Positions 1 to 64,000 of a stretch of DNA of 64,000 nt are shown here, piece by piece. Source of the DNA: Planctomycetaceae bacterium (GTDB lineage Bacteria; Planctomycetota; Phycisphaerae; Phycisphaerales; SM1A02); assembly GCA_021297795.1 (NCBI GenBank), contig JAJTGL010000005.1, forward strand, positions 1 to 64,000. Direction: 5' to 3'. The stretch's first letter is position 1; every line of letters begins with the position of its first letter. The notes under the pieces were generated by a model. That model saw nothing but the letters and a program-made list of their open reading frames with translations. It searched no databases and was not told the DNA's origin. The position numbers and the translations under genes are program-made.

Positions 1-288
1 TGGGCGCGGTCGCTCCTGTCGGACGCGGCGACCGCGGTGCAGAGCGAGCTCGTCGCCGAGGGGCGTTCGGCCGCATGGGAGGTGTTCCGCCGCCACATCG
101 TGAACGGGGAGGCGTACGCCGTGTGCTGCCCGCCGCTTGGCTACACGGTCGACGACGGGCGCACCGTGACGCGGATGGTGTCGATCCGGGTGCGTCGCAC
201 GCTGCGCGAACTGCTGTTGCAGGAGGGGACGCCTGAAGCCGAGATCGGATCGGAACTTGCGGCGCTCGAGAGGTTGCTGGCGCGATGA
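1..288 (+). CDS. RNA polymerase sigma-70 family factor, C-terminal part (5' end outside window)
   Basis: The frame is open from the first base and ends with TGA at 286-288. The 95 visible residues begin WARSLL and continue with an amphipathic stretch and a basic RVRRTLRELL helix. This is the layout of region 4 and the tail of the ECF-like sigma factors that are numerous in planctomycetes. The usual acidic tail after the DNA-binding helix is also present. The promoter-recognition helix looks atypical: where most relatives have a clean helix-turn-helix, this one has a Cys-Cys-Pro-Pro segment near residue 43. Function would be promoter selection by core RNA polymerase. The start codon, region 2 and any partner lie outside the window, so the family call rests on the C-terminus alone. 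Confidence 0.55.
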   Translation, partial: WARSLLSDAATAVQSELVAEGRSAAWEVFRRHIVNGEAYAVCCPPLGYTVDDGRTVTRMVSIRVRRTLRELLLQEGTPEAEIGSELAALERLLAR

Positions 289-587
289 GGGCGCGGGTGG
301 AGTTTGACGCCGGGGCGAGGCGCCGGCTGGGGGCGAGCTGGGGTGCGGAGGCGGGGGATCCTGGCCGAGGCGCCGCGGCGGGCGGTACGCGAGTCCCGCG
401 GGCGTGGGCGTCCTTCGCGTTCTTCCTCGCGATCGGACTTTTCGTCGGGATCCTGCACGAGGCCCGTGGTGGTGGCTTTCTTTCGCACGCACCAGGCCGT
501 GGTGCCGTCGCTCCCGGAGCGCCGGCGGCCGGGCGCGAGTTGCGAGGAAGCGAGGTTGATGTGCGTGGCTCGCGCAGATCGCCTTGA
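285..587 (+). CDS. Small putative membrane protein, 100 aa
   Basis: The ATG overlaps the stop codon of the sigma-like gene as ATGA, which suggests translational coupling. The protein has a basic N-terminal half and one hydrophobic segment near residues 42-57 (ASFAFFLAIGLFVGIL) that could be a membrane helix or a late signal anchor. The remainder is Gly/Ala/Arg-rich and resembles no family I recognise. It ends at TGA 585-587, overlapping the first possible start of the RCC1-like frame. It may instead be the remains of a longer membrane protein, or the N-terminal part of the following gene separated by a frame change. The coding evidence is only the overlap and the hydrophobic stretch. Confidence 0.35.
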   Translation: MRARVEFDAGARRRLGASWGAEAGDPGRGAAAGGTRVPRAWASFAFFLAIGLFVGILHEARGGGFLSHAPGRGAVAPGAPAAGRELRGSEVDVRGSRRSP

Positions 588-1480
588 ACTACAGCCTTGG
601 CGTCGGATTGGATGCGTCTGGTTCCGTGCACTGTTGGGGGAGCCCGGACATTCGAGGCGTGTCGCCGACGACAGCGGAGTTCGTCAAGGTCGCAGCCGGC
701 ACCGACTGGGGGCTCGGACTTCGCGGAGACGGCACGATCGCCGCGTGGGGAGGGAACGGTTTTGGGCAGTGCAATGTTCCGTCCGGTCGTTTCCGCGACA
801 TCGCCGCAGGCGATTGGCATTCGCTCGGACTTACGCTGAAGGGGCAGCCGATCTCGTGGGGTAGCTCGAACTTCGGACTCGCGCAGACCCCTCAGGTCAC
901 ACTCGACGTCGTCGCGACGGGCAACTGGCACAGCCTTGGAATCAAGCCCGATGGCCTTGCGGTGGCATGGGGATGGAACGAGTACGGACAGACCGCGGTT
1001 CCGATCGGGATCCAGTTTCAATCGGTCGCGGGTGGCTGGAAGCACTCCGTCGGGATTCGGTCGGACGGGACGATCATGGGTTGGGGTTCGGACGAGTATC
1101 AGTGCATCTCGGAGATTCCCGCAGGCTCCGACTTTGTGCAGATCGATTCAAATGGAGGGCGGTCGATCGCACTGCGTGTCGATGGCAGTGCAGTGCTTTG
1201 GGGCGTTGGGGATACAGGCATGCCACGGGTTCCCGAGGCTGCGCCTCAGCGTGGCTTCAGCCAGATCGCGATTGGTGGCTATGTCGCAGCCGGTCTCTCG
1301 TGCCCATGCCCCGCCGACTTTGTCGACGATGGCACAGTGAACGCCGCCGATCTGGGTGTCCTGCTCAACTTCTGGGGGACGGATGGGTCGGAAGTCCACA
1401 GAGTCGACCTCGACGGTGATGGAATCGTCGGCGGTGGTGATCTCGCCGTGTTCCTGAGTGCGTGGGGCCCGTGTCCGTAG
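584..1480 (+). CDS. RCC1-repeat protein with dockerin-like C-terminal tail; N-terminus apparently missing
   Basis: The protein is built from about six repeats of roughly 40 residues with the RCC1 pattern: a Gly-rich strand, a His/Trp-Ser-Leu-Gly core and a D-G-x-x-x-x-WG turn. This predicts a beta-propeller surface for protein contacts. From about residue 240 comes a Cys-Pro-Cys-Pro-Ala-Asp linker and two calcium-loop-like units, VNAADLGVLLNFWG and a DLDGDGIVGGGDL unit, ending WGPCP. This tail is typical of exported proteins of Phycisphaerae. An exported protein should start with a signal peptide, but none is present. The only usable start is TTG at 584, and the frame closes upstream at TGA 557-559, inside what already reads like a repeat. 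The gene is probably 5'-truncated or frame-shifted. Confidence 0.6.
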   Translation: MNYSLGVGLDASGSVHCWGSPDIRGVSPTTAEFVKVAAGTDWGLGLRGDGTIAAWGGNGFGQCNVPSGRFRDIAAGDWHSLGLTLKGQPISWGSSNFGLAQTPQVTLDVVATGNWHSLGIKPDGLAVAWGWNEYGQTAVPIGIQFQSVAGGWKHSVGIRSDGTIMGWGSDEYQCISEIPAGSDFVQIDSNGGRSIALRVDGSAVLWGVGDTGMPRVPEAAPQRGFSQIAIGGYVAAGLSCPCPADFVDDGTVNAADLGVLLNFWGTDGSEVHRVDLDGDGIVGGGDLAVFLSAWGPCP

Positions 1481-1512
1481 TGACGCTGACGGGTAGCGGG
1501 TGATCTTCGATC

Positions 1513-2028
1513 GGGTGCCCCGGGATGAAATGCCGGGAACACCGGACGTGGGAGTCGATCGGATCGACGGCTGACGTCGTCGACGGCTCACCTCATCCGT
1601 TCCGCAGACTCCGGCTTGGCCTCCGTCGGCGGGCACACATGCCCATCGACTCCGACCGTCGGGAACTGGGAGTACGACCGACCTGTGTGCCCGCAGACGA
1701 AGTCTGCGGAACACCGGACGCTGGAGTCGATCGGATCGAGCGCTGACGTCGACGACGGCTCACGTCATCCGTTCCGCAGACTCCGGCTTCGCCTCCGTCT
1801 ACGGGCACACATGCCCATCGACTCCGGCCGTAGGGAACTGGGAGTACGACCGGCCTGTGTGCCCGCAGACGAAGTCTGCGGAACACCGGACGTGGGAGTC
1901 GATCGGTCGTCGGCTGACGTCGACGGTTCACGTCATCCGTTCCGCAGACTTCGGCTTCGCCTCCGTCTACGGGCACACAGCTCCTTCGCCTTCGTCTACG
2001 GGCACACAGCTCCTTCGCCCCCGTCTAC
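1513..2028. repeat. Three tandem copies of a 172-bp repeat
   Basis: Copies start near 1513, 1685 and 1857, so the period is 172 bp. The second and third copies begin with the same GTGTGCCCGCAGACGAAGTC stretch. The first copy is more diverged at its start. Each intact copy holds a perfect short hairpin (CGCAGAC, GAA loop, GTCTGCG). It also holds a TCCGCAGACT segment later, which is an inverted copy of the start. The 607-bp stretch 1481-2087 holds no convincing gene; the open frames here come from the repeat and change frame between copies. It lies between the RCC1 gene and the convergent YkgJ-like gene and may serve as a terminator array or be a dispersed repeat family. Confidence 0.8.
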
Positions 2029-2046
2029 GGGCACACATCTCAATCG
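1960..2046. repeat. Three tandem copies of a 29-bp unit inside the third 172-bp copy
   Basis: Units at 1960-1988, 1989-2017 and 2018-2046 share the core CGTCTACGGGCACACA. They differ only near the start of each unit and at the end of the third. The core is the inverse of the GTGTGCCCG start of the larger repeat, so an arm of the 172-bp element has been amplified locally. Confidence 0.85.
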
Positions 2047-2087
2047 ACTCTGACTCTCGCGGATCGGAGCGTCGGACCGACGTGCGC

Positions 2088-2639
2088 TCAGGCTGTGATG
2101 CCGTCACCCGCCGCGACCGCCGCCAGCGCTTCGCGCCACTCGAGGTAGCGGTAGGGCGCATCGACCGCTTCATGCAGCGCGATGACCTCGCGATGCATCT
2201 CCTCGTAGAGCGCGCTCTGCCATTCGTCACCGCGGCCATCCGCGCCTCGGTCGCAGTAGAAGATGCGGCAGCCGAGCGGCCGCTCCTCGTGCTCGCCGCA
2301 GAACGCGGAGCCCGACGGATCGCCCGATCGCATGATGAGATACGGGCAGTCTCCGCGCCCGCGTGCCGCATCGACGTCGAGGACGCGCAGGGGATTGGCC
2401 GCGCGCGCGCGTCGCGCAGCGTCGATCCGCGCCACCACGAACGCCGCCTCGAGGCCGGAGACGTACATCCGGTGGCCGAACCGATCGAAGTGGCAGCAGG
2501 CGCCGGAGGCGAGGCAGATCGGCCGTTGGCCGCGGACGACCTCCGCGATCCGCAGCCTCGCCTCGACGAAGAAGCGCTCGACCTCCGGATGCGTCGCCAG
2601 ATCGCACCAGCGTCGGATCTGGTCGGACGTCAGTTCCAC
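2088..2639 (-). CDS. YkgJ-family cysteine-cluster protein
   Basis: The product is 183 residues with cysteines placed as in the YkgJ/UPF0153 metal-binding family: [10 protein letters not shown] near residue 40, DCPYL in the middle, and [16 protein letters not shown] later. The family is thought to bind a metal or Fe-S cluster; its biochemical role is not settled. I chose GTG 2639 as the start because it overlaps the smc stop codon by a few bases (2630-2632), which implies coupling to smc, and because no ATG occurs before the conserved region. The protein is compact, with no signal peptide or membrane segment, so it is cytoplasmic. It ends just before the 172-bp repeat array. Confidence 0.75.
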
Positions 2640-5600
2640 GCGTTCGCCAACGCTCCGCTCGGGCCAGTCACCGGCTCGGCCGCGGCGCGGTCGGGCATCA
2701 CCTCGATCACGACCGAGGCCTTCCGCACGGTATCCGCGTCGGCCTGCGTCTCGGTGACGGCGCGCTCCGAGGCCGCCTTCGAGAGACGACCGTCCACGCC
2801 CACCTCGTCGAACTTCACCGCCACGCGCCGCGACACGCCGCGCTCGGGCATGGTGACGCCGTAGAGCTGGTGGCACGCCTGCATGGTGCGCTTGTGGTGG
2901 GTGATGACGATGAAGTGCGACACGTCGAGGAACGGCGTGAGCGCATGGCAGAAGCGCTCGACGTTCGCCTCGTCGAGCGCGGCGTCGACCTCGTCGAGGA
3001 TGCAGAAGGGCGACGGCTTCGACTGAAAGATCGCCATCAGGAGGGCGACCGCGGTCATCGTCTTCTCGCCGCCCGAGAGCTGGCTGATGACGCGCGGCTC
3101 CTTGCCCGGCGGCTTCGCCCGGATCTCGACGCCCGACTCGAGCCAATCGGTCTCGCCGTTCTCGAGGGGCAGCAGGTAGATGTCGGCGCTACCGCCGCCG
3201 AAGAGGCGACGGAACATGCCGGTTGGGCCTGCGAACGTCTCGCGGACGCGCTCGAACGTCTCCTGGAAGCGCGTGCGGCTCGCGTCGTCGAGTTCGGTGA
3301 TGAGCGACTCGAGGCTCGTCTTCGCGCTGTCGATGTCGACGAGCTGCTTGGCGAGATCCTCGTTGCGGACCTCGAGCTGCGTGAGCTCGTCGATCGCGTC
3401 GAGGTTGACGTTGCCGAGCTTGCGGATCGCTTCCTTGAGATCGTCGGCCTCGGCCTGCCCGCTCTCGCGCTCGATGGCCTGGAAGCCCTCGACGGCGCGT
3501 TCGCCGAGATACGTCTCGTAGGTCGCGCGGAGGTCGAGCTCGATCTCGGAGAGCGTCTGCTCCTCGAGCGCCTCGCGGCGCACCTCGAGCTCGCGGCGGG
3601 AGAGTTCGACGGCGTGGGCGTTGCGCTCGACGCGCGAGGCCTCCGTGCGCGCACCATCCACGCGGCGCGAGACTTCCTCGACGGTCGACTGCGCCTCGCG
3701 CAGCCGCTCGGCGATCGATGCGAACTCGCCGACCAGTGCGGCGAGACCCGTGGACGCCTCCTGCAGTTCGCGCGTTCCTTCCTCGAGCATCGCCTCGGCG
3801 CGCTCGATGGCGGCCACCCGGCGCAGCGCGCTCTCGCGGAGCGCCGCATCCTGGCGCGCGATCTCGGCGAGCCGCGACTGGATGTGCCGTTCCTCGCGCC
3901 GTGCGGCATCGAGCGCAGCCTGCGCCTCGGCGGCCTTCACGCGGGCGGCGGAAAGCGCCTCGGTCGCCTCGGCGACCACGGTCTTCGCGGCCTCGAGCGT
4001 GGCGCGCGCCTCGTCGCGACGGGCGACGGCGGCTGCGGTTTCGGTCTGCAGTCCCTCGAGCCGCTCGTGCGCCTGGCGGAGTTCCTCCTCGCTGGCGCGG
4101 ATCCGCTCGACGAGGTGTCCGCGCTCGGTGCTCGCACCGTCGCGCTGGCGCTCGATCTGGCGCATGAGCTGGTCGATGCGCTCGGTCTGGTGCTGTGCGT
4201 CGAGGGCGCTGCGGCGGGCCTCGGCCAGCGCGGCGTTGGCCGCACGCGCCGCCTCCTGCGCGGCCTTCGACTCGACGGCGAGCTGGATCGACTGCTCCTC
4301 GAGCGTGGCGATCTCGGAGCCGAGCTCGTTCGAACGGGCGACGAGTTCCGCGTGTTCGGCGCGGCGGGCGAGGAAGCCGCCGCCCGCGGCGTCGGCGCGG
4401 GCCGAGGCGTTGGCGATCACTCGGCCGCGCTCGTCGACGAGGGCGCCCGAGCGGGTGGCGATGCGGCAACCGGCGAGCGTGCCGCGCGAGAGTTCGACCG
4501 CGCGCTCGATCGTGTCGACCACGAAGGTGCCCGAGAACAGTCGCTCGGCGAGCGGGCGGATGCGCGCATCGACGCGCACGAGCTCGAGCAGCGGTGTCGC
4601 GCCCGGGATGGCGGGAATGTCGCGCGCGAAGAAGGGCGACGGGGGGCCGCCATTCGCCGCGAAGGCGACGCGCACGCGCAGCGAGAGCGCGCGCTCGGCG
4701 TGGCCGGCGAGGAGCGCCGCATCGTCGACGACGATCAGTTCGAGGAGGTCGCCGAGCGCCGCCTCGACCGCCTCGGCGTTCGCCCGGTCGGTGTCGACGA
4801 GGTCGGCGACGACGCCCGTCACCGAGGGGAACTTCGCGGCATCGGCGAGGACGGCGCGCACGCCGGAGCCGAGACCCTCGTGTGCACGGCCCATCTCGTC
4901 GAGCACGCGGCGCCGCGACTCGACCGCGGTCTTCTCGTCGCGCACGCGCGCGAGGTCGCGGGCAAGCGCCGACTGGGTCTCGGTGAGCGAGCTCGCGGCG
5001 ATCGTGCGCTCGTCGAGCTGCCGCTGGATGCGGGTGATTTCGTCCTGCGCGACGAGGGCGCGCACGACGTGCGTGAGCCGTGCCGCGCGGTGCGTGTCGA
5101 GCTCGCGCGCGAAGGGCTCGATGCGCGCCTCGAGTCGACGGAGTTCGTCGGCGAGGCTGCGTGCGCGCGACTCGATCGCGGCAACGCGCTGCGCCTGCGA
5201 CCCACGCTCGCGCTCGAGTCGCGCGGCCTGCTCGCCGACGACGTCGGCGGCGCGCTGCGCCTCGAACGCCTGCTGCTGCGCGCGCTGGCGCCGCTCGCCC
5301 TCGGCCTGCGTGACCTGCTCGACCTTCGCGGCCGCTTCCTGCGCTCCATCGAGCTGCGCCCGGGCACGCTCCGCATCGGCGACGAGGTTCTCGTTCTCGC
5401 CTTCGAGCCGGCCAAGCTGGGCCCGCTCCTCCTCGAGCGCGGTGCGTGCCTCGCCGAGCGAACGCTGCGCGAACTCGGCGCGCTGCTTCGCCTGCGCCTC
5501 GGCGCCCGAGAGTTCAAGCCTGCGCTGCTCGAGGCGGTGCTGCTCGGTCTCGATCGCGTGGCGCGCGATCTCGGCGTCCTGCTTCGCGTCCTCGGCTGCG

Positions 5601-6502
5601 GTCAGCGCGGCGACCACGCTTTCCTTCTCGCCCTCGAGCGTCTGCAGTTCGCTCGTCAGGCCGCGGAGCCGCTCCTCGAGCTCGTGGAAGAGGTCGAGCG
5701 AGAGCTCGCGCCGCAGGAATCGCCTGCGCGCATCGAGTTCCTGGAAGCGCTTCGCCTTGTCGGCCTGTCCGCGCACGATGCGCAGGCGCCGCTCGGTGTT
5801 CGCGAGCTGCTCGCGCGTGGTGACGAGGTTCTTCTCGGCGGCCTCGAGCTTGCGCACGGCCTCGACCTTGCGCACGCGGAAGCGCGCGACGCCCGCGGCC
5901 TCCTCGAGGATCGAGCGGCGCTCGACGGGATTGGCGAGGAGCATCGCGTCGACCTTGCCCTGCTCGATGATCGAGTAGGCGTCGTTGCCGATGCCGGTGT
6001 CGAGGAAGAGGTCGCGGATGTCCTTGAGGCGGACCTTGCGGCCGTTGATGAGGTAGTCGCTCTTCGCATCCGACGTGAGGCGTCGCGTGACCTCGACGAT
6101 GTCGGAGTCGATCGGAAGGCGGCGGTTGCGCACGGCGCGGCGGTCGACGACGCGCTCGATGACCTCGCCGGTCTCGGGGTCGGTCTCGGGGTCGAGGCTC
6201 GGCGTCTCGTCCTCGCCGCGATCGATGGCCTCGGCGAGGAGCGGGTTCTCGAAGCAGAGCGTGACGCTCGCCATGCCCGCGGGCTTGCGCGCTGCGGATC
6301 CGGCGAAGATCACGTCGAGCATCGCGCCGCCGCGGAGGCTCTTCGCGCTGCGCTCGCCGAGCACCCACTTGATCGCGTCGACGACGTTCGACTTGCCGCA
6401 GCCGTTCGGACCGACGATGCCGGTGATGGGCGCGTCGAAGCGGAACTCCGTGGGATCCGCAAAGCTCTTGAAACCGCTGAGCACCAGCTTGGCGAGACGC
6501 AT
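2630..6502 (-). CDS. smc: Chromosome segregation ATPase SMC
   Basis: This 1290-residue protein compacts and segregates the chromosome as an ATP-driven dimer. The N-terminal head shows [10 protein letters not shown] and Walker [10 protein letters not shown] at residues 31-39. Two very long Glu/Arg/Ala-rich coiled coils follow, separated by a hinge near residues 530-690. The C-terminal head has LSGGEK (about residue 1145) and a Walker B ending [14 protein letters not shown]. Length is slightly above the usual 1150-1200, mainly from an Asp/Glu-rich insertion near residues 75-100. ATG 6502 is chosen because it begins [10 protein letters not shown] and has a GGAGG eight bases upstream. It is followed by an overlapping YkgJ-like gene. 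No kleisin partner genes (scpA, scpB) are nearby. Confidence 0.97.
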
Positions 6503-6733
6503 CGAACCGACCTCCGTGTCGACATTACAGTCGCGTGCGCGGACCTGGCGCCGCGGGTTCACGATCGCCTCGGTGCGATCTCGGAACGACGCGACACGCC
6601 GGAGAGCCCCATGAACATCTCATGAACACCCCCGTAACGCCCGGGAGCGGGCCTCCAGCCATCTTTCAGCTCGTGTTTCCGTTCGTGCGAGGGCCGAACG
6701 CCCTGCTGGCACGGCCCGCGGGGGGCAGAACCA

Positions 6734-8635
6734 CTATCTCGGCACAGTATCGCGTCCCGGAGCGGGAACTTCAACCGGCGGGGGAGGCTGGATCGTGGCC
6801 AGATCCGACGCATCCGTCGCCGCGGTGGGAGTCTCGTCCTCGTCGGGTTCGAACTCCGGCCGGACGACCTGCTCGTCCTCCTTCTGGCTGCGGATGATCG
6901 CGGCCAGGACGCGGTCCTGCTCGGCCTTGAAGTCGCTCTTGATGTAGCCCGCCCGCCAGAGCTGGTGGAGGGCGCCGATCGTCTCGCCGTACGACAGGCC
7001 CAGGCCCGGATAGGGCTTCTCGACGGTCATCTGGTGGCCGAGGAACGGGATGAACTCGGAGAGTCGAGGATCGGCGAGCTGGATCTCGGGACGGGCGTCC
7101 GGGCTCGAGCGGTAGAAGACCTGGAGCTGCTCGTCGCCCGCGTCGGCCTTCACCATCAGCCGGTTGCTCCAGCCGAAGTAGGTCAGCGGACGCTCGACGG
7201 CGGGCGCATCGCCGAAGACGGCGATGGTGGGGCGGCCCGACTGGGCGACGTAGATCAGCGGGTCCTTGCTCGGGACGAGCGCCACGTCGAACTTGCCGCC
7301 GATGTCCATGATGCCGATCGCGGGATCCTTCCGTTCGACGAGCGCCTCGTACGCAGCGAGTCGGACATCGACGTCGGTGTCGTCGAGCAGCGGACGGAGG
7401 CCGAGGTCGATGTCGGGGTTGAAGCCCATCTCGCCGAGGAGCTCGATCGCGCGCAGGCGATTCTCGACCGTTCCCGATCCGGCCATCGTGAGGAGCGGCT
7501 GGACGACCAGCGCGTCGTCGAGTGCGGCGCCGGCCTCCAGTGCGGCCATGCGGGGGTCTTCCTCGCCGTAGGTGTAGAGGTCCTGGATGATGGGGAGCGC
7601 GCGCTTTCCGAGCGCACGGAATCGCCACATGGCCGCCTGGTTGGCGCCGGGATTCGCGATCAGCGCATTGCGCACGGCGAGCGCCGTCGCCTCGGTGGCG
7701 CTCACCTCCATCGGGAGGTGCCGCACGAGCTGGATGAAGTCCTCGGTCTTCTTCTCGTAGGAGGGCGGCACGCAGAGCTCGATCGAGTCGGCGTTCTCGC
7801 CGCGCGCGGTCTCGGTCTTCTGCTTCGACTCGCGCGGGAACGACGAGTTGATCGCGCCCTGGATCGTGCGGGCGCGCGTGTGGCTCGACGTGGCGAGCTT
7901 CAGCTTGATCGTGATGTCCTCGGTGACGCGGCCTCCATCGAGGATGCGGCCGACGAGCCGGTTCACGGCGTCCTTCTGGGTGGCGCCCGGCTCGACGAAC
8001 GGATTGATGAAGAGATTGCCCTTCGCCTCGGCGATGATCTTCGCCTGACGCGATCCGACGAGGAGGGGGCCCGGACGGAGATCGCAGGTGTAGAGCCGGC
8101 CGCCCTCGAGGCTCGTCACGTCGGTGCCCGGCAGCGCCGAGACGCGGATGTCGAACTTGGTGTCGGTGGTCGAGCCGGGTGGCACGACGCCCTCGACGAT
8201 GACGACGGCGGTGTCGGGGCTGTCGAGCAGGCTCGCGGGCGTCCAACCCTCGGGCGAGGTGGCGGGATTTCCGATCCCGCGCCGCGCCAGTTCCTGCACC
8301 ATGGCGGCGCGCACTTCGGCGGGCATCAGGCGGCCGCCGGTTCCCTTGAGTCCGACCACGAGTCCGTAGCCGCGCACGATGACGGGCGCGAGGCCCTCGA
8401 CCACCGTTTCGCTCGCGATGGTGCCGCGCATCATCGGGTCGACGTCGAGCACGAAGTTCGACGGGTTCACGCGGTCCTGCTTCGGTCGGGGAGGCACCTT
8501 CTCGACCACCTCGCCGCAGCCGACGAGTCCGAGCGCCGCGATCGCGCTCGCGACGAGACCGAGCACGAGACGTCGTCGACGTCGTGGGCCGGCTGGCGGA
8601 CAGGTGCGGCGAAGGATGCTGGCGTTCGACGTCAT
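6734..8635 (-). CDS. FlgI-like lipoprotein with HEAT-like repeats
   Basis: The 633-residue protein begins with a basic stretch and a hydrophobic signal ending LGLVGC, giving a lipidated Cys at residue 40. After a Pro-rich linker comes a region resembling the flagellar P-ring protein FlgI: VRGYGLVVGLKGTG, a DIRVSALPGTDVTSLEGG segment and a second half with an FINPF motif. Around residues 330-450 there are alpha-helical repeats of HEAT type, and a Pro-rich tail closes the protein. FlgI itself is a soluble periplasmic protein of about 350 residues, so the lipid anchor, repeats and extra length are unusual, and no flagellar genes lie nearby. AGGA seven bases before ATG 8635 supports this start. 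A ring-forming envelope role is inference. Confidence 0.7.
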   Translation of the reverse strand: MTSNASILRRTCPPAGPRRRRRLVLGLVASAIAALGLVGCGEVVEKVPPRPKQDRVNPSNFVLDVDPMMRGTIASETVVEGLAPVIVRGYGLVVGLKGTGGRLMPAEVRAAMVQELARRGIGNPATSPEGWTPASLLDSPDTAVVIVEGVVPPGSTTDTKFDIRVSALPGTDVTSLEGGRLYTCDLRPGPLLVGSRQAKIIAEAKGNLFINPFVEPGATQKDAVNRLVGRILDGGRVTEDITIKLKLATSSHTRARTIQGAINSSFPRESKQKTETARGENADSIELCVPPSYEKKTEDFIQLVRHLPMEVSATEATALAVRNALIANPGANQAAMWRFRALGKRALPIIQDLYTYGEEDPRMAALEAGAALDDALVVQPLLTMAGSGTVENRLRAIELLGEMGFNPDIDLGLRPLLDDTDVDVRLAAYEALVERKDPAIGIMDIGGKFDVALVPSKDPLIYVAQSGRPTIAVFGDAPAVERPLTYFGWSNRLMVKADAGDEQLQVFYRSSPDARPEIQLADPRLSEFIPFLGHQMTVEKPYPGLGLSYGETIGALHQLWRAGYIKSDFKAEQDRVLAAIIRSQKEDEQVVRPEFEPDEDETPTAATDASDLATIQPPPPVEVPAPGRDTVPR

Positions 8636-8663
8636 GGGCGAGTCCTGCGGCGATACCGTGGAA

Positions 8664-8736
8664 TGAGCGCTGCAGGACTCGAACCTGCGACACCCGCCGT
8701 GTAATGGCGGTGCTCTACCGGCTGAGCTAAGCGCCC
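8664..8736 (-). tRNA. tRNA-Val (anticodon TAC)
   Basis: A 73-nt cloverleaf reads 5' GGGCGCT with TAGCTC. The anticodon stem CCGCC/GGCGG encloses the loop ATTACAC, so the anticodon is TAC, decoding GUA and other valine codons. The T-arm is GCAGG-TTCGAGT-CCTGC and the acceptor pairs with AGCGCTC apart from one G-T pair. The discriminator is A and CCA is not encoded. Confidence 0.95.
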
Positions 8737-8746
8737 CGGGGCGGAA

Positions 8747-8752
8747 AGTGTA
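8747..8752 (-). promoter_or_regulatory. -10-like hexamer of tRNA-Val
   Basis: TACACT on the minus strand sits 10 bases before the tRNA 5' end. No clear -35 element was seen. Confidence 0.55.
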
Positions 8753-8864
8753 CCCGTTCCGAGCGGCCGAGCCGCGGGGTTTCCGGGCCTTTCGCGGAGG
8801 GCCGGCGCGGGGTGGGGCGATTCCGCGCACGGCCGGAGACGTTGAGAGGATGCGCCGGGACGGC

Positions 8865-8870
8865 TATCGT
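8865..8870 (+). promoter_or_regulatory. -10-like hexamer directly before hrpA
   Basis: TATCGT ends nine bases before GTG 8880. With the usual 6-9 base distance to the transcription start, the mRNA would begin at or next to the start codon. This supports the GTG start over the earlier ATG 8850. Confidence 0.4.
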
Positions 8871-8879
8871 CGGCGTCCC

Positions 8880-11800
8880 GTGTCCGAGTTCCGCGCGCTC
8901 TTCTCCCGCCTCGACGAGGCGCTGCCTGCGGATCGCCGCGACCTCAGGGCTCGGCTCGCCGGACTCGACAAGCGCGCGCGCGCGGGCAAGCCCGTCGATC
9001 CACGCGCCCTTGCCGCGGTCGAGCAGGCGCTCGAGAAGAGTGCCGCCGAACGCATCCGCCGACGCGCGCTCGTTCCGGCGGTCACCTATCCGGCCGACCT
9101 GCCGGTCACCGCGGCCTTGCCGGAGTTGCGCGCGGCGCTCGAGTCGGCGCAGGTCGTCGTCGTCGCCGGCGAGACGGGGTCCGGAAAGAGCACGCAGCTG
9201 CCGAAGCTCTGCCTCGAACTCGGTCGCGGAGTCGTCGGGCGCATCGGTCACACGCAGCCGCGTCGACTGGCTGCGCGCAGCGTCGCGCGTCGCATCGCGG
9301 ACGAACTCGGCGTGCGCGTCGGCGGCGTGGTCGGCGTGAAGGTGCGCTTCAACGACGAGACCGGTCGCGACACGCTCCTCAAGGTGATGACCGACGGCAT
9401 CCTGCTCGCCGAGACGAGGTCGGATCCCCGGCTCGAGGCCTACGACACCATCATCGTCGACGAGGCGCACGAGCGCAGCCTCAACATCGACTTCCTCCTC
9501 GGATACCTCAAGCGGCTGCTGCCGCGCAGGCCCGATCTCAAGGTGATCCTGACCAGCGCCACGATCGACGTCGCGCGGCTCTCCGCGCACTTCGGCGGCT
9601 GCCCCGTGGTCGAGGTCGCGGGCCGCTCGTATCCGATCGAGCACCGCTACCGGCCGCTCGAGAAGGACGACATCGACGAGGAGGATCCGCGCATGCTCGA
9701 TGCGATCGCCCGTGCGATCGACGAGATCGACGCGCACTTCGCGCCGAAGCCCGCCGACACGCTCGTGTTCCTCTCGGGCGAGCGCGAGATCCGCGAGGTG
9801 GCCGCGCATCTCGAGGGACATTTCCGCGCAAGGGGCGGCGCGGCGACCGAGATCCTCCCGCTCTTCGCGCGACAGGGGATCGAGGAGCAGGAGCGCATCT
9901 TCTCGCCGGGCCAGCGTCGGCGCGTGGTGCTGGCGACGAACGTCGCCGAGACCTCGCTGACCGTGCCGCGCATCCATGCGGTCGTCGATCCGGGGTACGC
10001 GCGCGTGCTCCGCTACAGCGCGAAGTCGCGCGTGCAGCGGCTGCCGGTCGAGAGGATCTCGCAGGCGAGCGCACGCCAGCGCGCCGGTCGCGCGGGACGC
10101 CTCGCGCCGGGCCTTGCGATCCGGCTCTACTCGGAGGCGGACCACGCGTCGCGCGGGGCGTTCACGCCGCCCGAGATCCTGCGCACGAACCTCGCGAGCG
10201 TGATCCTCCAGATGGATGCGCTCGGGCTCGGGAAGGCCGAGGACTTCCCGTTCGTCGATCCGCCGAGCGCGCGCATGCTCGCCGACGGGCGCGCGACGCT
10301 CGTCGAGCTCGGTGCCTCGACCATCGAGGGGCGGCTCACGGCGACGGGTCGCGCGATGAGTCTTCTGCCGCTCGATCCGCGGCTCTCGCGCATGCTGCTC
10401 GCGTCGGTCGACGAGCGCGTGGTCAACGAGATGCTGGTCGTCGCGGCGGGGCTTGCGATCCAGGATCCGCGCATGCGCCCGCAGGAGGCGCGCGACGCCG
10501 CGGACTTCGCGCACGCGCGCTTCACCGATCCGACGAGCGACTTCCTCACGTTCCTGCGGCTCTGGCGTGCGTGGCGCACCGAGACGCGCGACGCGGAGGG
10601 GAAGGAGTTCGGCTCGTCCGCCCGTCGGCGATGGTGCGAGAGGAACTGGCTGTCGCACCAGCGGATGCGCGAGTGGGTCGACACGGTGCAGCAGCTGCGC
10701 GAGCTGTTCGCGGAGCACTTCGAACTCAAGGTCGGCGAGGCCGGAGACGCGCCCGACTACGGGCGCTTCCACCGTGCGGTGATCGCGGGCTTCGTCTCGC
10801 ACATCGGGATGCGCACCGAGAAGGGCGAGTTCCGCGGCCCGATCGGTGGCTCCTCGCATGTGCCATCGCACGCGCCGCCGCATGGCTCTTCCGGCGGAAC
10901 CTCCGGGAGCGCGTCCGGAGGCGCCTCGGGCGGATCGTCCGGCGGGCCATCGGGCGCGCTCTTCGCGCTCCATCCGTCGAGCACGCTCGCGCGGCGCGCG
11001 CCGAACTGGGTGGTCGCGGCCGAACTGGTCGAGACCACGCGTCGCTACGCGCGGATCTGCGCGCGCATCCAGCCCGATTGGGTCGTGCGCGTCGCGCCGC
11101 ACGTCTGCACGCGCACGCGCTTCGAGCCGCACTTCATCGAGGCGACCGGACAGGTCTCGGCCTGGGAGCGGACGAGCTTCGGCGAACTGGTCCTGATCGC
11201 GAAGCACCGCGTCCCGTGGGGGCCGATCGATCCGGTCTCGGCGCGCGCGGTCTTCATCGCGGAAGGGCTCGTCGGCTATCGCGCGCGCACTGCGGGCGAG
11301 TTCCTCGAGCGAAACCGAGCCTTGCGCGAGCGGCTCGAGGAGGAGGAGGCGCGTGGCCGCCGGCGCGGGCAGATCCTCGAGGAGACGCGGGCGTTCGAGT
11401 TCTACGACGCGCGCGTTCCGGCGGACGTGCGCTCGACGCCGTCGTTCGAGGCGTGGCGTCGAGAGGCCGAGGCGAAGGATCACGACATCCTCGTGATGCG
11501 CGACGAGGATCTCCTCCGCGACGGGGCGGAACGGCCCGAACAGGGCGATTTCCCGCGCGAGATGGCGCTCGATGCGCTCGAGGTCCCGCTCGTCTACGCA
11601 CACGATCCCGACGACGCGCAGGACGGCGTCACCGCACGCATTCCGGTCGAGGCGCTGTCGCTCGTCGATGCCGAGCCCTTCGAATGGATGGTGCCGGGGC
11701 TCCTTCACGAGAAGATCGACGGACTCGTCCGCTCGCTGCCGAAGCACCTCCGCGTGCGTCTCTTTCCGATCGAGGAGGTCGTGGCCGGCGCGGTGGAGGC

Positions 11801-13004
11801 GCTCGAGTTCGGCAAGGGATCCCTGCGCAACCGGCTCGCGCGGCATCTCTCGACCGTCGCGGGCACCGAGATCACCGCGCGCGACTTCCGGACCGAACTC
11901 CTCGCGCCGCATCTCTCCATGCGCTTCGCCGTGATCGATGCCGACGGGCGCGAGCTGGGCGCGGGGCGCGACCTGCCCGCGCTGGTCGGTCGGTTCGGCG
12001 CCATCGGGCGCGACCGCCTGCGTGCGTCGATCGACGGCGCCACGGATCCCGTGGCGCGGCTCGAGCGTGCGTCGGTCGACGCGATGCCCGACGAGGGCGT
12101 GCCGGCGTCGATCCGCTACGCGCGCTCGGGCATCGCGCTCATGGGCTATCCCGCGCTCGTCGTCGAGGACGGCGGCAGGCGCGTGGCGCTCCGTGTCCTC
12201 GATGTCGAGAGCGCGGCGCTTCGCGCGCACGCGGCGGGCGTCGCGACGCTGGTCGCGCGCGAGATCGCCGAGGCCGTCGCCCATCACTTCGCCTACCACC
12301 CGCTCGCGGAGGAGCTGTGCTCGCTGCTCGCGCGCGCGGAGGTCGACGACGCGCCCGGCTTCGTCGGGCGCTGCGTCGCGCGTCATGCGGTCGGCGATGC
12401 GACCGTCGCCGCGCGCGAGCCCGCGGGGCTGCTGTCGGCGGTGCGCGCAGCCGAACGCGGGCTTGCCGATGCGGTCGCGTTCGCGATGCGAAAGATCCAC
12501 GGCGCGCTCGTCGCCGTCGAGGAGATCCTGGCGCGAACGCGGGGTGTCGTGGCTGATCCGAACGGCGAGCCGAAGGCGCGCATCCTCGCGCGGCTCGCCG
12601 GAGTGCTCAGCGGGACGGTGCCGATCGCGTCGGGCGGGCACGACCCGGGTGCCTCTCGCGATGGGCGAGATCCGTTGCCGCCGCTCCTCCGGCTCGAGGC
12701 CATCGCATGCGCCGACCGCGACGAGTTCGCGCAGCGCGCGCGGCTCGTCGCCATGCTGCTCGAGCGACTCGAGCGGTTGCGCGAGATCGGGCCCGCGCGC
12801 GACCGCGCGATCGACGACGAACTGGCGCCATGGCGTGCGCGGGCGGTTGCGGCGCTCCGGTCGCGTACGCGTCCGCTTGCCGAACTCGTGTCGATCGAGC
12901 GGCTTCTCGACGAGATCGAGATCAGCCGCTTCGCGCCGAAGATGCCGCGCACGTTTCCCGCGAGCGAAAAGCGCCTTGCCGCGCTTCTCGGCGACGAGAC
13001 GTGA
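8880..13004 (+). CDS. hrpA: ATP-dependent RNA helicase HrpA (DEAH box)
   Basis: The 1374-residue protein has the DEAH helicase order: Walker A GETGSGKST at residues 97-105, then HTQPRRLAAR, the DEAHERS box, the SAT motif III, TNVAETSLT and a QRAGRAGR motif VI. These are followed by the HA2/OB region and the long HrpA-specific C-terminal domain, close to the roughly 1300 residues of Escherichia coli HrpA. HrpA unwinds RNA and helps resolve stalled ribosomes. Near residues 660-690 it carries a Ser/Gly/His-rich insert that looks like a flexible linker. GTG 8880 aligns with the E. coli start and has a -10-like box nine bases upstream; ATG 8850 is the alternative. It diverges from tRNA-Val and converges on the FtsK-like gene with 27 bp between stops. 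Confidence 0.95.
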   Translation: MSEFRALFSRLDEALPADRRDLRARLAGLDKRARAGKPVDPRALAAVEQALEKSAAERIRRRALVPAVTYPADLPVTAALPELRAALESAQVVVVAGETGSGKSTQLPKLCLELGRGVVGRIGHTQPRRLAARSVARRIADELGVRVGGVVGVKVRFNDETGRDTLLKVMTDGILLAETRSDPRLEAYDTIIVDEAHERSLNIDFLLGYLKRLLPRRPDLKVILTSATIDVARLSAHFGGCPVVEVAGRSYPIEHRYRPLEKDDIDEEDPRMLDAIARAIDEIDAHFAPKPADTLVFLSGEREIREVAAHLEGHFRARGGAATEILPLFARQGIEEQERIFSPGQRRRVVLATNVAETSLTVPRIHAVVDPGYARVLRYSAKSRVQRLPVERISQASARQRAGRAGRLAPGLAIRLYSEADHASRGAFTPPEILRTNLASVILQMDALGLGKAEDFPFVDPPSARMLADGRATLVELGASTIEGRLTATGRAMSLLPLDPRLSRMLLASVDERVVNEMLVVAAGLAIQDPRMRPQEARDAADFAHARFTDPTSDFLTFLRLWRAWRTETRDAEGKEFGSSARRRWCERNWLSHQRMREWVDTVQQLRELFAEHFELKVGEAGDAPDYGRFHRAVIAGFVSHIGMRTEKGEFRGPIGGSSHVPSHAPPHGSSGGTSGSASGGASGGSSGGPSGALFALHPSSTLARRAPNWVVAAELVETTRRYARICARIQPDWVVRVAPHVCTRTRFEPHFIEATGQVSAWERTSFGELVLIAKHRVPWGPIDPVSARAVFIAEGLVGYRARTAGEFLERNRALRERLEEEEARGRRRGQILEETRAFEFYDARVPADVRSTPSFEAWRREAEAKDHDILVMRDEDLLRDGAERPEQGDFPREMALDALEVPLVYAHDPDDAQDGVTARIPVEALSLVDAEPFEWMVPGLLHEKIDGLVRSLPKHLRVRLFPIEEVVAGAVEALEFGKGSLRNRLARHLSTVAGTEITARDFRTELLAPHLSMRFAVIDADGRELGAGRDLPALVGRFGAIGRDRLRASIDGATDPVARLERASVDAMPDEGVPASIRYARSGIALMGYPALVVEDGGRRVALRVLDVESAALRAHAAGVATLVAREIAEAVAHHFAYHPLAEELCSLLARAEVDDAPGFVGRCVARHAVGDATVAAREPAGLLSAVRAAERGLADAVAFAMRKIHGALVAVEEILARTRGVVADPNGEPKARILARLAGVLSGTVPIASGGHDPGASRDGRDPLPPLLRLEAIACADRDEFAQRARLVAMLLERLERLREIGPARDRAIDDELAPWRARAVAALRSRTRPLAELVSIERLLDEIEISRFAPKMPRTFPASEKRLAALLGDET

Positions 13005-13031
13005 GCATCTGCTCGTGCGGCGGCGCGAGGA

Positions 13032-16000
13032 TCAGAGCGCGTACGGCCTGAACTTCTCCAGCAGTCCCAGCTCCTCGGAATGGAGGAGACCGCGGTTCGT
13101 GCCGAGGCGGCTCGCCGCCGGCGAATCGATGAGGCTGCTCGAGTCGGCCGGCGAGATCTGGTAGAGCACCTTCCAGTCGAACTCGCGCAAGGCGTTGCGA
13201 TCGAAGGATCGCTGGAGGTTCGCGAGCGTGTCGGCGACGACGAGCACGTGGACGCCCGAGACCGGGCCTTCGCGCACGATGCCGCCGAGCAGCTTGTCGG
13301 GCGATGGGGGCGCATCGCTCGCGCCGAAGGAGAAGTCGTCCTCGTTGCGCCGGAGCGACCGGTAGCGCTGCAGCTGATGGATCACGAGGAACCGTCGCGA
13401 ACGACCGGGGTTGTCGGCGCGCGCGGTGACGTCCTCGGCGATCTCGGCGAGCTTCGCCTCGATGTCCCGGTAGCCGACGATGTTCGCGTTGATCCCTCGG
13501 TCGCGCGCGAAGCGCTCGAGCGCGCCGTACTCGGGCGCGTCGGCGGGGGTGCCGTCGAAGAGGTCGATGGTGGCGTCGGAAGCCTCGGCCTTGATCGAGA
13601 GGAGGAACGCCGCCGCGGTCGCCACCGCCTGGTCGTCGCGCGGACTGATCGCGGCCACGTTGGCCCCGGCCGCCCGCGCGAGCCGCGCGCATGTCGGATC
13701 CTTGATCGCGACCGCCTCGCCCGCCCAGATCCGCACGTTGCCGCGCGGGTCGGGCTTCGCGTTGCCACGGGCGCCGGGATGCAGCGACATCGCGGCGCGC
13801 GCATCGCCCTCGAACACGATGCGCGGCAGCTGGTCGAAGCGGCCCTTCGCGCGCCGCTGCGTCTCGCCGAGCCAGTGGTCCCGTTTCTCGTCGGGGAGGA
13901 ACGCCACCTGGAAGGGCGAGTTGCCCTCGACGCGGCCGCCCGCATCGTTGTAGATCGCCTCGCCGGGCCGCGAGAGGAGCCGCGCGGCGAGGTTGTCGTC
14001 CGAGAGGATCAGCTGCGAGTCCGCCTCGCTGCACTGGAGCGCGATGCGCACGCCCATCTGGCCCATCGTGCTGCGCGCGAGCGAGTACGCGCCGCCGAGC
14101 GTCTGCGAGCCGAGGAGCGCGTGCATGCCGAACGCGCGGCCCTGGCGGACGAGGCGGTCGAGCAGCATCGACGCACCCTGCGAGACCCGGTCGTCGTCGA
14201 GGAAGAACTCCTGGAACTCGTCGATGACGAGCAGGATGCGCGGCATCCGCACCTCGGGGCGCGCCGCACGGAAGCTCGCGATGTCCTGGACGCCGGTCTC
14301 TCGGAAGAGTTCGCCGCGGCGCGAGAGCTCGCCGTCGAGACCCTCGAGGACCGAGAGACCGAACTCGCGGTCCGACTCGATCGCGACCGCGCGGGCGTGC
14401 GGGAGTTCGTTCTCGGCGTAGGTCTTGAACTCGACGCCCTTCTTGAAGTCGACGAGCCAGAGCTCGACCTCGTCGGGCGAGTACCAGGTGGCGAGGCCCG
14501 TGATGATCGCGTGGAGCAGCGTCGACTTGCCGGAGCCCGTCTTGCCGGCGATCAGCGCGTGCTGGCTCGTCCCCTCGCCAAGCAGGAACTGCTGGAGCCG
14601 CGTCGCGCCCGCGCGGCCGACCGGCACGCGCAGGTTGCGCGCGCTCGACAGCGACCAGAAGACGTCCGGCTTCGGAGCGATCGCGTCGAACGGCACCTCG
14701 ACGCGCGCGGCGGTCTTCGCATGGCGGCCAATCCGAGAGAGCATCGGGATCAGCGCCGCGTCGGCGGGCGCGGTGTCGAGGCGCAGTGGCAGCGAGCCGA
14801 TCTCGCCGGCGTGCATGCCGCCTGCGATCATGAACCGGGCGCGATCCTTGGGATCCGACCTGACCACGATCGAGGTCGCGGCCAGCTCGTCGGCCGAGAG
14901 GCCCTCGGGCAGCGGCGTCTTCGCGTCGCGCAGGATGATCGCGTGGACGCCGCAGCGCTGGCCCGCGCGCAGGATCGAATGCAGCCGCGCCGCGGCCTGC
15001 TCGCTGAAGCTCGTCGGGAAGTCGGCGCAGACGAGGAATCGGTAGGGCTCGGCGATCTCGCCCGCCGCGTCGTTGTAGGCGTCGATGTCCTCGAACTCGT
15101 TCCGGAGGTACTTCTGGATCACCGTCTCCATGTGCTCGGAGATGTCGGCGAGCCGCTGCTCGATCGCGCGTGGATCGGTCCAGATGCGTTCGCCGACGAG
15201 CTGCTCGAACTCGTCGCCGAGATGCATGAACGCCGCGAAGTTCTCGCCGAGCCCGACGGGATCGACGAAGGTGAAGCGCGCCTTCGAGGGCGGGATCGAC
15301 ACGAGGATGCGCGCGATGAGCGACTTCGCGGCGGCGATCGCCGCGTCGCGGTTCTCCGGAGTGGTCTCGATGACGAGGTTTCCGGTGCGCGGGAAGCCGA
15401 TGGCGGCCGGAACCTCGAACCGGTCGGGCATCTCGACCGCGAAGGCGGGATCCTTCGGCAGCCCGCCGGGGAGATCGCGCGGCGTGATCGTCAAAGTGCC
15501 GAAGCGGAACAACGGAGCCCGGTCGCGCGCGACGCCGCCGCGCTCGAAGTCGAACGCCGACCACGCGGCGTTCGAGTTCCGATCCTCCCGTTCGACCGCG
15601 GCGAGGGTGTCGCGGCAGTCGGAGGCGGTGCGAAGCCAGTGCTCGCGTGCGCCGCGCAGCCGCGCCTCCTCCTCGTCGGCGAGCGCGGTGGTCTCGCTCG
15701 CCGAACGCTCCATTTCCGACCGTTCCGCCTCGGCGGACTCGGCGTCGATGCGGGCGATCTCGCGGACGACTCCGTCGCGCGAGGTCGAGAGCGCTGTCTC
15801 GCAGGAATCGCGGGCCTCGGCGATCGCCGTCGCGGCGGCCGTCTCCACGCGTTCGCGTCGCCGGCGCAGCGCCTTCGGCACCTCCGCGATCGGCCCGTCG
15901 TACTTCGCGTGCGCCTCGCGCTCCTCGCGGACCTCGGTCTCGCGGAGCTTGATCTGGTTCGCCTCGCGCGCCGCGGCCTCCTCGCGCTCGGCCCGCTGCT

Positions 16001-16919
16001 TCGCGCGCTCGATCGCGGCGAGATCCGCCGAGAAGGGCGCCCAGACGCGCTTCATCGCGGTGTTGGAGATCCCGCGCAGCACGAGGAGGAGCACGATGAC
16101 GAGGACAAGCGCGGCACCGGCGCTGATCGAGGCAACGGGAATCCAGCGGTCCTTGTCGAACAGCGTGCTCGCGCCACCGATCACGCCCGCGCCGATGACG
16201 AGCGCGCCGGCGAGGAGGAACGGGGTCGGGCCGCTCAGCAGTCGGGCGGCGCGCGTCGAGAGCAACGTCTCGAGGTGCTCGTTCGCCCGGACGAGGAGCC
16301 CGGCCAGCTCCTGCTCCGCGGGGATCGCGGGTTCGGGAGAGGGATCGGGGTTCGAGGCCGGCACGGGCAGCCTGCAGCTGCGCAGATAGGACTTCGCGCG
16401 TTCCTCGAGCTCGGCCGCCTCCAGCATGGAGCGACGCAGACGTTCGGCGAGTTCACGGCCGCGCAGTCGCGCGGCCTCCTCGCCCGCCTCGCGCATCGCC
16501 TCGGCCATCAGCACGCCTTCCTCGAGTCCGCGCTTCAGCTTCACGAGCTCGGCCTCGTGGGTCGAGCGCAGTTCGTCGAGCTTCGCCTCCAGCTGTCCCT
16601 CGACGTTCGCGACGGTCTCGTCGCGTGTCGCGATCGCGGCGGTGTCGTGCGCCTCGGCATCGCTCCGCACGCGCTCCGAGCGATCGGTCCTCGACTGGCG
16701 GATCTGGGCGATCGTGCGCTCATGGGCGATGCGGGCCTTCTCGCGCTTCGCGCGCATGTCCGCCGTCACCTCGTCGATCACGCGCTGGCGCGCGAGCACA
16801 GCCTCGAGCAGCGTCCCGACGGTCCGGGCGAGGCCCGCGCCCGGGTCGCCATCACCGCGCCGCTTGAGATCGGCTGCAACCTCTCGATCGAACTCGGACG
16901 CCGTCGAACGCTCGCTCAT
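13032..16919 (-). CDS. FtsK/SpoIIIE-domain membrane ATPase with N-terminal coiled coil
   Basis: This 1295-residue protein starts with about 200 residues of charged coiled coil. Two membrane helices follow (about 217-278), then a second Glu/Arg coil (about 300-440). A FtsK/SpoIIIE motor carries Walker A AGKTGSGKST near residue 795, WLVDFKKG, and Walker B LLVIDEFQEFF near 896. A second motor-like region (about 1030-1295) keeps the fold pattern but has GANVAAISPRDDQ where a P-loop would be, so it probably cannot hydrolyse ATP. Tandem motors of this kind occur in type VII secretion EssC, but the long coils and absence of FHA or WXG100 neighbours argue against a simple EssC call. TACGCT lies seven bases before ATG 16919. 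Substrate unknown: DNA or protein. Confidence 0.8.
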   Translation of the reverse strand: MSERSTASEFDREVAADLKRRGDGDPGAGLARTVGTLLEAVLARQRVIDEVTADMRAKREKARIAHERTIAQIRQSRTDRSERVRSDAEAHDTAAIATRDETVANVEGQLEAKLDELRSTHEAELVKLKRGLEEGVLMAEAMREAGEEAARLRGRELAERLRRSMLEAAELEERAKSYLRSCRLPVPASNPDPSPEPAIPAEQELAGLLVRANEHLETLLSTRAARLLSGPTPFLLAGALVIGAGVIGGASTLFDKDRWIPVASISAGAALVLVIVLLLVLRGISNTAMKRVWAPFSADLAAIERAKQRAEREEAAAREANQIKLRETEVREEREAHAKYDGPIAEVPKALRRRRERVETAAATAIAEARDSCETALSTSRDGVVREIARIDAESAEAERSEMERSASETTALADEEEARLRGAREHWLRTASDCRDTLAAVEREDRNSNAAWSAFDFERGGVARDRAPLFRFGTLTITPRDLPGGLPKDPAFAVEMPDRFEVPAAIGFPRTGNLVIETTPENRDAAIAAAKSLIARILVSIPPSKARFTFVDPVGLGENFAAFMHLGDEFEQLVGERIWTDPRAIEQRLADISEHMETVIQKYLRNEFEDIDAYNDAAGEIAEPYRFLVCADFPTSFSEQAAARLHSILRAGQRCGVHAIILRDAKTPLPEGLSADELAATSIVVRSDPKDRARFMIAGGMHAGEIGSLPLRLDTAPADAALIPMLSRIGRHAKTAARVEVPFDAIAPKPDVFWSLSSARNLRVPVGRAGATRLQQFLLGEGTSQHALIAGKTGSGKSTLLHAIITGLATWYSPDEVELWLVDFKKGVEFKTYAENELPHARAVAIESDREFGLSVLEGLDGELSRRGELFRETGVQDIASFRAARPEVRMPRILLVIDEFQEFFLDDDRVSQGASMLLDRLVRQGRAFGMHALLGSQTLGGAYSLARSTMGQMGVRIALQCSEADSQLILSDDNLAARLLSRPGEAIYNDAGGRVEGNSPFQVAFLPDEKRDHWLGETQRRAKGRFDQLPRIVFEGDARAAMSLHPGARGNAKPDPRGNVRIWAGEAVAIKDPTCARLARAAGANVAAISPRDDQAVATAAAFLLSIKAEASDATIDLFDGTPADAPEYGALERFARDRGINANIVGYRDIEAKLAEIAEDVTARADNPGRSRRFLVIHQLQRYRSLRRNEDDFSFGASDAPPSPDKLLGGIVREGPVSGVHVLVVADTLANLQRSFDRNALREFDWKVLYQISPADSSSLIDSPAASRLGTNRGLLHSEELGLLEKFRPYAL

Positions 16920-16926
16920 GGCGCGG

Positions 16927-16932
16927 AGCGTA
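16927..16932 (-). promoter_or_regulatory. Extended -10-like box before the FtsK-like gene
   Basis: TGG followed by TACGCT on the minus strand, seven bases before ATG 16919. The predicted transcript is leaderless. Confidence 0.5.
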
Positions 16933-17014
16933 CCACGGGGCGTGTTCGACACGACGTCGGAGAAGTCCGTCGCGCATCGCGGCGTCGGGCTCGCGTCGGT
17001 CACGCACCCGGTCG

Positions 17015-19945
17015 TCACCCGCTCTTGCGGAGCCCGCGCGCCCGGAGGTCGTGCAGGAACGGTTCCGCGATCGCCTCGGCGGCGCGATAGGGAGCGAGGT
17101 AGCCCGTGGCGTCGCCCGCCGGCGGCGGCTTCGACGCATCGGCGTGCACCGGCAGCGTGACCACGCTCTCGGGAAGGATCAGCTCCGCGACGGGGGTGCC
17201 CGCCTCGATCAGTCGACCATCGCGACGACGCAGTTCACCGGGTGCGTTCTCGCGCGCGTGCTTCTCGAGCGCGGCGAGCAGCGCCTTCTGCTTCTCCTCG
17301 CCGAGCGCCTTCCAATCGGCGCGGCCGCGGCACTTCGGGAACCCGCTGCAGCCAAGCCACGGCCCGCGCTTTCCGTCGCGCACGTTGCAGGCGCGGCCGC
17401 ACTTCGTGCAGACGACCTCGGGATCCTGGAGCGGCGGGGGCGAGGGCAGCACGATGCGGTCCTTCTTGTCGAGCCGCACCACGAACTTGACCGTCGGGTA
17501 GTTGACGCTCGAGATGTACTTCCCGAACTTGCCGCTGCGGAGCACCATCGCGGATCCATCGACCGGACAGACCATGTCGAGCCCGACGTCGGAGACCGGC
17601 TCTCCCAGCTCGTTCAACCGAGACGCGAAGTCGCAGTCGGGGTACCCCGAGCAGGAGAGGAACCAGCGTCCGCCGCCGACGCGCTCCTTCGTGCGCTTTC
17701 CGCACTTCGGGCAGGCGAACCTCGACCAGCGCCAGAGCGGAACCTCGCGCATGCGGGTGAAGGACTCCTCGAGCGTGTCGCCCTCGAGCATGCCCTTGAT
17801 CTCGCGGAGGATGGCGCGCCAATCCTCCTCGTCGGCCTCGACGCGGTCGAGACGCTCCTCCATCAGGCGCGTGTACTCGTAGTCGAAGAGGACGGGGAAT
17901 CCGCCGATCAGGAGCGACACCACCGCCTCGCCGAGCGCGGTGGCGTGGAAGCGTCGCGCCTTCTGCTCGACGTAGCCTCGCGATTCGATCGTGTTGACGA
18001 TGGAGGCGTAGGTGCTCGGGCGACCGATGCCGCGCGACTCGAGCTCCTTGACGAGCGAGGCCTCCGAGTACCGCGACGGCGGCGAGCTGAACCTCTGCAG
18101 CGCGTCGACCGAAACCGCGGCGAGCTCCTGCTTCTCGGAGAGCTTCGGGAACGTCGCCTCCTCGTCGTCCTCGGCGATGTCCTCGACGAGCTTCAGGTAC
18201 CCGTCGAAGACCACGACGCTGCCCGACGCGCGGACGACGGCGCCGGTGGCGCGGTCGCTGCGCTCGAGGCGCACGGTCGTGAGGTCGTACTGCTTCTCCG
18301 CCATCTGGCAGGCGACGAAGCGGCGCCAGACGAGTTCGTACAGCGCGTACTGCTCGGCGCTCAGCGCGCCGCGCACGGAATCCGGCGTGCGCGCGGGATC
18401 GGTCGGACGGATCGCCTCGTGCGCCTCCTGCGCGTCCTTGCCGGCGGCGTAGAAGTGCGGCTTCGCGGGCAGGTAGCGGTCGCCGTACCTCGAGCGGATC
18501 AGGTCGCGCGCCGCATGCAGCGCCTCGCCCGCGATGTGCGTCGAGTCAGTACGCATGTAGGTGATGAGGCCGACGCGGTCGCCGCCAAGGTCGACGCCCT
18601 CGTAGAGCTGCTGCGCGATGCGCATCGTGCGGTCGGTCGAGAAACCGAGCTCGCTCGACGCCGCCATCTGCATGGTGCTTGTCTTGAAGGGCGGCATCGG
18701 ACGGCGCGACTTGCGCTCGGTCTCGATGGAGGCGACGCGGTACGTCACGCCCGCGCCGACGGTGCCCGAGACCGTGCGCACGAAGCGCGCGGCGCCCTTG
18801 CCGGTCGGGTTCTCGTTCGTCGCGATCGACACCGACTCGAGACCGGCGGCCTCGACCGCGGCCTTCACCGACGCCGACAGGTCGCGCGGGGTCTTGCCGG
18901 AGAGATCCGCGGCGGCCTCGATCTTCAGTTCCTTGCCGCCGACCTCGACGAGCTTCGTCTCGAGTGCTCCTTGCTTCGCGAGGAACGAGAGACGGTCCTT
19001 CTGCGAGGGCGCGCGTCCGCGCTCGTCGCGCCGCGCGAGGAACTCGGCGATCGCCTTCGCGAGCGGGCCGCGGCGATCGAGTTCGGGGGTGAGGCGCACG
19101 AGCACTTCCCACGACTCGCTCGGGATGAACTCGCGGATCTCCTGCTCGCGCTCGACGACGAGGCGCGCGGCGACGGTCTGCACGCGGCCGGCGCTGAGGC
19201 CGCCCTGGCGCATGAGGCGCCAGAGGAGCGGCGAGATCCCGTAGCCGACGATCCGGTCGAGGATGCGGCGCGAGTTCTGCGCGTTGACCCGCGACATGTT
19301 GATCGGGCGCGGATGCTCGAACGCCTCCTTGATCGCGCTCTTCGTGATCGCGTTGAAGACGACGCGCTTCGCGGTCCGCGGGTCGACGTCGAGCACCTCG
19401 GCGATGTGCCAGGAGATCGCCTCTCCCTCGCGGTCAAGGTCGGTGGCGAACCAGACGTCGCCCGCCGACTTCTTCAGCTTGCGCAGCTTGGTGACGGTGT
19501 CGCGGCGGTCCGGCGTGACGACGTAGGTCGTCGCGAAGCTCTGCATGTCGACGCCGGGAATGTCCATCGGCTTCGCCTCGGGCTTCGGCTTCTCCGCCTT
19601 CGGAGCGCCCTTCGGCGCGCGGGGCTTCTTGGGCTTCGGCTCGCCGGTGTCGGCCTTCGCGGCGCGCTCCGGGAGGTCGCGCACGTGGCCCTTCGAGGCC
19701 TCGACCACGAACTTCCCGAGGTCCTTCAGGTACTTCTCGATGGTCTTCGCCTTCGCGGGGCTCTCGACGATGACGAGCTGCGCGCCACCGGCGGACAGCG
19801 CGGCCTCGATCGCAGCATCGCTCGCGGAGTCCCCGTCGTCACCGGCGGCACGTCCGCGCGGCTTGCGCGCCGATCGGGCCGCGCCCGCGGAGGAGGTGGT
19901 CTTCGCGGCGGTCATCTTCGAGGATGTGGATTTCTTCGCAGCCAT
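17015..19945 (-). CDS. topA: DNA topoisomerase I
   Basis: This 976-residue type IA topoisomerase relaxes negative supercoils. A Lys/Ala/Ser-rich head of about 50 residues precedes the Toprim domain with VESPAKAKTIEKYL (residues 60-73) and the DLDREGE motif. The catalytic tyrosine is in GLITYMRTDST, near residue 463. At the C-terminus two four-cysteine zinc ribbons are clear (CPKC with CSGYPDC near 743, CTKC with CSGFPKC near 845). A Lys/Pro-rich insert of about 25 residues interrupts Toprim near residue 100. ATG 19945 is chosen because the extension upstream has no coding character; no good ribosome site precedes it. Gene order with miaA and pgk has no obvious functional link. Confidence 0.97.
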   Translation of the reverse strand: MAAKKSTSSKMTAAKTTSSAGAARSARKPRGRAAGDDGDSASDAAIEAALSAGGAQLVIVESPAKAKTIEKYLKDLGKFVVEASKGHVRDLPERAAKADTGEPKPKKPRAPKGAPKAEKPKPEAKPMDIPGVDMQSFATTYVVTPDRRDTVTKLRKLKKSAGDVWFATDLDREGEAISWHIAEVLDVDPRTAKRVVFNAITKSAIKEAFEHPRPINMSRVNAQNSRRILDRIVGYGISPLLWRLMRQGGLSAGRVQTVAARLVVEREQEIREFIPSESWEVLVRLTPELDRRGPLAKAIAEFLARRDERGRAPSQKDRLSFLAKQGALETKLVEVGGKELKIEAAADLSGKTPRDLSASVKAAVEAAGLESVSIATNENPTGKGAARFVRTVSGTVGAGVTYRVASIETERKSRRPMPPFKTSTMQMAASSELGFSTDRTMRIAQQLYEGVDLGGDRVGLITYMRTDSTHIAGEALHAARDLIRSRYGDRYLPAKPHFYAAGKDAQEAHEAIRPTDPARTPDSVRGALSAEQYALYELVWRRFVACQMAEKQYDLTTVRLERSDRATGAVVRASGSVVVFDGYLKLVEDIAEDDEEATFPKLSEKQELAAVSVDALQRFSSPPSRYSEASLVKELESRGIGRPSTYASIVNTIESRGYVEQKARRFHATALGEAVVSLLIGGFPVLFDYEYTRLMEERLDRVEADEEDWRAILREIKGMLEGDTLEESFTRMREVPLWRWSRFACPKCGKRTKERVGGGRWFLSCSGYPDCDFASRLNELGEPVSDVGLDMVCPVDGSAMVLRSGKFGKYISSVNYPTVKFVVRLDKKDRIVLPSPPPLQDPEVVCTKCGRACNVRDGKRGPWLGCSGFPKCRGRADWKALGEEKQKALLAALEKHARENAPGELRRRDGRLIEAGTPVAELILPESVVTLPVHADASKPPPAGDATGYLAPYRAAEAIAEPFLHDLRARGLRKSG

Positions 19946-20134
19946 CGGGAGTGGATCACGGCTTCGGTCGCTCGGCTCCGGCGGGGTGATCGGCCAGCGG
20001 AGTTCCTCGGCAAGCAGAACGGGGGAATAAAGGAAGCAGCGGGGAGAAGTCAAGCGGCGTGTTTCCGCTTTCACGCGATCGTGGTGGCTTGCAACGAGCA
20101 CGTCGAGTCGCTACGCGTGCGCGCGGCGCGCGCG

Positions 20135-21169
20135 TCACGCGTGCTCGCGCGCGGCGCGTACGAGGGCTTCGGTCACGCGGTCGGCGAGCCCGGCGACCGT
20201 CGTCGTCTCGTCGCAGTCGATCGCGAGCCCGGGCCGCAGCGCTCGGAACCGCTTCATCCACGTGCGCTGCTGCTTGGCCAACCTGCGAGAGCGGATCTTC
20301 GTCGACTCGGCCGCGTCCTCGAGGTCGCGCGTGCGCGGCGGGCGCGAGCCGTCGCCGAGGGCATGCACGAGCTCCTCGTAGCCGCATGCCGCGCGCGCCT
20401 GCGCGCAGAGGCCGCCGTGGGCGAGGAGTCCGGCGACCTCGTCGACGAATCCCACCTCGAACATCCGGCGCACGCGCGCATTGATGCGGCGGTTGATCGC
20501 CTCGACGGGCCAGTCGAGGATGACCGTGAAGAGGTCGTCGCGACGGGGGGTCACGCCGGCATCGTCCCACGCGGTCCGGCGGGCCGACGCGCTGTCGCCG
20601 GTCGTGTGCGCGATCTCGAGGGCGCGCGTGATGCGGCGGCGGTCGTTCGGATGGAGCCGCGCCGCCGCAGGGGCGTCGCTCGCCGCGAGCCGCGCGTGCA
20701 GTTCCTCGTTCGAAAGCGCCTCGAGCGAGGCGCGGAAGGCGCTGTCGGCGGGTGGCGCCTCGTCGAGCCCCTCGAGGAACGCGCGGATGTAGAGGTTGGT
20801 GCCGCCCACGACGATGGGCGTGCGACCGCGCGCGAGGATCTCGTCGACCGCCCGGTCGGCGATCGCAAGCCACCGCGCGACGGTGAAGCCTTCCTCCGAC
20901 GCGTCCACGAGATCGAGACCGTGGTGCGGGATCTCGGCCCGTTCGGCGGCGGTCGGCTTCGCGGTGCCGATGTCCATGCCCCGATAGACCTGCATCGAGT
21001 CGGCGCTGACAAGCTCGCCGCCGAGCCGGCGCGCGAGTTCCATCGCGAGATCGCTCTTCCCACCCGCCGTCGGGCCGAGGATCACGAGGACGCGGGGCGT
21101 CGCCCGCGCGTTCGGCAGGACGCGCTCGTCGGGATCGCCGCCCGCATGGGTTCCAACGGAATCAGGCAT
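20135..21169 (-). CDS. miaA: tRNA dimethylallyltransferase MiaA
   Basis: The 344-residue enzyme transfers a dimethylallyl group to A37 of tRNAs that read codons starting with U. Visible motifs are the P-loop [47 protein letters not shown] and [15 protein letters not shown] near the end, all in family order. The start ATG 21169 overlaps the pgk stop by eight bases, so it is probably coupled to pgk. An N-terminal extension of about 25 residues rich in Gly/Asp precedes the P-loop. An upstream continuation of the frame lies inside pgk and is a shadow. Because pgk looks frame-shifted, coupling may work from the pgk C-terminal frame. Confidence 0.95.
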
Positions 21170-22299
21170 TGTCGATGGCGTCGAGGCACACGAGGTGCTT
21201 CCCCTCGAGGACCTCGAGGCTCGCGCCTCCGCCGGTCGAGACGTGCGACAGCTTCTCGGCGACACCGAACTCCTCGACCGCGGCCGCGGTGTCGCCGCCA
21301 CCGGCGATCGTCACCGCACCGGCGGCCGTCGCCGCGACCACCGCATCGGCGACCGCGCGCGTGCCGGCGTCGAAGGGCGGCATCTCGAAGACGCCCATCG
21401 GGCCGTTCCACACGACGGTGCGGCTCGTGCGGATCGCGTCGGCGAAGCGGGCGCGCGTCGACGGACCGATGTCGAGCCCCATCCAGGAATGCGCACCCGC
21501 GCGACTTCGCCTTCGCGAGGATTTCCTTGGCCAGGTCGATGCGATCCGCCTCGACGAGGCTGTTGCCTGTCGCCACGCCCTGCGCGCGCAGGAAGGTGTA
21601 CGCCATCGCGCCGCCGACGATGATGCGGTCGACTTTCATCATGAGGTTCTCGATCGCGAGGATCTTGTCCGACACCTTCGCCCCGCCGAGGATGGCGGTG
21701 AAGGGCCGCTCGGCGGCGGCGATGCGGCCGTAGAGGTACTCGAGCTCGGCGGCGAGGAGGTGCCCCGCGACACGCGCGGCGCCGCGCGCGCCCATCGCCA
21801 TCGGCAGGGCGTGCATCGAGGCGTCGGCGCGGTGGCTGGTGCCGAACGCGTCGTTCACGTAGACGTCGCACAGCGTCGCCAGCTTCTCCGCGAATGCCGG
21901 ATCACCCTTCTTCTCGCCCTTCACGAAGCGAAGATTCTCGAGGAGCACCACGCCCTTCTCGGGCATCGCCGCGATCGCCGCGCGGGCGGCGTCGTCGGTG
22001 CAGTCGCTCGAGGGGAACGCGACCCCGTGTGGCGCGTCCGCGCCGAGGAGTTCGGCCAGGCGCTTCGCCACCGGCGCAAGCGAGTACTCGGCCTCGAAGC
22101 CCTTGCCCTCGGGCCGGCCGAGGTGGCTCGCGAGCACAGCCCGTCCGCCGCGCGAAAGCACGGAGCGGATGGTGGGGAGGCTCGCGCGAATGCGGCGGTC
22201 ATCCGAGATGACCCCGCCGTCCATGGGGACGTTGAAATCGACTCGGATGAAGACCTTCTTGCCGGAAACGGGGACGGACTCGATGCGCTTCTTGTGCAT
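21162..22299 (-). pseudogene. pgk: Phosphoglycerate kinase, interrupted by a deletion with frameshift
   Basis: The frame from ATG 22299 gives about 270 residues of clear phosphoglycerate kinase: RVDFNVPMDGG, LASHLGRPEGK, LLENLRF, GGAKVSDKI, and ends its homology at AKSRG (about 21495). Homology resumes in another frame near 21484 at [10 protein letters not shown], then [11 protein letters not shown] and GGGDTAAAV, up to the stop at 21162. Roughly 25-35 residues that normally join these parts (the LPVDHVVA segment and beyond) are absent, and the loss is not a multiple of three. A functional enzyme (3-phosphoglycerate phosphorylation in glycolysis) would need the whole C-domain. Either the gene is broken, or the assembled sequence lost about 100 bp here. 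TATAGT stands eight bases before the ATG. Confidence 0.85.
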
Positions 22300-22307
22300 G
22301 GGGGCGC

Positions 22308-22313
22308 ACTATA
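22308..22313 (-). promoter_or_regulatory. -10-like hexamer before pgk
   Basis: TATAGT on the minus strand, eight bases before ATG 22299. No Shine-Dalgarno lies between, which fits a leaderless transcript. Confidence 0.55.
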
Positions 22314-22525
22314 CGGACGGTTCCCCGGTTGTTTGTGGGGTCCGTTGCCGTGTTGTGGAGCCTTCGGGCTTCCGGGCGGTATCATCCGCCCCATCGCCGC
22401 CGCACCGCGGGCTGCGGCGGGGGCATCCGGGGGCCATCGTGCCCGACGGAATCCGAGACACCCGCCGCGCGTCACGTGCAGATCACCAGCGCATCCACCG
22501 AGATGCACCGCCTTCTGGAGTCACC

Positions 22526-23596
22526 ATGAGCCTTCCGTTCGACCTCCGCATGTTCGCTGCTCCCGCCATCGTTGCCGTCGCCGCGCTCGCAGCGCCCGCC
22601 GCGGCGCAGGAAGAGACCCTCAAGGTGGGGTCGGCCGCGCCCGCGATCACCGTGGAGTGGCTGCAGGGGAACGTGACCGACATCAGCGACTCGTCGAAGA
22701 CGTACGTGGTCGAGTTCTGGGCGACCTGGTGCGGCCCCTGCATGCGGTCGATCCCGCACCTCAACGAGATGCACCAGAAGATGAAGAGCAAGGGCCTCGT
22801 CATCATGGGCATCTCCGACGAGCCCGCGGGCACCGTGCGCCCCTTCCTCAACAAGAAGGGCGCGTCGATGAGCTACCCCGTCGGCGTCGACAAGGACAAT
22901 GAGACGAAGAAGGCGTGGATGGAGGCCGCGAAGCAGAACGGCATCCCGTGCGCGTTCGTGGTGAAGGACTCGAAGATCGCGTGGATCGGCAACCCGCTCG
23001 ACCCGAACTTCGACAAGGTCGTCATCGGCACCATGACCGGCCGCTACAACCCGGCGCTCACGAAGAAGGCCGAGCCGATCCTGAAGGCGGCGAAGGATGC
23101 GGTGCGCATCAAGAACTTCCAGGATGCCTACAAGCACTACGACTCGCTGCTCGAGATCGACCCGAAGTTCTTCGGCGATGTCGCGGTGCTCAAGTACAAG
23201 ACGATGCTCGTCGACGCCAAGGATCCGGACGGCGCCGCCAAGTGGGGCAGCAAGATCACCGTGCAGTCGATGAAGGACGCGACCACGCTGCGCGAACTCA
23301 CCGAGACCATCCTCAACGACAGCGCGATCGAGAACCGCGACTACAAGCTCGCGCTCACCAGCGCGAGGGTGCTCGACGCCAACCACCCGTCCGCCGCGGC
23401 GAAGGCGCTCGTCGCTGAGGTCTACGCGCGCCGGGGCGACTTCGCGAAGGCATCCGAGGAGCAGTACGAGGCTTGGATGAAGGCAGACCCGGCCGAGAAG
23501 GCCGACTTCAAGCGTCTCCTCGACAGCTACAAGAAGAGCTCGGCGAAGGCGGGCGTGGCGAAGCCCGCGACCACCGAGACCGCCCCGGGCAACTGA
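22526..23596 (+). CDS. Secreted TlpA/thioredoxin-like protein with helical C-terminal region
   Basis: The 356-residue protein has a Sec signal peptide (residues 1-28, ending APAAAQ). A TlpA-type thioredoxin domain follows, with EFWATWCGPC at residues 63-72 and the cis-Pro of GIPCAFVV near residue 140. The WCGPC pair is redox-active in this family and usually reduces partner disulfides outside the cytoplasm. From about residue 190 the protein becomes helical, with repeats like AYKHYDSLLEIDP that recall tetratricopeptide units and could bind a partner. Start ATG 22526 has GGAG five bases upstream. It stands alone on the plus strand, facing away from pgk. Confidence 0.88.
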   Translation: MSLPFDLRMFAAPAIVAVAALAAPAAAQEETLKVGSAAPAITVEWLQGNVTDISDSSKTYVVEFWATWCGPCMRSIPHLNEMHQKMKSKGLVIMGISDEPAGTVRPFLNKKGASMSYPVGVDKDNETKKAWMEAAKQNGIPCAFVVKDSKIAWIGNPLDPNFDKVVIGTMTGRYNPALTKKAEPILKAAKDAVRIKNFQDAYKHYDSLLEIDPKFFGDVAVLKYKTMLVDAKDPDGAAKWGSKITVQSMKDATTLRELTETILNDSAIENRDYKLALTSARVLDANHPSAAAKALVAEVYARRGDFAKASEEQYEAWMKADPAEKADFKRLLDSYKKSSAKAGVAKPATTETAPGN

Positions 23597-23620
23597 CTCG
23601 CGCGCGTTCGGGCGACGGAG

Positions 23621-23626
23621 TACTCT
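23621..23626 (+). promoter_or_regulatory. -10-like hexamer before rpe
   Basis: TACTCT at 18 bases before ATG 23645. The short leader would still include an AGGA ribosome site. Confidence 0.4.
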
Positions 23627-23644
23627 CGTCGCAGGACCGCATCC

Positions 23645-24367
23645 ATGTCGACCACTTCCAACGACCCGCATGGCAACCGGACGGCTCCCCTCGCAGGGAG
23701 CCGTTCGCTTTCACGCTTTCCCGCCGGCGCGACGCTCGTCGCTCCGTCGATCCTCTCCGCGAACTTCGCGAAACTCGGCGAGGACTGCCGTGCCGCGCTC
23801 GAGGCCGGCGGCGACCTGCTGCACGTCGACATCATGGACGGCCACTTCGTTCCGAATCTCTCGATGGGCCCCGCCGTGTGCGACGCCGTGCACCGCGCGG
23901 TGCCGAATGCGGTGCTCGATGTGCACCTGATGGTGACCGACCCGTCGGCCTACATCGAGCCGTTCGCGAAGGCGGGTGCCGGGCACATCACGTTCCACAT
24001 CGAGGTCGTCTCTGACCCGCGGCCGCTCATCGCACGGATCCGCGACCTCGGGATGACGGCCGGTCTCGCGATCAATCCCGACACGCCCGCCGACCGCATC
24101 CTTCCGTTCGTCGAGGTGATCGACATGGCGCTCGTGATGAGCGTGTACCCCGGATTCTCCGGGCAGAAGTTCATCGCCTCCGTGCTGGGGAAGACGCGTG
24201 CGATCCGCGATGCGGGTGGCGCAAGCCTGCGCGTCGAGATGGATGGCGGCGTCGGTCACGACAGCGCGGCCGCCTGCCGCGCGCACGGCGCCGACGTCCT
24301 CGTCGCGGCGAGCGCGATCTTCGGGAAGCCCGACTACCGCGCGGCGATCGCCGCGCTCCGCGCCTGA
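23645..24367 (+). CDS. rpe: Ribulose-phosphate 3-epimerase
   Basis: This 240-residue TIM-barrel enzyme interconverts ribulose 5-phosphate and xylulose 5-phosphate. It shows APSILSANF, the metal-binding HVDIMDGHFVPN, LDVHLMV, VMSVYPGFSGQKF and a VEMDGGVG segment, all in standard order. A Ser/Arg-rich leader of about 30 residues precedes the first barrel strand, longer than in most homologues, so an internal start cannot be excluded, but no better one is visible. Its neighbours (TlpA-like gene upstream, accD downstream) have their own signals, so it is probably a single-gene unit. Confidence 0.95.
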   Translation: MSTTSNDPHGNRTAPLAGSRSLSRFPAGATLVAPSILSANFAKLGEDCRAALEAGGDLLHVDIMDGHFVPNLSMGPAVCDAVHRAVPNAVLDVHLMVTDPSAYIEPFAKAGAGHITFHIEVVSDPRPLIARIRDLGMTAGLAINPDTPADRILPFVEVIDMALVMSVYPGFSGQKFIASVLGKTRAIRDAGGASLRVEMDGGVGHDSAAACRAHGADVLVAASAIFGKPDYRAAIAALRA

Positions 24368-24409
24368 TCGCGTCGTCCGTCGCGCGCGCTCCCGCGGTGG
24401 CGTTTGCGC

Positions 24410-24415
24410 TACACT
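24410..24415 (+). promoter_or_regulatory. -10-like hexamer directly before accD
   Basis: TACACT ends seven bases before GTG 24423, predicting a leaderless mRNA. No ribosome site is present upstream of the GTG. Confidence 0.55.
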
Positions 24416-24422
24416 CCGCGCC

Positions 24423-25262
24423 GTGGCAGAGACGACCTGGACGCCGACCGACCTCGCGCAGACGCCCAAGAAGGGGGTCCCCGAAGGCCTTTGGATGCAG
24501 TGCCCCGCCTGTGCGGAGACGCTCTTCAAGAAGGCCGTCGAGTCGAACCTCTGGGTCTGCCCGAAGTGCCAGCACCACATGCGCATGAGCGCGCGCACGC
24601 GCGTCGAGCAGATGCTCGATCCCGGCACGTTCGAGGAGATCGACTCGCAGCTTGTGGCGGTGGATCCGCTCAAGTTCGTCGACACGAAGCCGTATCCCGC
24701 GCGCATCGCCGACACCCGCCGCAAGACCGGGCAGCGCGACGCGCTTGTCTCGGGCTACGGCTACGTGAAGGGACGCCGCGTCGTCGTCGCGGTGATGGAC
24801 TTCACCTTCCTGGGTGGATCGATGGGTTCGGTGGTCGGCGAGAAGATCACCCGCGCGATCGAGGCGGGCATCGATCACGATCTTCCGGTGGTGACCGTCG
24901 CCTGCTCGGGCGGCGCGCGCATGCACGAGTCGGGCTTCTCCCTCATGCAGATGGCGAAGACGAGCGCGGCGCTCGCGCGCCTCGACGAGGCCGGTGGCCT
25001 CTACATCTCCGTGCTCGCCGATCCGACCACGGGCGGCGTCACCGCGAGCTTCGCGATGCTCGGCGACGTGATCTTCGCGGAGCCGAAGGCGCTGATCGGC
25101 TTCGCCGGTCCGCGCGTCATCAAGCAGACGATCCGTCAGGATCTTCCCGAGGGCTTCCAGACATCCGAGTTCCTGCTCGAGTCTGGATTCCTCGATCGCA
25201 TCGTGCACCGCAAGGATCTCCGCTCGGAGATCGCGCGCGTGATCGACTATGCCGGCCGGTAG
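24423..25262 (+). CDS. accD: Acetyl-CoA carboxylase carboxyltransferase subunit beta
   Basis: The 279-residue beta subunit transfers the carboxyl group from biotin to acetyl-CoA in the first step of fatty acid synthesis. The N-terminal zinc ribbon is present as CPAC and CPKC (residues 21-43). The carboxyltransferase core follows with DFTFLGGSMGSVVGEK, CSGGARMHESG and GFAGPRVI. Length is typical. GTG 24423 is chosen because it gives the normal distance to the zinc ribbon and lies just after a -10-like box. The 3' end overlaps lnt by 14 bp, so accD and lnt are co-transcribed. The alpha, biotin-carrier and carboxylase subunits are elsewhere. Confidence 0.97.
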   Translation: MAETTWTPTDLAQTPKKGVPEGLWMQCPACAETLFKKAVESNLWVCPKCQHHMRMSARTRVEQMLDPGTFEEIDSQLVAVDPLKFVDTKPYPARIADTRRKTGQRDALVSGYGYVKGRRVVVAVMDFTFLGGSMGSVVGEKITRAIEAGIDHDLPVVTVACSGGARMHESGFSLMQMAKTSAALARLDEAGGLYISVLADPTTGGVTASFAMLGDVIFAEPKALIGFAGPRVIKQTIRQDLPEGFQTSEFLLESGFLDRIVHRKDLRSEIARVIDYAGR

Positions 25263-26997
25263 CGGCCCTGCACCGACGCCGTTCCCGGCCAACGCCGCAG
25301 ACGGCACGCGCCGTACGCCGTCGCGGCGAACCGCGATCGTCCTCGCCGCGCTCGGCGCCGTCGCGTTTCTCCTGTCGTTTCCGCTCGGTCGCGACGCGAC
25401 GTGGGGATGGCCGTTCGTCTTCGCCTGGCCCGCGCTGCTCGCGGCGGCGGCGGCGCGCAGCGGTGGATGGCGCGGCATCGCCGCGTGCGTCGCCCCACCG
25501 TTCTTTCTCGCCATCCTCTGGCACGAGTGGTGGATGCACGAGGTCACCGTGCTCGGCATGCCCGTCCTCGTCGTCTACCTGACGGCGTGGACCGTCGTCC
25601 TCGCGTGGCTCCTCGCCCGGCTCGGTGGTGGAGGTGGCGCGCGACTGCCGTGGATCGCATCGATCCCGATCGCGCTCGTCGCGGTCGAGTTCCTGCGAGG
25701 CGACCTGGTCTGCACCGGCTACGCGTGGTTCTTCGCCGCGCACCCGCTCGTCGAGTGGCGCGAGGTCGCGCAGGTCGCGTCTCTCGGCGGGGGATGGGCA
25801 TTGAGCGCGCTCGCGGGCGTCGTGGCGGGGGGACTGCTCGACGCGTTCGTCGGGAGCGGCCCGCGTCGCATCGTGTCGCCCGCCGTCGCCGTCGCGCTCC
25901 TCGCCGCGTCGTTGCTCTTCGGTCGGGCCCGCATCGCGCCCTTCGATGAACTGGCCGCGCGCCCCTCCGAGCCCGGGCAGCCTGCGGCGGTGCTTGTCCA
26001 GACCAATGTGCCGATGTCGAACAAGCTCGCCTGGAGCCCCGAGGACCAGGTCGAGGATTTCCTCGGCGGCGCGCGGCTGACGATCGACGGTGCGAAGCGG
26101 GCGCGCAATGACGGATACGCCGTCGCGGTCGCCGTCTGGCCCGAGACGATGGTGCCCGGCTTCGGCCTCGAGCCCGAGTCGATCCAGACGCTCGTCGGCG
26201 GCGGCTACTACCCGGGCGATCGATTCGCGCAGGCCGTGACCGATCTCTCTCGGGCGATCGATGCACCGCTCCTCGCCGGCAGCCCTGCGTACGAGGGCCT
26301 GCGCGTCGAGGGAAACCGCTTCGTCTGGGACCGGCAGTTCAACTCGGCCTATCTCGTCGATGGACGCGACGGCGGGCCACCCACGTCGCGCACCGACAAG
26401 ATCTACCTGACACCCTTCGGCGAGACCATGCCGATCATCTCGCGCTCGGACTGGCTGGAGGCGCAGTTGCTCGCGCTCGGTGCCGCCGGCATGACCTTCG
26501 ATCTCGAGGCGGCCGACGCGCCGAGGCCGATCAGGATCGGCACCGGCGACGCCGCGTTCGATGCCGGAGTCCCGATCTGCTTCGAGATCACGATGCCTTG
26601 GGCCTCGCGGCGCATCGCCTTCGCGGACGGGAAGCGCGTGGCGGACGTGCTCTTCAACCTCTCGAACGACGGCTGGTTCGGTCCCTCCGAACTCGGGCGA
26701 CGGCAGCACCTGCAGGTCGCCTGCCTGCGCGCGATCGAGCTCGACACCGCCGTCCTCCGGTCGGTCAACACGGGCTACAGCGCGTGGATCGACCGAACCG
26801 GCCGGATTCGGCGCGTGCTTGGCGCCAACGAGCCCGGGTCGATCGTGGTCCGCCTCGAGCCATCCGAGGGCGTTCCGCTTGCCGCGCGCGTTGGAGACGG
26901 CGTGGCATGGTGCGCGCTCGTCCTCGCGGTGGTATCGTTGCTCCTGCGTCGGTCCGGGGACCGGATCGCCGACGGCTCGTCGGTTCGCGCCGCCTGA
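25249..26997 (+). CDS. lnt: Apolipoprotein N-acyltransferase
   Basis: The 582-residue membrane enzyme adds the third acyl chain to lipoproteins, the last step of their maturation. Residues 30-230 contain several membrane helices, followed by a nitrilase-fold domain facing the periplasm. The catalytic set is visible: Glu in AVWPETMVPG, Lys in RTDKIYLTPFGE and Cys in GVPICFEI. A final membrane helix lies near residues 555-570. Its ATG overlaps the end of accD by 14 bp. The presence of this enzyme fits the lipobox proteins encoded here (6734-8635, 27053-28264, 40973-41686). Confidence 0.93.
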   Translation: MPAGSGPAPTPFPANAADGTRRTPSRRTAIVLAALGAVAFLLSFPLGRDATWGWPFVFAWPALLAAAAARSGGWRGIAACVAPPFFLAILWHEWWMHEVTVLGMPVLVVYLTAWTVVLAWLLARLGGGGGARLPWIASIPIALVAVEFLRGDLVCTGYAWFFAAHPLVEWREVAQVASLGGGWALSALAGVVAGGLLDAFVGSGPRRIVSPAVAVALLAASLLFGRARIAPFDELAARPSEPGQPAAVLVQTNVPMSNKLAWSPEDQVEDFLGGARLTIDGAKRARNDGYAVAVAVWPETMVPGFGLEPESIQTLVGGGYYPGDRFAQAVTDLSRAIDAPLLAGSPAYEGLRVEGNRFVWDRQFNSAYLVDGRDGGPPTSRTDKIYLTPFGETMPIISRSDWLEAQLLALGAAGMTFDLEAADAPRPIRIGTGDAAFDAGVPICFEITMPWASRRIAFADGKRVADVLFNLSNDGWFGPSELGRRQHLQVACLRAIELDTAVLRSVNTGYSAWIDRTGRIRRVLGANEPGSIVVRLEPSEGVPLAARVGDGVAWCALVLAVVSLLLRRSGDRIADGSSVRAA

Positions 26998-27052
26998 CGG
27001 ACGCAGTAGAAGGCGATCGGTTGCGATCGCGTTTCGGGCACGGAGGCCTTCC

Positions 27053-28264
27053 ATGAACGCAGTCACCCGTTCCGGCAGTTCGCTCGCGCACTCGGCGCGT
27101 CCCCTCGGCATGCACGCCGGCGTCACAGCGCTTGGTGCGTCGATGCTCCTCGCGTCCGTCGGCGCGATGCCCGGCTGCATGCAGCAGATGGATCCGAAGC
27201 AGGCACGCGCGGAGTTCAGTTCCAAGAACCAGTCGATCGCAAACGCGCAGTCTGCCGGCCGGCCGACTCTCGTGCTGCCACCAGTCGGATCGGGCCCGGT
27301 TGAGCTCAGCGCGCCGACGATCGAGACCGGCACCGAGGCTCGCGCCCGCGAGGCGATCGAGATCGCGCGGCTCCAGTCGAACGAGGCGCAGTCGCTCCTT
27401 CGCGCCGCGGCGCGCAGTTCGTGGGCGGCGCTGCGCGCGCACGCGATCGAGGCGGCGGTGGCCAACCCCGAGCTCCTCGCGGAACTCGCGCCGGCTGGTC
27501 TCGCCGACGAGAACCGTGGCGTGCGTTTCGTCACGTGCATGGCCATCGCGGAGAAGCCGAGCGCGGACCTCGCCGTGCTCGTCCAGCCGCTCGTCGCCGA
27601 CGAGAGCGACTCGGTGAAGGCCTCCGCGATGCTCGCACTCAGCCGCTGCGGCAAGTCGATCGATCCGGGCCCGATTGCGGCGATGGCCTTCTCGAACAAT
27701 CCGGAGGTGCGCTCCAACGCGTATCTCGTGCTCGGCGAGATGGGAAACCGCACGGCGGTCCCGCTGATCTACGACTCGCTGACGAAGGGACTCGAACTGG
27801 TCAACCCGGTGCGGGTGCGCCTCATCGGGCTCGCGGCGTCGGAGGCGCTCGTCAAGCTCGGGCAGGCGGGCGAGATCGAACCGATTCGCGCGGCGCTGTT
27901 CGCGCCTCCGGAGCAGTCGGAGCTGACGGTCGTCGCCTGCGGCGCCGTCGGGCGCCTCAAGGACGAGGTCGCGCGTCCGATGCTCGAGCGGCTCCTCACG
28001 GTCGGCGGCGACGCACGCCGTTCGCCGGAGATTCGCCTCTCCGCCGCCACCGCGCTGATGGAACTCGGTGGCAATCCGAAGCTCGCCGTGGCGGTTGCGC
28101 AGGAGTATCTCGGCAACAGCGACCCTCGCATCCGCGCCGTGGTCGCGGTCCTGCTCGGGAAGGCGCGATGCCCGGAGGCGACGACGATTTTGACCAACCT
28201 GATCCGCGACACCGATCCGACCGTGCAGGTCGCGGCGGCGGCGGGCCTCGAGGCGATGGACTGA
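27053..28264 (+). CDS. HEAT-repeat lipoprotein
   Basis: The 403-residue protein begins with a long signal region and a putative lipidated Cys at residue 42 (GAMPGC). This is not a textbook lipobox, so the anchor is likely rather than certain. From about residue 100 to the end there are helical repeats of about 30-40 residues with alternating Ala/Leu-rich helices (VRFVTCMAIAE, VKASAMLALSRCG, VRSNAYLVLGEMG, IRLSAATALMELGG), the HEAT/PBS pattern used for protein binding. GGAGG six bases before ATG 27053 supports the start. It lies 55 bp after lnt, whose product would acylate it. It resembles the repeat part of the lipoprotein at 6734-8635. Confidence 0.75.
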   Translation: MNAVTRSGSSLAHSARPLGMHAGVTALGASMLLASVGAMPGCMQQMDPKQARAEFSSKNQSIANAQSAGRPTLVLPPVGSGPVELSAPTIETGTEARAREAIEIARLQSNEAQSLLRAAARSSWAALRAHAIEAAVANPELLAELAPAGLADENRGVRFVTCMAIAEKPSADLAVLVQPLVADESDSVKASAMLALSRCGKSIDPGPIAAMAFSNNPEVRSNAYLVLGEMGNRTAVPLIYDSLTKGLELVNPVRVRLIGLAASEALVKLGQAGEIEPIRAALFAPPEQSELTVVACGAVGRLKDEVARPMLERLLTVGGDARRSPEIRLSAATALMELGGNPKLAVAVAQEYLGNSDPRIRAVVAVLLGKARCPEATTILTNLIRDTDPTVQVAAAAGLEAMD

Positions 28265-28626
28265 GTCGTGCAGCTGAACCTGCGGCCGGAGGGGACTCCC
28301 GCGGCGAGGCAAGCAGGTAGGTCGACGCGCCCGCCTGGGACGCCTGGCAGAGAACCGTCGCGATGAAACCCGGGAGGTCTCTCCCAAAGTCCTCTCCAAA
28401 CCCCGCATGGCCGATATCCAGCCGTTGACACCCTCGCAGCCTATCGGTACAACACGCAACCTTCCGTCTTTCCGGAGGCTGCCCCGTTTGAGCACCGCGT
28501 TCAAGCGACGGCCCCCCAGACTGTTCTGAAGAGTGTTTCGAGCATCCAACGTCCCGAGTGAGGCGAGTCAGAACGCTTCAGATCGACTCCGGACGAGTTC
28601 CCACCAAGCGACTAGGAACCCAGACC
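28265..28626. other. 362-bp intergenic region before the mre block
   Basis: No gene was found here. It contains one good sigma-70-type promoter (28425-28453), which leaves a leader of about 165 nt before the coiled-coil gene. The long leader is the only such case among the first genes of transcription units here and could hold regulation, but I see no known riboswitch fold. Confidence 0.6.
28425..28453 (+). promoter_or_regulatory. Sigma-70-type promoter of the cell-shape block
   Basis: TTGACA at 28425-28430 and TACAAC at 28448-28453 are separated by 17 bases. This is the best -35/-10 pair in the window. Transcription would start near 28460. Confidence 0.6.
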
Positions 28627-29526
28627 GTGCATGTCCTGACCAAGATCTTCGTCGTCCTCGTTGCGCTCCTGACCGTGGCCATCGTGCCGCTCGTCGCCGT
28701 GAACGCGACGAACGAGAGCTCGTTCAAGCAGAAGTTCAAGGGCGCCGAGAGCCGCGCCGCGACCGCCGAGTCGATGCTCGCGAGCGAGCGCACCTCGTGG
28801 CTGTCGCAGCAGCAGAAGCTCGAGTCTGATCTCCAGTCGGCGAAGGCCGCCGTCGCCGACCTGCAGAAGCAGGTCGAGGCGAAGGCCGCCGCCGCCCGCA
28901 AGGTCGAGGCCGAGCTCGCCGGCACGAAGGCCGCCGCGGCGTCGATCGCCTCGAGCCTCGAGCTGATCGCCCAGAACGACAAGGCGAAGGGTGCGCTCAA
29001 CGAGACGCTCGTCAAGGAGCTGCGCGACCTCCGCACGACCGCGATGGATGCCGAGAAGCGCCTGGTCCAGCTTCAGGAGGCGTTCGATGCCTCGCAGTCG
29101 AGCCTTGAGGTCGCCGACGCCGCTCGTCGCGCCCTTCAGGAAGAGGTCAAGCGTCTGTCCGACGAGAAGGACCGCGCGGTCGCCACGATCGCCGAGTACG
29201 TCGCCAGCGTCGGCGAGCTCGCGAAGGCCCGCGCCGGCGCGGTCGGCGACACGCAGCGCGTCGTCGCCACCCGCAATCTTGCCGCCACCATCATCAACGT
29301 CCGCCGTGGCGACACGGCTCCGCTCGCCGAGATCAACGCCGGTTCCCGCGATGGCATCAAGCCGGGTTGGGTGCTCACCATCGGCGAGGGCAGCACGTTC
29401 ATCGGAAACCTCCGGATCACCGAGGTCGACGTCAACCGCGCGGTTGGCGTGATCGAGCTCGAGGACGCTGCGGCTCGCGGCGAGGTCAAGGTCGGTCAGC
29501 GCGCGATCGCCCGCGCAGGCGAGTGA
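28627..29526 (+). CDS. Membrane-anchored coiled-coil protein upstream of mreB
   Basis: The 299-residue protein has one membrane helix (about residues 4-22), then a coiled coil to about residue 210 rich in Lys/Glu/Ala. A small predicted beta domain follows, with ATIINVRRGD, INAGSRDGIKPGWVLTI and a Val-rich end. The fold plan (anchor, coil, beta domain with a NAGSRDGI motif) resembles MreC, whose beta domain in this window also contains INAGSRHGVV. Sequence similarity outside that motif is low. GTG 28627 is chosen because it sits right before the membrane helix, with AGGA 11 bases upstream. A second gene of 59 residues follows. A role in envelope shape is inferred from position and architecture. 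Confidence 0.75.
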   Translation: MHVLTKIFVVLVALLTVAIVPLVAVNATNESSFKQKFKGAESRAATAESMLASERTSWLSQQQKLESDLQSAKAAVADLQKQVEAKAAAARKVEAELAGTKAAAASIASSLELIAQNDKAKGALNETLVKELRDLRTTAMDAEKRLVQLQEAFDASQSSLEVADAARRALQEEVKRLSDEKDRAVATIAEYVASVGELAKARAGAVGDTQRVVATRNLAATIINVRRGDTAPLAEINAGSRDGIKPGWVLTIGEGSTFIGNLRITEVDVNRAVGVIELEDAAARGEVKVGQRAIARAGE

Positions 29527-29565
29527 CGGCGGAACCAGGCGTTTCCCGCCAGAACTGGAGTTTCC

Positions 29566-29745
29566 ATGGCCAAGACCACTAGCAAGGCTCGATCGACCGG
29601 CGGCGACATGACCGTCTACACCGTGCTTCTCGTCGTCACCGCGCTCGTGCTCGTCGGCGGCATCGGGGTCCTCTGGGTCTCGAACGTCGGGCAGCTCGAA
29701 GCGGCCGGACAGTCGGACGGGATGCCGTTCTCCCCGATTCGCTGA
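29566..29745 (+). CDS. 59-residue single-pass membrane peptide
   Basis: This small gene starts at ATG 29566 with GGAG five bases upstream and ends at TGA 29743-29745. The product has a basic, Thr/Ser-rich N-terminus, a single membrane helix (about residues 17-38, VYTVLLVVTALVLVGGIGVLW) and a short polar tail. It lies 39 bp after the coiled-coil gene and before a strong terminator, so the two form an operon. Codon use matches the neighbours. No family is recognised. It may assist the coiled-coil protein in the membrane. Confidence 0.7.
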   Translation: MAKTTSKARSTGGDMTVYTVLLVVTALVLVGGIGVLWVSNVGQLEAAGQSDGMPFSPIR

Positions 29746-29832
29746 CGTGACTCGCTGACATGCTTTGCCGACGCAGCGAGCCGAGTTGATCGGCGACGTG
29801 TCGCCAATCCCCAACCTTCCAGAAGTGTTGAA

Positions 29833-29865
29833 GGCGCCGCCCGCGGCCGAATCGCGGGCGGCGCC
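29833..29865 (+). terminator. Rho-independent terminator after the 59-residue gene
   Basis: A perfect 13-bp GC-rich stem (GGCGCCGCCCGCG and its complement) with a 7-nt loop is followed by TCTTTCG. It separates the upstream pair from mreB. Confidence 0.85.
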
Positions 29866-29898
29866 TCTTTCGTCTCACCCATGTTGTCGGGGGCGTGC

Positions 29899-29904
29899 TA
29901 CGCT
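29899..29904 (+). promoter_or_regulatory. Extended -10 of the mreBCD operon
   Basis: TGC followed by TACGCT, the same TGCTACNCT form found before tRNA-Asp and tRNA-Arg. Transcription would start near 29911. Confidence 0.5.
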
Positions 29905-29981
29905 CCGCGCTGCGAAGGGCCGTGCGGGGCCGTGACGGGTGCCCGCGGTGAACACTCATCGTGGAGAGTTAGGGAGATACC

Positions 29982-31034
29982 GTGATCCTTCAGAAACTGC
30001 TCGGTTGGTTCAGCGTCGACATGGGGATCGACCTTGGCACCTGCAACACGCTCGTGTGCGTGCGGGGCCAGGGCATCGTGCTCAACGAGCCGTCGGTCGT
30101 CGCTGTCCGAAAGGGAACCAACCGGGTCCTCAAGAACGGCACCGCCGTCGGTACCGCCGCCAAGGAGATGCTCGGCAAGACCCCGGGCACCATCAGCGCC
30201 ATCCGCCCGATGAAGGATGGCGTGATCTCCGACTTCGAAGTGACCGAGGCGATGCTCGCCTACTTCATCCGCAAGGTGACCGGCCGGAGCCGACTCATCG
30301 CGCCGCGCGTCGTGATCGCCGTTCCTTCCGGCATCACCGCTGTCGAGAAGCGGGCCGTCTTCGACAGCGCCGGTCGTGCCGGCGCACGCGAGGTGTTCCT
30401 CCTCGAGGAGCCGATGGCGGCGGCGATGGGTGCCGGTCTTCCCGTGGCCGACCCGACCGCGAACATGATCGTCGACATCGGTGGCGGTACGACCGACGTC
30501 GCCATCATCTCGCTCGGTGGCATGGTCACATGCGAATCGCTGCGCGTCGCCGGCGACGAGTTCGACGAGGCGATCATCAACCACATGAAGAAGAACTACG
30601 GCCTGCTGATCGGCGAGCAGACCGCCGAGCGCATCAAGATCGAGATCGGCAGCGTCGCACCGCTCGCGAAAGAGCTCACGATGGACGTGCGTGGCCAGAA
30701 CATGGTCTCCGGACTTCCGCAGAAGGTCGTGGTCGGGAGCGAGGAGATCCGCGAGGCGCTGCTCGAGCCGGTCGGACAGATCGTCGACACGGTGCTGCGC
30801 ACGCTCGAAAATGCCGAGGCGGAACTGAGCGCTGACCTCGTGGAGAACGGAGTCGTCCTCGCGGGTGGCGGCGCGCTTCTCCGTGGCATCGACAAGGTCA
30901 TCGAGGAGCGGACGGGCCTGACCGTGCGCGTCGCCGACGATCCGCTCACGTGCGTCGCCCGCGGTACCTCCACCTACCTCGAGCATCTCGAGGAGTGGAA
31001 GGCAACCCTCGTGAGCGACGTCGACGACGGCTGA
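29982..31034 (+). CDS. mreB: Rod-shape actin homologue MreB
   Basis: The 350-residue actin-like ATPase polymerises under the membrane and guides wall synthesis. Motifs are GIDLGTCNTLV (phosphate 1), DIGGGTTDVAI (phosphate 2), VLAGGGALLRG (adenosine) and the GEQTAERIKIEIGS segment. Length is normal. GTG 29982 has AGGGAG five bases upstream. It is the first gene of mreBCD. Its presence indicates a directed wall-synthesis system, notable because some planctomycetes were long thought to lack a normal wall. Confidence 0.97.
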   Translation: MILQKLLGWFSVDMGIDLGTCNTLVCVRGQGIVLNEPSVVAVRKGTNRVLKNGTAVGTAAKEMLGKTPGTISAIRPMKDGVISDFEVTEAMLAYFIRKVTGRSRLIAPRVVIAVPSGITAVEKRAVFDSAGRAGAREVFLLEEPMAAAMGAGLPVADPTANMIVDIGGGTTDVAIISLGGMVTCESLRVAGDEFDEAIINHMKKNYGLLIGEQTAERIKIEIGSVAPLAKELTMDVRGQNMVSGLPQKVVVGSEEIREALLEPVGQIVDTVLRTLENAEAELSADLVENGVVLAGGGALLRGIDKVIEERTGLTVRVADDPLTCVARGTSTYLEHLEEWKATLVSDVDDG

Positions 31035-31117
31035 TGCCTTGTCGGACCTGCGGGGCATGATCGGCGCGATGGACGCGGATCGATCGCCCGGACCGCAACC
31101 CCATCGAGCGTGCGAAC

Positions 31118-32011
31118 ATGCTCCCGGCCCGCGTGCAACATCTCCTCACCGGCCGACGTCTCGACTGGACGCTGCTCGCGTGCGCGCTCATCGTGTCGGT
31201 CGCGCCCGTCCGGCTGCTGCGGCCATGGACGAATCTCGTGCTGGTGCCGTTCGTTCCTGTCACGCATCTCGGGACGTCCCTCCGCGATCGCATCCGTCCC
31301 TCGATCGAGTCCTTCGATCCGAAGTCGCCCGAGACCATCGCCCTCGAGGCCGAGGTCGAGCGCATGCGCACGCTCTACGAGACGAGCCGGCTCGATGCCT
31401 TGCGGCTCGAGGAGGTGATCCGCGGCCTGCAGGCGACGAGCACGCGCGCCGGCGGCGGTGCGCTGCTCGACGTCGGCGCGACGACCGCGTCGGTGGTCGC
31501 GGGCGATCCGAACGGTCCTCACGGCGTGGTGCGCATCAACGCCGGATCGCGACATGGCGTCGTCGCGGGAAGCGCGGTCTTCGTGGGTGGGGACGTCTTC
31601 GCCGGCCTGGTGAGCGAGGACGTCGGCGCGTTCATCTCGACGGTCCTACCATCGACGCGGCTTCCGAGCATCGGATGCCGGCTCTTCCCGGCGGAGGGGA
31701 GCGATCCAGCGCGTCCGGTCGCGATCGCCCCGGGCGCGGTGCTCAAGCCGACGGGTCGCGGTACGTGGACCGCGGAGGTCGCGAGTGCCGGCGAGATCGC
31801 CGTCGGCATGGTCGCGCGTGTCACCGACGAACGACTGCCGCGCTCCGCGCTCGGTGCGCGCGTCGGCCGGATCGTCGCGGTCGAGCCGATCGAGCAGGTC
31901 CCGCTAGCGCGACGCATCGAGGTCGAGCCGATCACGGAGGCGCGCGACGCGATCTCGGCGGTCGTTGTGATCGAACGAAGGTCGGACGGCGGCGTAGGGG
32001 GACCACGATGA
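31118..32011 (+). CDS. mreC: Rod-shape protein MreC
   Basis: The 297-residue protein has one N-terminal membrane helix (about 17-45), a coiled coil (about 75-105) and a two-lobed beta domain with VRINAGSRHGVVAGSAVF and LGARVGRIVAVEP. This is the family architecture; MreC links MreB to the wall-synthesis enzymes. It starts 83 bp after mreB and its stop overlaps the mreD start as ATGA. Length is close to typical (270-370). Confidence 0.88.
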   Translation: MLPARVQHLLTGRRLDWTLLACALIVSVAPVRLLRPWTNLVLVPFVPVTHLGTSLRDRIRPSIESFDPKSPETIALEAEVERMRTLYETSRLDALRLEEVIRGLQATSTRAGGGALLDVGATTASVVAGDPNGPHGVVRINAGSRHGVVAGSAVFVGGDVFAGLVSEDVGAFISTVLPSTRLPSIGCRLFPAEGSDPARPVAIAPGAVLKPTGRGTWTAEVASAGEIAVGMVARVTDERLPRSALGARVGRIVAVEPIEQVPLARRIEVEPITEARDAISAVVVIERRSDGGVGGPR

Positions 32012-32589
32012 GGTGGAGCGTTCATCTGCTCGCGGTGCTGCTCGCGGCGGCGCTCGACGCCGGCCTGGGCGGTCTGTTCGAGATCGGATCGATCCGCGCC
32101 AGCATCCTTCCGTCGGTCGTTGTGTTCGTCGCGCTCACGGCGCCGAAGCGGATCGTGCTGCGCGCGGCGATGGCGGGTGGGCTGGCCTGCGACCTCTTCG
32201 CCCCGACCGTGCTCGCCGACGGCTCGGCGCTGGTCGTTCCCGGCCCGCACATCCTCGCCTTCGCGCTCGGCGCGGCCGCGGTGGTCCCGCTGCGCGGGCT
32301 CCTCTACCGCCAGAATCCCGTGTCGAACGCCGCTGCGGTCGTCGTCTTCTCGGCGTTCGCCGCCCTCGGATGGATCTCGATCTCGATCGTCCGCAGCGCG
32401 GTGCTCGGGTCGGCGGTCCCCTGGTGGCCTGCGTCGGGGGTCGGCGAACTGCTCGTGCAGCTGATGTCGGCGCTCGCCGACGGGGTGCTCGGACTCGTCG
32501 TCTTCTGGGTGCTGACGCGCACGAAGCCGATCTGGGGATTCGAATCGAAGACGCGGCTTGCGCCGGGTATGGCGCGCGAAGGCCTCTGA
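32008..32589 (+). CDS. mreD: Rod-shape membrane protein MreD
   Basis: The 193-residue protein is almost entirely membrane helices (about five), with a short basic C-terminus. Sequence is poorly conserved in this family, so the call rests on size, hydrophobic profile and coupling to mreC by the ATGA overlap. The start ATG 32008 was chosen by this overlap; the longer open frame upstream is antisense-like shadow inside mreC. Confidence 0.8.
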   Translation: MRWSVHLLAVLLAAALDAGLGGLFEIGSIRASILPSVVVFVALTAPKRIVLRAAMAGGLACDLFAPTVLADGSALVVPGPHILAFALGAAAVVPLRGLLYRQNPVSNAAAVVVFSAFAALGWISISIVRSAVLGSAVPWWPASGVGELLVQLMSALADGVLGLVVFWVLTRTKPIWGFESKTRLAPGMAREGL

Positions 32590-32620
32590 CGCGCCCGCCG
32601 TCGCCCGGGATTCGGAACGG

Positions 32621-32626
32621 TACAGT
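32621..32626 (+). promoter_or_regulatory. -10-like hexamer before the GlmU-like gene
   Basis: TACAGT ends six bases before ATG 32633, predicting a leaderless mRNA. Confidence 0.5.
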
Positions 32627-32632
32627 GCGGCC

Positions 32633-33868
32633 ATGGCTCAGGACCGCGCACAGGCTCCGCTCGTCGTCTTCGATGATGGCAGGGGCACCTTCGGACCGCT
32701 CGTCGATCTTCGCGCCGCCTTCGAACTGCGCGCGGGTCTCGGAACGCTGCTCGAACGCCTCGAGCGCGCGCTCGGTCGCCGCGCCGACGCCCTCGCGTGC
32801 GATGCATCGATCGCCGACGTCGTCCGCGAGAATCTCGGTCGCCCGGTCAACGTGCTGCCGGAGGCGTCGTCGATCCTCCTCGTGAACGGCAGGCTTCTCA
32901 CGCCGTCCGCCGCGCGCGTCCCCGAGGGAGCGGTGCACGTCGCCTCCGACGGGACGCTGGTCGCCGGTTGGTTCTCGCGGGCGGACGCCGAGCGGGTGCT
33001 CGCCGATCGCGGCCAGATGGGCGGTCGGGCCGGTGGTGGGGCCCTGGCGTCGTCCGCGCGTCTCGCGTCGACGCCCTGGGACGTCGCGACATCGATCGCG
33101 ACCACGCTCGACGAGGATCTCCGGCTCTTCCCGCAGCCGGTTTGCCGCGCGCTCCGGCCGGATGAAGGGCAGTCTTTCGGAACACATCCGATCGCGATCG
33201 ACCCGAGCGCCTCGATCGGGCCGCTCGCGGTCATCGACGCGTCGAAGGGGCCCGTCGTGATCGGGCCGAACGTCGTCGTGCGTCCGCTCGCCGTCCTCGT
33301 CGGTCCCTGCGCCGTCCTCGACGGAAGCACGGTCGCCGAGCGATCGCTTCTCAAGGCGTCGACCGTCATCGGTCCGCACTGCCGCGCGGGCGGCGAGATC
33401 GGCGGAACCATCTTCCAGGGCTACTCGAACAAGTCGCACGACGGCCATCTCGGCGACAGCTTCGTCGGCGAGTGGGTGAACATCGGCGCAGGCAGCGACA
33501 ACTCGAATCTCCTCAACACCTACGGCGAGGTGATCGTGCGCCTCGAGCCCGACGGCGGACTGATGAAGACCGGGCGCCAGTTCTGGGGCGCGGTGCTCGG
33601 CGATCACGTCAAGCTCGCGATCGGCACGCGACTCATGACCGGCACCACGATCGGCACCGGCGCGATGATCGCCTCGTCGCGCTCGCCCGCGACGCTCGTC
33701 CCGCGATTCTCGTGGCTCACCGATCACGCCGACGGCGCGAAGAGCTTCCGCATCGACAAATTCCTCGAGACCGCGCGCGCGATGATGTCGCGCCGGGGGA
33801 AGGCGCCAGGCGCCGCCGCCGAAGCGCGTCTCCGGGCGCTCCACGCCCGCTGTGCGGGGGGCGCATGA
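32633..33868 (+). CDS. GlmU-like sugar nucleotidyltransferase with left-handed beta-helix
   Basis: The 411-residue protein has an N-terminal part without the usual GXGTRM pyrophosphorylase motif, instead beginning LVVFDDGRG, which is typical of the putative sugar nucleotidyltransferase (GlmU_N-like) group. Residues 180-360 form a left-handed beta-helix with hexapeptide repeats (IGPLAVI, VIGPNVVV, VIGPHCR, TIGTGAMI) and the acetyltransferase-like YSNKSHDGHLGDS and NSNLLNTYGE segments. The family probably makes an activated sugar for envelope polymers, but the substrate is unknown. It is coupled to polA by an ATGA overlap, an arrangement without obvious functional meaning. Confidence 0.8.
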   Translation: MAQDRAQAPLVVFDDGRGTFGPLVDLRAAFELRAGLGTLLERLERALGRRADALACDASIADVVRENLGRPVNVLPEASSILLVNGRLLTPSAARVPEGAVHVASDGTLVAGWFSRADAERVLADRGQMGGRAGGGALASSARLASTPWDVATSIATTLDEDLRLFPQPVCRALRPDEGQSFGTHPIAIDPSASIGPLAVIDASKGPVVIGPNVVVRPLAVLVGPCAVLDGSTVAERSLLKASTVIGPHCRAGGEIGGTIFQGYSNKSHDGHLGDSFVGEWVNIGAGSDNSNLLNTYGEVIVRLEPDGGLMKTGRQFWGAVLGDHVKLAIGTRLMTGTTIGTGAMIASSRSPATLVPRFSWLTDHADGAKSFRIDKFLETARAMMSRRGKAPGAAAEARLRALHARCAGGA

Positions 33869-36800
33869 CGGCGGGCGATCCGGCACCGCAGACGCCGACG
33901 GCGATCGGCCCGCACTGCGCGATCGTCGACGGACACGCGCAGTTCTTCCGTGCGTACTACGCGATCCGCGGGGGGCTTTCGAGCTCGGTGACCGGCGAGC
34001 CCACGAATCTCGTCTTCGGGTTCCTCTCGATGCTCTTCGCGTACGTCCGGAGCCAGCGGCCGACGGAGCTCGTGGTCGTGATCGACGCGGCGGGCGACAA
34101 GGAGACGTTCCGCTCCGAGCTCTACCCCGAGTACAAGGCCCACCGCGATCCCGCGCCCGAGGACTTCCACCCGCGGGTCGAGCGCTGCCTCGAGGCGCTG
34201 CGCCTGATGGGCATTCCCGTGCTGGCGATCGAAGGCGTCGAGGCCGACGATGTGATCGCGACCGTCGTCCGGCGCATGCGCCGCACGCAGCCCGACGAGC
34301 GCATCCGGATGCTGAGCCGCGACAAGGACCTCGCGCAGCTCGTCGATGCGAAGGTCACCCTCTTCGATCCGCAGAAGGGCGGCGACCTCGGACTCGAGCA
34401 TCTGTTCGACTCGAAGGGCGTGCGACCCGATCAGGTCATCGATCTCCTGGCGTTGATGGGAGACAGCGCGGACAACGTGCCTGGCGTGCCGGGCGTCGGG
34501 CCGAAGACGGCCGCCGCGCTGCTCGCCGAGTACGGCTCGATCGAGGGCATCTACGAGAACCTCGCGAAGATCAAGGGAAAGCGCGGCGAGACGCTCGCCG
34601 CGAGCCGCGACCTCGTCGACCTCTCGCGCAAGCTCGTCACGCTGAAGGATGACTGCGAGTTTCCCTTCGACGATGCGAGCGCGAGGTTCGAGCCGTCGCG
34701 CTGCGATCTGCCGAAGCTGCTCGAGCTGCTCCGCGTGCTTGGTTTCAGCCGCCTGCAGTCGGAGGCGAAGGAGATCTTCGCGGCCAAGGGCGAGCGCGAC
34801 GACCCCGGGGCGCCCGTCGACGGCGCGACGGAAGCGCGCGTGCCTTCGGGAGGTGCGGGGTCGCGCAGCGGGGGCTCCAGAAGCACGGCCTCCAGAAGCG
34901 GGGGCTCAAGCAGCGGGGGCTCAAGCAGCGGAGGAGCGAGAGGCGCGCGATCGAAGTCCGGAGCGGGCGGCGCGCACGACGACGATTCCGAGTTCACCGG
35001 ACTTTTCGGTGCGCAGCCTGCGCAGGCCCCGGCCGCGTCGTCCGAGGACGCCACGCGTTCCTCGCGACACGAGAACGCCCTCTTCGGCACGCTCTTCGAC
35101 GCGGTTGCCGCGAGCGAGGGGCCGCCGGTTTCCGCTCGTCCGATGCGTGTGCGGGTGGCGCGCACCGAGGCAGATCTCGTCGAACTGGTCGCCCTGCTGC
35201 GCGCAGCGAAGCGATTCGCTTTCGATACCGAGACCGACTCGCTGATCCTCCCGGTCGCGCGGCTCGTCGGGCTGAGCTTCGCCACGCAGGAGGGCGAGGC
35301 GTGGTACGTGCCCGTCCGGTCGCCCGATCCCCAGTCGCATCTCGCGACGGCGGAGGTGCTCGCGAAGCTCGGGCCGGTGCTCGCCGACCACGCGCTCGGC
35401 AAGATCGGACACAACCTGAAGTTCGACTGCGCGGTCCTTGCGAACCACGGCATCGCGCTCGGAGGGATCGTCGGCGACTCGATGATCGCCAGCTACCTCG
35501 TGGATCCGACGCGGCCTTCGCACGGACTCGATGCCACGTGCGAGCACGTGCTCGGCATCCGGCCGATCCCGATCGAGGCTGTGCTTGGCGCACGAGGGCC
35601 TGGACAACGGCGTTTCGACGAGGCGCCGCTCGAGATCGCGGCGCCGTACGCGGCGGAGGATGCCGAGATCGCGCTCGCGCTGTGCGAACGGCTCGAGGCC
35701 GTGCTTGGGGAACGCGGACAGCGCGGGCTCTACGACGACATCGAGATCCCGCTCGTTCCGGTGCTTGCGCGGATGGAACGCGCCGGGATCCGCATCGATC
35801 GGGACGAACTGGGCACGCAGCGGCGCGCCCTCGAGGTCCGGCTGTCGAAGCTCCGCGACGAGATCGCGTCGGGCGCGCCGTGGCCGTTCAATCCCGACAG
35901 TCCGAAGCAGCTCTCGCAGGTCCTCTTCAACGCGCCCGACGCGGAGCCACCGGGCCTCGGCCTGCGGATCCTGAAGCGGACGACCACGGGCGCGAGCACC
36001 GACAGCGAGGTGCTCGAGAAGCTCGCGGAGGATCCGGCGTGCCACTCGAAGCTGCCCGAGCAGATCCTCGAGTACCGGCAGTTCGCGAAGCTCGTGGGGA
36101 CGTACCTCAAGGCGCTCGACGCAGCAGTCCTGCCCGAGACCGGCCGCATCCACTGCTCGTTCCACCAGACGGGCACCGCGACGGGCCGGCTCTCGTCGAG
36201 CGAGCCGAACCTCCAGAACATTCCGATCCGCACCGAGGTCGGAGCCGCGATCCGTCGTGCCTTCGTCGCCGGTGAGGGGATGACGTTCGTGAGCGCCGAC
36301 TACTCGCAGATCGAGCTGCGGTTCCTGGCGCACTTCTCCGAGGATCCCGGACTCTGCGAGGCGTTCGCGCGCGGCGAGGACATTCACCGCGCCGTCGCGG
36401 CGCAGGTGTTCGGCGTGGCGCTCGACCAGGTCGACGACACCCAGCGCTCCGCGGCCAAGATGGTGAACTTCGGCATCGTCTACGGGATCACCGCATCGGG
36501 CCTCGCGCGCCGCCTCGGTCCGGGGTGGACGGTCGCCCGCGCGAAGGAGATCATCGAGAGCTACCGGGCGCGCTTCCGGGGGATCGACAGTTTCCTCGAC
36601 CGTTGCGTCGAGGATGCGAAGCGGACGGGTCACGCCACGACGATCGCCGGCCGCCGCCGGCCGATCCCGCAGATCGAGTCGCGCAATCCGGCGGAGCGCG
36701 CCTTCGGCGAGCGGGTCGCCATCAACACGGTCGTGCAGGGTTCGGCGGCCGACCTGATCAAGCTCGCGATGGTCCGCCTCGATGCGGCGCTGGCGGCGAG

Positions 36801-36975
36801 CGCTCCATCCGCGCGCCTTCTCCTTCAGATTCACGACGAGTTGCTCATCGAGGCACCCAGAGGCGAGGCGGACCGGGTGGCCTCGCTCCTCGCCGACACC
36901 ATGCGCGGCGCGATGACGCTCAAGGTCCCGCTCGAGGTCTCGTCGGCGATCGGAGCGCGTTGGTCGGACGTCTGA
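33865..36975 (+). CDS. polA: DNA polymerase I
   Basis: The 1036-residue enzyme has all three domains. Residues 1-300 are the 5' nuclease (VDGHAQFFRAYYAI, GVEADDVIAT, LMGDSADNVPGVPGVGPKTA). Residues 430-620 are the 3'-5' exonuclease with intact acidic residues in FDTETDS, GHNLKFD and YAAEDAE, so proofreading is likely. Residues 650-1036 are the polymerase (DYSQIELRFLAHFSED, AKMVNFGIVYG, QIHDELLIEAP). A Ser/Gly/Arg-rich linker of about 45 residues (near 325-370) separates nuclease and exonuclease and makes it longer than the usual 930. The start ATG 33865 overlaps the preceding stop. Confidence 0.97.
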   Translation: MTAGDPAPQTPTAIGPHCAIVDGHAQFFRAYYAIRGGLSSSVTGEPTNLVFGFLSMLFAYVRSQRPTELVVVIDAAGDKETFRSELYPEYKAHRDPAPEDFHPRVERCLEALRLMGIPVLAIEGVEADDVIATVVRRMRRTQPDERIRMLSRDKDLAQLVDAKVTLFDPQKGGDLGLEHLFDSKGVRPDQVIDLLALMGDSADNVPGVPGVGPKTAAALLAEYGSIEGIYENLAKIKGKRGETLAASRDLVDLSRKLVTLKDDCEFPFDDASARFEPSRCDLPKLLELLRVLGFSRLQSEAKEIFAAKGERDDPGAPVDGATEARVPSGGAGSRSGGSRSTASRSGGSSSGGSSSGGARGARSKSGAGGAHDDDSEFTGLFGAQPAQAPAASSEDATRSSRHENALFGTLFDAVAASEGPPVSARPMRVRVARTEADLVELVALLRAAKRFAFDTETDSLILPVARLVGLSFATQEGEAWYVPVRSPDPQSHLATAEVLAKLGPVLADHALGKIGHNLKFDCAVLANHGIALGGIVGDSMIASYLVDPTRPSHGLDATCEHVLGIRPIPIEAVLGARGPGQRRFDEAPLEIAAPYAAEDAEIALALCERLEAVLGERGQRGLYDDIEIPLVPVLARMERAGIRIDRDELGTQRRALEVRLSKLRDEIASGAPWPFNPDSPKQLSQVLFNAPDAEPPGLGLRILKRTTTGASTDSEVLEKLAEDPACHSKLPEQILEYRQFAKLVGTYLKALDAAVLPETGRIHCSFHQTGTATGRLSSSEPNLQNIPIRTEVGAAIRRAFVAGEGMTFVSADYSQIELRFLAHFSEDPGLCEAFARGEDIHRAVAAQVFGVALDQVDDTQRSAAKMVNFGIVYGITASGLARRLGPGWTVARAKEIIESYRARFRGIDSFLDRCVEDAKRTGHATTIAGRRRPIPQIESRNPAERAFGERVAINTVVQGSAADLIKLAMVRLDAALAASAPSARLLLQIHDELLIEAPRGEADRVASLLADTMRGAMTLKVPLEVSSAIGARWSDV
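34855..34940 (+). repeat. 15-bp repeats coding the Ser/Gly linker of polA
   Basis: AGCGGGGGCTCAAGC occurs as tandem copies, with degenerate copies around it. They encode the flexible Ser/Gly stretch, so the linker seems to have grown by slippage. Confidence 0.7.
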
Positions 36976-37142
36976 CCTGCCGGGGTGCCGCCTGCGGATG
37001 CGGCGACGCTCCTCGACCACGGCGGGGGCGCGGCAACCGCCCGGAAGGAAGTCCCCGTTCGCGCGTTCCATATGCCGTTTTTCGTGGCGCTCGGCCGGGG
37101 TTGGGCCCCTGACAAGGCTGGGATCGCCGCGGTGAAAAGCCC

Positions 37143-37170
37143 TTGACGGCGCGGGGGGATCTGCTACTCT
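37143..37170 (+). promoter_or_regulatory. Promoter of tRNA-Asp
   Basis: TTGACG at 37143-37148 and TGC-TACTCT with hexamer at 37165-37170, spacing 16. Transcription would start near 37177, about 26 bases before the tRNA. Confidence 0.7.
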
Positions 37171-37202
37171 TTCCGTCCCTCGGCGGTGACGCCGAAGGTG
37201 TT

Positions 37203-37276
37203 GGGGCGGTAGCTCAATTGGTTAGAGTACCGGCTTGTCACGCCGGTGGTTGCGGGTTCGATTCCCGTCCGCCTCG
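37203..37276 (+). tRNA. tRNA-Asp (anticodon GTC)
   Basis: A 74-nt cloverleaf: acceptor GGGGCGG with CCGCCTC, anticodon stem CCGGC/GCCGG enclosing TTGTCAC (anticodon GTC), T-arm GCGGG-TTCGATT-CCCGT with one G-T pair at the base, discriminator G. CCA is not encoded. Confidence 0.96.
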
Positions 37277-37286
37277 CTCGCAGAAG

Positions 37287-37317
37287 CAAAACCCTCGAGT
37301 CCATCTCGAGGGTTTTG
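37287..37317 (+). terminator. Terminator after tRNA-Asp
   Basis: A perfect 13-bp stem (CAAAACCCTCGAG and its complement) with loop TCCAT, followed by CTTTGTAT. The stem is only 10 bases after the tRNA. Confidence 0.85.
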
Positions 37318-37389
37318 CTTTGTATGGGTTTTGCTTTGTATGGGTTTTGCTTTGTATGGGTTTTGCTTTGTATGGGTTTTGCTTTGTAC
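37310..37389 (+). repeat. Five tandem copies of a 16-bp unit
   Basis: GGGTTTTGCTTTGTAT is repeated five times without gaps; the last copy ends C instead of T. The first copy is the 3' arm and tail of the tRNA-Asp terminator, so the array grew out of it. It is T-rich on the plus strand. Frames through it encode a spurious hydrophobic peptide. The remaining part of the 37277-37491 gap holds nothing else I can identify. Confidence 0.95.
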
Positions 37390-37491
37390 GTTCCGCTCCC
37401 TCGGCGGCGCCGCTTCGGTTGTGCATGAAGGCTGTTCGGCTTGCATCCGCCGCGCTCCCGCGTGGACCGGGAGTCTGCCGCGCGCCCTTCG

Positions 37492-38043
37492 CTACGCCCG
37501 CCACTTGATGCTGCAGCCGACCGACGGAAGCTGCTCCGGTGGAGCTGCCCGTCCGGCGAGCACCGCGTCGAGGGCGGCGCGAAGGTCGCGGCCGGTGACG
37601 GGGATGTCGGACTTCGGACGACTTGCATCGAGCTGTCCTCTGTACGCCAGTCGATGGTCCCGGTCGTACAGATAGATGTCCGGCGTGCACTGGGCGTCGA
37701 AGGCCCGTGCCACCTCCTGAGTCCCGTCGAAGAGGTAGGGGAAGCAGTAGCCCGCATCGCAGGCCTCGGCGGCCATGCGATCCGGACCGTCGTCCGGATA
37801 CTGCACCGGGTCGTTCGAACTGATCGCGACCACCGCCAGACCGCGCGGGATGTAGGTGCGCGCAAGCGTCGCCACCTCGTGGCGGATGTGCTTGACGAAC
37901 GGGCAGTGGTTGCAGAGGAAGAGGACGAGGAGCGGCTTGCCCGCCGCGTCTCGGTCGGTCATGCGGAATCCACGCGGATCGGCGAGGTCGAAATGCGGAC
38001 AGGGCGTGCCGATCGCGGTCCGTGTGCTCTGGAGAGGGGGCAT
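37492..38043 (-). CDS. AhpC/TSA-type peroxiredoxin-like protein
   Basis: The 183-residue protein has a thioredoxin fold with FLCNHCPFVKHI near residue 42, AVVAISSND, and the cis-Pro segment CTPDIYLYD. This is the 'thioredoxin family' subgroup whose N-H-C-P-F-V-K motif is distinct from normal peroxiredoxin. Its reductant and substrate are not known. No signal peptide, so cytoplasmic. The start ATG 38043 shares two bases with the start of the divergent zinc-ribbon gene (CATG at 38041-38044). An AGGA or, read differently, a TAGGAT -10-like box lies just before it. Confidence 0.85.
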   Translation of the reverse strand: MPPLQSTRTAIGTPCPHFDLADPRGFRMTDRDAAGKPLLVLFLCNHCPFVKHIRHEVATLARTYIPRGLAVVAISSNDPVQYPDDGPDRMAAEACDAGYCFPYLFDGTQEVARAFDAQCTPDIYLYDRDHRLAYRGQLDASRPKSDIPVTGRDLRAALDAVLAGRAAPPEQLPSVGCSIKWRA

Positions 38044-38449
38044 GGCGGTATCCTACTTCTCCCGAGGTTCCGCCTTGCCCGACCGACGATTGCAATCCGA
38101 TGATGACGATCCGGATGAGGAGCGCATCCGTCGCCGCGATGGGTCGTGGGACGACGGTGGCTTCGAGGACGAATCCGAGAATGACTCCGAGGACGACTCC
38201 GAGGATGACGAGCATGCGGAGCGCGATCGTCGACGGTTCGCCTCCGAGACGGCCTTCTGTCCCGACTGCGGCGCGGAGGTCTACGACGCGGCGGATGTCT
38301 GCCCCAAGTGCTTCACCTGGATCAATGGCGACACGGTGCGGCACCCGAGGGCGCGGAGCCGTGAGCGCCTCCGGCGCATCGTGGTGTGGATCCTGATCGG
38401 CGCCATGCTGCTTGGTGCGGGCGTGTTCGCCCTGCGGCAGTGGATCTGA
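38042..38449 (+). CDS. Acidic zinc-ribbon membrane protein
   Basis: The 135-residue protein starts with a strongly acidic Asp/Glu/Ser stretch (about residues 18-58). A zinc ribbon with two Cys pairs follows (CPDC and CPKC, about residues 73-90), then one membrane helix near the C-terminus (about 112-130, WILIGAMLLGAGVFALRQW). The zinc ribbon would face the cytoplasm if the C-terminal helix is a tail anchor. ATG 38042 has a GGAGAGGGGG site right upstream, and the codon pattern fits. It diverges from the peroxiredoxin gene. No function is recognised. Confidence 0.7.
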   Translation: MAVSYFSRGSALPDRRLQSDDDDPDEERIRRRDGSWDDGGFEDESENDSEDDSEDDEHAERDRRRFASETAFCPDCGAEVYDAADVCPKCFTWINGDTVRHPRARSRERLRRIVVWILIGAMLLGAGVFALRQWI

Positions 38450-38476
38450 CGGTCCGAGGTCGTCGAACGCCATAAA

Positions 38477-38509
38477 GAACATCCGCCGGCACGGGGCCGG
38501 CGGGTGTTC
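38477..38509. terminator. Bidirectional terminator
   Basis: A 14-bp stem (GAACATCCGCCGGC with one G-T pair, loop ACGGG) lies between two convergent genes. It is flanked by TTTAT on the minus-strand exit side. Confidence 0.75.
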
Positions 38510-38562
38510 ATTGGTTCAGGGTGCGCGACCTTGCGGGGCGGAGCACTGCCGCGCAGGGCGCG

Positions 38563-39246
38563 TCAGGCGACCTCGTCCGAGCGGGCGTGCCAGCGCACCG
38601 CGGTGCGCGAGCGCGGCTTGAGCTGGATCGGATCCGCGTTGAAGTCGCTCTCCGTCTCGATGCGGCCAACGCGGCGGGGGAGTCGGCGGGAGGTGGGGAG
38701 TTCCTCATCCGTTGCGACGGTGGCCGCCTCGCCGGCTTCCTCGATGTACTTGCGCAGCTTCACGATGCCGCGGTGCTTCCAGTTGTTGATCGTGGTCACC
38801 GAGACGCCCAGCGCCTCCGCCGCGTGCTGGTAGCTCTTTCCCTCGCAGACGATCAGACGGATGGCATCCTGCTCATCGCGTCCCAGGAGGCCGAGGGCGG
38901 TCTCGAGGACGCCGTCGGTGAGGCCGAGGGACTCGGGCTCCGGGTGGCCGGTGCCGAGCTCGGGGTCGCCACCGTCGCGGTGGACGCGCTCCTCGAGGAG
39001 TTCCCGCAGCCGCGTGGCGCGAGAGAAACGTCGGCGGAGCAGGTTGTGGGCGATCTTGAGCAGGTAGCTGATCGAGATCTCCAGCCGCTCGAGCTCCGGG
39101 TGCTGCATGAGCCGGAGGAAGACCTCTTGAGCCAGATCCTCGGCCACATCCGGAGTTGTCGACTTGCGAAGGAACGCGTAGACGCGCTCGTAGTACGAAT
39201 CGAAGAGTTCGAGCACAAGCGACGTTCGTTGCTGGGAGACCACCAT
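38563..39246 (-). CDS. ECF-type RNA polymerase sigma factor
   Basis: The 227-residue protein has region 2 (LFDSYYERVYAFLRK, EDLAQEVFLRLM) and region 4 (LGRDEQDAIRLIVCEG, SYQHAAEALGVSVTTINNWKHRG), the helix-turn-helix for the -35 element. A C-terminal tail of about 45 residues, rich in Arg/Thr, follows region 4 and is unusual. ATG 39246 is chosen for the GAGGA eight bases upstream. It is divergent from a response regulator with a 303-bp shared upstream region. The final tail may be a regulatory extension; no anti-sigma gene is adjacent. Confidence 0.85.
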   Translation of the reverse strand: MVVSQQRTSLVLELFDSYYERVYAFLRKSTTPDVAEDLAQEVFLRLMQHPELERLEISISYLLKIAHNLLRRRFSRATRLRELLEERVHRDGGDPELGTGHPEPESLGLTDGVLETALGLLGRDEQDAIRLIVCEGKSYQHAAEALGVSVTTINNWKHRGIVKLRKYIEEAGEAATVATDEELPTSRRLPRRVGRIETESDFNADPIQLKPRSRTAVRWHARSDEVA

Positions 39247-39549
39247 GTCTTGAATCCTCGCGCAGGGGCCCGAAGGCCATCCACTGTTCGTCTGGTGCAG
39301 GAACCGCCCTTCTTGCACCAGGCAAACGGAAGATACGGATGTCCGGCATTCATTCCATGAGGCGCGCACCCCAAAGAGAGGCGTGGACTGTTGGAGCGTT
39401 GTCGGGGAGGTCGATCGTCGCGGTGTCGCGACGGGTCGCGAGCCGGGTCCGGAGCTGTTGTCGAAAGAGTCACGCCGATGCACGCAGTCGCCGGAGAAAA
39501 CATCGAATTCGCGCAGTTAAACAGCAGTGTGTATGCTGCACCAACTTCC
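39247..39549. promoter_or_regulatory. Shared regulatory region between sigma factor and response regulator
   Basis: This 303-bp gap has no gene. It holds an inverted repeat at 39292-39321 (CTGGTGCAGGAA and TTCTTGCACCAG, one mismatch) and a perfect 7-bp hairpin CGTCGCG/CGCGACG at 39416-39433. It also holds a TATGCT hexamer with upstream TG at 39532-39537, before the response regulator. The first repeat could be an operator. The region near 39490-39550 is AT-richer than its surroundings. Confidence 0.5.
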
Positions 39550-40212
39550 ATGGCTGTCACCAAAACCATCTCCGTTCTCGTCGTCGACGACCATGCGCTG
39601 ATCCGGGCCGCGCTCGTCTCGGTCCTTGAGGAGACCGATGACATCAAAGTGGTCGCGGAGGCATCGAATGGGGCGGATGCTGTAGAAGCCGCGCACAAGC
39701 ATTCCCCGCAGGTGGTTCTGCTCGATGTCGACATGCCTGGGGTGGATGCCTTCCATGCAGCCGCCCACATCCTGCAGTTGCGTCCCGCGACCGCCATCAT
39801 GTTCCTCACCGCAACCGATTCCGACCGGGCGATCGAGCAGGCGCTGAAGGCGGGTGCCCTCGGCTACGTCGTCAAGAGCGACGACCCGAGCGGAATCCCC
39901 GTTGGTGTCCGTGCGGTTGCAAGAGGCGAACAGTACTTCTCGCCGCGAGCCGCGGAACGGGTGCGTGGAAGCGCGGCCGACATGCGCCGGCGCAAGGTTG
40001 TCGGCACGCGCGGTGCGGCGCTCTCCGAACGCGAGGTCGAGGTGCTTCGCTACGTCGGTCGCGGCTACGCGAAGAAGCAGATCGCCGAGATGCTCGGCAT
40101 CTCGGTGAAGACCGTCGACAAGCACGTCACCAGCGTGATGGAGAAGCTCGACATCCACGATCGCGTCGAGCTCGCGCTCTACGCGGTGCGCGAGGGGTTC
40201 ATCAGCGCGTGA
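39550..40212 (+). CDS. NarL/FixJ-type response regulator
   Basis: The 220-residue protein has a receiver domain (LVVDDH at residues 11-16, phospho-acceptor Asp in VVLLDVDMPGVD, Thr/Ser in FLTATDSD, Lys in GYVVKSDD). A LuxR-type helix-turn-helix follows (LSEREVEVLRYVGRGYAKKQ, GISVKTVDKHVTSVMEKL). It would be phosphorylated by an unseen sensor kinase and bind DNA as a dimer. No kinase gene is adjacent. The downstream rluA-like gene overlaps its stop as GTGA. Confidence 0.93.
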   Translation: MAVTKTISVLVVDDHALIRAALVSVLEETDDIKVVAEASNGADAVEAAHKHSPQVVLLDVDMPGVDAFHAAAHILQLRPATAIMFLTATDSDRAIEQALKAGALGYVVKSDDPSGIPVGVRAVARGEQYFSPRAAERVRGSAADMRRRKVVGTRGAALSEREVEVLRYVGRGYAKKQIAEMLGISVKTVDKHVTSVMEKLDIHDRVELALYAVREGFISA

Positions 40213-40964
40213 CCGGCGCGCGGCGGATCCAGACGCTTGACGTCCTCTGGACGGGTGACCGCGAAGTCGCCGTCGAGAAGCCTGCCGGACTTTCGAGCGA
40301 ACGTCCCGACGGCGCGGCGGCGACGGCAGGCACGGCGGCGCCGAACGACTCGGCGATCACGCGCGCGCGGGCGCAGTTCGGTTGGCCCGATGCGCAGCTC
40401 CCGCATCGACTCGATCGACCGACATCGGGCATCCTCGTCGTTGCCGCCGATCGCGCGCGCGCGGCGGATCACGCGCGCGAGATGCGCGAGGGTCGCTGGC
40501 GCAAGTGGTATGTCGCGCGCATCGCGGCAGCGGATGCCGGGGACCATCTGCTCGGAGCGCACCGGCGCTATCTGCGTCGCGAGGGCAGGCTCGCGCGTTG
40601 CGTTCGCTCGGGAGGCGATCCATCGGCACTCGAGGTGCTCGCGATCGAGCCGGCACCCGACCGATCGACCGACGCACACGCGCTCATCCGGCTCGAGACG
40701 GGGCGCTTTCACCAGATCCGCGCCATGCTCGCCGACCTCGGTGCGCCGCTTCTCGGCGATGTCGACTACGGCGGTGCCCGGACGCGCGCATCGCTCGAGC
40801 TGATCTCGTGCGGACTGCGCATCGGGCGCGAGGACGGACCGGTTCGCATCCTCTCGCGTGCCGCGGAGAATGCGGGTCGGGAAGACCGGGCACCCGATGC
40901 GATGGGAGGAATCGCGCCGGCGCTCGTCGCGCGGCTGCGTGCGTGCATCAACGACGAGCGCTAG
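40209..40964 (+). CDS. RluA-family RNA pseudouridine synthase
   Basis: The 251-residue protein has HRLDRPTSGILVVA, which contains the catalytic Asp, plus VAVEKPAGLSSERP near the start and RFHQIRAMLADLGAPLLGDVDYGG near the end. There is no S4 domain, so it is of the shorter TruC/RluA style. It would convert uridines to pseudouridine in rRNA or tRNA; target unknown. GTG 40209 overlaps the upstream stop, indicating coupling to the response regulator. Confidence 0.88.
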   Translation: MTGARRIQTLDVLWTGDREVAVEKPAGLSSERPDGAAATAGTAAPNDSAITRARAQFGWPDAQLPHRLDRPTSGILVVAADRARAADHAREMREGRWRKWYVARIAAADAGDHLLGAHRRYLRREGRLARCVRSGGDPSALEVLAIEPAPDRSTDAHALIRLETGRFHQIRAMLADLGAPLLGDVDYGGARTRASLELISCGLRIGREDGPVRILSRAAENAGREDRAPDAMGGIAPALVARLRACINDER

Positions 40965-40972
40965 TCCGGGCG

Positions 40973-41686
40973 TCAGGAGTCGTGGCGGGCGACCAGCGCG
41001 CCATCGCGATCAGCGCGGGAACCGAGTGGCGTGGTGTCGCGCACCCACATCGACTTTCCGAGCGCGTTGGTCGCGAACTGCGAGACCCCGCGCCGCCAAC
41101 GGTTCGCCTCCTCGGGCGCGAGCGGTGCGCGCAGCGAGGCCTCGAATCCGGCCGGGCTCAGGAGGTCGTGGAATCCCGCGGTCTTCTCGAGGAGCGTCAG
41201 GGTCGCGCCCTCGACCTCGATCGACATCGGACCGACCGTCGGGTCTCCGTCCGGACGGGCGAAGCCCGCGCCACCGTAGATCCCAAGCTCGCCTCCGGAG
41301 ACCACCACGACGCGAAGCGCAAGGTTGGTCGCGGTCGAATCGAGCGGCGTGAGTCCCGGCTTTGGTGTCCACAGGAGCTGTGCGTGGACGAACAGCGCGT
41401 TCTCGAGCCGCTCGCCGCGCTCGTGCGCGAGAAGCGCCTCGAACGGCACATCGGAGAACCAGTAGCTGTCCTCGCTCTCCTTGCGCACGTACGCGGCCGC
41501 GACAAGTTCACGGCCGAGGAGCAGGGGCTTTGCGCCAAGCGCGACGAGCTCCACCGTGCCGGGCTTCTCCTCGAAGAGCCCGTCGAGGGTCGAGCAGCCC
41601 TGCATGCCGCCGGCGAGAAGGAGCGTCGCGATCGCGATGCGTGCGTGAGCGCGCGCCGTTTCGGAGATGGGTGCGCGGTTCGTCAT
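40973..41686 (-). CDS. Putative lipoprotein
   Basis: The 237-residue protein has a signal ending LLLAGGMQGC, giving a lipidated Cys near residue 31, then STLDGLFEEKPG. The rest is a soluble domain with no family that I recognise; parts such as LVAAAYVRKESEDSYWFSDVP and GLTPLDSTATNLALRVVVVSGG suggest beta strands. It may resemble envelope lipoproteins of planctomycetes with unknown role. ATG 41686 overlaps the stop of the amidohydrolase-like gene (ATGA), so the pair is coupled. It ends nine bases beyond the stop of the convergent rluA-like gene (40964 and 40973). Confidence 0.7.
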   Translation of the reverse strand: MTNRAPISETARAHARIAIATLLLAGGMQGCSTLDGLFEEKPGTVELVALGAKPLLLGRELVAAAYVRKESEDSYWFSDVPFEALLAHERGERLENALFVHAQLLWTPKPGLTPLDSTATNLALRVVVVSGGELGIYGGAGFARPDGDPTVGPMSIEVEGATLTLLEKTAGFHDLLSPAGFEASLRAPLAPEEANRWRRGVSQFATNALGKSMWVRDTTPLGSRADRDGALVARHDS

Positions 41687-42651
41687 CGTGTGGTCTCGGT
41701 GGAGGTGCTTGCAGGCGGGAGGGCCGCCGGTGGCGCATCCTCCGCAAGCCGGATCGGTGCATCGCTCGCGAGCGCTCGGCTCGCGTCGCGTTCGCGCGGC
41801 ATGGGAGGACGACCCAGTCCGAGGAGGCTGATGCTGTCGCGCTCGACGATCTCGCGCAGCACCGATCGCGCCACGCGCGGAAGGTTCGTCGCATGCACCA
41901 TCGCGTTCACGCCGTAGAGGGCCTCGATCGCGCGGGTCGGCGTGTCGAAAGGGAAGCCGGAGGCGAAGAGCACCTTGCGATCGACGCCATGGTCGCGACA
42001 AAGTTCGAGCGACTGGAGCAGCTCCCACGGCCGCGCGGCGACGCCTGCCGTGTGGGTGAAGACGCGGTCGTGTTTCGCAAGAAGCGCGAGCGTTTCCTGG
42101 AGGAACGGTGCGCCGAATCCACCGATCACGATGGAGAGACGCGGGAACGCGCGGGCGACCTCGTCGAGCAGGTAGGGCCGTGCATACTCGAGTCGCGCGG
42201 AGGCGGGAGCGGGGCCCGACCACCCGATCAGCACCGGCAACTGGTTCGCCTCGGCACGGTCGAACACGCGCATGGCGCGCGTGTCGGCCGGGTGGAATCC
42301 CTGCAACGAGGGATCAACCCAGATCGCGGACGCACCCTCCTTGCGGGCCGACTCGACCTGTGCGGACGCGTCGGAGGAAAGCGGATCGACGGCGCGGGCA
42401 TAGAAGAGCCGTCCCTCGCTCCTCGCGACCTGCTCGAGAACGATCGATTCTGCGATCGCGCCCCGGCCGAGGAGGTTCCGGTAGCCCACGACCACCGCGG
42501 CATCCACCGCACGCATCGCGCTACCGAAAGACTCGCTGGAGGCATCGGGCTGCACCCAACGGCTCGCGGCGCCGCGACGCACTGCGGCGGCGAGCTCGTC
42601 GCCGAGATCGTCGGTGCGGGTCCAGAGTCGCGCTTCGAGGTCGACGATCAT
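41683..42651 (-). CDS. Amidohydrolase-like protein, metal ligands degenerate
   Basis: The 322-residue protein has the overall pattern of amidohydrolase_2 TIM barrels: a start MIVDLEARLW where homologues have the HxH motif, then SAMRAVDAAVVVGYRN, AIWVDPSLQGFHP and IVIGGFGAPFL, where homologues have a His-Gly-Gly, and FASGFPFDTP, which replaces the usual SDYP. The HxH motif and the third histidine are missing, so hydrolase activity is doubtful and it may serve a binding or regulatory role. A C-terminal Pro/Ala/Thr-rich tail of about 45 residues follows. A TACATT box nine bases before ATG 42651 suggests a leaderless mRNA. The gene diverges from ubiE. Confidence 0.65.
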   Translation of the reverse strand: MIVDLEARLWTRTDDLGDELAAAVRRGAASRWVQPDASSESFGSAMRAVDAAVVVGYRNLLGRGAIAESIVLEQVARSEGRLFYARAVDPLSSDASAQVESARKEGASAIWVDPSLQGFHPADTRAMRVFDRAEANQLPVLIGWSGPAPASARLEYARPYLLDEVARAFPRLSIVIGGFGAPFLQETLALLAKHDRVFTHTAGVAARPWELLQSLELCRDHGVDRKVLFASGFPFDTPTRAIEALYGVNAMVHATNLPRVARSVLREIVERDSISLLGLGRPPMPRERDASRALASDAPIRLAEDAPPAALPPASTSTETTR

Positions 42652-42660
42652 CCGCGACGG

Positions 42661-42666
42661 AATGTA
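42661..42666 (-). promoter_or_regulatory. -10-like hexamer before the amidohydrolase-like gene
   Basis: TACATT on the minus strand ends nine bases before ATG 42651. No ribosome site intervenes. Confidence 0.45.
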
Positions 42667-42710
42667 GCGGAGGTCGCAACTCCGTGCAGGGGTGAGGCTC
42701 GGGGCGCACC

Positions 42711-42716
42711 TATACT
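42711..42716 (+). promoter_or_regulatory. -10-like hexamer before ubiE/menG
   Basis: TATACT ends eight bases before ATG 42725, predicting a leaderless mRNA. Confidence 0.6.
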
Positions 42717-42724
42717 CGCCGCCC

Positions 42725-43510
42725 ATGCCGAAGGCCGTCTGGCAACCTCAGGAACTCTCGCAGGACCCGCACTCCCGCAGCGACAAGGCGGAGAAGGTGC
42801 GCGACATGTTCGCGTCGATCGCCGGTGCCTACGACCTCAACAATCGGGTGCACTCGTTCGGCCTCGACCAGCGATGGCGGCGCGTCGCGGTCCGCATGGC
42901 GAAGGTGCGCGCGGGCGATGCGGTGGTCGACGTCGCCTGCGGTACGGGGGACCTCACCGAGCTCTTCGCGACGTCGGGCGCCGGATCGGTGCTGGGCATC
43001 GATTTCACCGCCCCGATGCTCGACATCGCGCGCATCAAGAGTGCGAAGGTCGCTGGAAGCCCGGCGCGGGCCGCGCGCGGCGCCGGACGCGTCGAGCCCG
43101 AGTACCGCGAGGGCGATGCCACCGCGCTGGCGCTTCCCGATGCGTGCGCCGACGTCGTGTCGATCGCGTTCGGACTCCGCAACGTGCACGATCCGATGCT
43201 CGCGCTGCGCGAGTTCCGCCGAATCCTCCGCCCCGGCGGACGGCTGGTCGTGCTCGAGTTCGATGAACCGCGCAACGGCTTCATCCGCTGGTGCAACCGT
43301 CTCTACACGCACCGCATCATGCCCTGGACGGCATCGATGCTCGCGCGCGATCGCTCTGGCGCGTACCGATATCTACCGCGCTCGGTCGAGACGTTCCTCG
43401 ATCGGGACCGACTGCGCGAAGCGATGCTCGCGAGCGGGTTCTCGGCCGTCGAGCAGAAGGCGCTGACGTTCGGGACGTGCGTCGTGTCGTGCGCGCGCGT
43501 CGCGTCGTGA
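42725..43510 (+). CDS. UbiE/MenG-type quinone methyltransferase
   Basis: The 261-residue protein has the class I methyltransferase core DVACGTGDLTELF (SAM-binding). It also has the UbiE/MenG family signatures MFASIAGAYDLNNRVHSFGLD, IAFGLRNVHDPMLALREF and VVLEFDEP, the C-terminal RYLPRSVETF and a final FGTCVV. It methylates the quinone ring in ubiquinone or menaquinone synthesis; menaquinone is expected in planctomycetes. A short Ala/Arg-rich insert (about residues 110-125) is not standard. Start ATG 42725 follows a TATACT box directly. Confidence 0.92.
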   Translation: MPKAVWQPQELSQDPHSRSDKAEKVRDMFASIAGAYDLNNRVHSFGLDQRWRRVAVRMAKVRAGDAVVDVACGTGDLTELFATSGAGSVLGIDFTAPMLDIARIKSAKVAGSPARAARGAGRVEPEYREGDATALALPDACADVVSIAFGLRNVHDPMLALREFRRILRPGGRLVVLEFDEPRNGFIRWCNRLYTHRIMPWTASMLARDRSGAYRYLPRSVETFLDRDRLREAMLASGFSAVEQKALTFGTCVVSCARVAS

Positions 43511-43726
43511 GGCGCGAACATCGCGCAGGCGCAGGACGCGCGCTTTCGGCCGAATCCGAAATCCGCTGGATGAGGTGAAGTACCCAAAACGCAGTGCTTC
43601 GCACGCTGGTTGTCGCTGTTGGTTCGATGGATCGGACCGCACCCACACCGCCGGAGGATCCGGCTCTACGGCATCGAGCGTCGAGGCGGGGATCGCCAGA
43701 GACACTCCCAGCGTCGGAGCACGGCC

Positions 43727-44467
43727 ATGCCTCAGGCCACGGACTTCCACGGCAGCGACTACGGTTCTTCCCGCACATCCCGCGATCTCGAGCGGCTGGT
43801 GCAACTTCTCATCAACGGTGACCGCGTCGGCGCGCGCGACCTCGTGCGCGAGTATCTCGACGCCCGCGGTTCGCACGACGCGACCGACGCGCTGCGCGAT
43901 CTCGCGTGGCCGGCCTGTGGCACGATCGATGCGCTCGCGCGCCGCGATCAGATCAGCACGGCCACCGAGCAGACCGCGACGGTGCTGCTCGCGCAGCTCG
44001 TGCAGCGGATCGAGTGCGGTCTCACCAAGCACCCGGCGCGATGCCGGGAGGTCATGATCGCGACCGGACCGCGCGCGACCGAGCAGCTCGCGGGCGAGAT
44101 CCTCGCCGGCATCGCCGAAGCCGACGGCTTCGACGTCCATTTCATCGGCGCCGGCATCGAGTCGGACGAGCTGTTCGCCACCATCTCGGCCCGTCGTCCG
44201 ACCTACTTCGTGAGTTTCGCGGCCGCGGGCCCCGACGCACCCCGTCTGCGTCGCCTCATCACCATGGTCCGGACCCAGGATCCCGTTCCCGGCCTTCGCT
44301 TCGGCGTCGGAGGGGGGGTCTTCAACCGGGCCGTCGGTCTTGGAGACGAGATCGGCGCCGACTTCGAGGCCCCGTGTCCGTTCTCGATGCTCGAGACCCT
44401 TCAGGGTCTCGAGGCCTTCCCGTCCGCACGGAAGGCACAGCCCCAGAGGCGTCCCAAGGCAGCCTGA
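43727..44467 (+). CDS. B12-binding-domain-like protein with degenerate ligand residues
   Basis: The 246-residue protein has an N-terminal helical cap (about residues 20-105, SRDLERLVQLLINGD, ATEQTATVLLAQLVQRIE) and a Rossmann-like domain (REVMIATGPRATEQLAGEILA, FDVHFIGAGIESDELFATI, LRFGVGGGVFNRA). The order matches the cap and B12-binding folds of MerR-type and methionine-synthase-like regulators. The DxHxxG motif that carries the cobalt-ligand histidine is absent, so cobalamin binding is doubtful or of base-on form. A basic Gln/Pro tail ends the protein. ATG 43727 has GGAG seven bases upstream. It has no DNA-binding domain, so any regulation would need a partner. Confidence 0.6.
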   Translation: MPQATDFHGSDYGSSRTSRDLERLVQLLINGDRVGARDLVREYLDARGSHDATDALRDLAWPACGTIDALARRDQISTATEQTATVLLAQLVQRIECGLTKHPARCREVMIATGPRATEQLAGEILAGIAEADGFDVHFIGAGIESDELFATISARRPTYFVSFAAAGPDAPRLRRLITMVRTQDPVPGLRFGVGGGVFNRAVGLGDEIGADFEAPCPFSMLETLQGLEAFPSARKAQPQRRPKAA

Positions 44468-44604
44468 GCGGGCCTGGACGGACTCCGCGGGAACCCCCGG
44501 ACGCCCGTCCGGGAGGCGGTCTGACGCCGTCGCGAGGCTCACCGGCCCTCGGCGGCCACCGAACCCCACCCACCTGTCGACCCGAGAGAGGCGATAGGCC
44601 CCAC

Positions 44605-44640
44605 CCCGAGCAGTCCCGTCCCCGGACGGGGCTGCTCGGG
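44605..44640 (+). terminator. Rho-independent terminator
   Basis: A 17-bp GC-rich stem starts CCCGAGCAG and ends CTGCTCGGG, with one G-T pair and a very tight loop, followed by TTCTTT. It ends the B12-domain-like transcript. Confidence 0.85.
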
Positions 44641-44790
44641 TTCTTTCCGGTCCGAACCCGGAGGGGAACGTGCGGGGGTCGCAAATGCGTCGCCACCCCG
44701 CGCGATCGTTCTCGAACCCTGCCGTTTGACTGCCGGAGCGATCGTGCTCAAACCCGGCGAAAGAGCGGAACGGGGGCAGACCGTCCCCGT

Positions 44791-44796
44791 ACACTC
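44791..44796 (+). promoter_or_regulatory. -10-like hexamer of the ECF sigma operon
   Basis: TACACT about 50 bases before ATG 44846. No matching -35 was found, which could mean that an alternative sigma factor is used. Confidence 0.4.
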
Positions 44797-44845
44797 GGAG
44801 CCGTCTTTCTTCCGCGGAAGTCCCGCGGGACGTGAGGGCCAAACC

Positions 44846-45427
44846 ATGCTGGACCCGAAGACCGAACGCCAGACCATTCAGCGCGCGCGCCGCGGCGACC
44901 GCGAGGCGATCGCCGAGCTCATCCGCGCGTACCAGCGCCCGCTCGAGAGTTTCCTCTTCCGCCTCTGCGGCAAGTCCGAGCTCGCCGAGGACATCGCGCA
45001 GGAGGCGTTCGTCCGCGTCATCAAGTCGCTCGATCGCTTCGACGAGCGCTTCCGCTTCTCCACGTGGCTCTTCACGATCGGCAAGCGACTTCTCGTCAAC
45101 CATCACCAGAAGATGAAGCCGTCCGCCGACAGCGAGACGGTCGAGATCCGCGCGAACGATGTCCGCCGCCCCGAGCACCAGCTCGAGCAGCACGAGCGCA
45201 GCGAGAAGATGGGTCACATGATCCGCGTGGCGCTCGACGCCCTCGTCTCGCCGCAGCGTGAGATCGTGCTTCTCTTCCACCAGCAGGGCTGGCCCGTCGA
45301 TCGGATCGCGACCGAACTGTCGATGCCCGAGGGCACCGTCAAGAGCCACCTCTTCCGTGCGCGTCGTCGCATGTTCGAGGCGATCGAGCTGAGCGGCACG
45401 CCGAACCCGAGCGAGGTGTTCCAGTGA
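44846..45427 (+). CDS. ECF-type RNA polymerase sigma factor (RpoE-like)
   Basis: The 193-residue protein has region 2 (ELIRAYQRPLESFLFRLCG, EDIAQEAFVRVIKSLDRFD, RFSTWLFTIGKRLLVNH) and region 4 (LVSPQREIVLLFHQQGWPVD, LSMPEGTVKSHLFRARRRMF). It is a standard ECF sigma of the RpoE group, typically held by a membrane anti-sigma factor. A GAGGG near 44834 precedes ATG 44846. The next gene, a small membrane protein, overlaps as GTGA and is a good anti-sigma candidate by position. Confidence 0.93.
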   Translation: MLDPKTERQTIQRARRGDREAIAELIRAYQRPLESFLFRLCGKSELAEDIAQEAFVRVIKSLDRFDERFRFSTWLFTIGKRLLVNHHQKMKPSADSETVEIRANDVRRPEHQLEQHERSEKMGHMIRVALDALVSPQREIVLLFHQQGWPVDRIATELSMPEGTVKSHLFRARRRMFEAIELSGTPNPSEVFQ

Positions 45428-45969
45428 GCCACTCGGGCGGACACGATGGATTCGAGCACGGCGGATTCGAGCCCGGCGGCTTCGACGCCGATGATCGCGA
45501 CGGCGCTTTGCGCCCGCGTCCGAATGCGTCGGTCCGCGCGCAGCGTCTGCTCGTTCGGGTGCTGCTCGCCCTGCGGGGCGAATCGCGCCGGACGTCGAGC
45601 CCCGCCCGCGACGCGCGCCGCGCCGAGCTGCTCGCCGACCGCATCCTCGCCGACTTCCCGCGGCGCGTGCTTCCGATCGGCCTTGCGGCGGTCGCGATCG
45701 TGGTGCTCGCGTGCTCCTTCCCGCTTGTTCGCGATGCCTTGCCGACGGCGCACCTCGGCGCGCAGTCCACGCCGGTCGCCACGGCCCTCGAGTCCGGCCT
45801 GCGCACGCAGGGCGCGGCGATGAGCGACGGCATCGAGGCGCTTCGGGCGATCATGACTCCGTTCGCGGGTGGCGCATCGAACGGATCCGCACCCGACGCG
45901 GAGACCGCGATCGACGAGGCCACCGAGGTCAGCCCCGAGGCTGCCGCCGCACCCTTCACGCAGAGTTGA
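45424..45969 (+). CDS. Single-pass membrane protein coupled to the ECF sigma factor, possible anti-sigma
   Basis: The 181-residue protein has a His/Gly/Phe/Asp-rich N-terminus (about residues 1-30) and a basic middle (RAQRLLVRVLLALRGESRR). One membrane helix follows (about 80-100, LPIGLAAVAIVVLACSFPLV), then an acidic Ala/Glu tail outside. A cytoplasmic N-domain, one helix and an outer tail is the usual layout of anti-sigma factors, but I do not see a canonical zinc anti-sigma motif (His-x3-Cys-x2-Cys). It starts at GTG 45424, overlapping the sigma stop. Regulatory function is inference from the overlap. Confidence 0.6.
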   Translation: MSHSGGHDGFEHGGFEPGGFDADDRDGALRPRPNASVRAQRLLVRVLLALRGESRRTSSPARDARRAELLADRILADFPRRVLPIGLAAVAIVVLACSFPLVRDALPTAHLGAQSTPVATALESGLRTQGAAMSDGIEALRAIMTPFAGGASNGSAPDAETAIDEATEVSPEAAAAPFTQS

Positions 45970-45988
45970 TGCCTCGGGAGCTCCTTTC

Positions 45989-47620
45989 GTGATTCGCCCG
46001 GCACCCGCGCTCCTCGCCCTCATCGGTGCCTTCCTGCTCGTCTGCCTGGCTCCGCGGTCCGCACAGGCGGACAACGCGGGTTTCGCCCTTGCGCCGAAGA
46101 ACGCGACCTTCGCCTTCGATGCGCGCGAACTCTCGACGTTGCTCGGACGGGAGAACGCCTCGGGCGTCCGACCGATCATCGAGGCGCTCGCCGGGCGCGA
46201 TGCGCTCATGACGTTCGATGCGCTCGCGCGCCGTTGCAACGCCGCAGGGGACATCGTGGCCCAGGAGGTCTTCTCCGGACGCGTGGCGTTCTCGCTGATC
46301 GACGTGACGGGCAACCCCTCGTGGATCTTCGGGATCGAGGCCGACGACGACCGTTGCGCGCGCGTGCTTGCGATGCTCGGGGCCAAGATGCGCGCGCCGG
46401 GCATCTTCGATGCGCCGACCGAACAGCTCACGATCCGTCGTGTCGGAGGATGGCTGCTCGTCTCGCCGTCGCGTGGCGGCGAGGAGGCGCTCGATGCCGC
46501 GTCGCGACGCATCGCCGTCGAGGACGCCGAGTCGAGCCTGCTCGGGGAGCCGCTCGCGCAGCAACTCCTGGTGTCGGACGCGCCCGTGCGCATCTTCGTG
46601 CGTCACGACCCGCCCATCGGTGGCGCGACGACGATCGGCGTGCGCGCCCGCGACGATGGGAAGGACGCGCGCGGAGGACTGCGTGCCGAGATCGATGGCC
46701 AGTACGACGATCCGCCGCTCGGGGAAGCGAACGTCGTCGGAGTACTCGACGGTGCGCTCATCCGCGCGCTCGAGGAACGCGCGGTCTTCGCCGTCTCGAG
46801 CCCGGCGAACGGGCGCCCCGGTACGAGCGATGCGTTCTGGCTTGCGCTCGTTCCGGAGCTTCGTCCGACGCCCACGATGCGCGCGAATCTCGCGGGCGAG
46901 CGCCTCGTGCTCTTCGGCGCGTCATCCGATCGCGTCGCGCCGGCCTTGGCCGTCGCGTGGCGGGTCGACGATGCGGTGCAGGCGAAGCACGATCAGGACC
47001 AGCACATGCGCGGCGTCCTGTGCGGACTTGCCCGGGGAGTCGAGGCCGAAGCGGACGCCGGTGCGAGCAAGGTGGATCACGGGAAGCCCGACGACGGCGC
47101 GGCGGATGTCGGTCGGATCACGGCGGTCACGGCGCCCGCGGTGCGAACCTCGCCGCTCATCGGGCCCTTCCTCGATCGGTACCTCGGGCGCTCCTTCAAG
47201 CTGGGCGAGGCCGTGCTCTGCTGGGAAACCGTGACCACGCCGTGTGGAGGATGGCAGCTCTACGCGAGCGATCCGGCGTGGATGGCCGACGTGTCGCGGG
47301 AGCTTGTGAAGTCGAGTTGCACCGAGAACGGCAAACGGAAGGTCGGTGGACTTGGTTTCTGCGACGGTCCGCGTGCGGCCGCGGTGCTGCGTCGATGGCG
47401 TCCACTGGCGGGCGACGCGCCGGACGACCGCGTCGGCCGCGGCATCGATGCGCTTGCGGCGACGGTGGAGGAACTCGGGCGGATGCGCTTCTCGTACACG
47501 GCGCCTGGCGTCGGTCGACTGCAGGCGACGGTGGAACTCGAGCCGCTCGGTCGCCTCGCGGCCGAACGCCGGGCGGCGACGAGAGCGCCCGATGGTCCCG
47601 CCGCCGGGGGCGCGCGGTGA
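45989..47620 (+). CDS. Secreted protein of unknown function, 543 aa
   Basis: The protein has a Sec signal peptide (MIRPAPALLALIGAFLLV, cleaved after about SAQA) and an all-soluble mature part. Features are several Arg/Asp-rich strands, a LGRENASGVRPIIEALAG segment, a Gly-rich GGATTIGVRARDDGKD loop, and a Cys pair near residues 443-457. I do not recognise a family. GTG 45989 has GGGAG eight bases upstream. It follows the ECF sigma and membrane gene closely and is coupled to tilS by a GTGA overlap, so all four form one operon, suggesting it may be an effector or sensor of an envelope response. Confidence 0.6.
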   Translation: MIRPAPALLALIGAFLLVCLAPRSAQADNAGFALAPKNATFAFDARELSTLLGRENASGVRPIIEALAGRDALMTFDALARRCNAAGDIVAQEVFSGRVAFSLIDVTGNPSWIFGIEADDDRCARVLAMLGAKMRAPGIFDAPTEQLTIRRVGGWLLVSPSRGGEEALDAASRRIAVEDAESSLLGEPLAQQLLVSDAPVRIFVRHDPPIGGATTIGVRARDDGKDARGGLRAEIDGQYDDPPLGEANVVGVLDGALIRALEERAVFAVSSPANGRPGTSDAFWLALVPELRPTPTMRANLAGERLVLFGASSDRVAPALAVAWRVDDAVQAKHDQDQHMRGVLCGLARGVEAEADAGASKVDHGKPDDGAADVGRITAVTAPAVRTSPLIGPFLDRYLGRSFKLGEAVLCWETVTTPCGGWQLYASDPAWMADVSRELVKSSCTENGKRKVGGLGFCDGPRAAAVLRRWRPLAGDAPDDRVGRGIDALAATVEELGRMRFSYTAPGVGRLQATVELEPLGRLAAERRAATRAPDGPAAGGAR

Positions 47621-48690
47621 GCGAGTCCGGCGGTGGTGCCGCAGGTCTGTCCCTCCATGCGGACGCGCATATCGCGCTGGTCGAGCGACCTTCCGAGGCG
47701 CTCCTCCGCGCGTCGCGGCACCCGCGGACACACCGAATCGTGGCGGGACTCGAGTCGGCAGGGATCTCGGATGGCGATCGACTGCTTCTCCTCGTGAGCG
47801 GCGGAAGCGATTCGATGGCGCTCCTCCTTTCCATCGCGGCGGTGCGCGCCCGGCGCACGTCGTTTCCCGACGGCATCGCGGTGCTCACGGTCGATCACGG
47901 ACTCCGCGTGGAGGCGGCGTCGGAGGTCGCATCGGTTGTCGCGGCAGCACGGGCCTTAGGGATCGCCGAGGTCTTCGCCGAGCGGCTCGCGCCCGCCGCG
48001 CGGGGAAACGTCCTCGACGCCGCACGGGCCGGCCGATACGACGCCGCGACGCGGATCGCCCGTGACATGGGCGGCGCGACGATCGTCGCCGCGCATCAGG
48101 CGGAGGACCGCGCCGAGTCGTTCCTGATGGCCCTCGCGCGCCGCGAGGGGCTTGCCGCGTGCACCAAACTCATGCCGAGGCGCGAGTTCGCGGATTGGGC
48201 GGGCGCGGAGGTCGCGCGTCCGCTGCTCGATCTCACCCGAGACGAACTGCGCGGCTTCCTGCGGGACTGCGGTGTCCGATGGATCGACGATCCCTCGAAC
48301 GCCGCGCATCGTCGCGGCGCGATGCGCACGGATCCCGCGACGCGCGCGTTGGTCGCAGAGATCGCCGGCGGGCTCTCGACGGTGAGCGACGAGGCCGCGG
48401 AGCTGCTCGCGCTGCGGGATTCGCTCGTCACGGAGGCGCTTGCCGCCGGGTTGCTCGCCGCGCACGACGTCGCGGGCGGACTCTCTTGCCGGCGCGAGGC
48501 ATTCGATGCGTTGCCGCCGACCGCCCGGCGGGCCCTGCTTGCCCGGATCGCGGCGTCGGCCGGTGTCTCGGTCGCGCGAACGGTGCTCGTCGAGGCCGCG
48601 GCCAGCGAGCCACGTGCGGTGCGTCGTTTCACCTGCTCGGATGGGGCGGAGATCGTGCTCGCCCGGGACATCGTCGCGATCGCGCGCTGA
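47617..48690 (+). CDS. tilS: tRNA(Ile)-lysidine synthase
   Basis: The 357-residue protein has the PP-loop LLVSGGSDSMALL (SGGSDS at residues 61-66), the TVDHGLR motif, AHQAEDRAESFLMAL and an RPLLDLTRDELRGFL motif. It modifies C34 of tRNA-Ile(CAU) to lysidine, so AUA is read as isoleucine. The start GTG 47617 overlaps the stop of the upstream secreted gene. The N-terminal 40 residues are an extension. The stop codon lies in the loop of a perfect hairpin. Confidence 0.93.
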   Translation: MSESGGGAAGLSLHADAHIALVERPSEALLRASRHPRTHRIVAGLESAGISDGDRLLLLVSGGSDSMALLLSIAAVRARRTSFPDGIAVLTVDHGLRVEAASEVASVVAAARALGIAEVFAERLAPAARGNVLDAARAGRYDAATRIARDMGGATIVAAHQAEDRAESFLMALARREGLAACTKLMPRREFADWAGAEVARPLLDLTRDELRGFLRDCGVRWIDDPSNAAHRRGAMRTDPATRALVAEIAGGLSTVSDEAAELLALRDSLVTEALAAGLLAAHDVAGGLSCRREAFDALPPTARRALLARIAASAGVSVARTVLVEAAASEPRAVRRFTCSDGAEIVLARDIVAIAR

Positions 48691-48700
48691 GCGCGCGATC
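48678..48700. terminator. Perfect hairpin enclosing the tilS stop codon
   Basis: GATCGCGCGC and GCGCGCGATC form a 10-bp stem, with the TGA stop of tilS as the loop. It lies in front of the convergent stop at 48706. No T tract is seen, so its role as terminator is uncertain. Confidence 0.45.
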
Positions 48701-48705
48701 GGCGC

Positions 48706-49659
48706 CTACTGCGGGAGCAGGCACTCGCCCTTGAAGCGGTCGCTCACGCACGTCACCACGCTGTCCTCGATCTTGACGACCATCGGCGTCGCGACGAGGT
48801 AGTTCGGTCCGGGCGCGAGCAGCAGCGATTCGCAGCCGACGCACTCGACGGGGTCGGTCTCCTCGCCTGCACCGAGGTTCGGCACGCCGTCGGCGGGTGG
48901 GATCACGACCTTGAACACCTGTTCGAGCCGCGGCATCGAGAAGAACTGCCGGTAGATCGACTGGCAGGCGTTGCAGTTGGGCATGGAGAAGACGACGAAC
49001 GTCGTCTTGCCGCGCACCAGTGCGGGCAGGCTCGGGAGGTAGTTCGCAAGCGGAGTCTCCTCGACGCGCCGCCCCACGTACGGGTGCATGTCGAGATCGA
49101 TGTTGACCACCCGCGAGGTGGTTTCCGCCGGCTTCGCTGCCGCGGGATCGGGTCGGTTGGGGTCGGTCGCTGGCCCCGCGATTCCGCCCGCCACCGTCGC
49201 GAGCGCGATCAGGCCGAACGCGGTCCATGCCGGCGAGAGTCCGCGGCGCGCCGAGGACTCGTCGGACTGCGTGCGGAGCATCGCCCAGAGGAGCGTCCCC
49301 GAGACCACCAGCGAGAGCGCCGGGAATCCAAGCCCGCCCGCGGAGATCGCACGCGAGACGCACGCAAGCGAGATGAAGGCGGACACGCTGCAGGCAACGA
49401 TGGGGAGAAAGCGGTTCGTCCCGAGCACGCCGTAGAGCAGGACCGCCACCGCACCCGCCGCAGTCGCGGCCGCGATGAGCCGCGCACAGAGTTCGGGCGG
49501 GTACTCGAAGAGCGCGCGCAGGAGCTCGACGATCGGATCAGGTACCGCTGTGACCGCGCCACGGAACTGAAGCGTGGCCGCGATGGCGAGCGCCGTCGCG
49601 ACGGCGAGCGAGACGACGCGCGGTCGACGAAGGAGGGGAACGGCGGGCGTGGTCGTCAT
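48706..49659 (-). CDS. Membrane protein with C-terminal three-cysteine-pair thiol module
   Basis: The 317-residue protein has about four to five membrane helices (residues 15-165). After a Pro/Asp linker comes one copy of a thioredoxin-like module: FVVFSMPNCNAC (CxxC at 229/232), a second pair ECVGC (273/276), a cis-Pro-like YLVATPMVV, and Cys 304 and 313. The same module appears twice in the neighbour at 49685-51400. The CxxC and the TP motif indicate a thioredoxin fold outside the membrane. It lies 25 bases after the upstream gene, so the pair forms an operon. Substrate unknown. Confidence 0.75.
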   Translation of the reverse strand: MTTTPAVPLLRRPRVVSLAVATALAIAATLQFRGAVTAVPDPIVELLRALFEYPPELCARLIAAATAAGAVAVLLYGVLGTNRFLPIVACSVSAFISLACVSRAISAGGLGFPALSLVVSGTLLWAMLRTQSDESSARRGLSPAWTAFGLIALATVAGGIAGPATDPNRPDPAAAKPAETTSRVVNIDLDMHPYVGRRVEETPLANYLPSLPALVRGKTTFVVFSMPNCNACQSIYRQFFSMPRLEQVFKVVIPPADGVPNLGAGEETDPVECVGCESLLLAPGPNYLVATPMVVKIEDSVVTCVSDRFKGECLLPQ

Positions 49660-49684
49660 CGTGCGTTTCGGGGCGATGCGCGGG

Positions 49685-51400
49685 TCACTCGTTGAACTTG
49701 AGGCACGCCTCGAGTGCGGCCATGTCGTCGACGTTCTCGATCACGCACTCGACGACGCCGTCGTTGATCGCAAGCACCACGGGCGTGGCGATCACGTAGT
49801 TGGGTCCCTTCATGAGCGAGACCTTCGCGCACTCGTCGCAGGGATTGCCGAGGATCCCGTTCGGATCGGCGTCCGGGATGGCGACGGTGAGCGTCGGGTA
49901 CTTGAGCTTGCCTGTGAAGTGCGTCGAGAGCAGCTCGTAGCAGTGGTCGCAGTCCTCGCGGAAGAAGACGACGATCCAACGGCCCTGCAGGAAGTTGGCG
50001 GGCAGCTTGTTCTCCATGAGGAGCGCGAACGGGAGTTCCGCGAGCGGCTTGCCCACCGCCTCGCCGAACTCGGCGACGTAGAAGCTCTTCAGCGTCGCCG
50101 GTGGGCCGGGCCAGGTTGCGGCGGGCTGGCGTTCGGTCGGTTTGGTTTCGACGGGGGTTGGCGTCGTGGCGGGAGGTGTGGTTGTTGGCGCAGTGGGCGC
50201 CGCGGCCGATCCGCCCGCGCTCTTCGGGAACACCGAGTCGAACTCCTCCGCGTTCGCGCGATCGGTGCAGACACCGGTGACGATGCCGTCCTTCATGCGC
50301 ACGATGACCGGGGTGCGGAAGACGTATTCGGGGCTCTTCCCCTTGTGCGACTCGCCCGCACGGACGTGGTAGAGCTTGCGCTCCTCGCAGCCGTTGCAGG
50401 GCATGCCGAGCATGGTGCCGCGTGCGTCGGGCACGTTCACCTTCATCACGCGCTCGGCGCGTGGCTCGGCGAAGTAGGCCCGGAACATGGACTGGCAATC
50501 GGAGCAGTCCTGGCGAGAGAAGGCGATCAGCCAATCGCCCTTCTCGAAATCGGCGGGCATCGGTCCGTCGATCGCGAGCGCGAGCTTCTGGTCGCGGAAG
50601 GGCTTGCCGATCCAGTCCTTCCAACGCGGGAAGTAGTTCTTCTCGTACTTCGCCGGTGGTGCGGGCCAGGGGCCACCGATACCGTTCGCCGCCGGCGTGG
50701 TCTGCGTCGTGGTGGGCGTGGTCGCGGGGGTTGTCGCCGGGGTGGTTGCCGCGGTTGTATCGGCGGCGGGCTCGGGGGCCTTCACCTCGGGTTCGGGTAC
50801 CGCGAACGTGGCGATCGCGCCGATCGCAAGCGGCACGAGCACCGGGACGAGCGAACCGACCCGGGCGCGGGGCACGAGGAAGAGCGCGTTCACGAGAAGG
50901 AGCGCATCCACGAGGAACATCACGCTCGCCGGAAGTCCGTCCTCGCCGAAGCAACCGCAACCGCCCGTGAGCGCCTTGGCAACGCCGTCCTTCATGGCGG
51001 TCGTCACGATCGCGTAGGTCAGGATCGCGCAGAAGACCGAGAGCGTGAGGATCGCGAGCAGCCGTGCGTAGCGCGTCGAGAGGAGGATCGCCAGCGCGAT
51101 GAAGACCTCGGCGCCGATGATCGAGCGAAGCGACCACGTCATGAGGAGATCAGGGTCGACCGACGTCGACTTCATGACCCACTGCAGGAGCGAGAGGATC
51201 GGCCCGGGAAGCAGGTTCGGGTTGAACTCCCAGGCCTTCATGACCGCGCCGTAGCCGATCCACGCCGCCGTGGCGCCGTGGAGGACAACCAGCGGCGCGA
51301 TGCCGAAGCGACCGGTGGCAGACGCCGCGGGGGCGGGTGCGGAGGCCGTCGTCGACTTCGAGGGAGCGGGGGAGTTGCTCTTGGCGTTCTTGCGCGACAT
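49685..51400 (-). CDS. MauE/DoxX-like membrane protein with two extracytoplasmic thiol modules
   Basis: The 571-residue protein begins with a membrane domain (about residues 35-200) resembling MauE/DoxX, with GCGCFG near 148-152, a known redox-linked membrane motif. A Pro/Thr-rich linker follows, then two copies of a thioredoxin-like module at about 250-390 and 435-571. Each has CxxC (C299/302 and C484/487), a second pair (C335/338 and C521/524), a TPV cis-Pro motif and a late Cys (C378; C552, C566). A second Pro/Thr linker separates them. No cytochrome or MauD gene is near. A role in thiol relay or sensing is inference. ATG 51400 is the first plausible start. Confidence 0.75.
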   Translation of the reverse strand: MSRKNAKSNSPAPSKSTTASAPAPAASATGRFGIAPLVVLHGATAAWIGYGAVMKAWEFNPNLLPGPILSLLQWVMKSTSVDPDLLMTWSLRSIIGAEVFIALAILLSTRYARLLAILTLSVFCAILTYAIVTTAMKDGVAKALTGGCGCFGEDGLPASVMFLVDALLLVNALFLVPRARVGSLVPVLVPLAIGAIATFAVPEPEVKAPEPAADTTAATTPATTPATTPTTTQTTPAANGIGGPWPAPPAKYEKNYFPRWKDWIGKPFRDQKLALAIDGPMPADFEKGDWLIAFSRQDCSDCQSMFRAYFAEPRAERVMKVNVPDARGTMLGMPCNGCEERKLYHVRAGESHKGKSPEYVFRTPVIVRMKDGIVTGVCTDRANAEEFDSVFPKSAGGSAAAPTAPTTTPPATTPTPVETKPTERQPAATWPGPPATLKSFYVAEFGEAVGKPLAELPFALLMENKLPANFLQGRWIVVFFREDCDHCYELLSTHFTGKLKYPTLTVAIPDADPNGILGNPCDECAKVSLMKGPNYVIATPVVLAINDGVVECVIENVDDMAALEACLKFNE

Positions 51401-51595
51401 AGGGGTTTCCAGGGGCGGGCACCGACCGATCGTCGGCCCCGAAATGGGAGTCGGTCGGAGGGTTGTCGGCTTGAGGGGCGCCGATTCTACGGAAGGGGTG
51501 CGATTCGGTTGTGGAGTCGGGGGTGAAGGTTCGGAATCTCCGCAGGTGCTGGCTGTCCGAGGCGTGACGGTGCGACGACCCTCCGAGGAGCTTCC

Positions 51596-53515
51596 GTGAG
51601 GATCGAGGGCCTCCCGGGTGGCGCCTCGGAGCGTTCGCCGACGCATCCGCGGAACGACGTCCGGCGAAGCGCCGCGCCCATGTCGCGCCGTCCCGGTCCC
51701 TTTGCCTCCACGGTCTTCCATGCCGAACTCGCCGCCCGTGCTGCGGCCGCGGGTCGGAAGGCCGGCGCCGGTGCGCACCGGTCGGGTCGGGAGCGAGGCC
51801 CGAGACCGAATCTCGTGGTGGTGCTGCCCGATCAGCTGAGCCTCGAGATCGGTGCGCTCCAGACGGCGCAGCCGGCCGAGACGACGATCGTGCTCGTCGA
51901 GAGCGTCGAGTGGTTCTCCCGGAGGCCGTACCACCGGCAGCGGATCGCCTGGATCCTGTTCTCGCAGCGGAAGTTCGCCCTCGAGGCGGCCGACCGCGGC
52001 TTCGAGGTCGAGGTTCTCGCGGGCGAGGCGCCGATCGTGGATCAGCTCCGGGCGCGGCTTGCGAAGCCCAGCCGCGCGGCGCACGTGATGGATCCCGCCG
52101 AGCGCGAGATGCGCGCCGAGCTCGCGCCGCTCGTCCGGGATGGACTCCTCGAGGTCGTCCCTCATACGGGCTTCCTCACCACCGCCGCCGATCTCGACGC
52201 CGGTTCGACCAGCGAGGGCTGGCGCATGGACCGCTTCTATCAGGCGGTGCGCCGACGCACCGGCATCCTGATGGATCACGGAAAACCGCGCGGAGGGAAG
52301 TTCAGTTTCGACGCCGAGAACCGTCGGCGCTGGGATGGCGACCCCGCGGCGCCGACACCACCCGAGTTTCCGGGATCGATGTTGCGCGAGGAGGTCGTCG
52401 CGATCATCGAGTCGACGTTCGCACAGCACCCGGGCACGCTCGACATCGCGACGATCCCCGGGACGCGCGCCGAGATCGATCGGATGTGGGCCTGGGCGAA
52501 GCGATCGTGCCTTCCGCTGTTCGGTCCGTACGAGGATGCCATGAGCCGCCGCAGTCGCGGTGTGTTCCATACGCGCATCTCGCCGCTCCTCAACCTGCAC
52601 CGGCTGCTCCCGCGCACCGTGGTCGAGGATGTCGCTGCGCTCGAGATCCCGATCGCCAGCCAGGAGGGATTCATCCGTCAGGTGCTCGGATGGCGCGAGT
52701 TCGTCTACCAGGTGCATCGCGCGACCGATGGCTTCCGAGCAGGTGCCTCCGAGAGCGAGCAACCCGAGCCGGCGCCAGGCGACGGCGGATACGCGCGCTG
52801 GAAGGGCGCACCGTGGCGCCCCGCGCTTCCTCCACCGCCGGGTGTCGACGGGGGTGCGCGCCCGAACCTCCTGAAGGCCGAACTCGGTCTCCCACCGGCG
52901 TACTGGGGGACCGCAAGCGGGCTCGCCTGCCTCGACGATGTGGCCGGCGATGTGTGGGCCGAGGGATGGAGTCACCACATCACGCGGCTGATGGTGCTCG
53001 GCAACATCGGAACGCTGCTCGGGGTCTCTCCGCGGGAACTCTGCGACTGGTTCTGGATCGCCTACATCGACGCATGGGATTGGGTCGTCGAGCCGAACGT
53101 GCTCGCGATGGCGACCTACGCGACGCCGGTGATGACGACGAAGCCCTACGTGAGCGGTTCGGCCTACCTCGAGCGGATGGGCGACTCGTGCCGGTCCTGC
53201 CGCTACACCCCGGGCAAGGACTGTCCGCTCGGCCCGATGTACTGGGCGTTCCTCGCACGCAACGACGCGATCCTCGCGGAAAATCTCCGCATGAAACTCC
53301 CGCTTGCGAGCGCTCGCGGCCGCGCGGACACTGTCCGCGCAGCCGATGCGCGCGCGTTCGTTGCGCTGCGCGAGGTGATGATCCGCGGCGAGCGACAGCA
53401 GCCGGCGCCGGGTGAGGATCGCGGTTCGCTCTTCGAGGGCGCTCCCTCGGCTGCGACAGATCGCGGGCGAAGTCCCCGTTCGCCTCGTGCAAAGCGCCCG
53501 GCGAAGAAGTCCTGA
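51596..53515 (+). CDS. FeS-type photolyase/cryptochrome (FeS-BCP family)
   Basis: The 639-residue protein matches the bacterial FeS photolyase group (PhrB type, often (6-4) photolyases). It shows VVVLPDQLSLEIGAL, a FAD-binding region with EGWSHHITRLMVLGNIG and DAWDWVVEPNV, and the four cluster cysteines at about 445 (SGLACLDD), 532, 535 and 543 (SCRSC and DCPLGP). It would use light to repair UV damage with FAD and an antenna. GTG 51596 has GAGGAG five bases upstream; the start gives a Ser/Arg-rich head of about 77 residues, so an ATG at 51680 is the alternative. The C-terminus ends in a Lys/Arg/Pro stretch. Confidence 0.9.
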   Translation: MRIEGLPGGASERSPTHPRNDVRRSAAPMSRRPGPFASTVFHAELAARAAAAGRKAGAGAHRSGRERGPRPNLVVVLPDQLSLEIGALQTAQPAETTIVLVESVEWFSRRPYHRQRIAWILFSQRKFALEAADRGFEVEVLAGEAPIVDQLRARLAKPSRAAHVMDPAEREMRAELAPLVRDGLLEVVPHTGFLTTAADLDAGSTSEGWRMDRFYQAVRRRTGILMDHGKPRGGKFSFDAENRRRWDGDPAAPTPPEFPGSMLREEVVAIIESTFAQHPGTLDIATIPGTRAEIDRMWAWAKRSCLPLFGPYEDAMSRRSRGVFHTRISPLLNLHRLLPRTVVEDVAALEIPIASQEGFIRQVLGWREFVYQVHRATDGFRAGASESEQPEPAPGDGGYARWKGAPWRPALPPPPGVDGGARPNLLKAELGLPPAYWGTASGLACLDDVAGDVWAEGWSHHITRLMVLGNIGTLLGVSPRELCDWFWIAYIDAWDWVVEPNVLAMATYATPVMTTKPYVSGSAYLERMGDSCRSCRYTPGKDCPLGPMYWAFLARNDAILAENLRMKLPLASARGRADTVRAADARAFVALREVMIRGERQQPAPGEDRGSLFEGAPSAATDRGRSPRSPRAKRPAKKS

Positions 53516-53618
53516 AACCGGTCGGACCCCAGAAACTCGTCGGATCCCTCAGAGAACCTTCGGCCCCCCAGAACCCCGTCGGAAACCGCAGAACCCGTCG
53601 GAAACCCGAGACCCATCG
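53516..53618 (+). repeat. Four imperfect copies of a ~20-bp unit before the SRPBCC-epimerase gene
   Basis: CAGAACCCGTCGGAAACCCG-like units occur at about 53536, 53555, 53574 and 53591. They differ by small substitutions. The stretch lies between the photolyase stop and ATG 53619 and holds no other gene. Confidence 0.6.
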
Positions 53619-55055
53619 ATGCCCGGACGCTACCAGTTCACGAAGTCGAGCCCTTGCGGCGTCTCCCGACGGGAGCTCGCCGATTGGCACTTCCGCGCGG
53701 GAGCGATCCATCGGTTGATTCCACCGTGGGAGAAGATCACCGTGGTGCGCGAGGCGGCACCACTGGTCGACGGCGCGCGCGCCGAGATCGAGATCCGCAA
53801 GGGGCCGATCCGGACCACGCTGATCGCGCTGCACCAGGAGGTCGTGCCGGGCGAGCAGTTCGTCGACACGCAGGAGTCGGGACCGTTCGGTTCGTGGCGG
53901 CACCTGCACCGCTTCGCATCCGCCGACGGAGGGTCTCTTCTCGAGGACCGCATTTCCTACGACCCGCCGCTCGGTTTCCTCGGCCGTCTCGGGCAGGGCG
54001 TCTTCCATCGGGAGCTCGAGCGGCAGTTCGCCTTCCGGCACGCGCGCACGATGGAGGACCTCCGTCGTCACGCCGAGATGGATGCGCGCTTCGGGGCTGC
54101 GCGCCTTCGCGTGGGAGTCACCGGCGCGAGCGGGCTCGTGGGACGACAGGTCTGTGCGTTCCTCTCGACCGGTGGGCACGATGTCGTGCGCTTCGTGCGC
54201 GGGAAGGCGCGCGGCGCGGACGAGCGCTTGTGGAATCCGCAGGATCCGGAACACGGCGTGGATCCCGCGTCGGTCGAGGATCTCGATGTGGTCATCCACC
54301 TCGCCGGCGAGGGGATCGCCGACGGACGCTGGAGCGAGGCGCGCAAGCGTTCGATCCGCGAGAGCAGGACCAGAGGCACCGCGGCGATCGCCCGCGCGAT
54401 CGCCGCCGCGCGCACGAAGCCGAAGGCCTTCGTGTCGGCGAGCGCCATCGGCTTCTACGGCAACCGCGGCGACGAGTGGGTCGACGAGCGCAGTGCGCCG
54501 GGAACGGGATATCTCGCCGACGTCGTCACCGCGTGGGAGGACGCGACCGTCGCCGCACGCGAGGCGGGTGTCCGCACCGTGCATGCGCGCCTCGGCGTCG
54601 TGCTTTCGGCGGCGGGCGGAGCGCTCGCCAAGATGCGCTTTCCGTTCCTCATCGGCGCGGGCGGGCCGGTGGGGAGTGGTCGACAGGGGATGAGTTGGAT
54701 CTCGCTCGACGACGTGGTGGCGGCGCTCGTCTTTGCGGCGCGCAACGACGCGATCCGCGGTGCGGTGAATCTGGTCGCTCCGACGGCGCTGCCGCAGAGA
54801 GACTTTGCGCGCGCGCTCGGCCAGGTGCTCCGTCGCCCGGCGTTCGCGCCGCTTCCGGCGCCGATCGTGCGCCTTCTCTTCGGCGAGATGGGCGACCGCC
54901 TGCTTCTCGATGGCGCCTTCGTGCGCCCGACGGTGCTCGAGCGCGAGGGCTTCCGCTTCACGCACGCAACGCTGGAGTCTGCGCTCCGGCTCGAACTTGG
55001 ACTGCTTCGTCGCGACACCGGCAGCGCGCACGCGACACGCGAGGTGACGCGATGA
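53619..55055 (+). CDS. SRPBCC-TIGR01777 epimerase fusion
   Basis: The 478-residue protein joins an N-terminal SRPBCC lipid-binding-like domain (about 1-150, HFRAGAIHRLIPPWEKITVV) to a TIGR01777-type NAD-dependent epimerase (about 160-470): VGVTGASGLVGRQVCAFL (dinucleotide motif), VIHLAGEGIADGRW, SASAIGFYG and RLGVVLS. The same fusion is often seen beside photolyase genes in other bacteria; its substrate is not known. It ends in ATGA overlap with the class I photolyase gene, forming one operon with it and the esterase. Confidence 0.85.
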   Translation: MPGRYQFTKSSPCGVSRRELADWHFRAGAIHRLIPPWEKITVVREAAPLVDGARAEIEIRKGPIRTTLIALHQEVVPGEQFVDTQESGPFGSWRHLHRFASADGGSLLEDRISYDPPLGFLGRLGQGVFHRELERQFAFRHARTMEDLRRHAEMDARFGAARLRVGVTGASGLVGRQVCAFLSTGGHDVVRFVRGKARGADERLWNPQDPEHGVDPASVEDLDVVIHLAGEGIADGRWSEARKRSIRESRTRGTAAIARAIAAARTKPKAFVSASAIGFYGNRGDEWVDERSAPGTGYLADVVTAWEDATVAAREAGVRTVHARLGVVLSAAGGALAKMRFPFLIGAGGPVGSGRQGMSWISLDDVVAALVFAARNDAIRGAVNLVAPTALPQRDFARALGQVLRRPAFAPLPAPIVRLLFGEMGDRLLLDGAFVRPTVLEREGFRFTHATLESALRLELGLLRRDTGSAHATREVTR

Positions 55056-56491
55056 CCCGACGGGCGATCTGGTGGATCCGGCGCGATCTGCGCCTCGACG
55101 ACAATCCCGCGCTGCAGAAGGCCGTCGCGGCGGGCACCGTGCTTCCGGTCTACATCCATGCCGATGCGGAGGAGGGGGCTTGGCCGCTCGGTGGAGCGCA
55201 GAAGTGGTGGCTTGCGCGGAGCCTCGCGTCGCTCGCGAAGTCGCTCGAGGCGAAGGGCTCGCGGCTCGTGATCCTCGAAGGCGAGGCCGCCAAGGTGCTC
55301 TCCGACCTCGCGCGCAAGCTCGATGTCGATCTCGTGGTCTGGAACCGTCGCTTCGAACCCGCGCCACTCGCGCAGGAGCGCCGTGTCGAGGCCGCCTTGG
55401 ATGCGCTCGGTGTCGCGTGGAGCGCCTTCTGCGGAAATCACCTCTTCGACCCCGAGGAAGTGGCGACGAAGGAAGGGCGCCCGTACCAGGTCTACACGCC
55501 GTTCGCCCGAAACGTCCGAGGTCGTGCGACGCCCGCGAAGCCACGCGGGACACCGGCCGCGCTGCCGTCGGCCGACGGCGCACCGAGCGGCGTGACGATC
55601 GCGAGGCTCGACCTCGAGCCGAAGCCCGACTGGGCCGCAGGCTTCCGCGAGCGCTGGACGCCCGGAGAGGAGACCGCGCTTGCGCGGCTCAAGACCTTCG
55701 CTGCGGGAAAGCTCGCGAACTATCCGCTTGGGCGCGATGTGCCTTCCGACGACGGGACAAGCGCGATGTCGCCGCATCTTGCCTTCGGCGAGATCGGGAT
55801 TCGCCGCATCTGGCACGCCGCGCAGGGTTCGACCACCGCGGCGCCCGAGGCGATTGACAAGTACCACGCCGAGCTTCTCTGGCGCGAGTTCGCGACGCAC
55901 GTCCTCTATCACTTCCCGCGCACCGATCTCGCGCCGCTGCGTGCGGAGTACGCGCGCTTCCCGTGGCGCAACGACCGGGATGCGCTGCGCGCGTGGCAAC
56001 AGGGGCGCACCGGCTACCCGCTCGTCGACGCTGGCATGCGGCAACTCTGGACCACCGGCTGGATGCACAATCGCGTGCGCATGGTGGTGGCCAGTTTCCT
56101 CGTCAAGCACCTCCTGCTTCCGTGGCAGGATGGCGCGAGGTGGTTCTGGGATACGCTCGTCGACGCGGACCTTGCGAGCAACTCGCTTGGCTGGCAGTGG
56201 GCTGCCGGCTGCGGTGCCGATGCCGCGCCCTATTTCCGGATCTTCAACCCGACGTCGCAGGCGGAGAAGTTCGATGCGCAGGCGGCGTACATCCGTCGTT
56301 GGGTGCCTGAACTTGCGCGCGTACCGGCGGCGCTCGCGATTGCGCCGTTCGATGCGCCGCCACTTGCGCTGCGAGGCGTGGGCGTCACCCTCGGGGTCGA
56401 GTATCCGCATCCCGTGGTCGACCATGCGCGCGCGCGTGAACGAGCGCTTGCCGCGCTTGCGACGGTGAGCAAGAAGGGGGCGGAGGCGTGA
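55052..56491 (+). CDS. Class I CPD photolyase
   Basis: The 479-residue protein has the antenna-binding Rossmann domain (WWIRRDLRLDDNPAL) and the FAD-binding helical domain: GYPLVDAGMRQL, TGWMHNRVRMVVASFLVKHL, DADLASNSLGWQWAAG and YFRIFNPTSQAEKFD. The Trp residues of the electron-transfer chain are in the expected region. It repairs cyclobutane pyrimidine dimers using blue light. It starts at ATG 55052 overlapping the epimerase stop and is followed by an overlapping esterase start (GTGA). Symbol phr is possible but the subclass cannot be fixed by eye. Confidence 0.94.
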   Translation: MTRRAIWWIRRDLRLDDNPALQKAVAAGTVLPVYIHADAEEGAWPLGGAQKWWLARSLASLAKSLEAKGSRLVILEGEAAKVLSDLARKLDVDLVVWNRRFEPAPLAQERRVEAALDALGVAWSAFCGNHLFDPEEVATKEGRPYQVYTPFARNVRGRATPAKPRGTPAALPSADGAPSGVTIARLDLEPKPDWAAGFRERWTPGEETALARLKTFAAGKLANYPLGRDVPSDDGTSAMSPHLAFGEIGIRRIWHAAQGSTTAAPEAIDKYHAELLWREFATHVLYHFPRTDLAPLRAEYARFPWRNDRDALRAWQQGRTGYPLVDAGMRQLWTTGWMHNRVRMVVASFLVKHLLLPWQDGARWFWDTLVDADLASNSLGWQWAAGCGADAAPYFRIFNPTSQAEKFDAQAAYIRRWVPELARVPAALAIAPFDAPPLALRGVGVTLGVEYPHPVVDHARARERALAALATVSKKGAEA

Positions 56492-58080
56492 AGTCACTCG
56501 TCGCAGGAGCGCGATCGCGGCGCGTCGTTGTCGCCGCTGTCCTTGCGTTCTCGTCGTACTTCGTGCTCGTCGACGCGGCTTCCGCGGCGCCACCCGCCGC
56601 CGATCGAGGCGACCTCGCCGCGGCGTACCTCCGCTTCGAGCGCGCTGTGGCGGCGGTACCCAAGGATCCGGCCACGCGCCGCATGGTGAACGAGGCCTTT
56701 GATGCGCTGACCGGCGATTTCTTCGCCGGGCGCTTCGATCGCGCGCTGGCGCGTCTCGCAACCATCGAGGGCGATCTCAAGGGTGAACCGCGCGACGCAA
56801 TCACTCGGCTCGAGCGGGCCTATCTCGCCGGCCACCGGTTCGTCGTCACACCGCGGGTTGCGCGAGCTGCCGACGTCAAGTCGGTCGAGGTCCGCGCAAT
56901 CGCGCTCGAGGGCTTGCCCGGCGGCTCTCCTCCCACGCACATCGTGCTCCGCCAGGGATCGCGGGAGATCGTGGTCTTGGCCGATGCGCTCCGGACGACT
57001 CCTGCCGACGATGCCGCCACGCCGACGCTCACCATCCCCATCGATCCACCTCTCGCGGCGGGCACGGTCGACGTGTTCGCGCGCATGCCCGACTCCGGCG
57101 ATCGACCGATCGGTCGGCTCCACGCCTTCGCGGAGGATCCCATCGCGCTCGGCGCGGCGCTCGGCGAGCGGATCGCGCGCGTCGCCGAGAGGGCCGACGT
57201 CGATCCATCGACCCTCGCCTCCCTGAAGGCGCGCCACGAGCTCGCGTTCGGGTCCTTCGATCGCGGGAAGAGCGCCGATGGTCTCGCGCAGCCGATCGAC
57301 CTCGCCGCAGCCGTTGCGGAAGAACTCGATCTCGTCGAGGCGGGCAAGCGACCGTACGCGCGTGCAGGCGATCGATGGCGGATCGTCCGCGTGCTCGGGA
57401 CCGAACTTCCCATACGGCAGTACATCCCCGAAGGCGAGGGGATCGGAGGTGAGGGGATCGAAGGCGAGGGACCTTTCCCGCTTGTCATCGCGTTCCACGG
57501 TGCGGGCGGCGACGAGAACCTCTTCTTCGATGGCTACGGTGGAGGGCGGCTGCTCGATCTCGCTCGCGAGCGGCGTATCGCGGTCGTGTGCCCACCCACG
57601 ATCCCGTTCGGAGTCAGTCCGAACGTGCTGCCGAAGTTCCTCGAGGAACTGGCGAAGGACGTGCCGTTCGATCCAGCGCGGGTGGGACTCGTCGGCCACT
57701 CGCTCGGCGCCGCGACCGCGTCGCGACTCGCGGTGCTCCGTCCCGAGTCGATCAACGGTGCCGTCTGCATCGCAGGCTTCGCCGATCTCGCGCGCAAGGT
57801 GGATGTGCCCCCGCGGATCGTCTTCCTTGCCGCGCTCGACCCGCTCTTTCCGCTCGCGTCGACGCGTGCGGCCGTCGAGGCAGCACGCGAACGCGGCGAT
57901 GCGATCGAGGTCGTGGTCGTCGAGAACGAGGGTCACACGCTTGTCGTCGGCGAGGTGATCGCTCAGGCGGTCGATTGGCTTCTCGCCCGTGCGCCCCGCG
58001 CGACCGCGACGACGCCGCCCACGCAGAGTGCCCCGACGACGCCGGCGATGAACACGGGCGTGCCTGCGTCGAGGGAGTAG
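56488..58080 (+). CDS. Secreted alpha/beta-hydrolase (esterase-like)
   Basis: The 530-residue protein has a signal peptide (about residues 1-33, ending ASAA), a helical middle of about 250 residues, and an alpha/beta-hydrolase domain. That domain has VIAFHGAGGDEN (oxyanion), the nucleophile GLVGHSLGAATA, the Asp of LAALDPLF and the His of NEGHTLVV. Family members are carboxylesterases or depolymerases; substrate unknown. The last 28 residues are Pro/Thr/Ala-rich and overlap the MFS gene on the other strand by 118 bp. GTG 56488 overlaps the photolyase stop. Confidence 0.82.
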   Translation: MKSLVAGARSRRVVVAAVLAFSSYFVLVDAASAAPPAADRGDLAAAYLRFERAVAAVPKDPATRRMVNEAFDALTGDFFAGRFDRALARLATIEGDLKGEPRDAITRLERAYLAGHRFVVTPRVARAADVKSVEVRAIALEGLPGGSPPTHIVLRQGSREIVVLADALRTTPADDAATPTLTIPIDPPLAAGTVDVFARMPDSGDRPIGRLHAFAEDPIALGAALGERIARVAERADVDPSTLASLKARHELAFGSFDRGKSADGLAQPIDLAAAVAEELDLVEAGKRPYARAGDRWRIVRVLGTELPIRQYIPEGEGIGGEGIEGEGPFPLVIAFHGAGGDENLFFDGYGGGRLLDLARERRIAVVCPPTIPFGVSPNVLPKFLEELAKDVPFDPARVGLVGHSLGAATASRLAVLRPESINGAVCIAGFADLARKVDVPPRIVFLAALDPLFPLASTRAAVEAARERGDAIEVVVVENEGHTLVVGEVIAQAVDWLLARAPRATATTPPTQSAPTTPAMNTGVPASRE

Positions 58081-59183
58081 GTCGCAAGGCCGATCGCCGG
58101 CCCCATGAAGTAGCCCGCGCCGACGAGCGCCTCGTGGATGCCGCCCGCGTCGACCTCACCTGCTCCAACCGCGAGGCCGTAGTAGATCGCGCTGTAGTAG
58201 ATCGCACCCTGCCCGAGCCCAAGGGCGAACAGGCCTGCGACGAGGCCCCATTCGTTCGGCGCAGCGACGGCACAGGCGAATCCCGCGGTGAGGAGGACGC
58301 CCGCCGCGATGAGGCTCGTGGCACGGCCATGCCAGAACGCGGTCTGCCAGAGAACGATCACCGCGAGAAGCCGCGCGACGTGCCAAGTGGCGCCGATCGG
58401 TGCCTGTACTGATTTCGGCGTCGCGAGGCTGTCGAAGAGGTAGGGCAGGATCGGCGAGAGCGCACCGATCACGAGGTAGCCCATCGGATGAAGGACACGC
58501 GACGCCGCGAGGAGCGGGCGATAGGTGGGAGGTACGTGCCGGGCCGCCGCCGCCGGGTCGTGCGCTGCGGGCCGTGCCGGAAAGCGCGCGAGGAAGAGGA
58601 GCGCCAACAGGTTGACGGGGAGGAGCATCGGGATCGCCCACCGCGTGAGGTCGGCGGCCTCGAGTGGCCCTGCGAGGGCGAGGCCGATCGCGGTCGCGAG
58701 CATCCAGGAGGCGTTCCACCAGCCGATCGCGTTGCGCATGGCGCTGCCGTGTCGGCCTGACGCGAGGAACGACTGGACGATCGGCCATTGCAGCGCCCCC
58801 AGAGCCGTCATCGCGATGGCGGAGCACCAGAGGACGGCAACCGACGGAACGAGGACGAGCGGTGCGAGCGCGGCCTGGACGAGCAGGACGAGCGCGAGCG
58901 CCGCACGCGGCGTCATCCGGCGCTCGAGCGCGCGCACGGTCGGGCCCGCGCGCATCGCGACGATGGTGTAGAGGATGCCGTTCAGGAACGCGAGGAGCAG
59001 GCTGTCGGTCCTGGTGAAGCCGTACTCGCGCTCAGCGATGAAGTAGAGCGCGTTCCAGAGGATGCCGGTTCCGAGCGAGCAGAGGAAGGTGAGGGCCGCG
59101 ATCGGAATGGCGCCGACGACGACGTCGCGCGGAGCGCCCGAAGGGACGGTGCCGGAAGGGGATGCGGTCTGGCTCTCGGACAC
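57963..59183 (-). CDS. Major facilitator superfamily transporter
   Basis: The 406-residue protein has about 12 membrane helices, with an N-terminal cytoplasmic Ser/Pro stretch of 25 residues. Loop segments such as RWAIPMLLPVNLL, RFPARPAAHDPAA and a Gly-rich FALGLGQGAIYYSAIYYGL fit an MFS protein, though the full RxGRR loop motif is not clear. The substrate is unknown. GTG 59183 is chosen because TACACT lies 10 bases upstream; an alternative start lies earlier in the frame. Its 3' end overlaps the esterase by 118 bp. Confidence 0.8.
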   Translation of the reverse strand: MSESQTASPSGTVPSGAPRDVVVGAIPIAALTFLCSLGTGILWNALYFIAEREYGFTRTDSLLLAFLNGILYTIVAMRAGPTVRALERRMTPRAALALVLLVQAALAPLVLVPSVAVLWCSAIAMTALGALQWPIVQSFLASGRHGSAMRNAIGWWNASWMLATAIGLALAGPLEAADLTRWAIPMLLPVNLLALLFLARFPARPAAHDPAAAARHVPPTYRPLLAASRVLHPMGYLVIGALSPILPYLFDSLATPKSVQAPIGATWHVARLLAVIVLWQTAFWHGRATSLIAAGVLLTAGFACAVAAPNEWGLVAGLFALGLGQGAIYYSAIYYGLAVGAGEVDAGGIHEALVGAGYFMGPAIGLATYSLDAGTPVFIAGVVGALCVGGVVAVARGARARSQSTA

Positions 59184-59193
59184 GGAGGGCGCG

Positions 59194-59199
59194 AGTGTA
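59194..59199 (-). promoter_or_regulatory. -10-like hexamer before the MFS gene
   Basis: TACACT on the minus strand, 10 bases before GTG 59183; near-leaderless. Confidence 0.45.
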
Positions 59200-59227
59200 C
59201 GGGGCTTTCGCGGCTGCGCGGGGGTGC

Positions 59228-59233
59228 TACACT
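59228..59233 (+). promoter_or_regulatory. Extended -10 of tRNA-Arg
   Basis: TGC followed by TACACT. Transcription would start near 59240, about 20 bases before the tRNA. It is divergent from the MFS promoter 30 bp away. Confidence 0.55.
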
Positions 59234-59259
59234 GCGCCAAGGTTCGTCCGAACCCGTTT

Positions 59260-59333
59260 GTCCGCGTAGCTCAATTGGATAGAGCGTTGCCCTCCGAAGG
59301 CAAAGGTTGCAGGTTCAAATCCCGCCGTGGACG
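59260..59333 (+). tRNA. tRNA-Arg (anticodon CCG)
   Basis: A 74-nt cloverleaf: acceptor GTCCGCG with CGTGGAC, anticodon stem TTGCC/GGCAA around CTCCGAA (anticodon CCG), discriminator G. The T-arm GCAGG-TTCAAAT-CCCGC has one A-C mismatch in the third stem pair. CCA is not encoded. Confidence 0.94.
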
Positions 59334-59336
59334 CTT

Positions 59337-59358
59337 GGGCCCCGTGAGAGCGGGGCCC
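59337..59358 (+). terminator. Terminator after tRNA-Arg
   Basis: An 8-bp stem (GGGCCCCG and its complement), loop TGAGAG, followed by TCTTTCTTT, three bases after the tRNA. Confidence 0.85.
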
Positions 59359-59420
59359 TCTTTCTTTCCCGCCCGAACATGGCCGTTCATTCCACCCCGT
59401 CCACCGACGTGAGGCCCGCG

Positions 59421-59738
59421 ATGCAGATCCCCGCGATGCAGATCCCCACGATGAAAATATCCGAGTTCCAGCAGCTCATTCGCGACCGCTACTACGCCAC
59501 CGACAGCGCGCGGGGCGCGCCCGCCACCTACCTCTGGTTCGTCGAGGAGGTCGGCGAGCTGGCGCACGCGATCGCCAATCGCGAGCGGGGCAAGCTCGAT
59601 CAGGCGAACCTCGAGGAGGAGTTCGCCGACGTGATCGCATGGCTTGCGACGCTCGCCAACATCTGCGACGTCGATCTCACCAAGGCCATCGCCGACAAGT
59701 ACCTGAAGGACGGTGGACCGAGCGGGTTCAAGGTCTGA
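59421..59738 (+). CDS. MazG-like nucleotide pyrophosphohydrolase
   Basis: The 105-residue protein shows the all-alpha NTP pyrophosphohydrolase motifs FVEEVGELAHAI and EEEFADVIAWLATLAN, whose acidic residues bind magnesium. It is of the short MazG-like type. It probably hydrolyses non-canonical or deoxy NTPs. The first ATG 59421 has GAGG upstream; two duplicated 15-bp units follow (ATGCAGATCCCCGCG at 59421 and a near copy at 59436), so the real start could also be ATG 59451, which begins MKISEFQQL as in homologues. Confidence 0.88.
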   Translation: MQIPAMQIPTMKISEFQQLIRDRYYATDSARGAPATYLWFVEEVGELAHAIANRERGKLDQANLEEEFADVIAWLATLANICDVDLTKAIADKYLKDGGPSGFKV

Positions 59739-59799
59739 TCGGTGCACGCCGATCGTCCGCACGTGCAGTCGGAACCGAGAGTTCGATCGAGGATTCGCC

Positions 59800-60279
59800 A
59801 TGGCAATCGCCGTCGATGGAAAGTGCCCTTTCTGCCCCGCCGCGCAGACCGTCTATCTCGAGAGCCCGCGATGGGTCCTGCTCCGACACCTCGATCCGGT
59901 GCCCATCGCGGGTTGGATGATGGTCGCGACACGCGAGCATCGCTCCGGGCTCGATGCGCTCTCGCCGGAAGAGGCCGCGGAGGTCGGTCCGATCCTTGCG
60001 GCGATCGCCGAGTCCGTGCGTGCGGTCACCGGCGCCGAGCGTACCTACGGGATCACGTTCAACGAGGCCGTGCGGCACCTCCACCTGCACGTGATCCCGC
60101 GCCATGGCGACGACGCGAGCACCACGAGCTGGGCGCTGGCCGATCGCTATCGCGCGACCGCGCGCCGTGAGATCCCACCCGCGGCGGCGGACGACGCCGA
60201 GCGCGCGGCACGCGCCGTCGCCGACCACGCCCTCGCGAAACTCCGGGCGCTCGGATTCGCCGCGCCTGCGACGAAGTGA
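59800..60279 (+). CDS. HIT-family hydrolase
   Basis: The 159-residue protein has the HIT signature HLHLHVIPRHGDD (H-x-H-x-H), the catalytic histidine being the middle one. It also has a CPFC pair near residue 9, which may bind zinc, and a TYGITFNEA strand. Family members hydrolyse nucleoside phosphoramidates or dinucleoside polyphosphates. GAGGA six bases before ATG 59800 supports the start. It lies 61 bp after the MazG-like gene, so both may be nucleotide-cleaning enzymes in one unit. Confidence 0.88.
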   Translation: MAIAVDGKCPFCPAAQTVYLESPRWVLLRHLDPVPIAGWMMVATREHRSGLDALSPEEAAEVGPILAAIAESVRAVTGAERTYGITFNEAVRHLHLHVIPRHGDDASTTSWALADRYRATARREIPPAAADDAERAARAVADHALAKLRALGFAAPATK

Positions 60280-60288
60280 GCGAGGCCG

Positions 60289-60294
60289 TATCCT
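60289..60294 (+). promoter_or_regulatory. -10-like hexamer before trpA
   Basis: TATCCT ends seven bases before ATG 60302, predicting a leaderless mRNA. Confidence 0.45.
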
Positions 60295-60301
60295 GCCGTT
60301 C

Positions 60302-61138
60302 ATGGCCCACGGCAGCGACGAGTCGACGCGTGTTTCCAAGGACGCCGCCATCGGTGGCGCGGGAGCGATCCGGGCGGCGTTCGCGCGAGCGCGGAGCGAG
60401 GGGCGCGGCGCACTCATGCCGTTCGTCACTGCGGGCTACCCGGACCCCGCCACCACCGAGCGCGTCCTCGCGGGCATCGATGCCGCTGGTGCTGATCTCG
60501 TCGAGATCGGTTTCCCGTTCTCCGATCCGATCGCCGACGGCCCGGTGATCGCCGAGTCGATGCACCACGCGCTGCTCGCCGGGACGACCCCCGCGAGGGT
60601 CTTCGAACTGGTGGCGCGCCTGAAGTTGCGCGCGCCGATCCTCGCGATGGTGTCGGTCTCGATCGTCGAGCGGATCGGAGCGGAGCGCTTCATCGAGCAG
60701 GCGGTGTCTGCGGGTTTCGCGGGCTTCATCGTGCCCGACGCAGATCCGGCCGACGCAAGCCGACTTTCAGCGCTCGCGGCCGCGCGTGGCGCGGGGTACT
60801 GCGCGCTGGTCTCTCCGACGACACCGGTCGATCGGCTCTCGACGCTCGCCGGTGTCTCGACGGGGTTCGTCTATCTCCTCGCACGCGCCGGTGTCACGGG
60901 TGAGCGCAACGACGCTCCCGAGATCGACGCGCGCGTCCGGGCGATCCGGGCCGTGAGCAGCGCACCGATCGCCGCCGGCTTCGGCATTTCGACCCGAGCG
61001 CACGTCGAGGCGGTGGCGCGCCAGGCGGACGGTGCGATCGTCGGCAGCGCGATCGTCCGTCGCATGACCGAAGCGAAGCGCGCGGGCGCCGACGTGGCGG
61101 ACGCCGCGCTTTCGGCGATCCGCGAGCTTCGGGGCTGA
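60302..61138 (+). CDS. trpA: Tryptophan synthase alpha chain
   Basis: The 278-residue TIM-barrel protein cleaves indole-3-glycerol phosphate to indole, passed to TrpB. The catalytic Glu and Asp are in LVEIGFPFSDPIADG, and PLLP-type loops VPDADPADASRL, ALVSPTTPVDRLS and AAGFGISTRAHV are typical. N-terminal Ser/Asp extension of about 20 residues. No other trp gene is nearby, so it is split from trpB. ATG 60302 follows a TATCCT box. Confidence 0.95.
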   Translation: MAHGSDESTRVSKDAAIGGAGAIRAAFARARSEGRGALMPFVTAGYPDPATTERVLAGIDAAGADLVEIGFPFSDPIADGPVIAESMHHALLAGTTPARVFELVARLKLRAPILAMVSVSIVERIGAERFIEQAVSAGFAGFIVPDADPADASRLSALAAARGAGYCALVSPTTPVDRLSTLAGVSTGFVYLLARAGVTGERNDAPEIDARVRAIRAVSSAPIAAGFGISTRAHVEAVARQADGAIVGSAIVRRMTEAKRAGADVADAALSAIRELRG

Positions 61139-61198
61139 GGCGAGGCCGCTGTGCAGGTCGAGGTGGCTCGTCGGGGCGGCTGGTCGGGGCGAACGAAA

Positions 61199-61225
61199 CT
61201 GGCGCGCGTCCGAGACGCGCGCCAG
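61199..61225. terminator. Bidirectional terminator between trpA and lexA
   Basis: A perfect 12-bp stem CTGGCGCGCGTC and its complement with a 3-nt loop. On the minus strand it is followed by TTTCGTT, which suits lexA. Confidence 0.8.
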
Positions 61226-61257
61226 CCTGCGTGTTGAAGTCTGTCATCGCGTGTCGC

Positions 61258-61995
61258 TCAGTAGCGGCGCATGACTCCGATGACGACGCCCTGGATCTCG
61301 CAGCGATCGACGATGATCGGCGCGAAGTCGGGGTTGGCGGGCTGGAGCCGGATTCGGCCGTCGGCCTCCCGGTAGAGCGTCTTCAGCGTGGTCTCTCCGT
61401 TCGGAAGGAGCGCCACGACGCGTTCGCCGTCACGGGCAGTGTTGCGCCGCGCGACGAGGACGTAGTCGCCGTCGAGGATGCCCTCGTCGCGCATCGACAT
61501 GCCGTCCACCTGCAGTGCGAAGGTGTCGCCACGCTGGCCGACGCGGCCCCCCGTGACCTTGCCCGCGCCACGCCTCGGCGCGAAGAGTTCGTCGAGGGCG
61601 AGCGTCTCCTCCTGCGCGAACTTCTCGATCGGGTAGCCGGCGGCCACCTTGCCGACGAGCGGGAACGACAAGGTTGCGACGACCGCGTCCGAGGACGACT
61701 GCGAGCCGATCGACGCGGGCGCATCCGAGTGGAGCTGCCGCGCGGGCATCTCGTCGCCGTCGCCGAAGATGGCGCTCGGGAACTCGAACTCAGGCGCAAT
61801 CGACAAAGAGCGTGCCTTGTTCTTGTCCCGGACCAGCGCGCCCTTGCCGATGAGCGCCTCGACATGCTCGAACACCGTGACCTTGCTGACGCCGAGCTGA
61901 TCGGCGATCTCCTGCATGGTCGGCGAGTACCCCTGCGTTCGTCGCGAGTCGTGGATCATGCGAAGGACGCGAAGTTGCTTCGGAGTCAGGTTCAT
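61258..61995 (-). CDS. lexA: SOS repressor LexA
   Basis: The 245-residue repressor has an N-terminal winged helix (LTPKQLRVLRMIHDSRRTQG, SPTMQEIADQLGVSKVTVFE) and a C-terminal self-cleavage domain. The cleavage site is likely Ala-Gly in VAAGYPIEKF; the catalytic Ser is in VDGMSM (about residue 167) and the Lys in TLKTLYREAD (about 204). A Ser/Asp-rich linker is longer than usual. It controls DNA-damage genes. The two photolyases and polA here are typical members of such regulons, though no LexA box was identified by eye. An upstream frame overlaps its start. Confidence 0.95.
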   Translation of the reverse strand: MNLTPKQLRVLRMIHDSRRTQGYSPTMQEIADQLGVSKVTVFEHVEALIGKGALVRDKNKARSLSIAPEFEFPSAIFGDGDEMPARQLHSDAPASIGSQSSSDAVVATLSFPLVGKVAAGYPIEKFAQEETLALDELFAPRRGAGKVTGGRVGQRGDTFALQVDGMSMRDEGILDGDYVLVARRNTARDGERVVALLPNGETTLKTLYREADGRIRLQPANPDFAPIIVDRCEIQGVVIGVMRRY

Positions 61996-62476
61996 GTCGG
62001 GTGCTCTCGGAAAGGTGGTTCGCGAACAGAAGCGGCGTCTCGGAGTGAGCGCGCGTGGAAGGATCGGACTCGTCGGCGTTCGTCGCGAAGGCTGCAGCGA
62101 CGTCGTCGACGTCGTCGACTGACCGCGTGGAGAAGATCTCGAAGGCGACTTCGGCGAAACGGTCGCGAAATCGCGTGAAGAGACGGACGGGAAGTGCGGC
62201 GCGCGAAACTCGCGCCGGCTCGGCTGCATGGCTCAGACGCGCGTCGAGACGAACGATGCGCTCGGCATCGGCGACGTAGCGACGGGTGTACGAGCCGCCG
62301 GGCCCGATCATCACGAGCGGCCATTCGCCGTACGCGTCGCTCGGGCTGGTGAGATCGCAGGTGTTGGCCGGTTGCGCGATCGCACGCGCGGCGTGTGTCC
62401 TGAAAGCCGCGATCGCCGTCAGGGTCGTCGTGCAATCCGTCGCGCCGTTGTTCGGCATCCTGTTTCCGTCGAGCAT
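61790..62476 (-). CDS. Uncharacterised ORF overlapping the start of lexA
   Basis: An open frame from ATG 62476 codes about 228 residues. GAGAGGAG about eight bases before it is a good ribosome site. Codons show strong GC bias in the third position up to about 62000, with protein-like text such as YGEWPLVMIGPGGSYTRRYV and FRDRFAEVAFEIFS, so the upper part is probably real. It is rich in Ala and Asp, with no membrane segment, and I recognise no family. It then runs 206 bp into lexA in another frame, where it is only a shadow. The true end may be lost by frameshift or the gene may be a SOS-linked partner read through lexA. Confidence 0.4.
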   Translation of the reverse strand: MLDGNRMPNNGATDCTTTLTAIAAFRTHAARAIAQPANTCDLTSPSDAYGEWPLVMIGPGGSYTRRYVADAERIVRLDARLSHAAEPARVSRAALPVRLFTRFRDRFAEVAFEIFSTRSVDDVDDVAAAFATNADESDPSTRAHSETPLLFANHLSESTRHEPDSEATSRPSHDPRLATNAGVLADHAGDRRSARRQQGHGVRACRGAHRQGRAGPGQEQGTLFVDCA

Positions 62477-62909
62477 GTCCGCATCTCCTCTCGTTGAACG
62501 AGCGCGCGCGATGGCGCGCCCTCTTGACGCATGCGCGCATCGGGATGCGCGAGCGCCCGCCTGGTCGTTTCCGTGCCAGCGATTCCCCCGCGGACGTGGA
62601 AACTGAAGTGGACCGCCGAAGCGAGCGTCCGCGATACGCGCGGCCGGTTCGTTCGTGCGGTCGACGATCCGCTCCAGATCGCCGGACATCGCCATCGGTG
62701 CATGCACCGCGGAAATGCCGGAGACGACGCGCCCTGAGAGAGCGCGTCGCCGATCATGGGCGGTCTCCATCACCGGCTCTCCAACCGGGATGGTGGTGAA
62801 GTCGTGGTCGACGTGATGCTCGCCAGCACGCGCTCCGAAGCAGAGGTCGCGGCGGAACTGTTCCGCGTGCGAAGGCTCAAGGGGCTGTGTGCGGTCCGAG
62901 TGCATGACG

Positions 62910-62957
62910 TGCGTTCAATCCTGCGTTCAATCCTGCGTTCAATCCTGCGTTCAATCG
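62910..62957. repeat. Four tandem copies of a 12-bp unit
   Basis: TGCGTTCAATCC occurs four times without gaps; the last copy ends G. It lies in the non-coding region. Confidence 0.9.
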
Positions 62958-63299
62958 TGCGGTGTCGTGATCTCTGGTTTCGGTGTCGGTGCTGCGCGTG
63001 TTCGCGCCGGCGTGTTCCCGTTGCCGAGTCCTGTATTCGGCTCCTGTTCGGTCGGGCCTGCAAATTTTGTTTGGCAGATGTTCGCCCAAACAGGTTCCGT
63101 CCGCAAGGGGGAGGCGTGCTGAAGTCGCAAGTTTCGACAGATGCACGGTTTGCGGCCCGCGGCGCGGGCTTCGGGGGTGCTGGCGGAGACAGGTTCCCGA
63201 GACGGAGGACGGCCGATGCGCGGGTTCGGGAGCCCTTGATGGCTGTCGGAAGCCCTCGATGGGCCTTCGGGGGCCGGGAGGTTGGGCGCCCGTCTCCGG

Positions 63300-63305
63300 T
63301 ACCTT
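63300..63305 (+). promoter_or_regulatory. -10-like hexamer before the aminotransferase gene
   Basis: TACCTT ends six bases before ATG 63312, predicting a leaderless mRNA. Confidence 0.4.
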
Positions 63306-63311
63306 CGGGCG

Positions 63312-64000
63312 ATGAGTTTCGACGCACCGCCCTCACCAGTCGCAGACGGCGATCTCGCGTCGCTCTTTCCGTTGGATCGTTCGTACACGTTCCTCAACCA
63401 CGGGAGCTTCGGGTCGACGCCGCTCGAGCTCCTCGCCGAGCAGGATCGCGTACGCCGAGAGATCGAGGCGCGGCCGATCGAGATGATTGGCCGTCGGATG
63501 GACACGCTGCTCGCATCCGCGCGCGAATCGGTCGCGCGATTCGTCGGCACCTCTCCGGACAGGCTGGGTTTCGTGACCAACGCCACCGAGGGCGTGCACG
63601 CGGTGCTGCGGTCGATGCGTTGGCGCGCGGGTGATGAGGTCGTCTGCATCAACCACGTGTACGGCGCCATGCGGCAGTCGCTGCGGCGGCTCGCGGACGA
63701 GTTCGGCATCGTGCTGCGCGAGCTGACGATTCCGCTTCCGGTGCAAGGATCACACGACTTCGTCGCGCCGGTCGTTGCGGCGTTCAACGGACGCACGCGG
63801 CTCCTTCTCGTCGATCACATCACGAGTCCCACGGCGCTCATCGTTCCGGTCGAGGAGCTCGGCCGCGAGGCGCAGCGACGCGGCATCCGCGTGCTCGTCG
63901 ACGGTGCGCATGCGCCCGGCTCGATTCCACTGGCGATCGATCGCATTCCGTGCGATGCCTACACCGGGAACCTGCACAAGTGGTGCTGCACGCCGAAGGG
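63312..64000 (+). CDS. Class V aminotransferase-like protein (isopenicillin N epimerase type), 3' end outside window
   Basis: The visible 229 residues show the fold type I PLP pattern: LNHGSFGSTPLELL, FVTNATEGVHAVLRSMRW, VVCINHVYGAMRQSL, LLVDHITSPTALIVPVEEL, VDGAHAPGSIPL (with the Asp that contacts the PLP nitrogen) and TGNLHKWCC with the PLP lysine. These are the motifs of the isopenicillin N epimerase-like/cysteine desulfurase-like group. Substrate cannot be told. ATG 63312 is chosen for the TACCTT box six bases upstream and for starting just before the fold. The gene continues past the window end. Confidence 0.88.
   Translation, partial: MSFDAPPSPVADGDLASLFPLDRSYTFLNHGSFGSTPLELLAEQDRVRREIEARPIEMIGRRMDTLLASARESVARFVGTSPDRLGFVTNATEGVHAVLRSMRWRAGDEVVCINHVYGAMRQSLRRLADEFGIVLRELTIPLPVQGSHDFVAPVVAAFNGRTRLLLVDHITSPTALIVPVEELGREAQRRGIRVLVDGAHAPGSIPLAIDRIPCDAYTGNLHKWCCTPK

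Follow-up and report, generated by a model that had tools for sequence, protein, structure and literature searches.

MauE, a membrane protein of methylamine utilisation clusters, works with a periplasmic thioredoxin-like partner, MauD. Membrane proteins of the MauE and DoxX-like types are common and poorly understood. In VKOR-DsbA fusions a membrane redox bundle is followed by one or two thioredoxin-fold domains, and in DsbD a thioredoxin domain is coupled to a membrane electron path. The thioredoxins TlpA, ResA, CcmG and SdbA have a CxxC at the start of a helix and a proline before the last hairpin.

Two adjacent genes with a comparable plan lie in the window, a stretch of 64,000 nucleotides (contig JAJTGL010000005.1, positions 1 to 64,000) from a planctomycete assembly of 3.2 Mb in 147 contigs. 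Both are on the minus strand, and gene 2 starts 25 nt downstream of gene 1. Their features are as follows.

49685..51400, minus strand: gene 1, 571 aa, a MauE-like membrane domain and two tandem thioredoxin modules
50801..51310, minus strand: gene 1 residues 31-200, five membrane helices, Pfam MauE
50951..50959, minus strand: gene 1 CGC (C148-C150) within the CxC[F/L]G motif, in the loop that joins helices 3 and 4, predicted to be extracytoplasmic
50225..50653, minus strand: thioredoxin module 1 of gene 1, residues about 250-392
50495..50506, minus strand: first CxxC of module 1, CSDC, C299-C302
50387..50398, minus strand: second CxxC of module 1, CNGC, C335-C338
50309..50314, minus strand: TP of module 1, residues 363-364, predicted cis-proline
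49688..50083, minus strand: thioredoxin module 2 of gene 1, residues about 440-571
49940..49951, minus strand: first CxxC of module 2, CDHC, C484-C487
49829..49840, minus strand: second CxxC of module 2, CDEC, C521-C524
49703..49747, minus strand: late cysteine pair of module 2, C552 (last strand) and C566 (last helix)
48706..49659, minus strand: gene 2, 317 aa, a gene-1 paralogue that lacks the membrane CxC and has one thioredoxin module
49177..49623, minus strand: gene 2 residues 13-161, five membrane helices, a VKOR-like or NACHO-like bundle by structure comparison
48964..48975, minus strand: first CxxC of gene 2, CNAC, C229-C232
48832..48843, minus strand: second CxxC of gene 2, CVGC, C273-C276
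48721..48750, minus strand: late cysteine pair of gene 2, C304 and C313

Module 1 has a single late cysteine, C378, and in the sequence TP precedes the last hairpin of each of the three modules. The preliminary description of this DNA had listed the variants CSDC, CDHC and CNAC, all of which we read at the positions above, and its order of CxxC and TP stands. Its second cysteine pair is in fact also a CxxC, and its single late cysteine does not apply to module 2 or to gene 2. It had not mentioned that gene 2, too, begins with a membrane domain of five helices, which is a MauE paralogue lacking CxC.

How does this locus compare with the described systems? Gene 1 shares with MauE a membrane bundle carrying CxC[F/L]G; however, its thioredoxin part is fused, no methylamine genes were recognised nearby, and the window protein stays below the Pfam cut-off for MauE (PF07291; 22 bits, E 2e-4, cut-off 27). 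A VKOR-DsbA-DsbA fusion in the same bacterial family has the plan of gene 1, but genes 1 and 2 match neither Thioredoxin_4 nor DSBA, nor VKOR (PF07884, at E up to 10); there is one CxC here where VKOR has cysteine pairs, and the modules add a second CxxC. The modules resemble TlpA, ResA, CcmG and SdbA in predicted fold, in the helix-start CxxC and in the proline, but in place of the helix-3 region they have a loop and a hairpin with the second CxxC, a late cysteine pair is added, and they match no sequence family above cut-off. The likeness to DsbD is functional only: DsbD_TM (PF02683) matches neither protein, and the DsbD of the window genome is on another contig. The BT_3928 family (NF045576) weakly matches 7 of 50 members (best 1e-6), and the window protein is far below its cut-off (9.2 bits against 250).

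The module does not reach the cut-off of any curated Pfam or NCBIfam model, the best curated thioredoxin family, Thioredoxin_2, scoring 16.9 bits against a cut-off of 27; TrbB (TIGR02738) weakly matches 11 of the 50 members but not the window protein. Among PDB sequences, profiles of the gene-1 and gene-2 families found only short active-site matches to PDI-type domains. In the literature we found nothing on point that links MauE to thioredoxin, MauD, VKOR or DoxX, 'MauE' having apparently matched mostly longer words or names. The earlier statement that no named family has this plan is thus right for the module, as judged from Pfam and NCBIfam, and wrong for the GCGCFG domain, which belongs with MauE. 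The family is undescribed in these two collections, but it is a variant of a known arrangement, a membrane redox bundle plus thioredoxin.

Homology and predicted fold of the two proteins

Sequence comparison indicates that the three modules are homologous, in agreement with the common motif order first noticed in them. With gene 2 as query, a search of the window genome recovers both gene-1 modules (E about 1e-10), and a profile comparison of the full gene-1 and gene-2 families gives E 4e-38 over a whole-length alignment that includes the membrane domain. Since the two families align end to end, gene 2 is a complete paralogue of gene 1 that lacks GCGCFG.

The MauE profile matches 37 of 50 gene-1 orthologues at E<=0.01, with a best value of 3e-11, and several relatives exceed the Pfam cut-off. 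C148 and C150 are invariant across the gene-1 family, and gene 2 has no CxC. The MauE/DoxX-like domain initially noted with its GCGCFG is supported by these matches, and because CGCFG, CGCLG or CACLG is found in other MauE matches from this bacterial family, GCGCFG is an ordinary MauE motif. The membrane part of gene 1 belongs with Pfam's MauE and resembles VKOR/DoxX-like four-helix bundles. Counting from the positively charged N-terminus, each protein would have its N-terminus inside, with the GCGCFG loop and all modules outside.

Some MauE matches have other fusion partners. In L117, L119 and L123 (genomes G094, G061 and G034) a heavy-metal-associated-like domain is fused to a MauE-like domain with CACLG; these are possibly metal-related kin of MauE. 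In L115, L116 and L118, all from G024, which totals nine MauE matches, CGCFG MauE domains are fused to a long C-terminal part.

AlphaFold models built from family alignments reach a mean pLDDT of 89.4 for gene 2 and 86.3 for gene 1, with five membrane helices in each protein. The modules, confidently predicted, have the thioredoxin strand order, the first CxxC at a helix start and the proline before the last hairpin. The second CxxC follows strand 3 and precedes the hairpin; module 2 and gene 2 each have one further cysteine in the last strand and another near the C-terminal end. Foldseek alone found nothing in the PDB at E<=0.001, so a second look was taken with VIA-align, which matched the modules to SdbA, DsbE-type proteins, CcmG and ResA at Z 8.0-9.3 and also to peroxiredoxins (Z 8-9); the comparison for gene 1 used the full-length model, and module 2 dominates its matches. 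The thioredoxin fold read from the sequence is supported by these models and matches, and the models together with the MauE profile agree with the proposed tandem modules on redox-type membrane helices. For the membrane helices of gene 2 it gives human VKOR (Z 8.5, 116 residues), below the tool's safe level for helical bundles, and NACHO/TMEM35A (Z 7.8); for such bundles these scores may mean only a common arrangement.

Cysteine conservation and history of the modules

Our comparison covered 157 modules, taken from the window and the named loci. All 157 keep the first CxxC, a count that is partly due to search design, the scan pattern having favoured CEHC/CDHC. All 48 gene-2 modules keep it too, in loops such as CNAC and CGSC that mostly fall outside the scan pattern and so would not have been picked by it. 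The proline of TP before the last hairpin is found in 156 of 157 modules (one row is incomplete). The second CxxC is complete in 140, absent from 14 and half present in 3. In the 48 gene-2 proteins of alignment A4 all six module cysteines are invariant; in the comparison of all modules, 47 of the 48 gene-2 modules have both late cysteines. Across all modules the late pair (columns 129 and 142) occurs together in 90, with column 129 alone in 3 and column 142 alone in 21. As judged from the alignments, this cysteine pattern exceeds chance.

Are the modules no more than disulfide-stabilised structural or substrate-binding units, with no redox turnover? The late pair behaves like a structural disulfide in gene 2, as that idea would have it. 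However, the first CxxC and the cis-proline are never lost, the loop residues vary by paralogue, as in redox-tuned thioredoxins, and the modules are fused to a MauE CxC. We regard this explanation as highly improbable.

The second CxxC was lost on at least four separate parts of the module tree: in the middle genes of triplet loci, in the double modules of L054 and L103, in L073, and in L102, L104 and L107. It is usually kept or lost as a unit. Because these losses occur on several branches while the first CxxC stays, the sequences indicate that the second pair serves as an accessory dithiol instead of making up one half of a metal site; we considered a single four-cysteine metal site and rejected it in view of the branches that lost pair 2 and kept pair 1. 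A broader role in metal or cofactor handling, with the paired CxxC motifs as ligands for copper, zinc or an Fe-S cluster during metalloprotein assembly, would suit modules with two CxxC each and relatives in which MauE-like domains are fused to heavy-metal-associated domains. It accords poorly with the absence of an obligate four-cysteine site and with the retention of the cis-proline, a feature of disulfide exchangers, and we consider it unlikely.

In the module tree, all gene-2 modules fall in a single well-supported group, in which one row is typed differently. The module-1 sequences of the window's relatives share a clade, and those of module 2 share another. Proteins with two modules evolved repeatedly (the window group, L054/L103 and L052/L093), and a separate group carries three genes in a row; the widespread form is a MauE-thioredoxin protein with a single module. 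In five triplet loci (L053, L069, L076, L081 and L088) the middle gene keeps the first CxxC, and ST[I/L]V stands at the position of the other. L125 (G024:C1:3056218-3057183) is a second MauE-thioredoxin protein that has CHHC, lacks the other CxxC of the module and is possibly a more basal form.

Distribution, neighbourhood and redox inventory

Of the 151 genomes in the window's GTDB family, 140 have a MauE-thioredoxin match, as do 95 of the 98 good ones. The strong matches in our sample of the order come from this family; the rest of the phylum has fewer and weaker ones, and there are a few relatives in Acidobacteriota. Within the GTDB family gene 1 is near-universal; beyond the family it is sparse and its sequence has diverged. 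About half of the sampled genera of the family have gene 2. Most of the nearest named relatives are freshwater metagenome-assembled genomes (MAGs) labelled Planctomycetota, Planctomycetaceae or Phycisphaerales. Three contigs that carry this planctomycete locus and are deposited as Limnohabitans, Candidatus Kuenenia and Singulisphaera (L036, L038 and L063) are probably from mislabelled or mis-binned MAGs.

The pair adjoins two genes that, from reading their sequences, we take to be gmhA and tilS. The latter is convergent and downstream in 43 of 79 loci; the former lies directly upstream in 34 of 79, though not in the window, and we draw no function from an operon link to it. These neighbours give no redox hint. 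The preliminary description had offered a thiol relay or a sensor. A sensor reporting redox state to a regulator could use several cysteine pairs, possibly with different potentials, but no regulator or kinase was recognised in the conserved neighbourhood of this near-core locus, and Pfam and NCBIfam detect no signalling domain in either protein. We find no support for this part of the proposal, the least credible reading of all; a thiol relay is the best reading of the combined sequence and model features.

The redox genes were inventoried in 61 genomes of the family, 43 of them good. DsbD is found in 43 of 43 good genomes, profile matches to VKOR in 18 and to DsbB in 10, with neither of the two in 18; Thioredoxin_4 is matched in 25 and DSBA in 24. 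The window genome has no match to Thioredoxin_4, DSBA or VKOR, absences that are weak for this genome alone because it is 83% complete, and it contains one DsbB-like gene of 200 aa with FPCPLC (L127:1157-1759, contig C32). In a congener that is 97% complete (G003), there was no match to DsbA, VKOR or DsbB.

DsbA-like domains are present in 8 of 23 genomes with gene 2 against 15 of 19 without it (p 0.006, uncorrected for shared descent). With one genome per genus, the figures are 5 of 16 and 13 of 16 (p 0.011, likewise uncorrected). This anti-correlation could reflect one or a few events.

A candidate thiol-disulfide chain

From the homology, cysteine conservation, predicted fold, gene pairing and distribution we infer, with a probability of about one half, a periplasm-facing membrane thiol-disulfide chain that is oxidising or isomerising rather than reducing and partly replaces DsbA/DsbB or the VKOR-DsbA-DsbA fusion. 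A MauE CxC and outward modules with CxxC, proline and an accessory CxxC fit a disulfide relay. The CxC of gene 1, at the predicted outer face, would pass electrons between a membrane acceptor, probably a quinone, and the CxxC motifs of the attached modules. The first CxxC, next to the cis-proline, may exchange with presumed substrates, the second could hand electrons on or resolve mixed disulfides, and the late pair would be a structural disulfide. Gene 2, without CxC, would be fed by its putative partner, gene 1. To place an accessory CxxC next to the active-site region is a plausible way of passing a disulfide inside one small module.

Is the direction of this chain oxidative? We prefer the oxidative or isomerising direction because of the CxHC rule in gene 1, because DsbD already reduces, and because DsbA-like domains are rarer where gene 2 is present. 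CxHC, a loop like those of DsbA and PDI, occurs in module 2 and in all single-module proteins, a regularity that is partly set by the search pattern; and DsbD in 43 of 43 good genomes means that a reducing route is already in place. Against the oxidative reading, the CNAC and CGSC loops of gene 2 are atypical of oxidases, and the reductants CcmG and ResA among the closest structural kin, as predicted by the models, would also count against it.

The same structural matches, with the DsbE-type proteins, and the universality of DsbD are consistent with a reductive chain, which would keep certain extracytoplasmic thiols reduced in the manner of CcmG, ResA or DsbE, with electrons from DsbD or through MauE. 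However, the CxHC loops of gene 1 do not suit this role, oxidation would be left unprovided for in the many genomes without a DsbA-like partner system, and among the conserved neighbours we recognised no genes for cytochrome maturation. Such a chain is possible, and appreciably less probable than the oxidising or isomerising one.

A near-universal MauE-thioredoxin fusion, often without detectable DsbA, VKOR or DsbB, offers a clean test of MauE-driven disulfide formation. We tentatively suggest, as a proposal more doubtful than the chain itself, that in a large family of Planctomycetota classical DsbA is often replaced by a MauE-driven chain of two-dithiol thioredoxins, running from gene 1 (with one or two modules) to gene 2, which would make it a third bacterial oxidative folding pathway beside DsbB-DsbA and VKOR-DsbA. 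Genomes with DsbA or VKOR still retain gene 1. In these, VKOR is commonly encoded in the same frame, 600-730 aa long, as two DsbA-like domains, for instance in G068:C156:2429-4084; similar frames occur in G021, G022, G027, G036 and G074, several of them with two DsbA-like domains.
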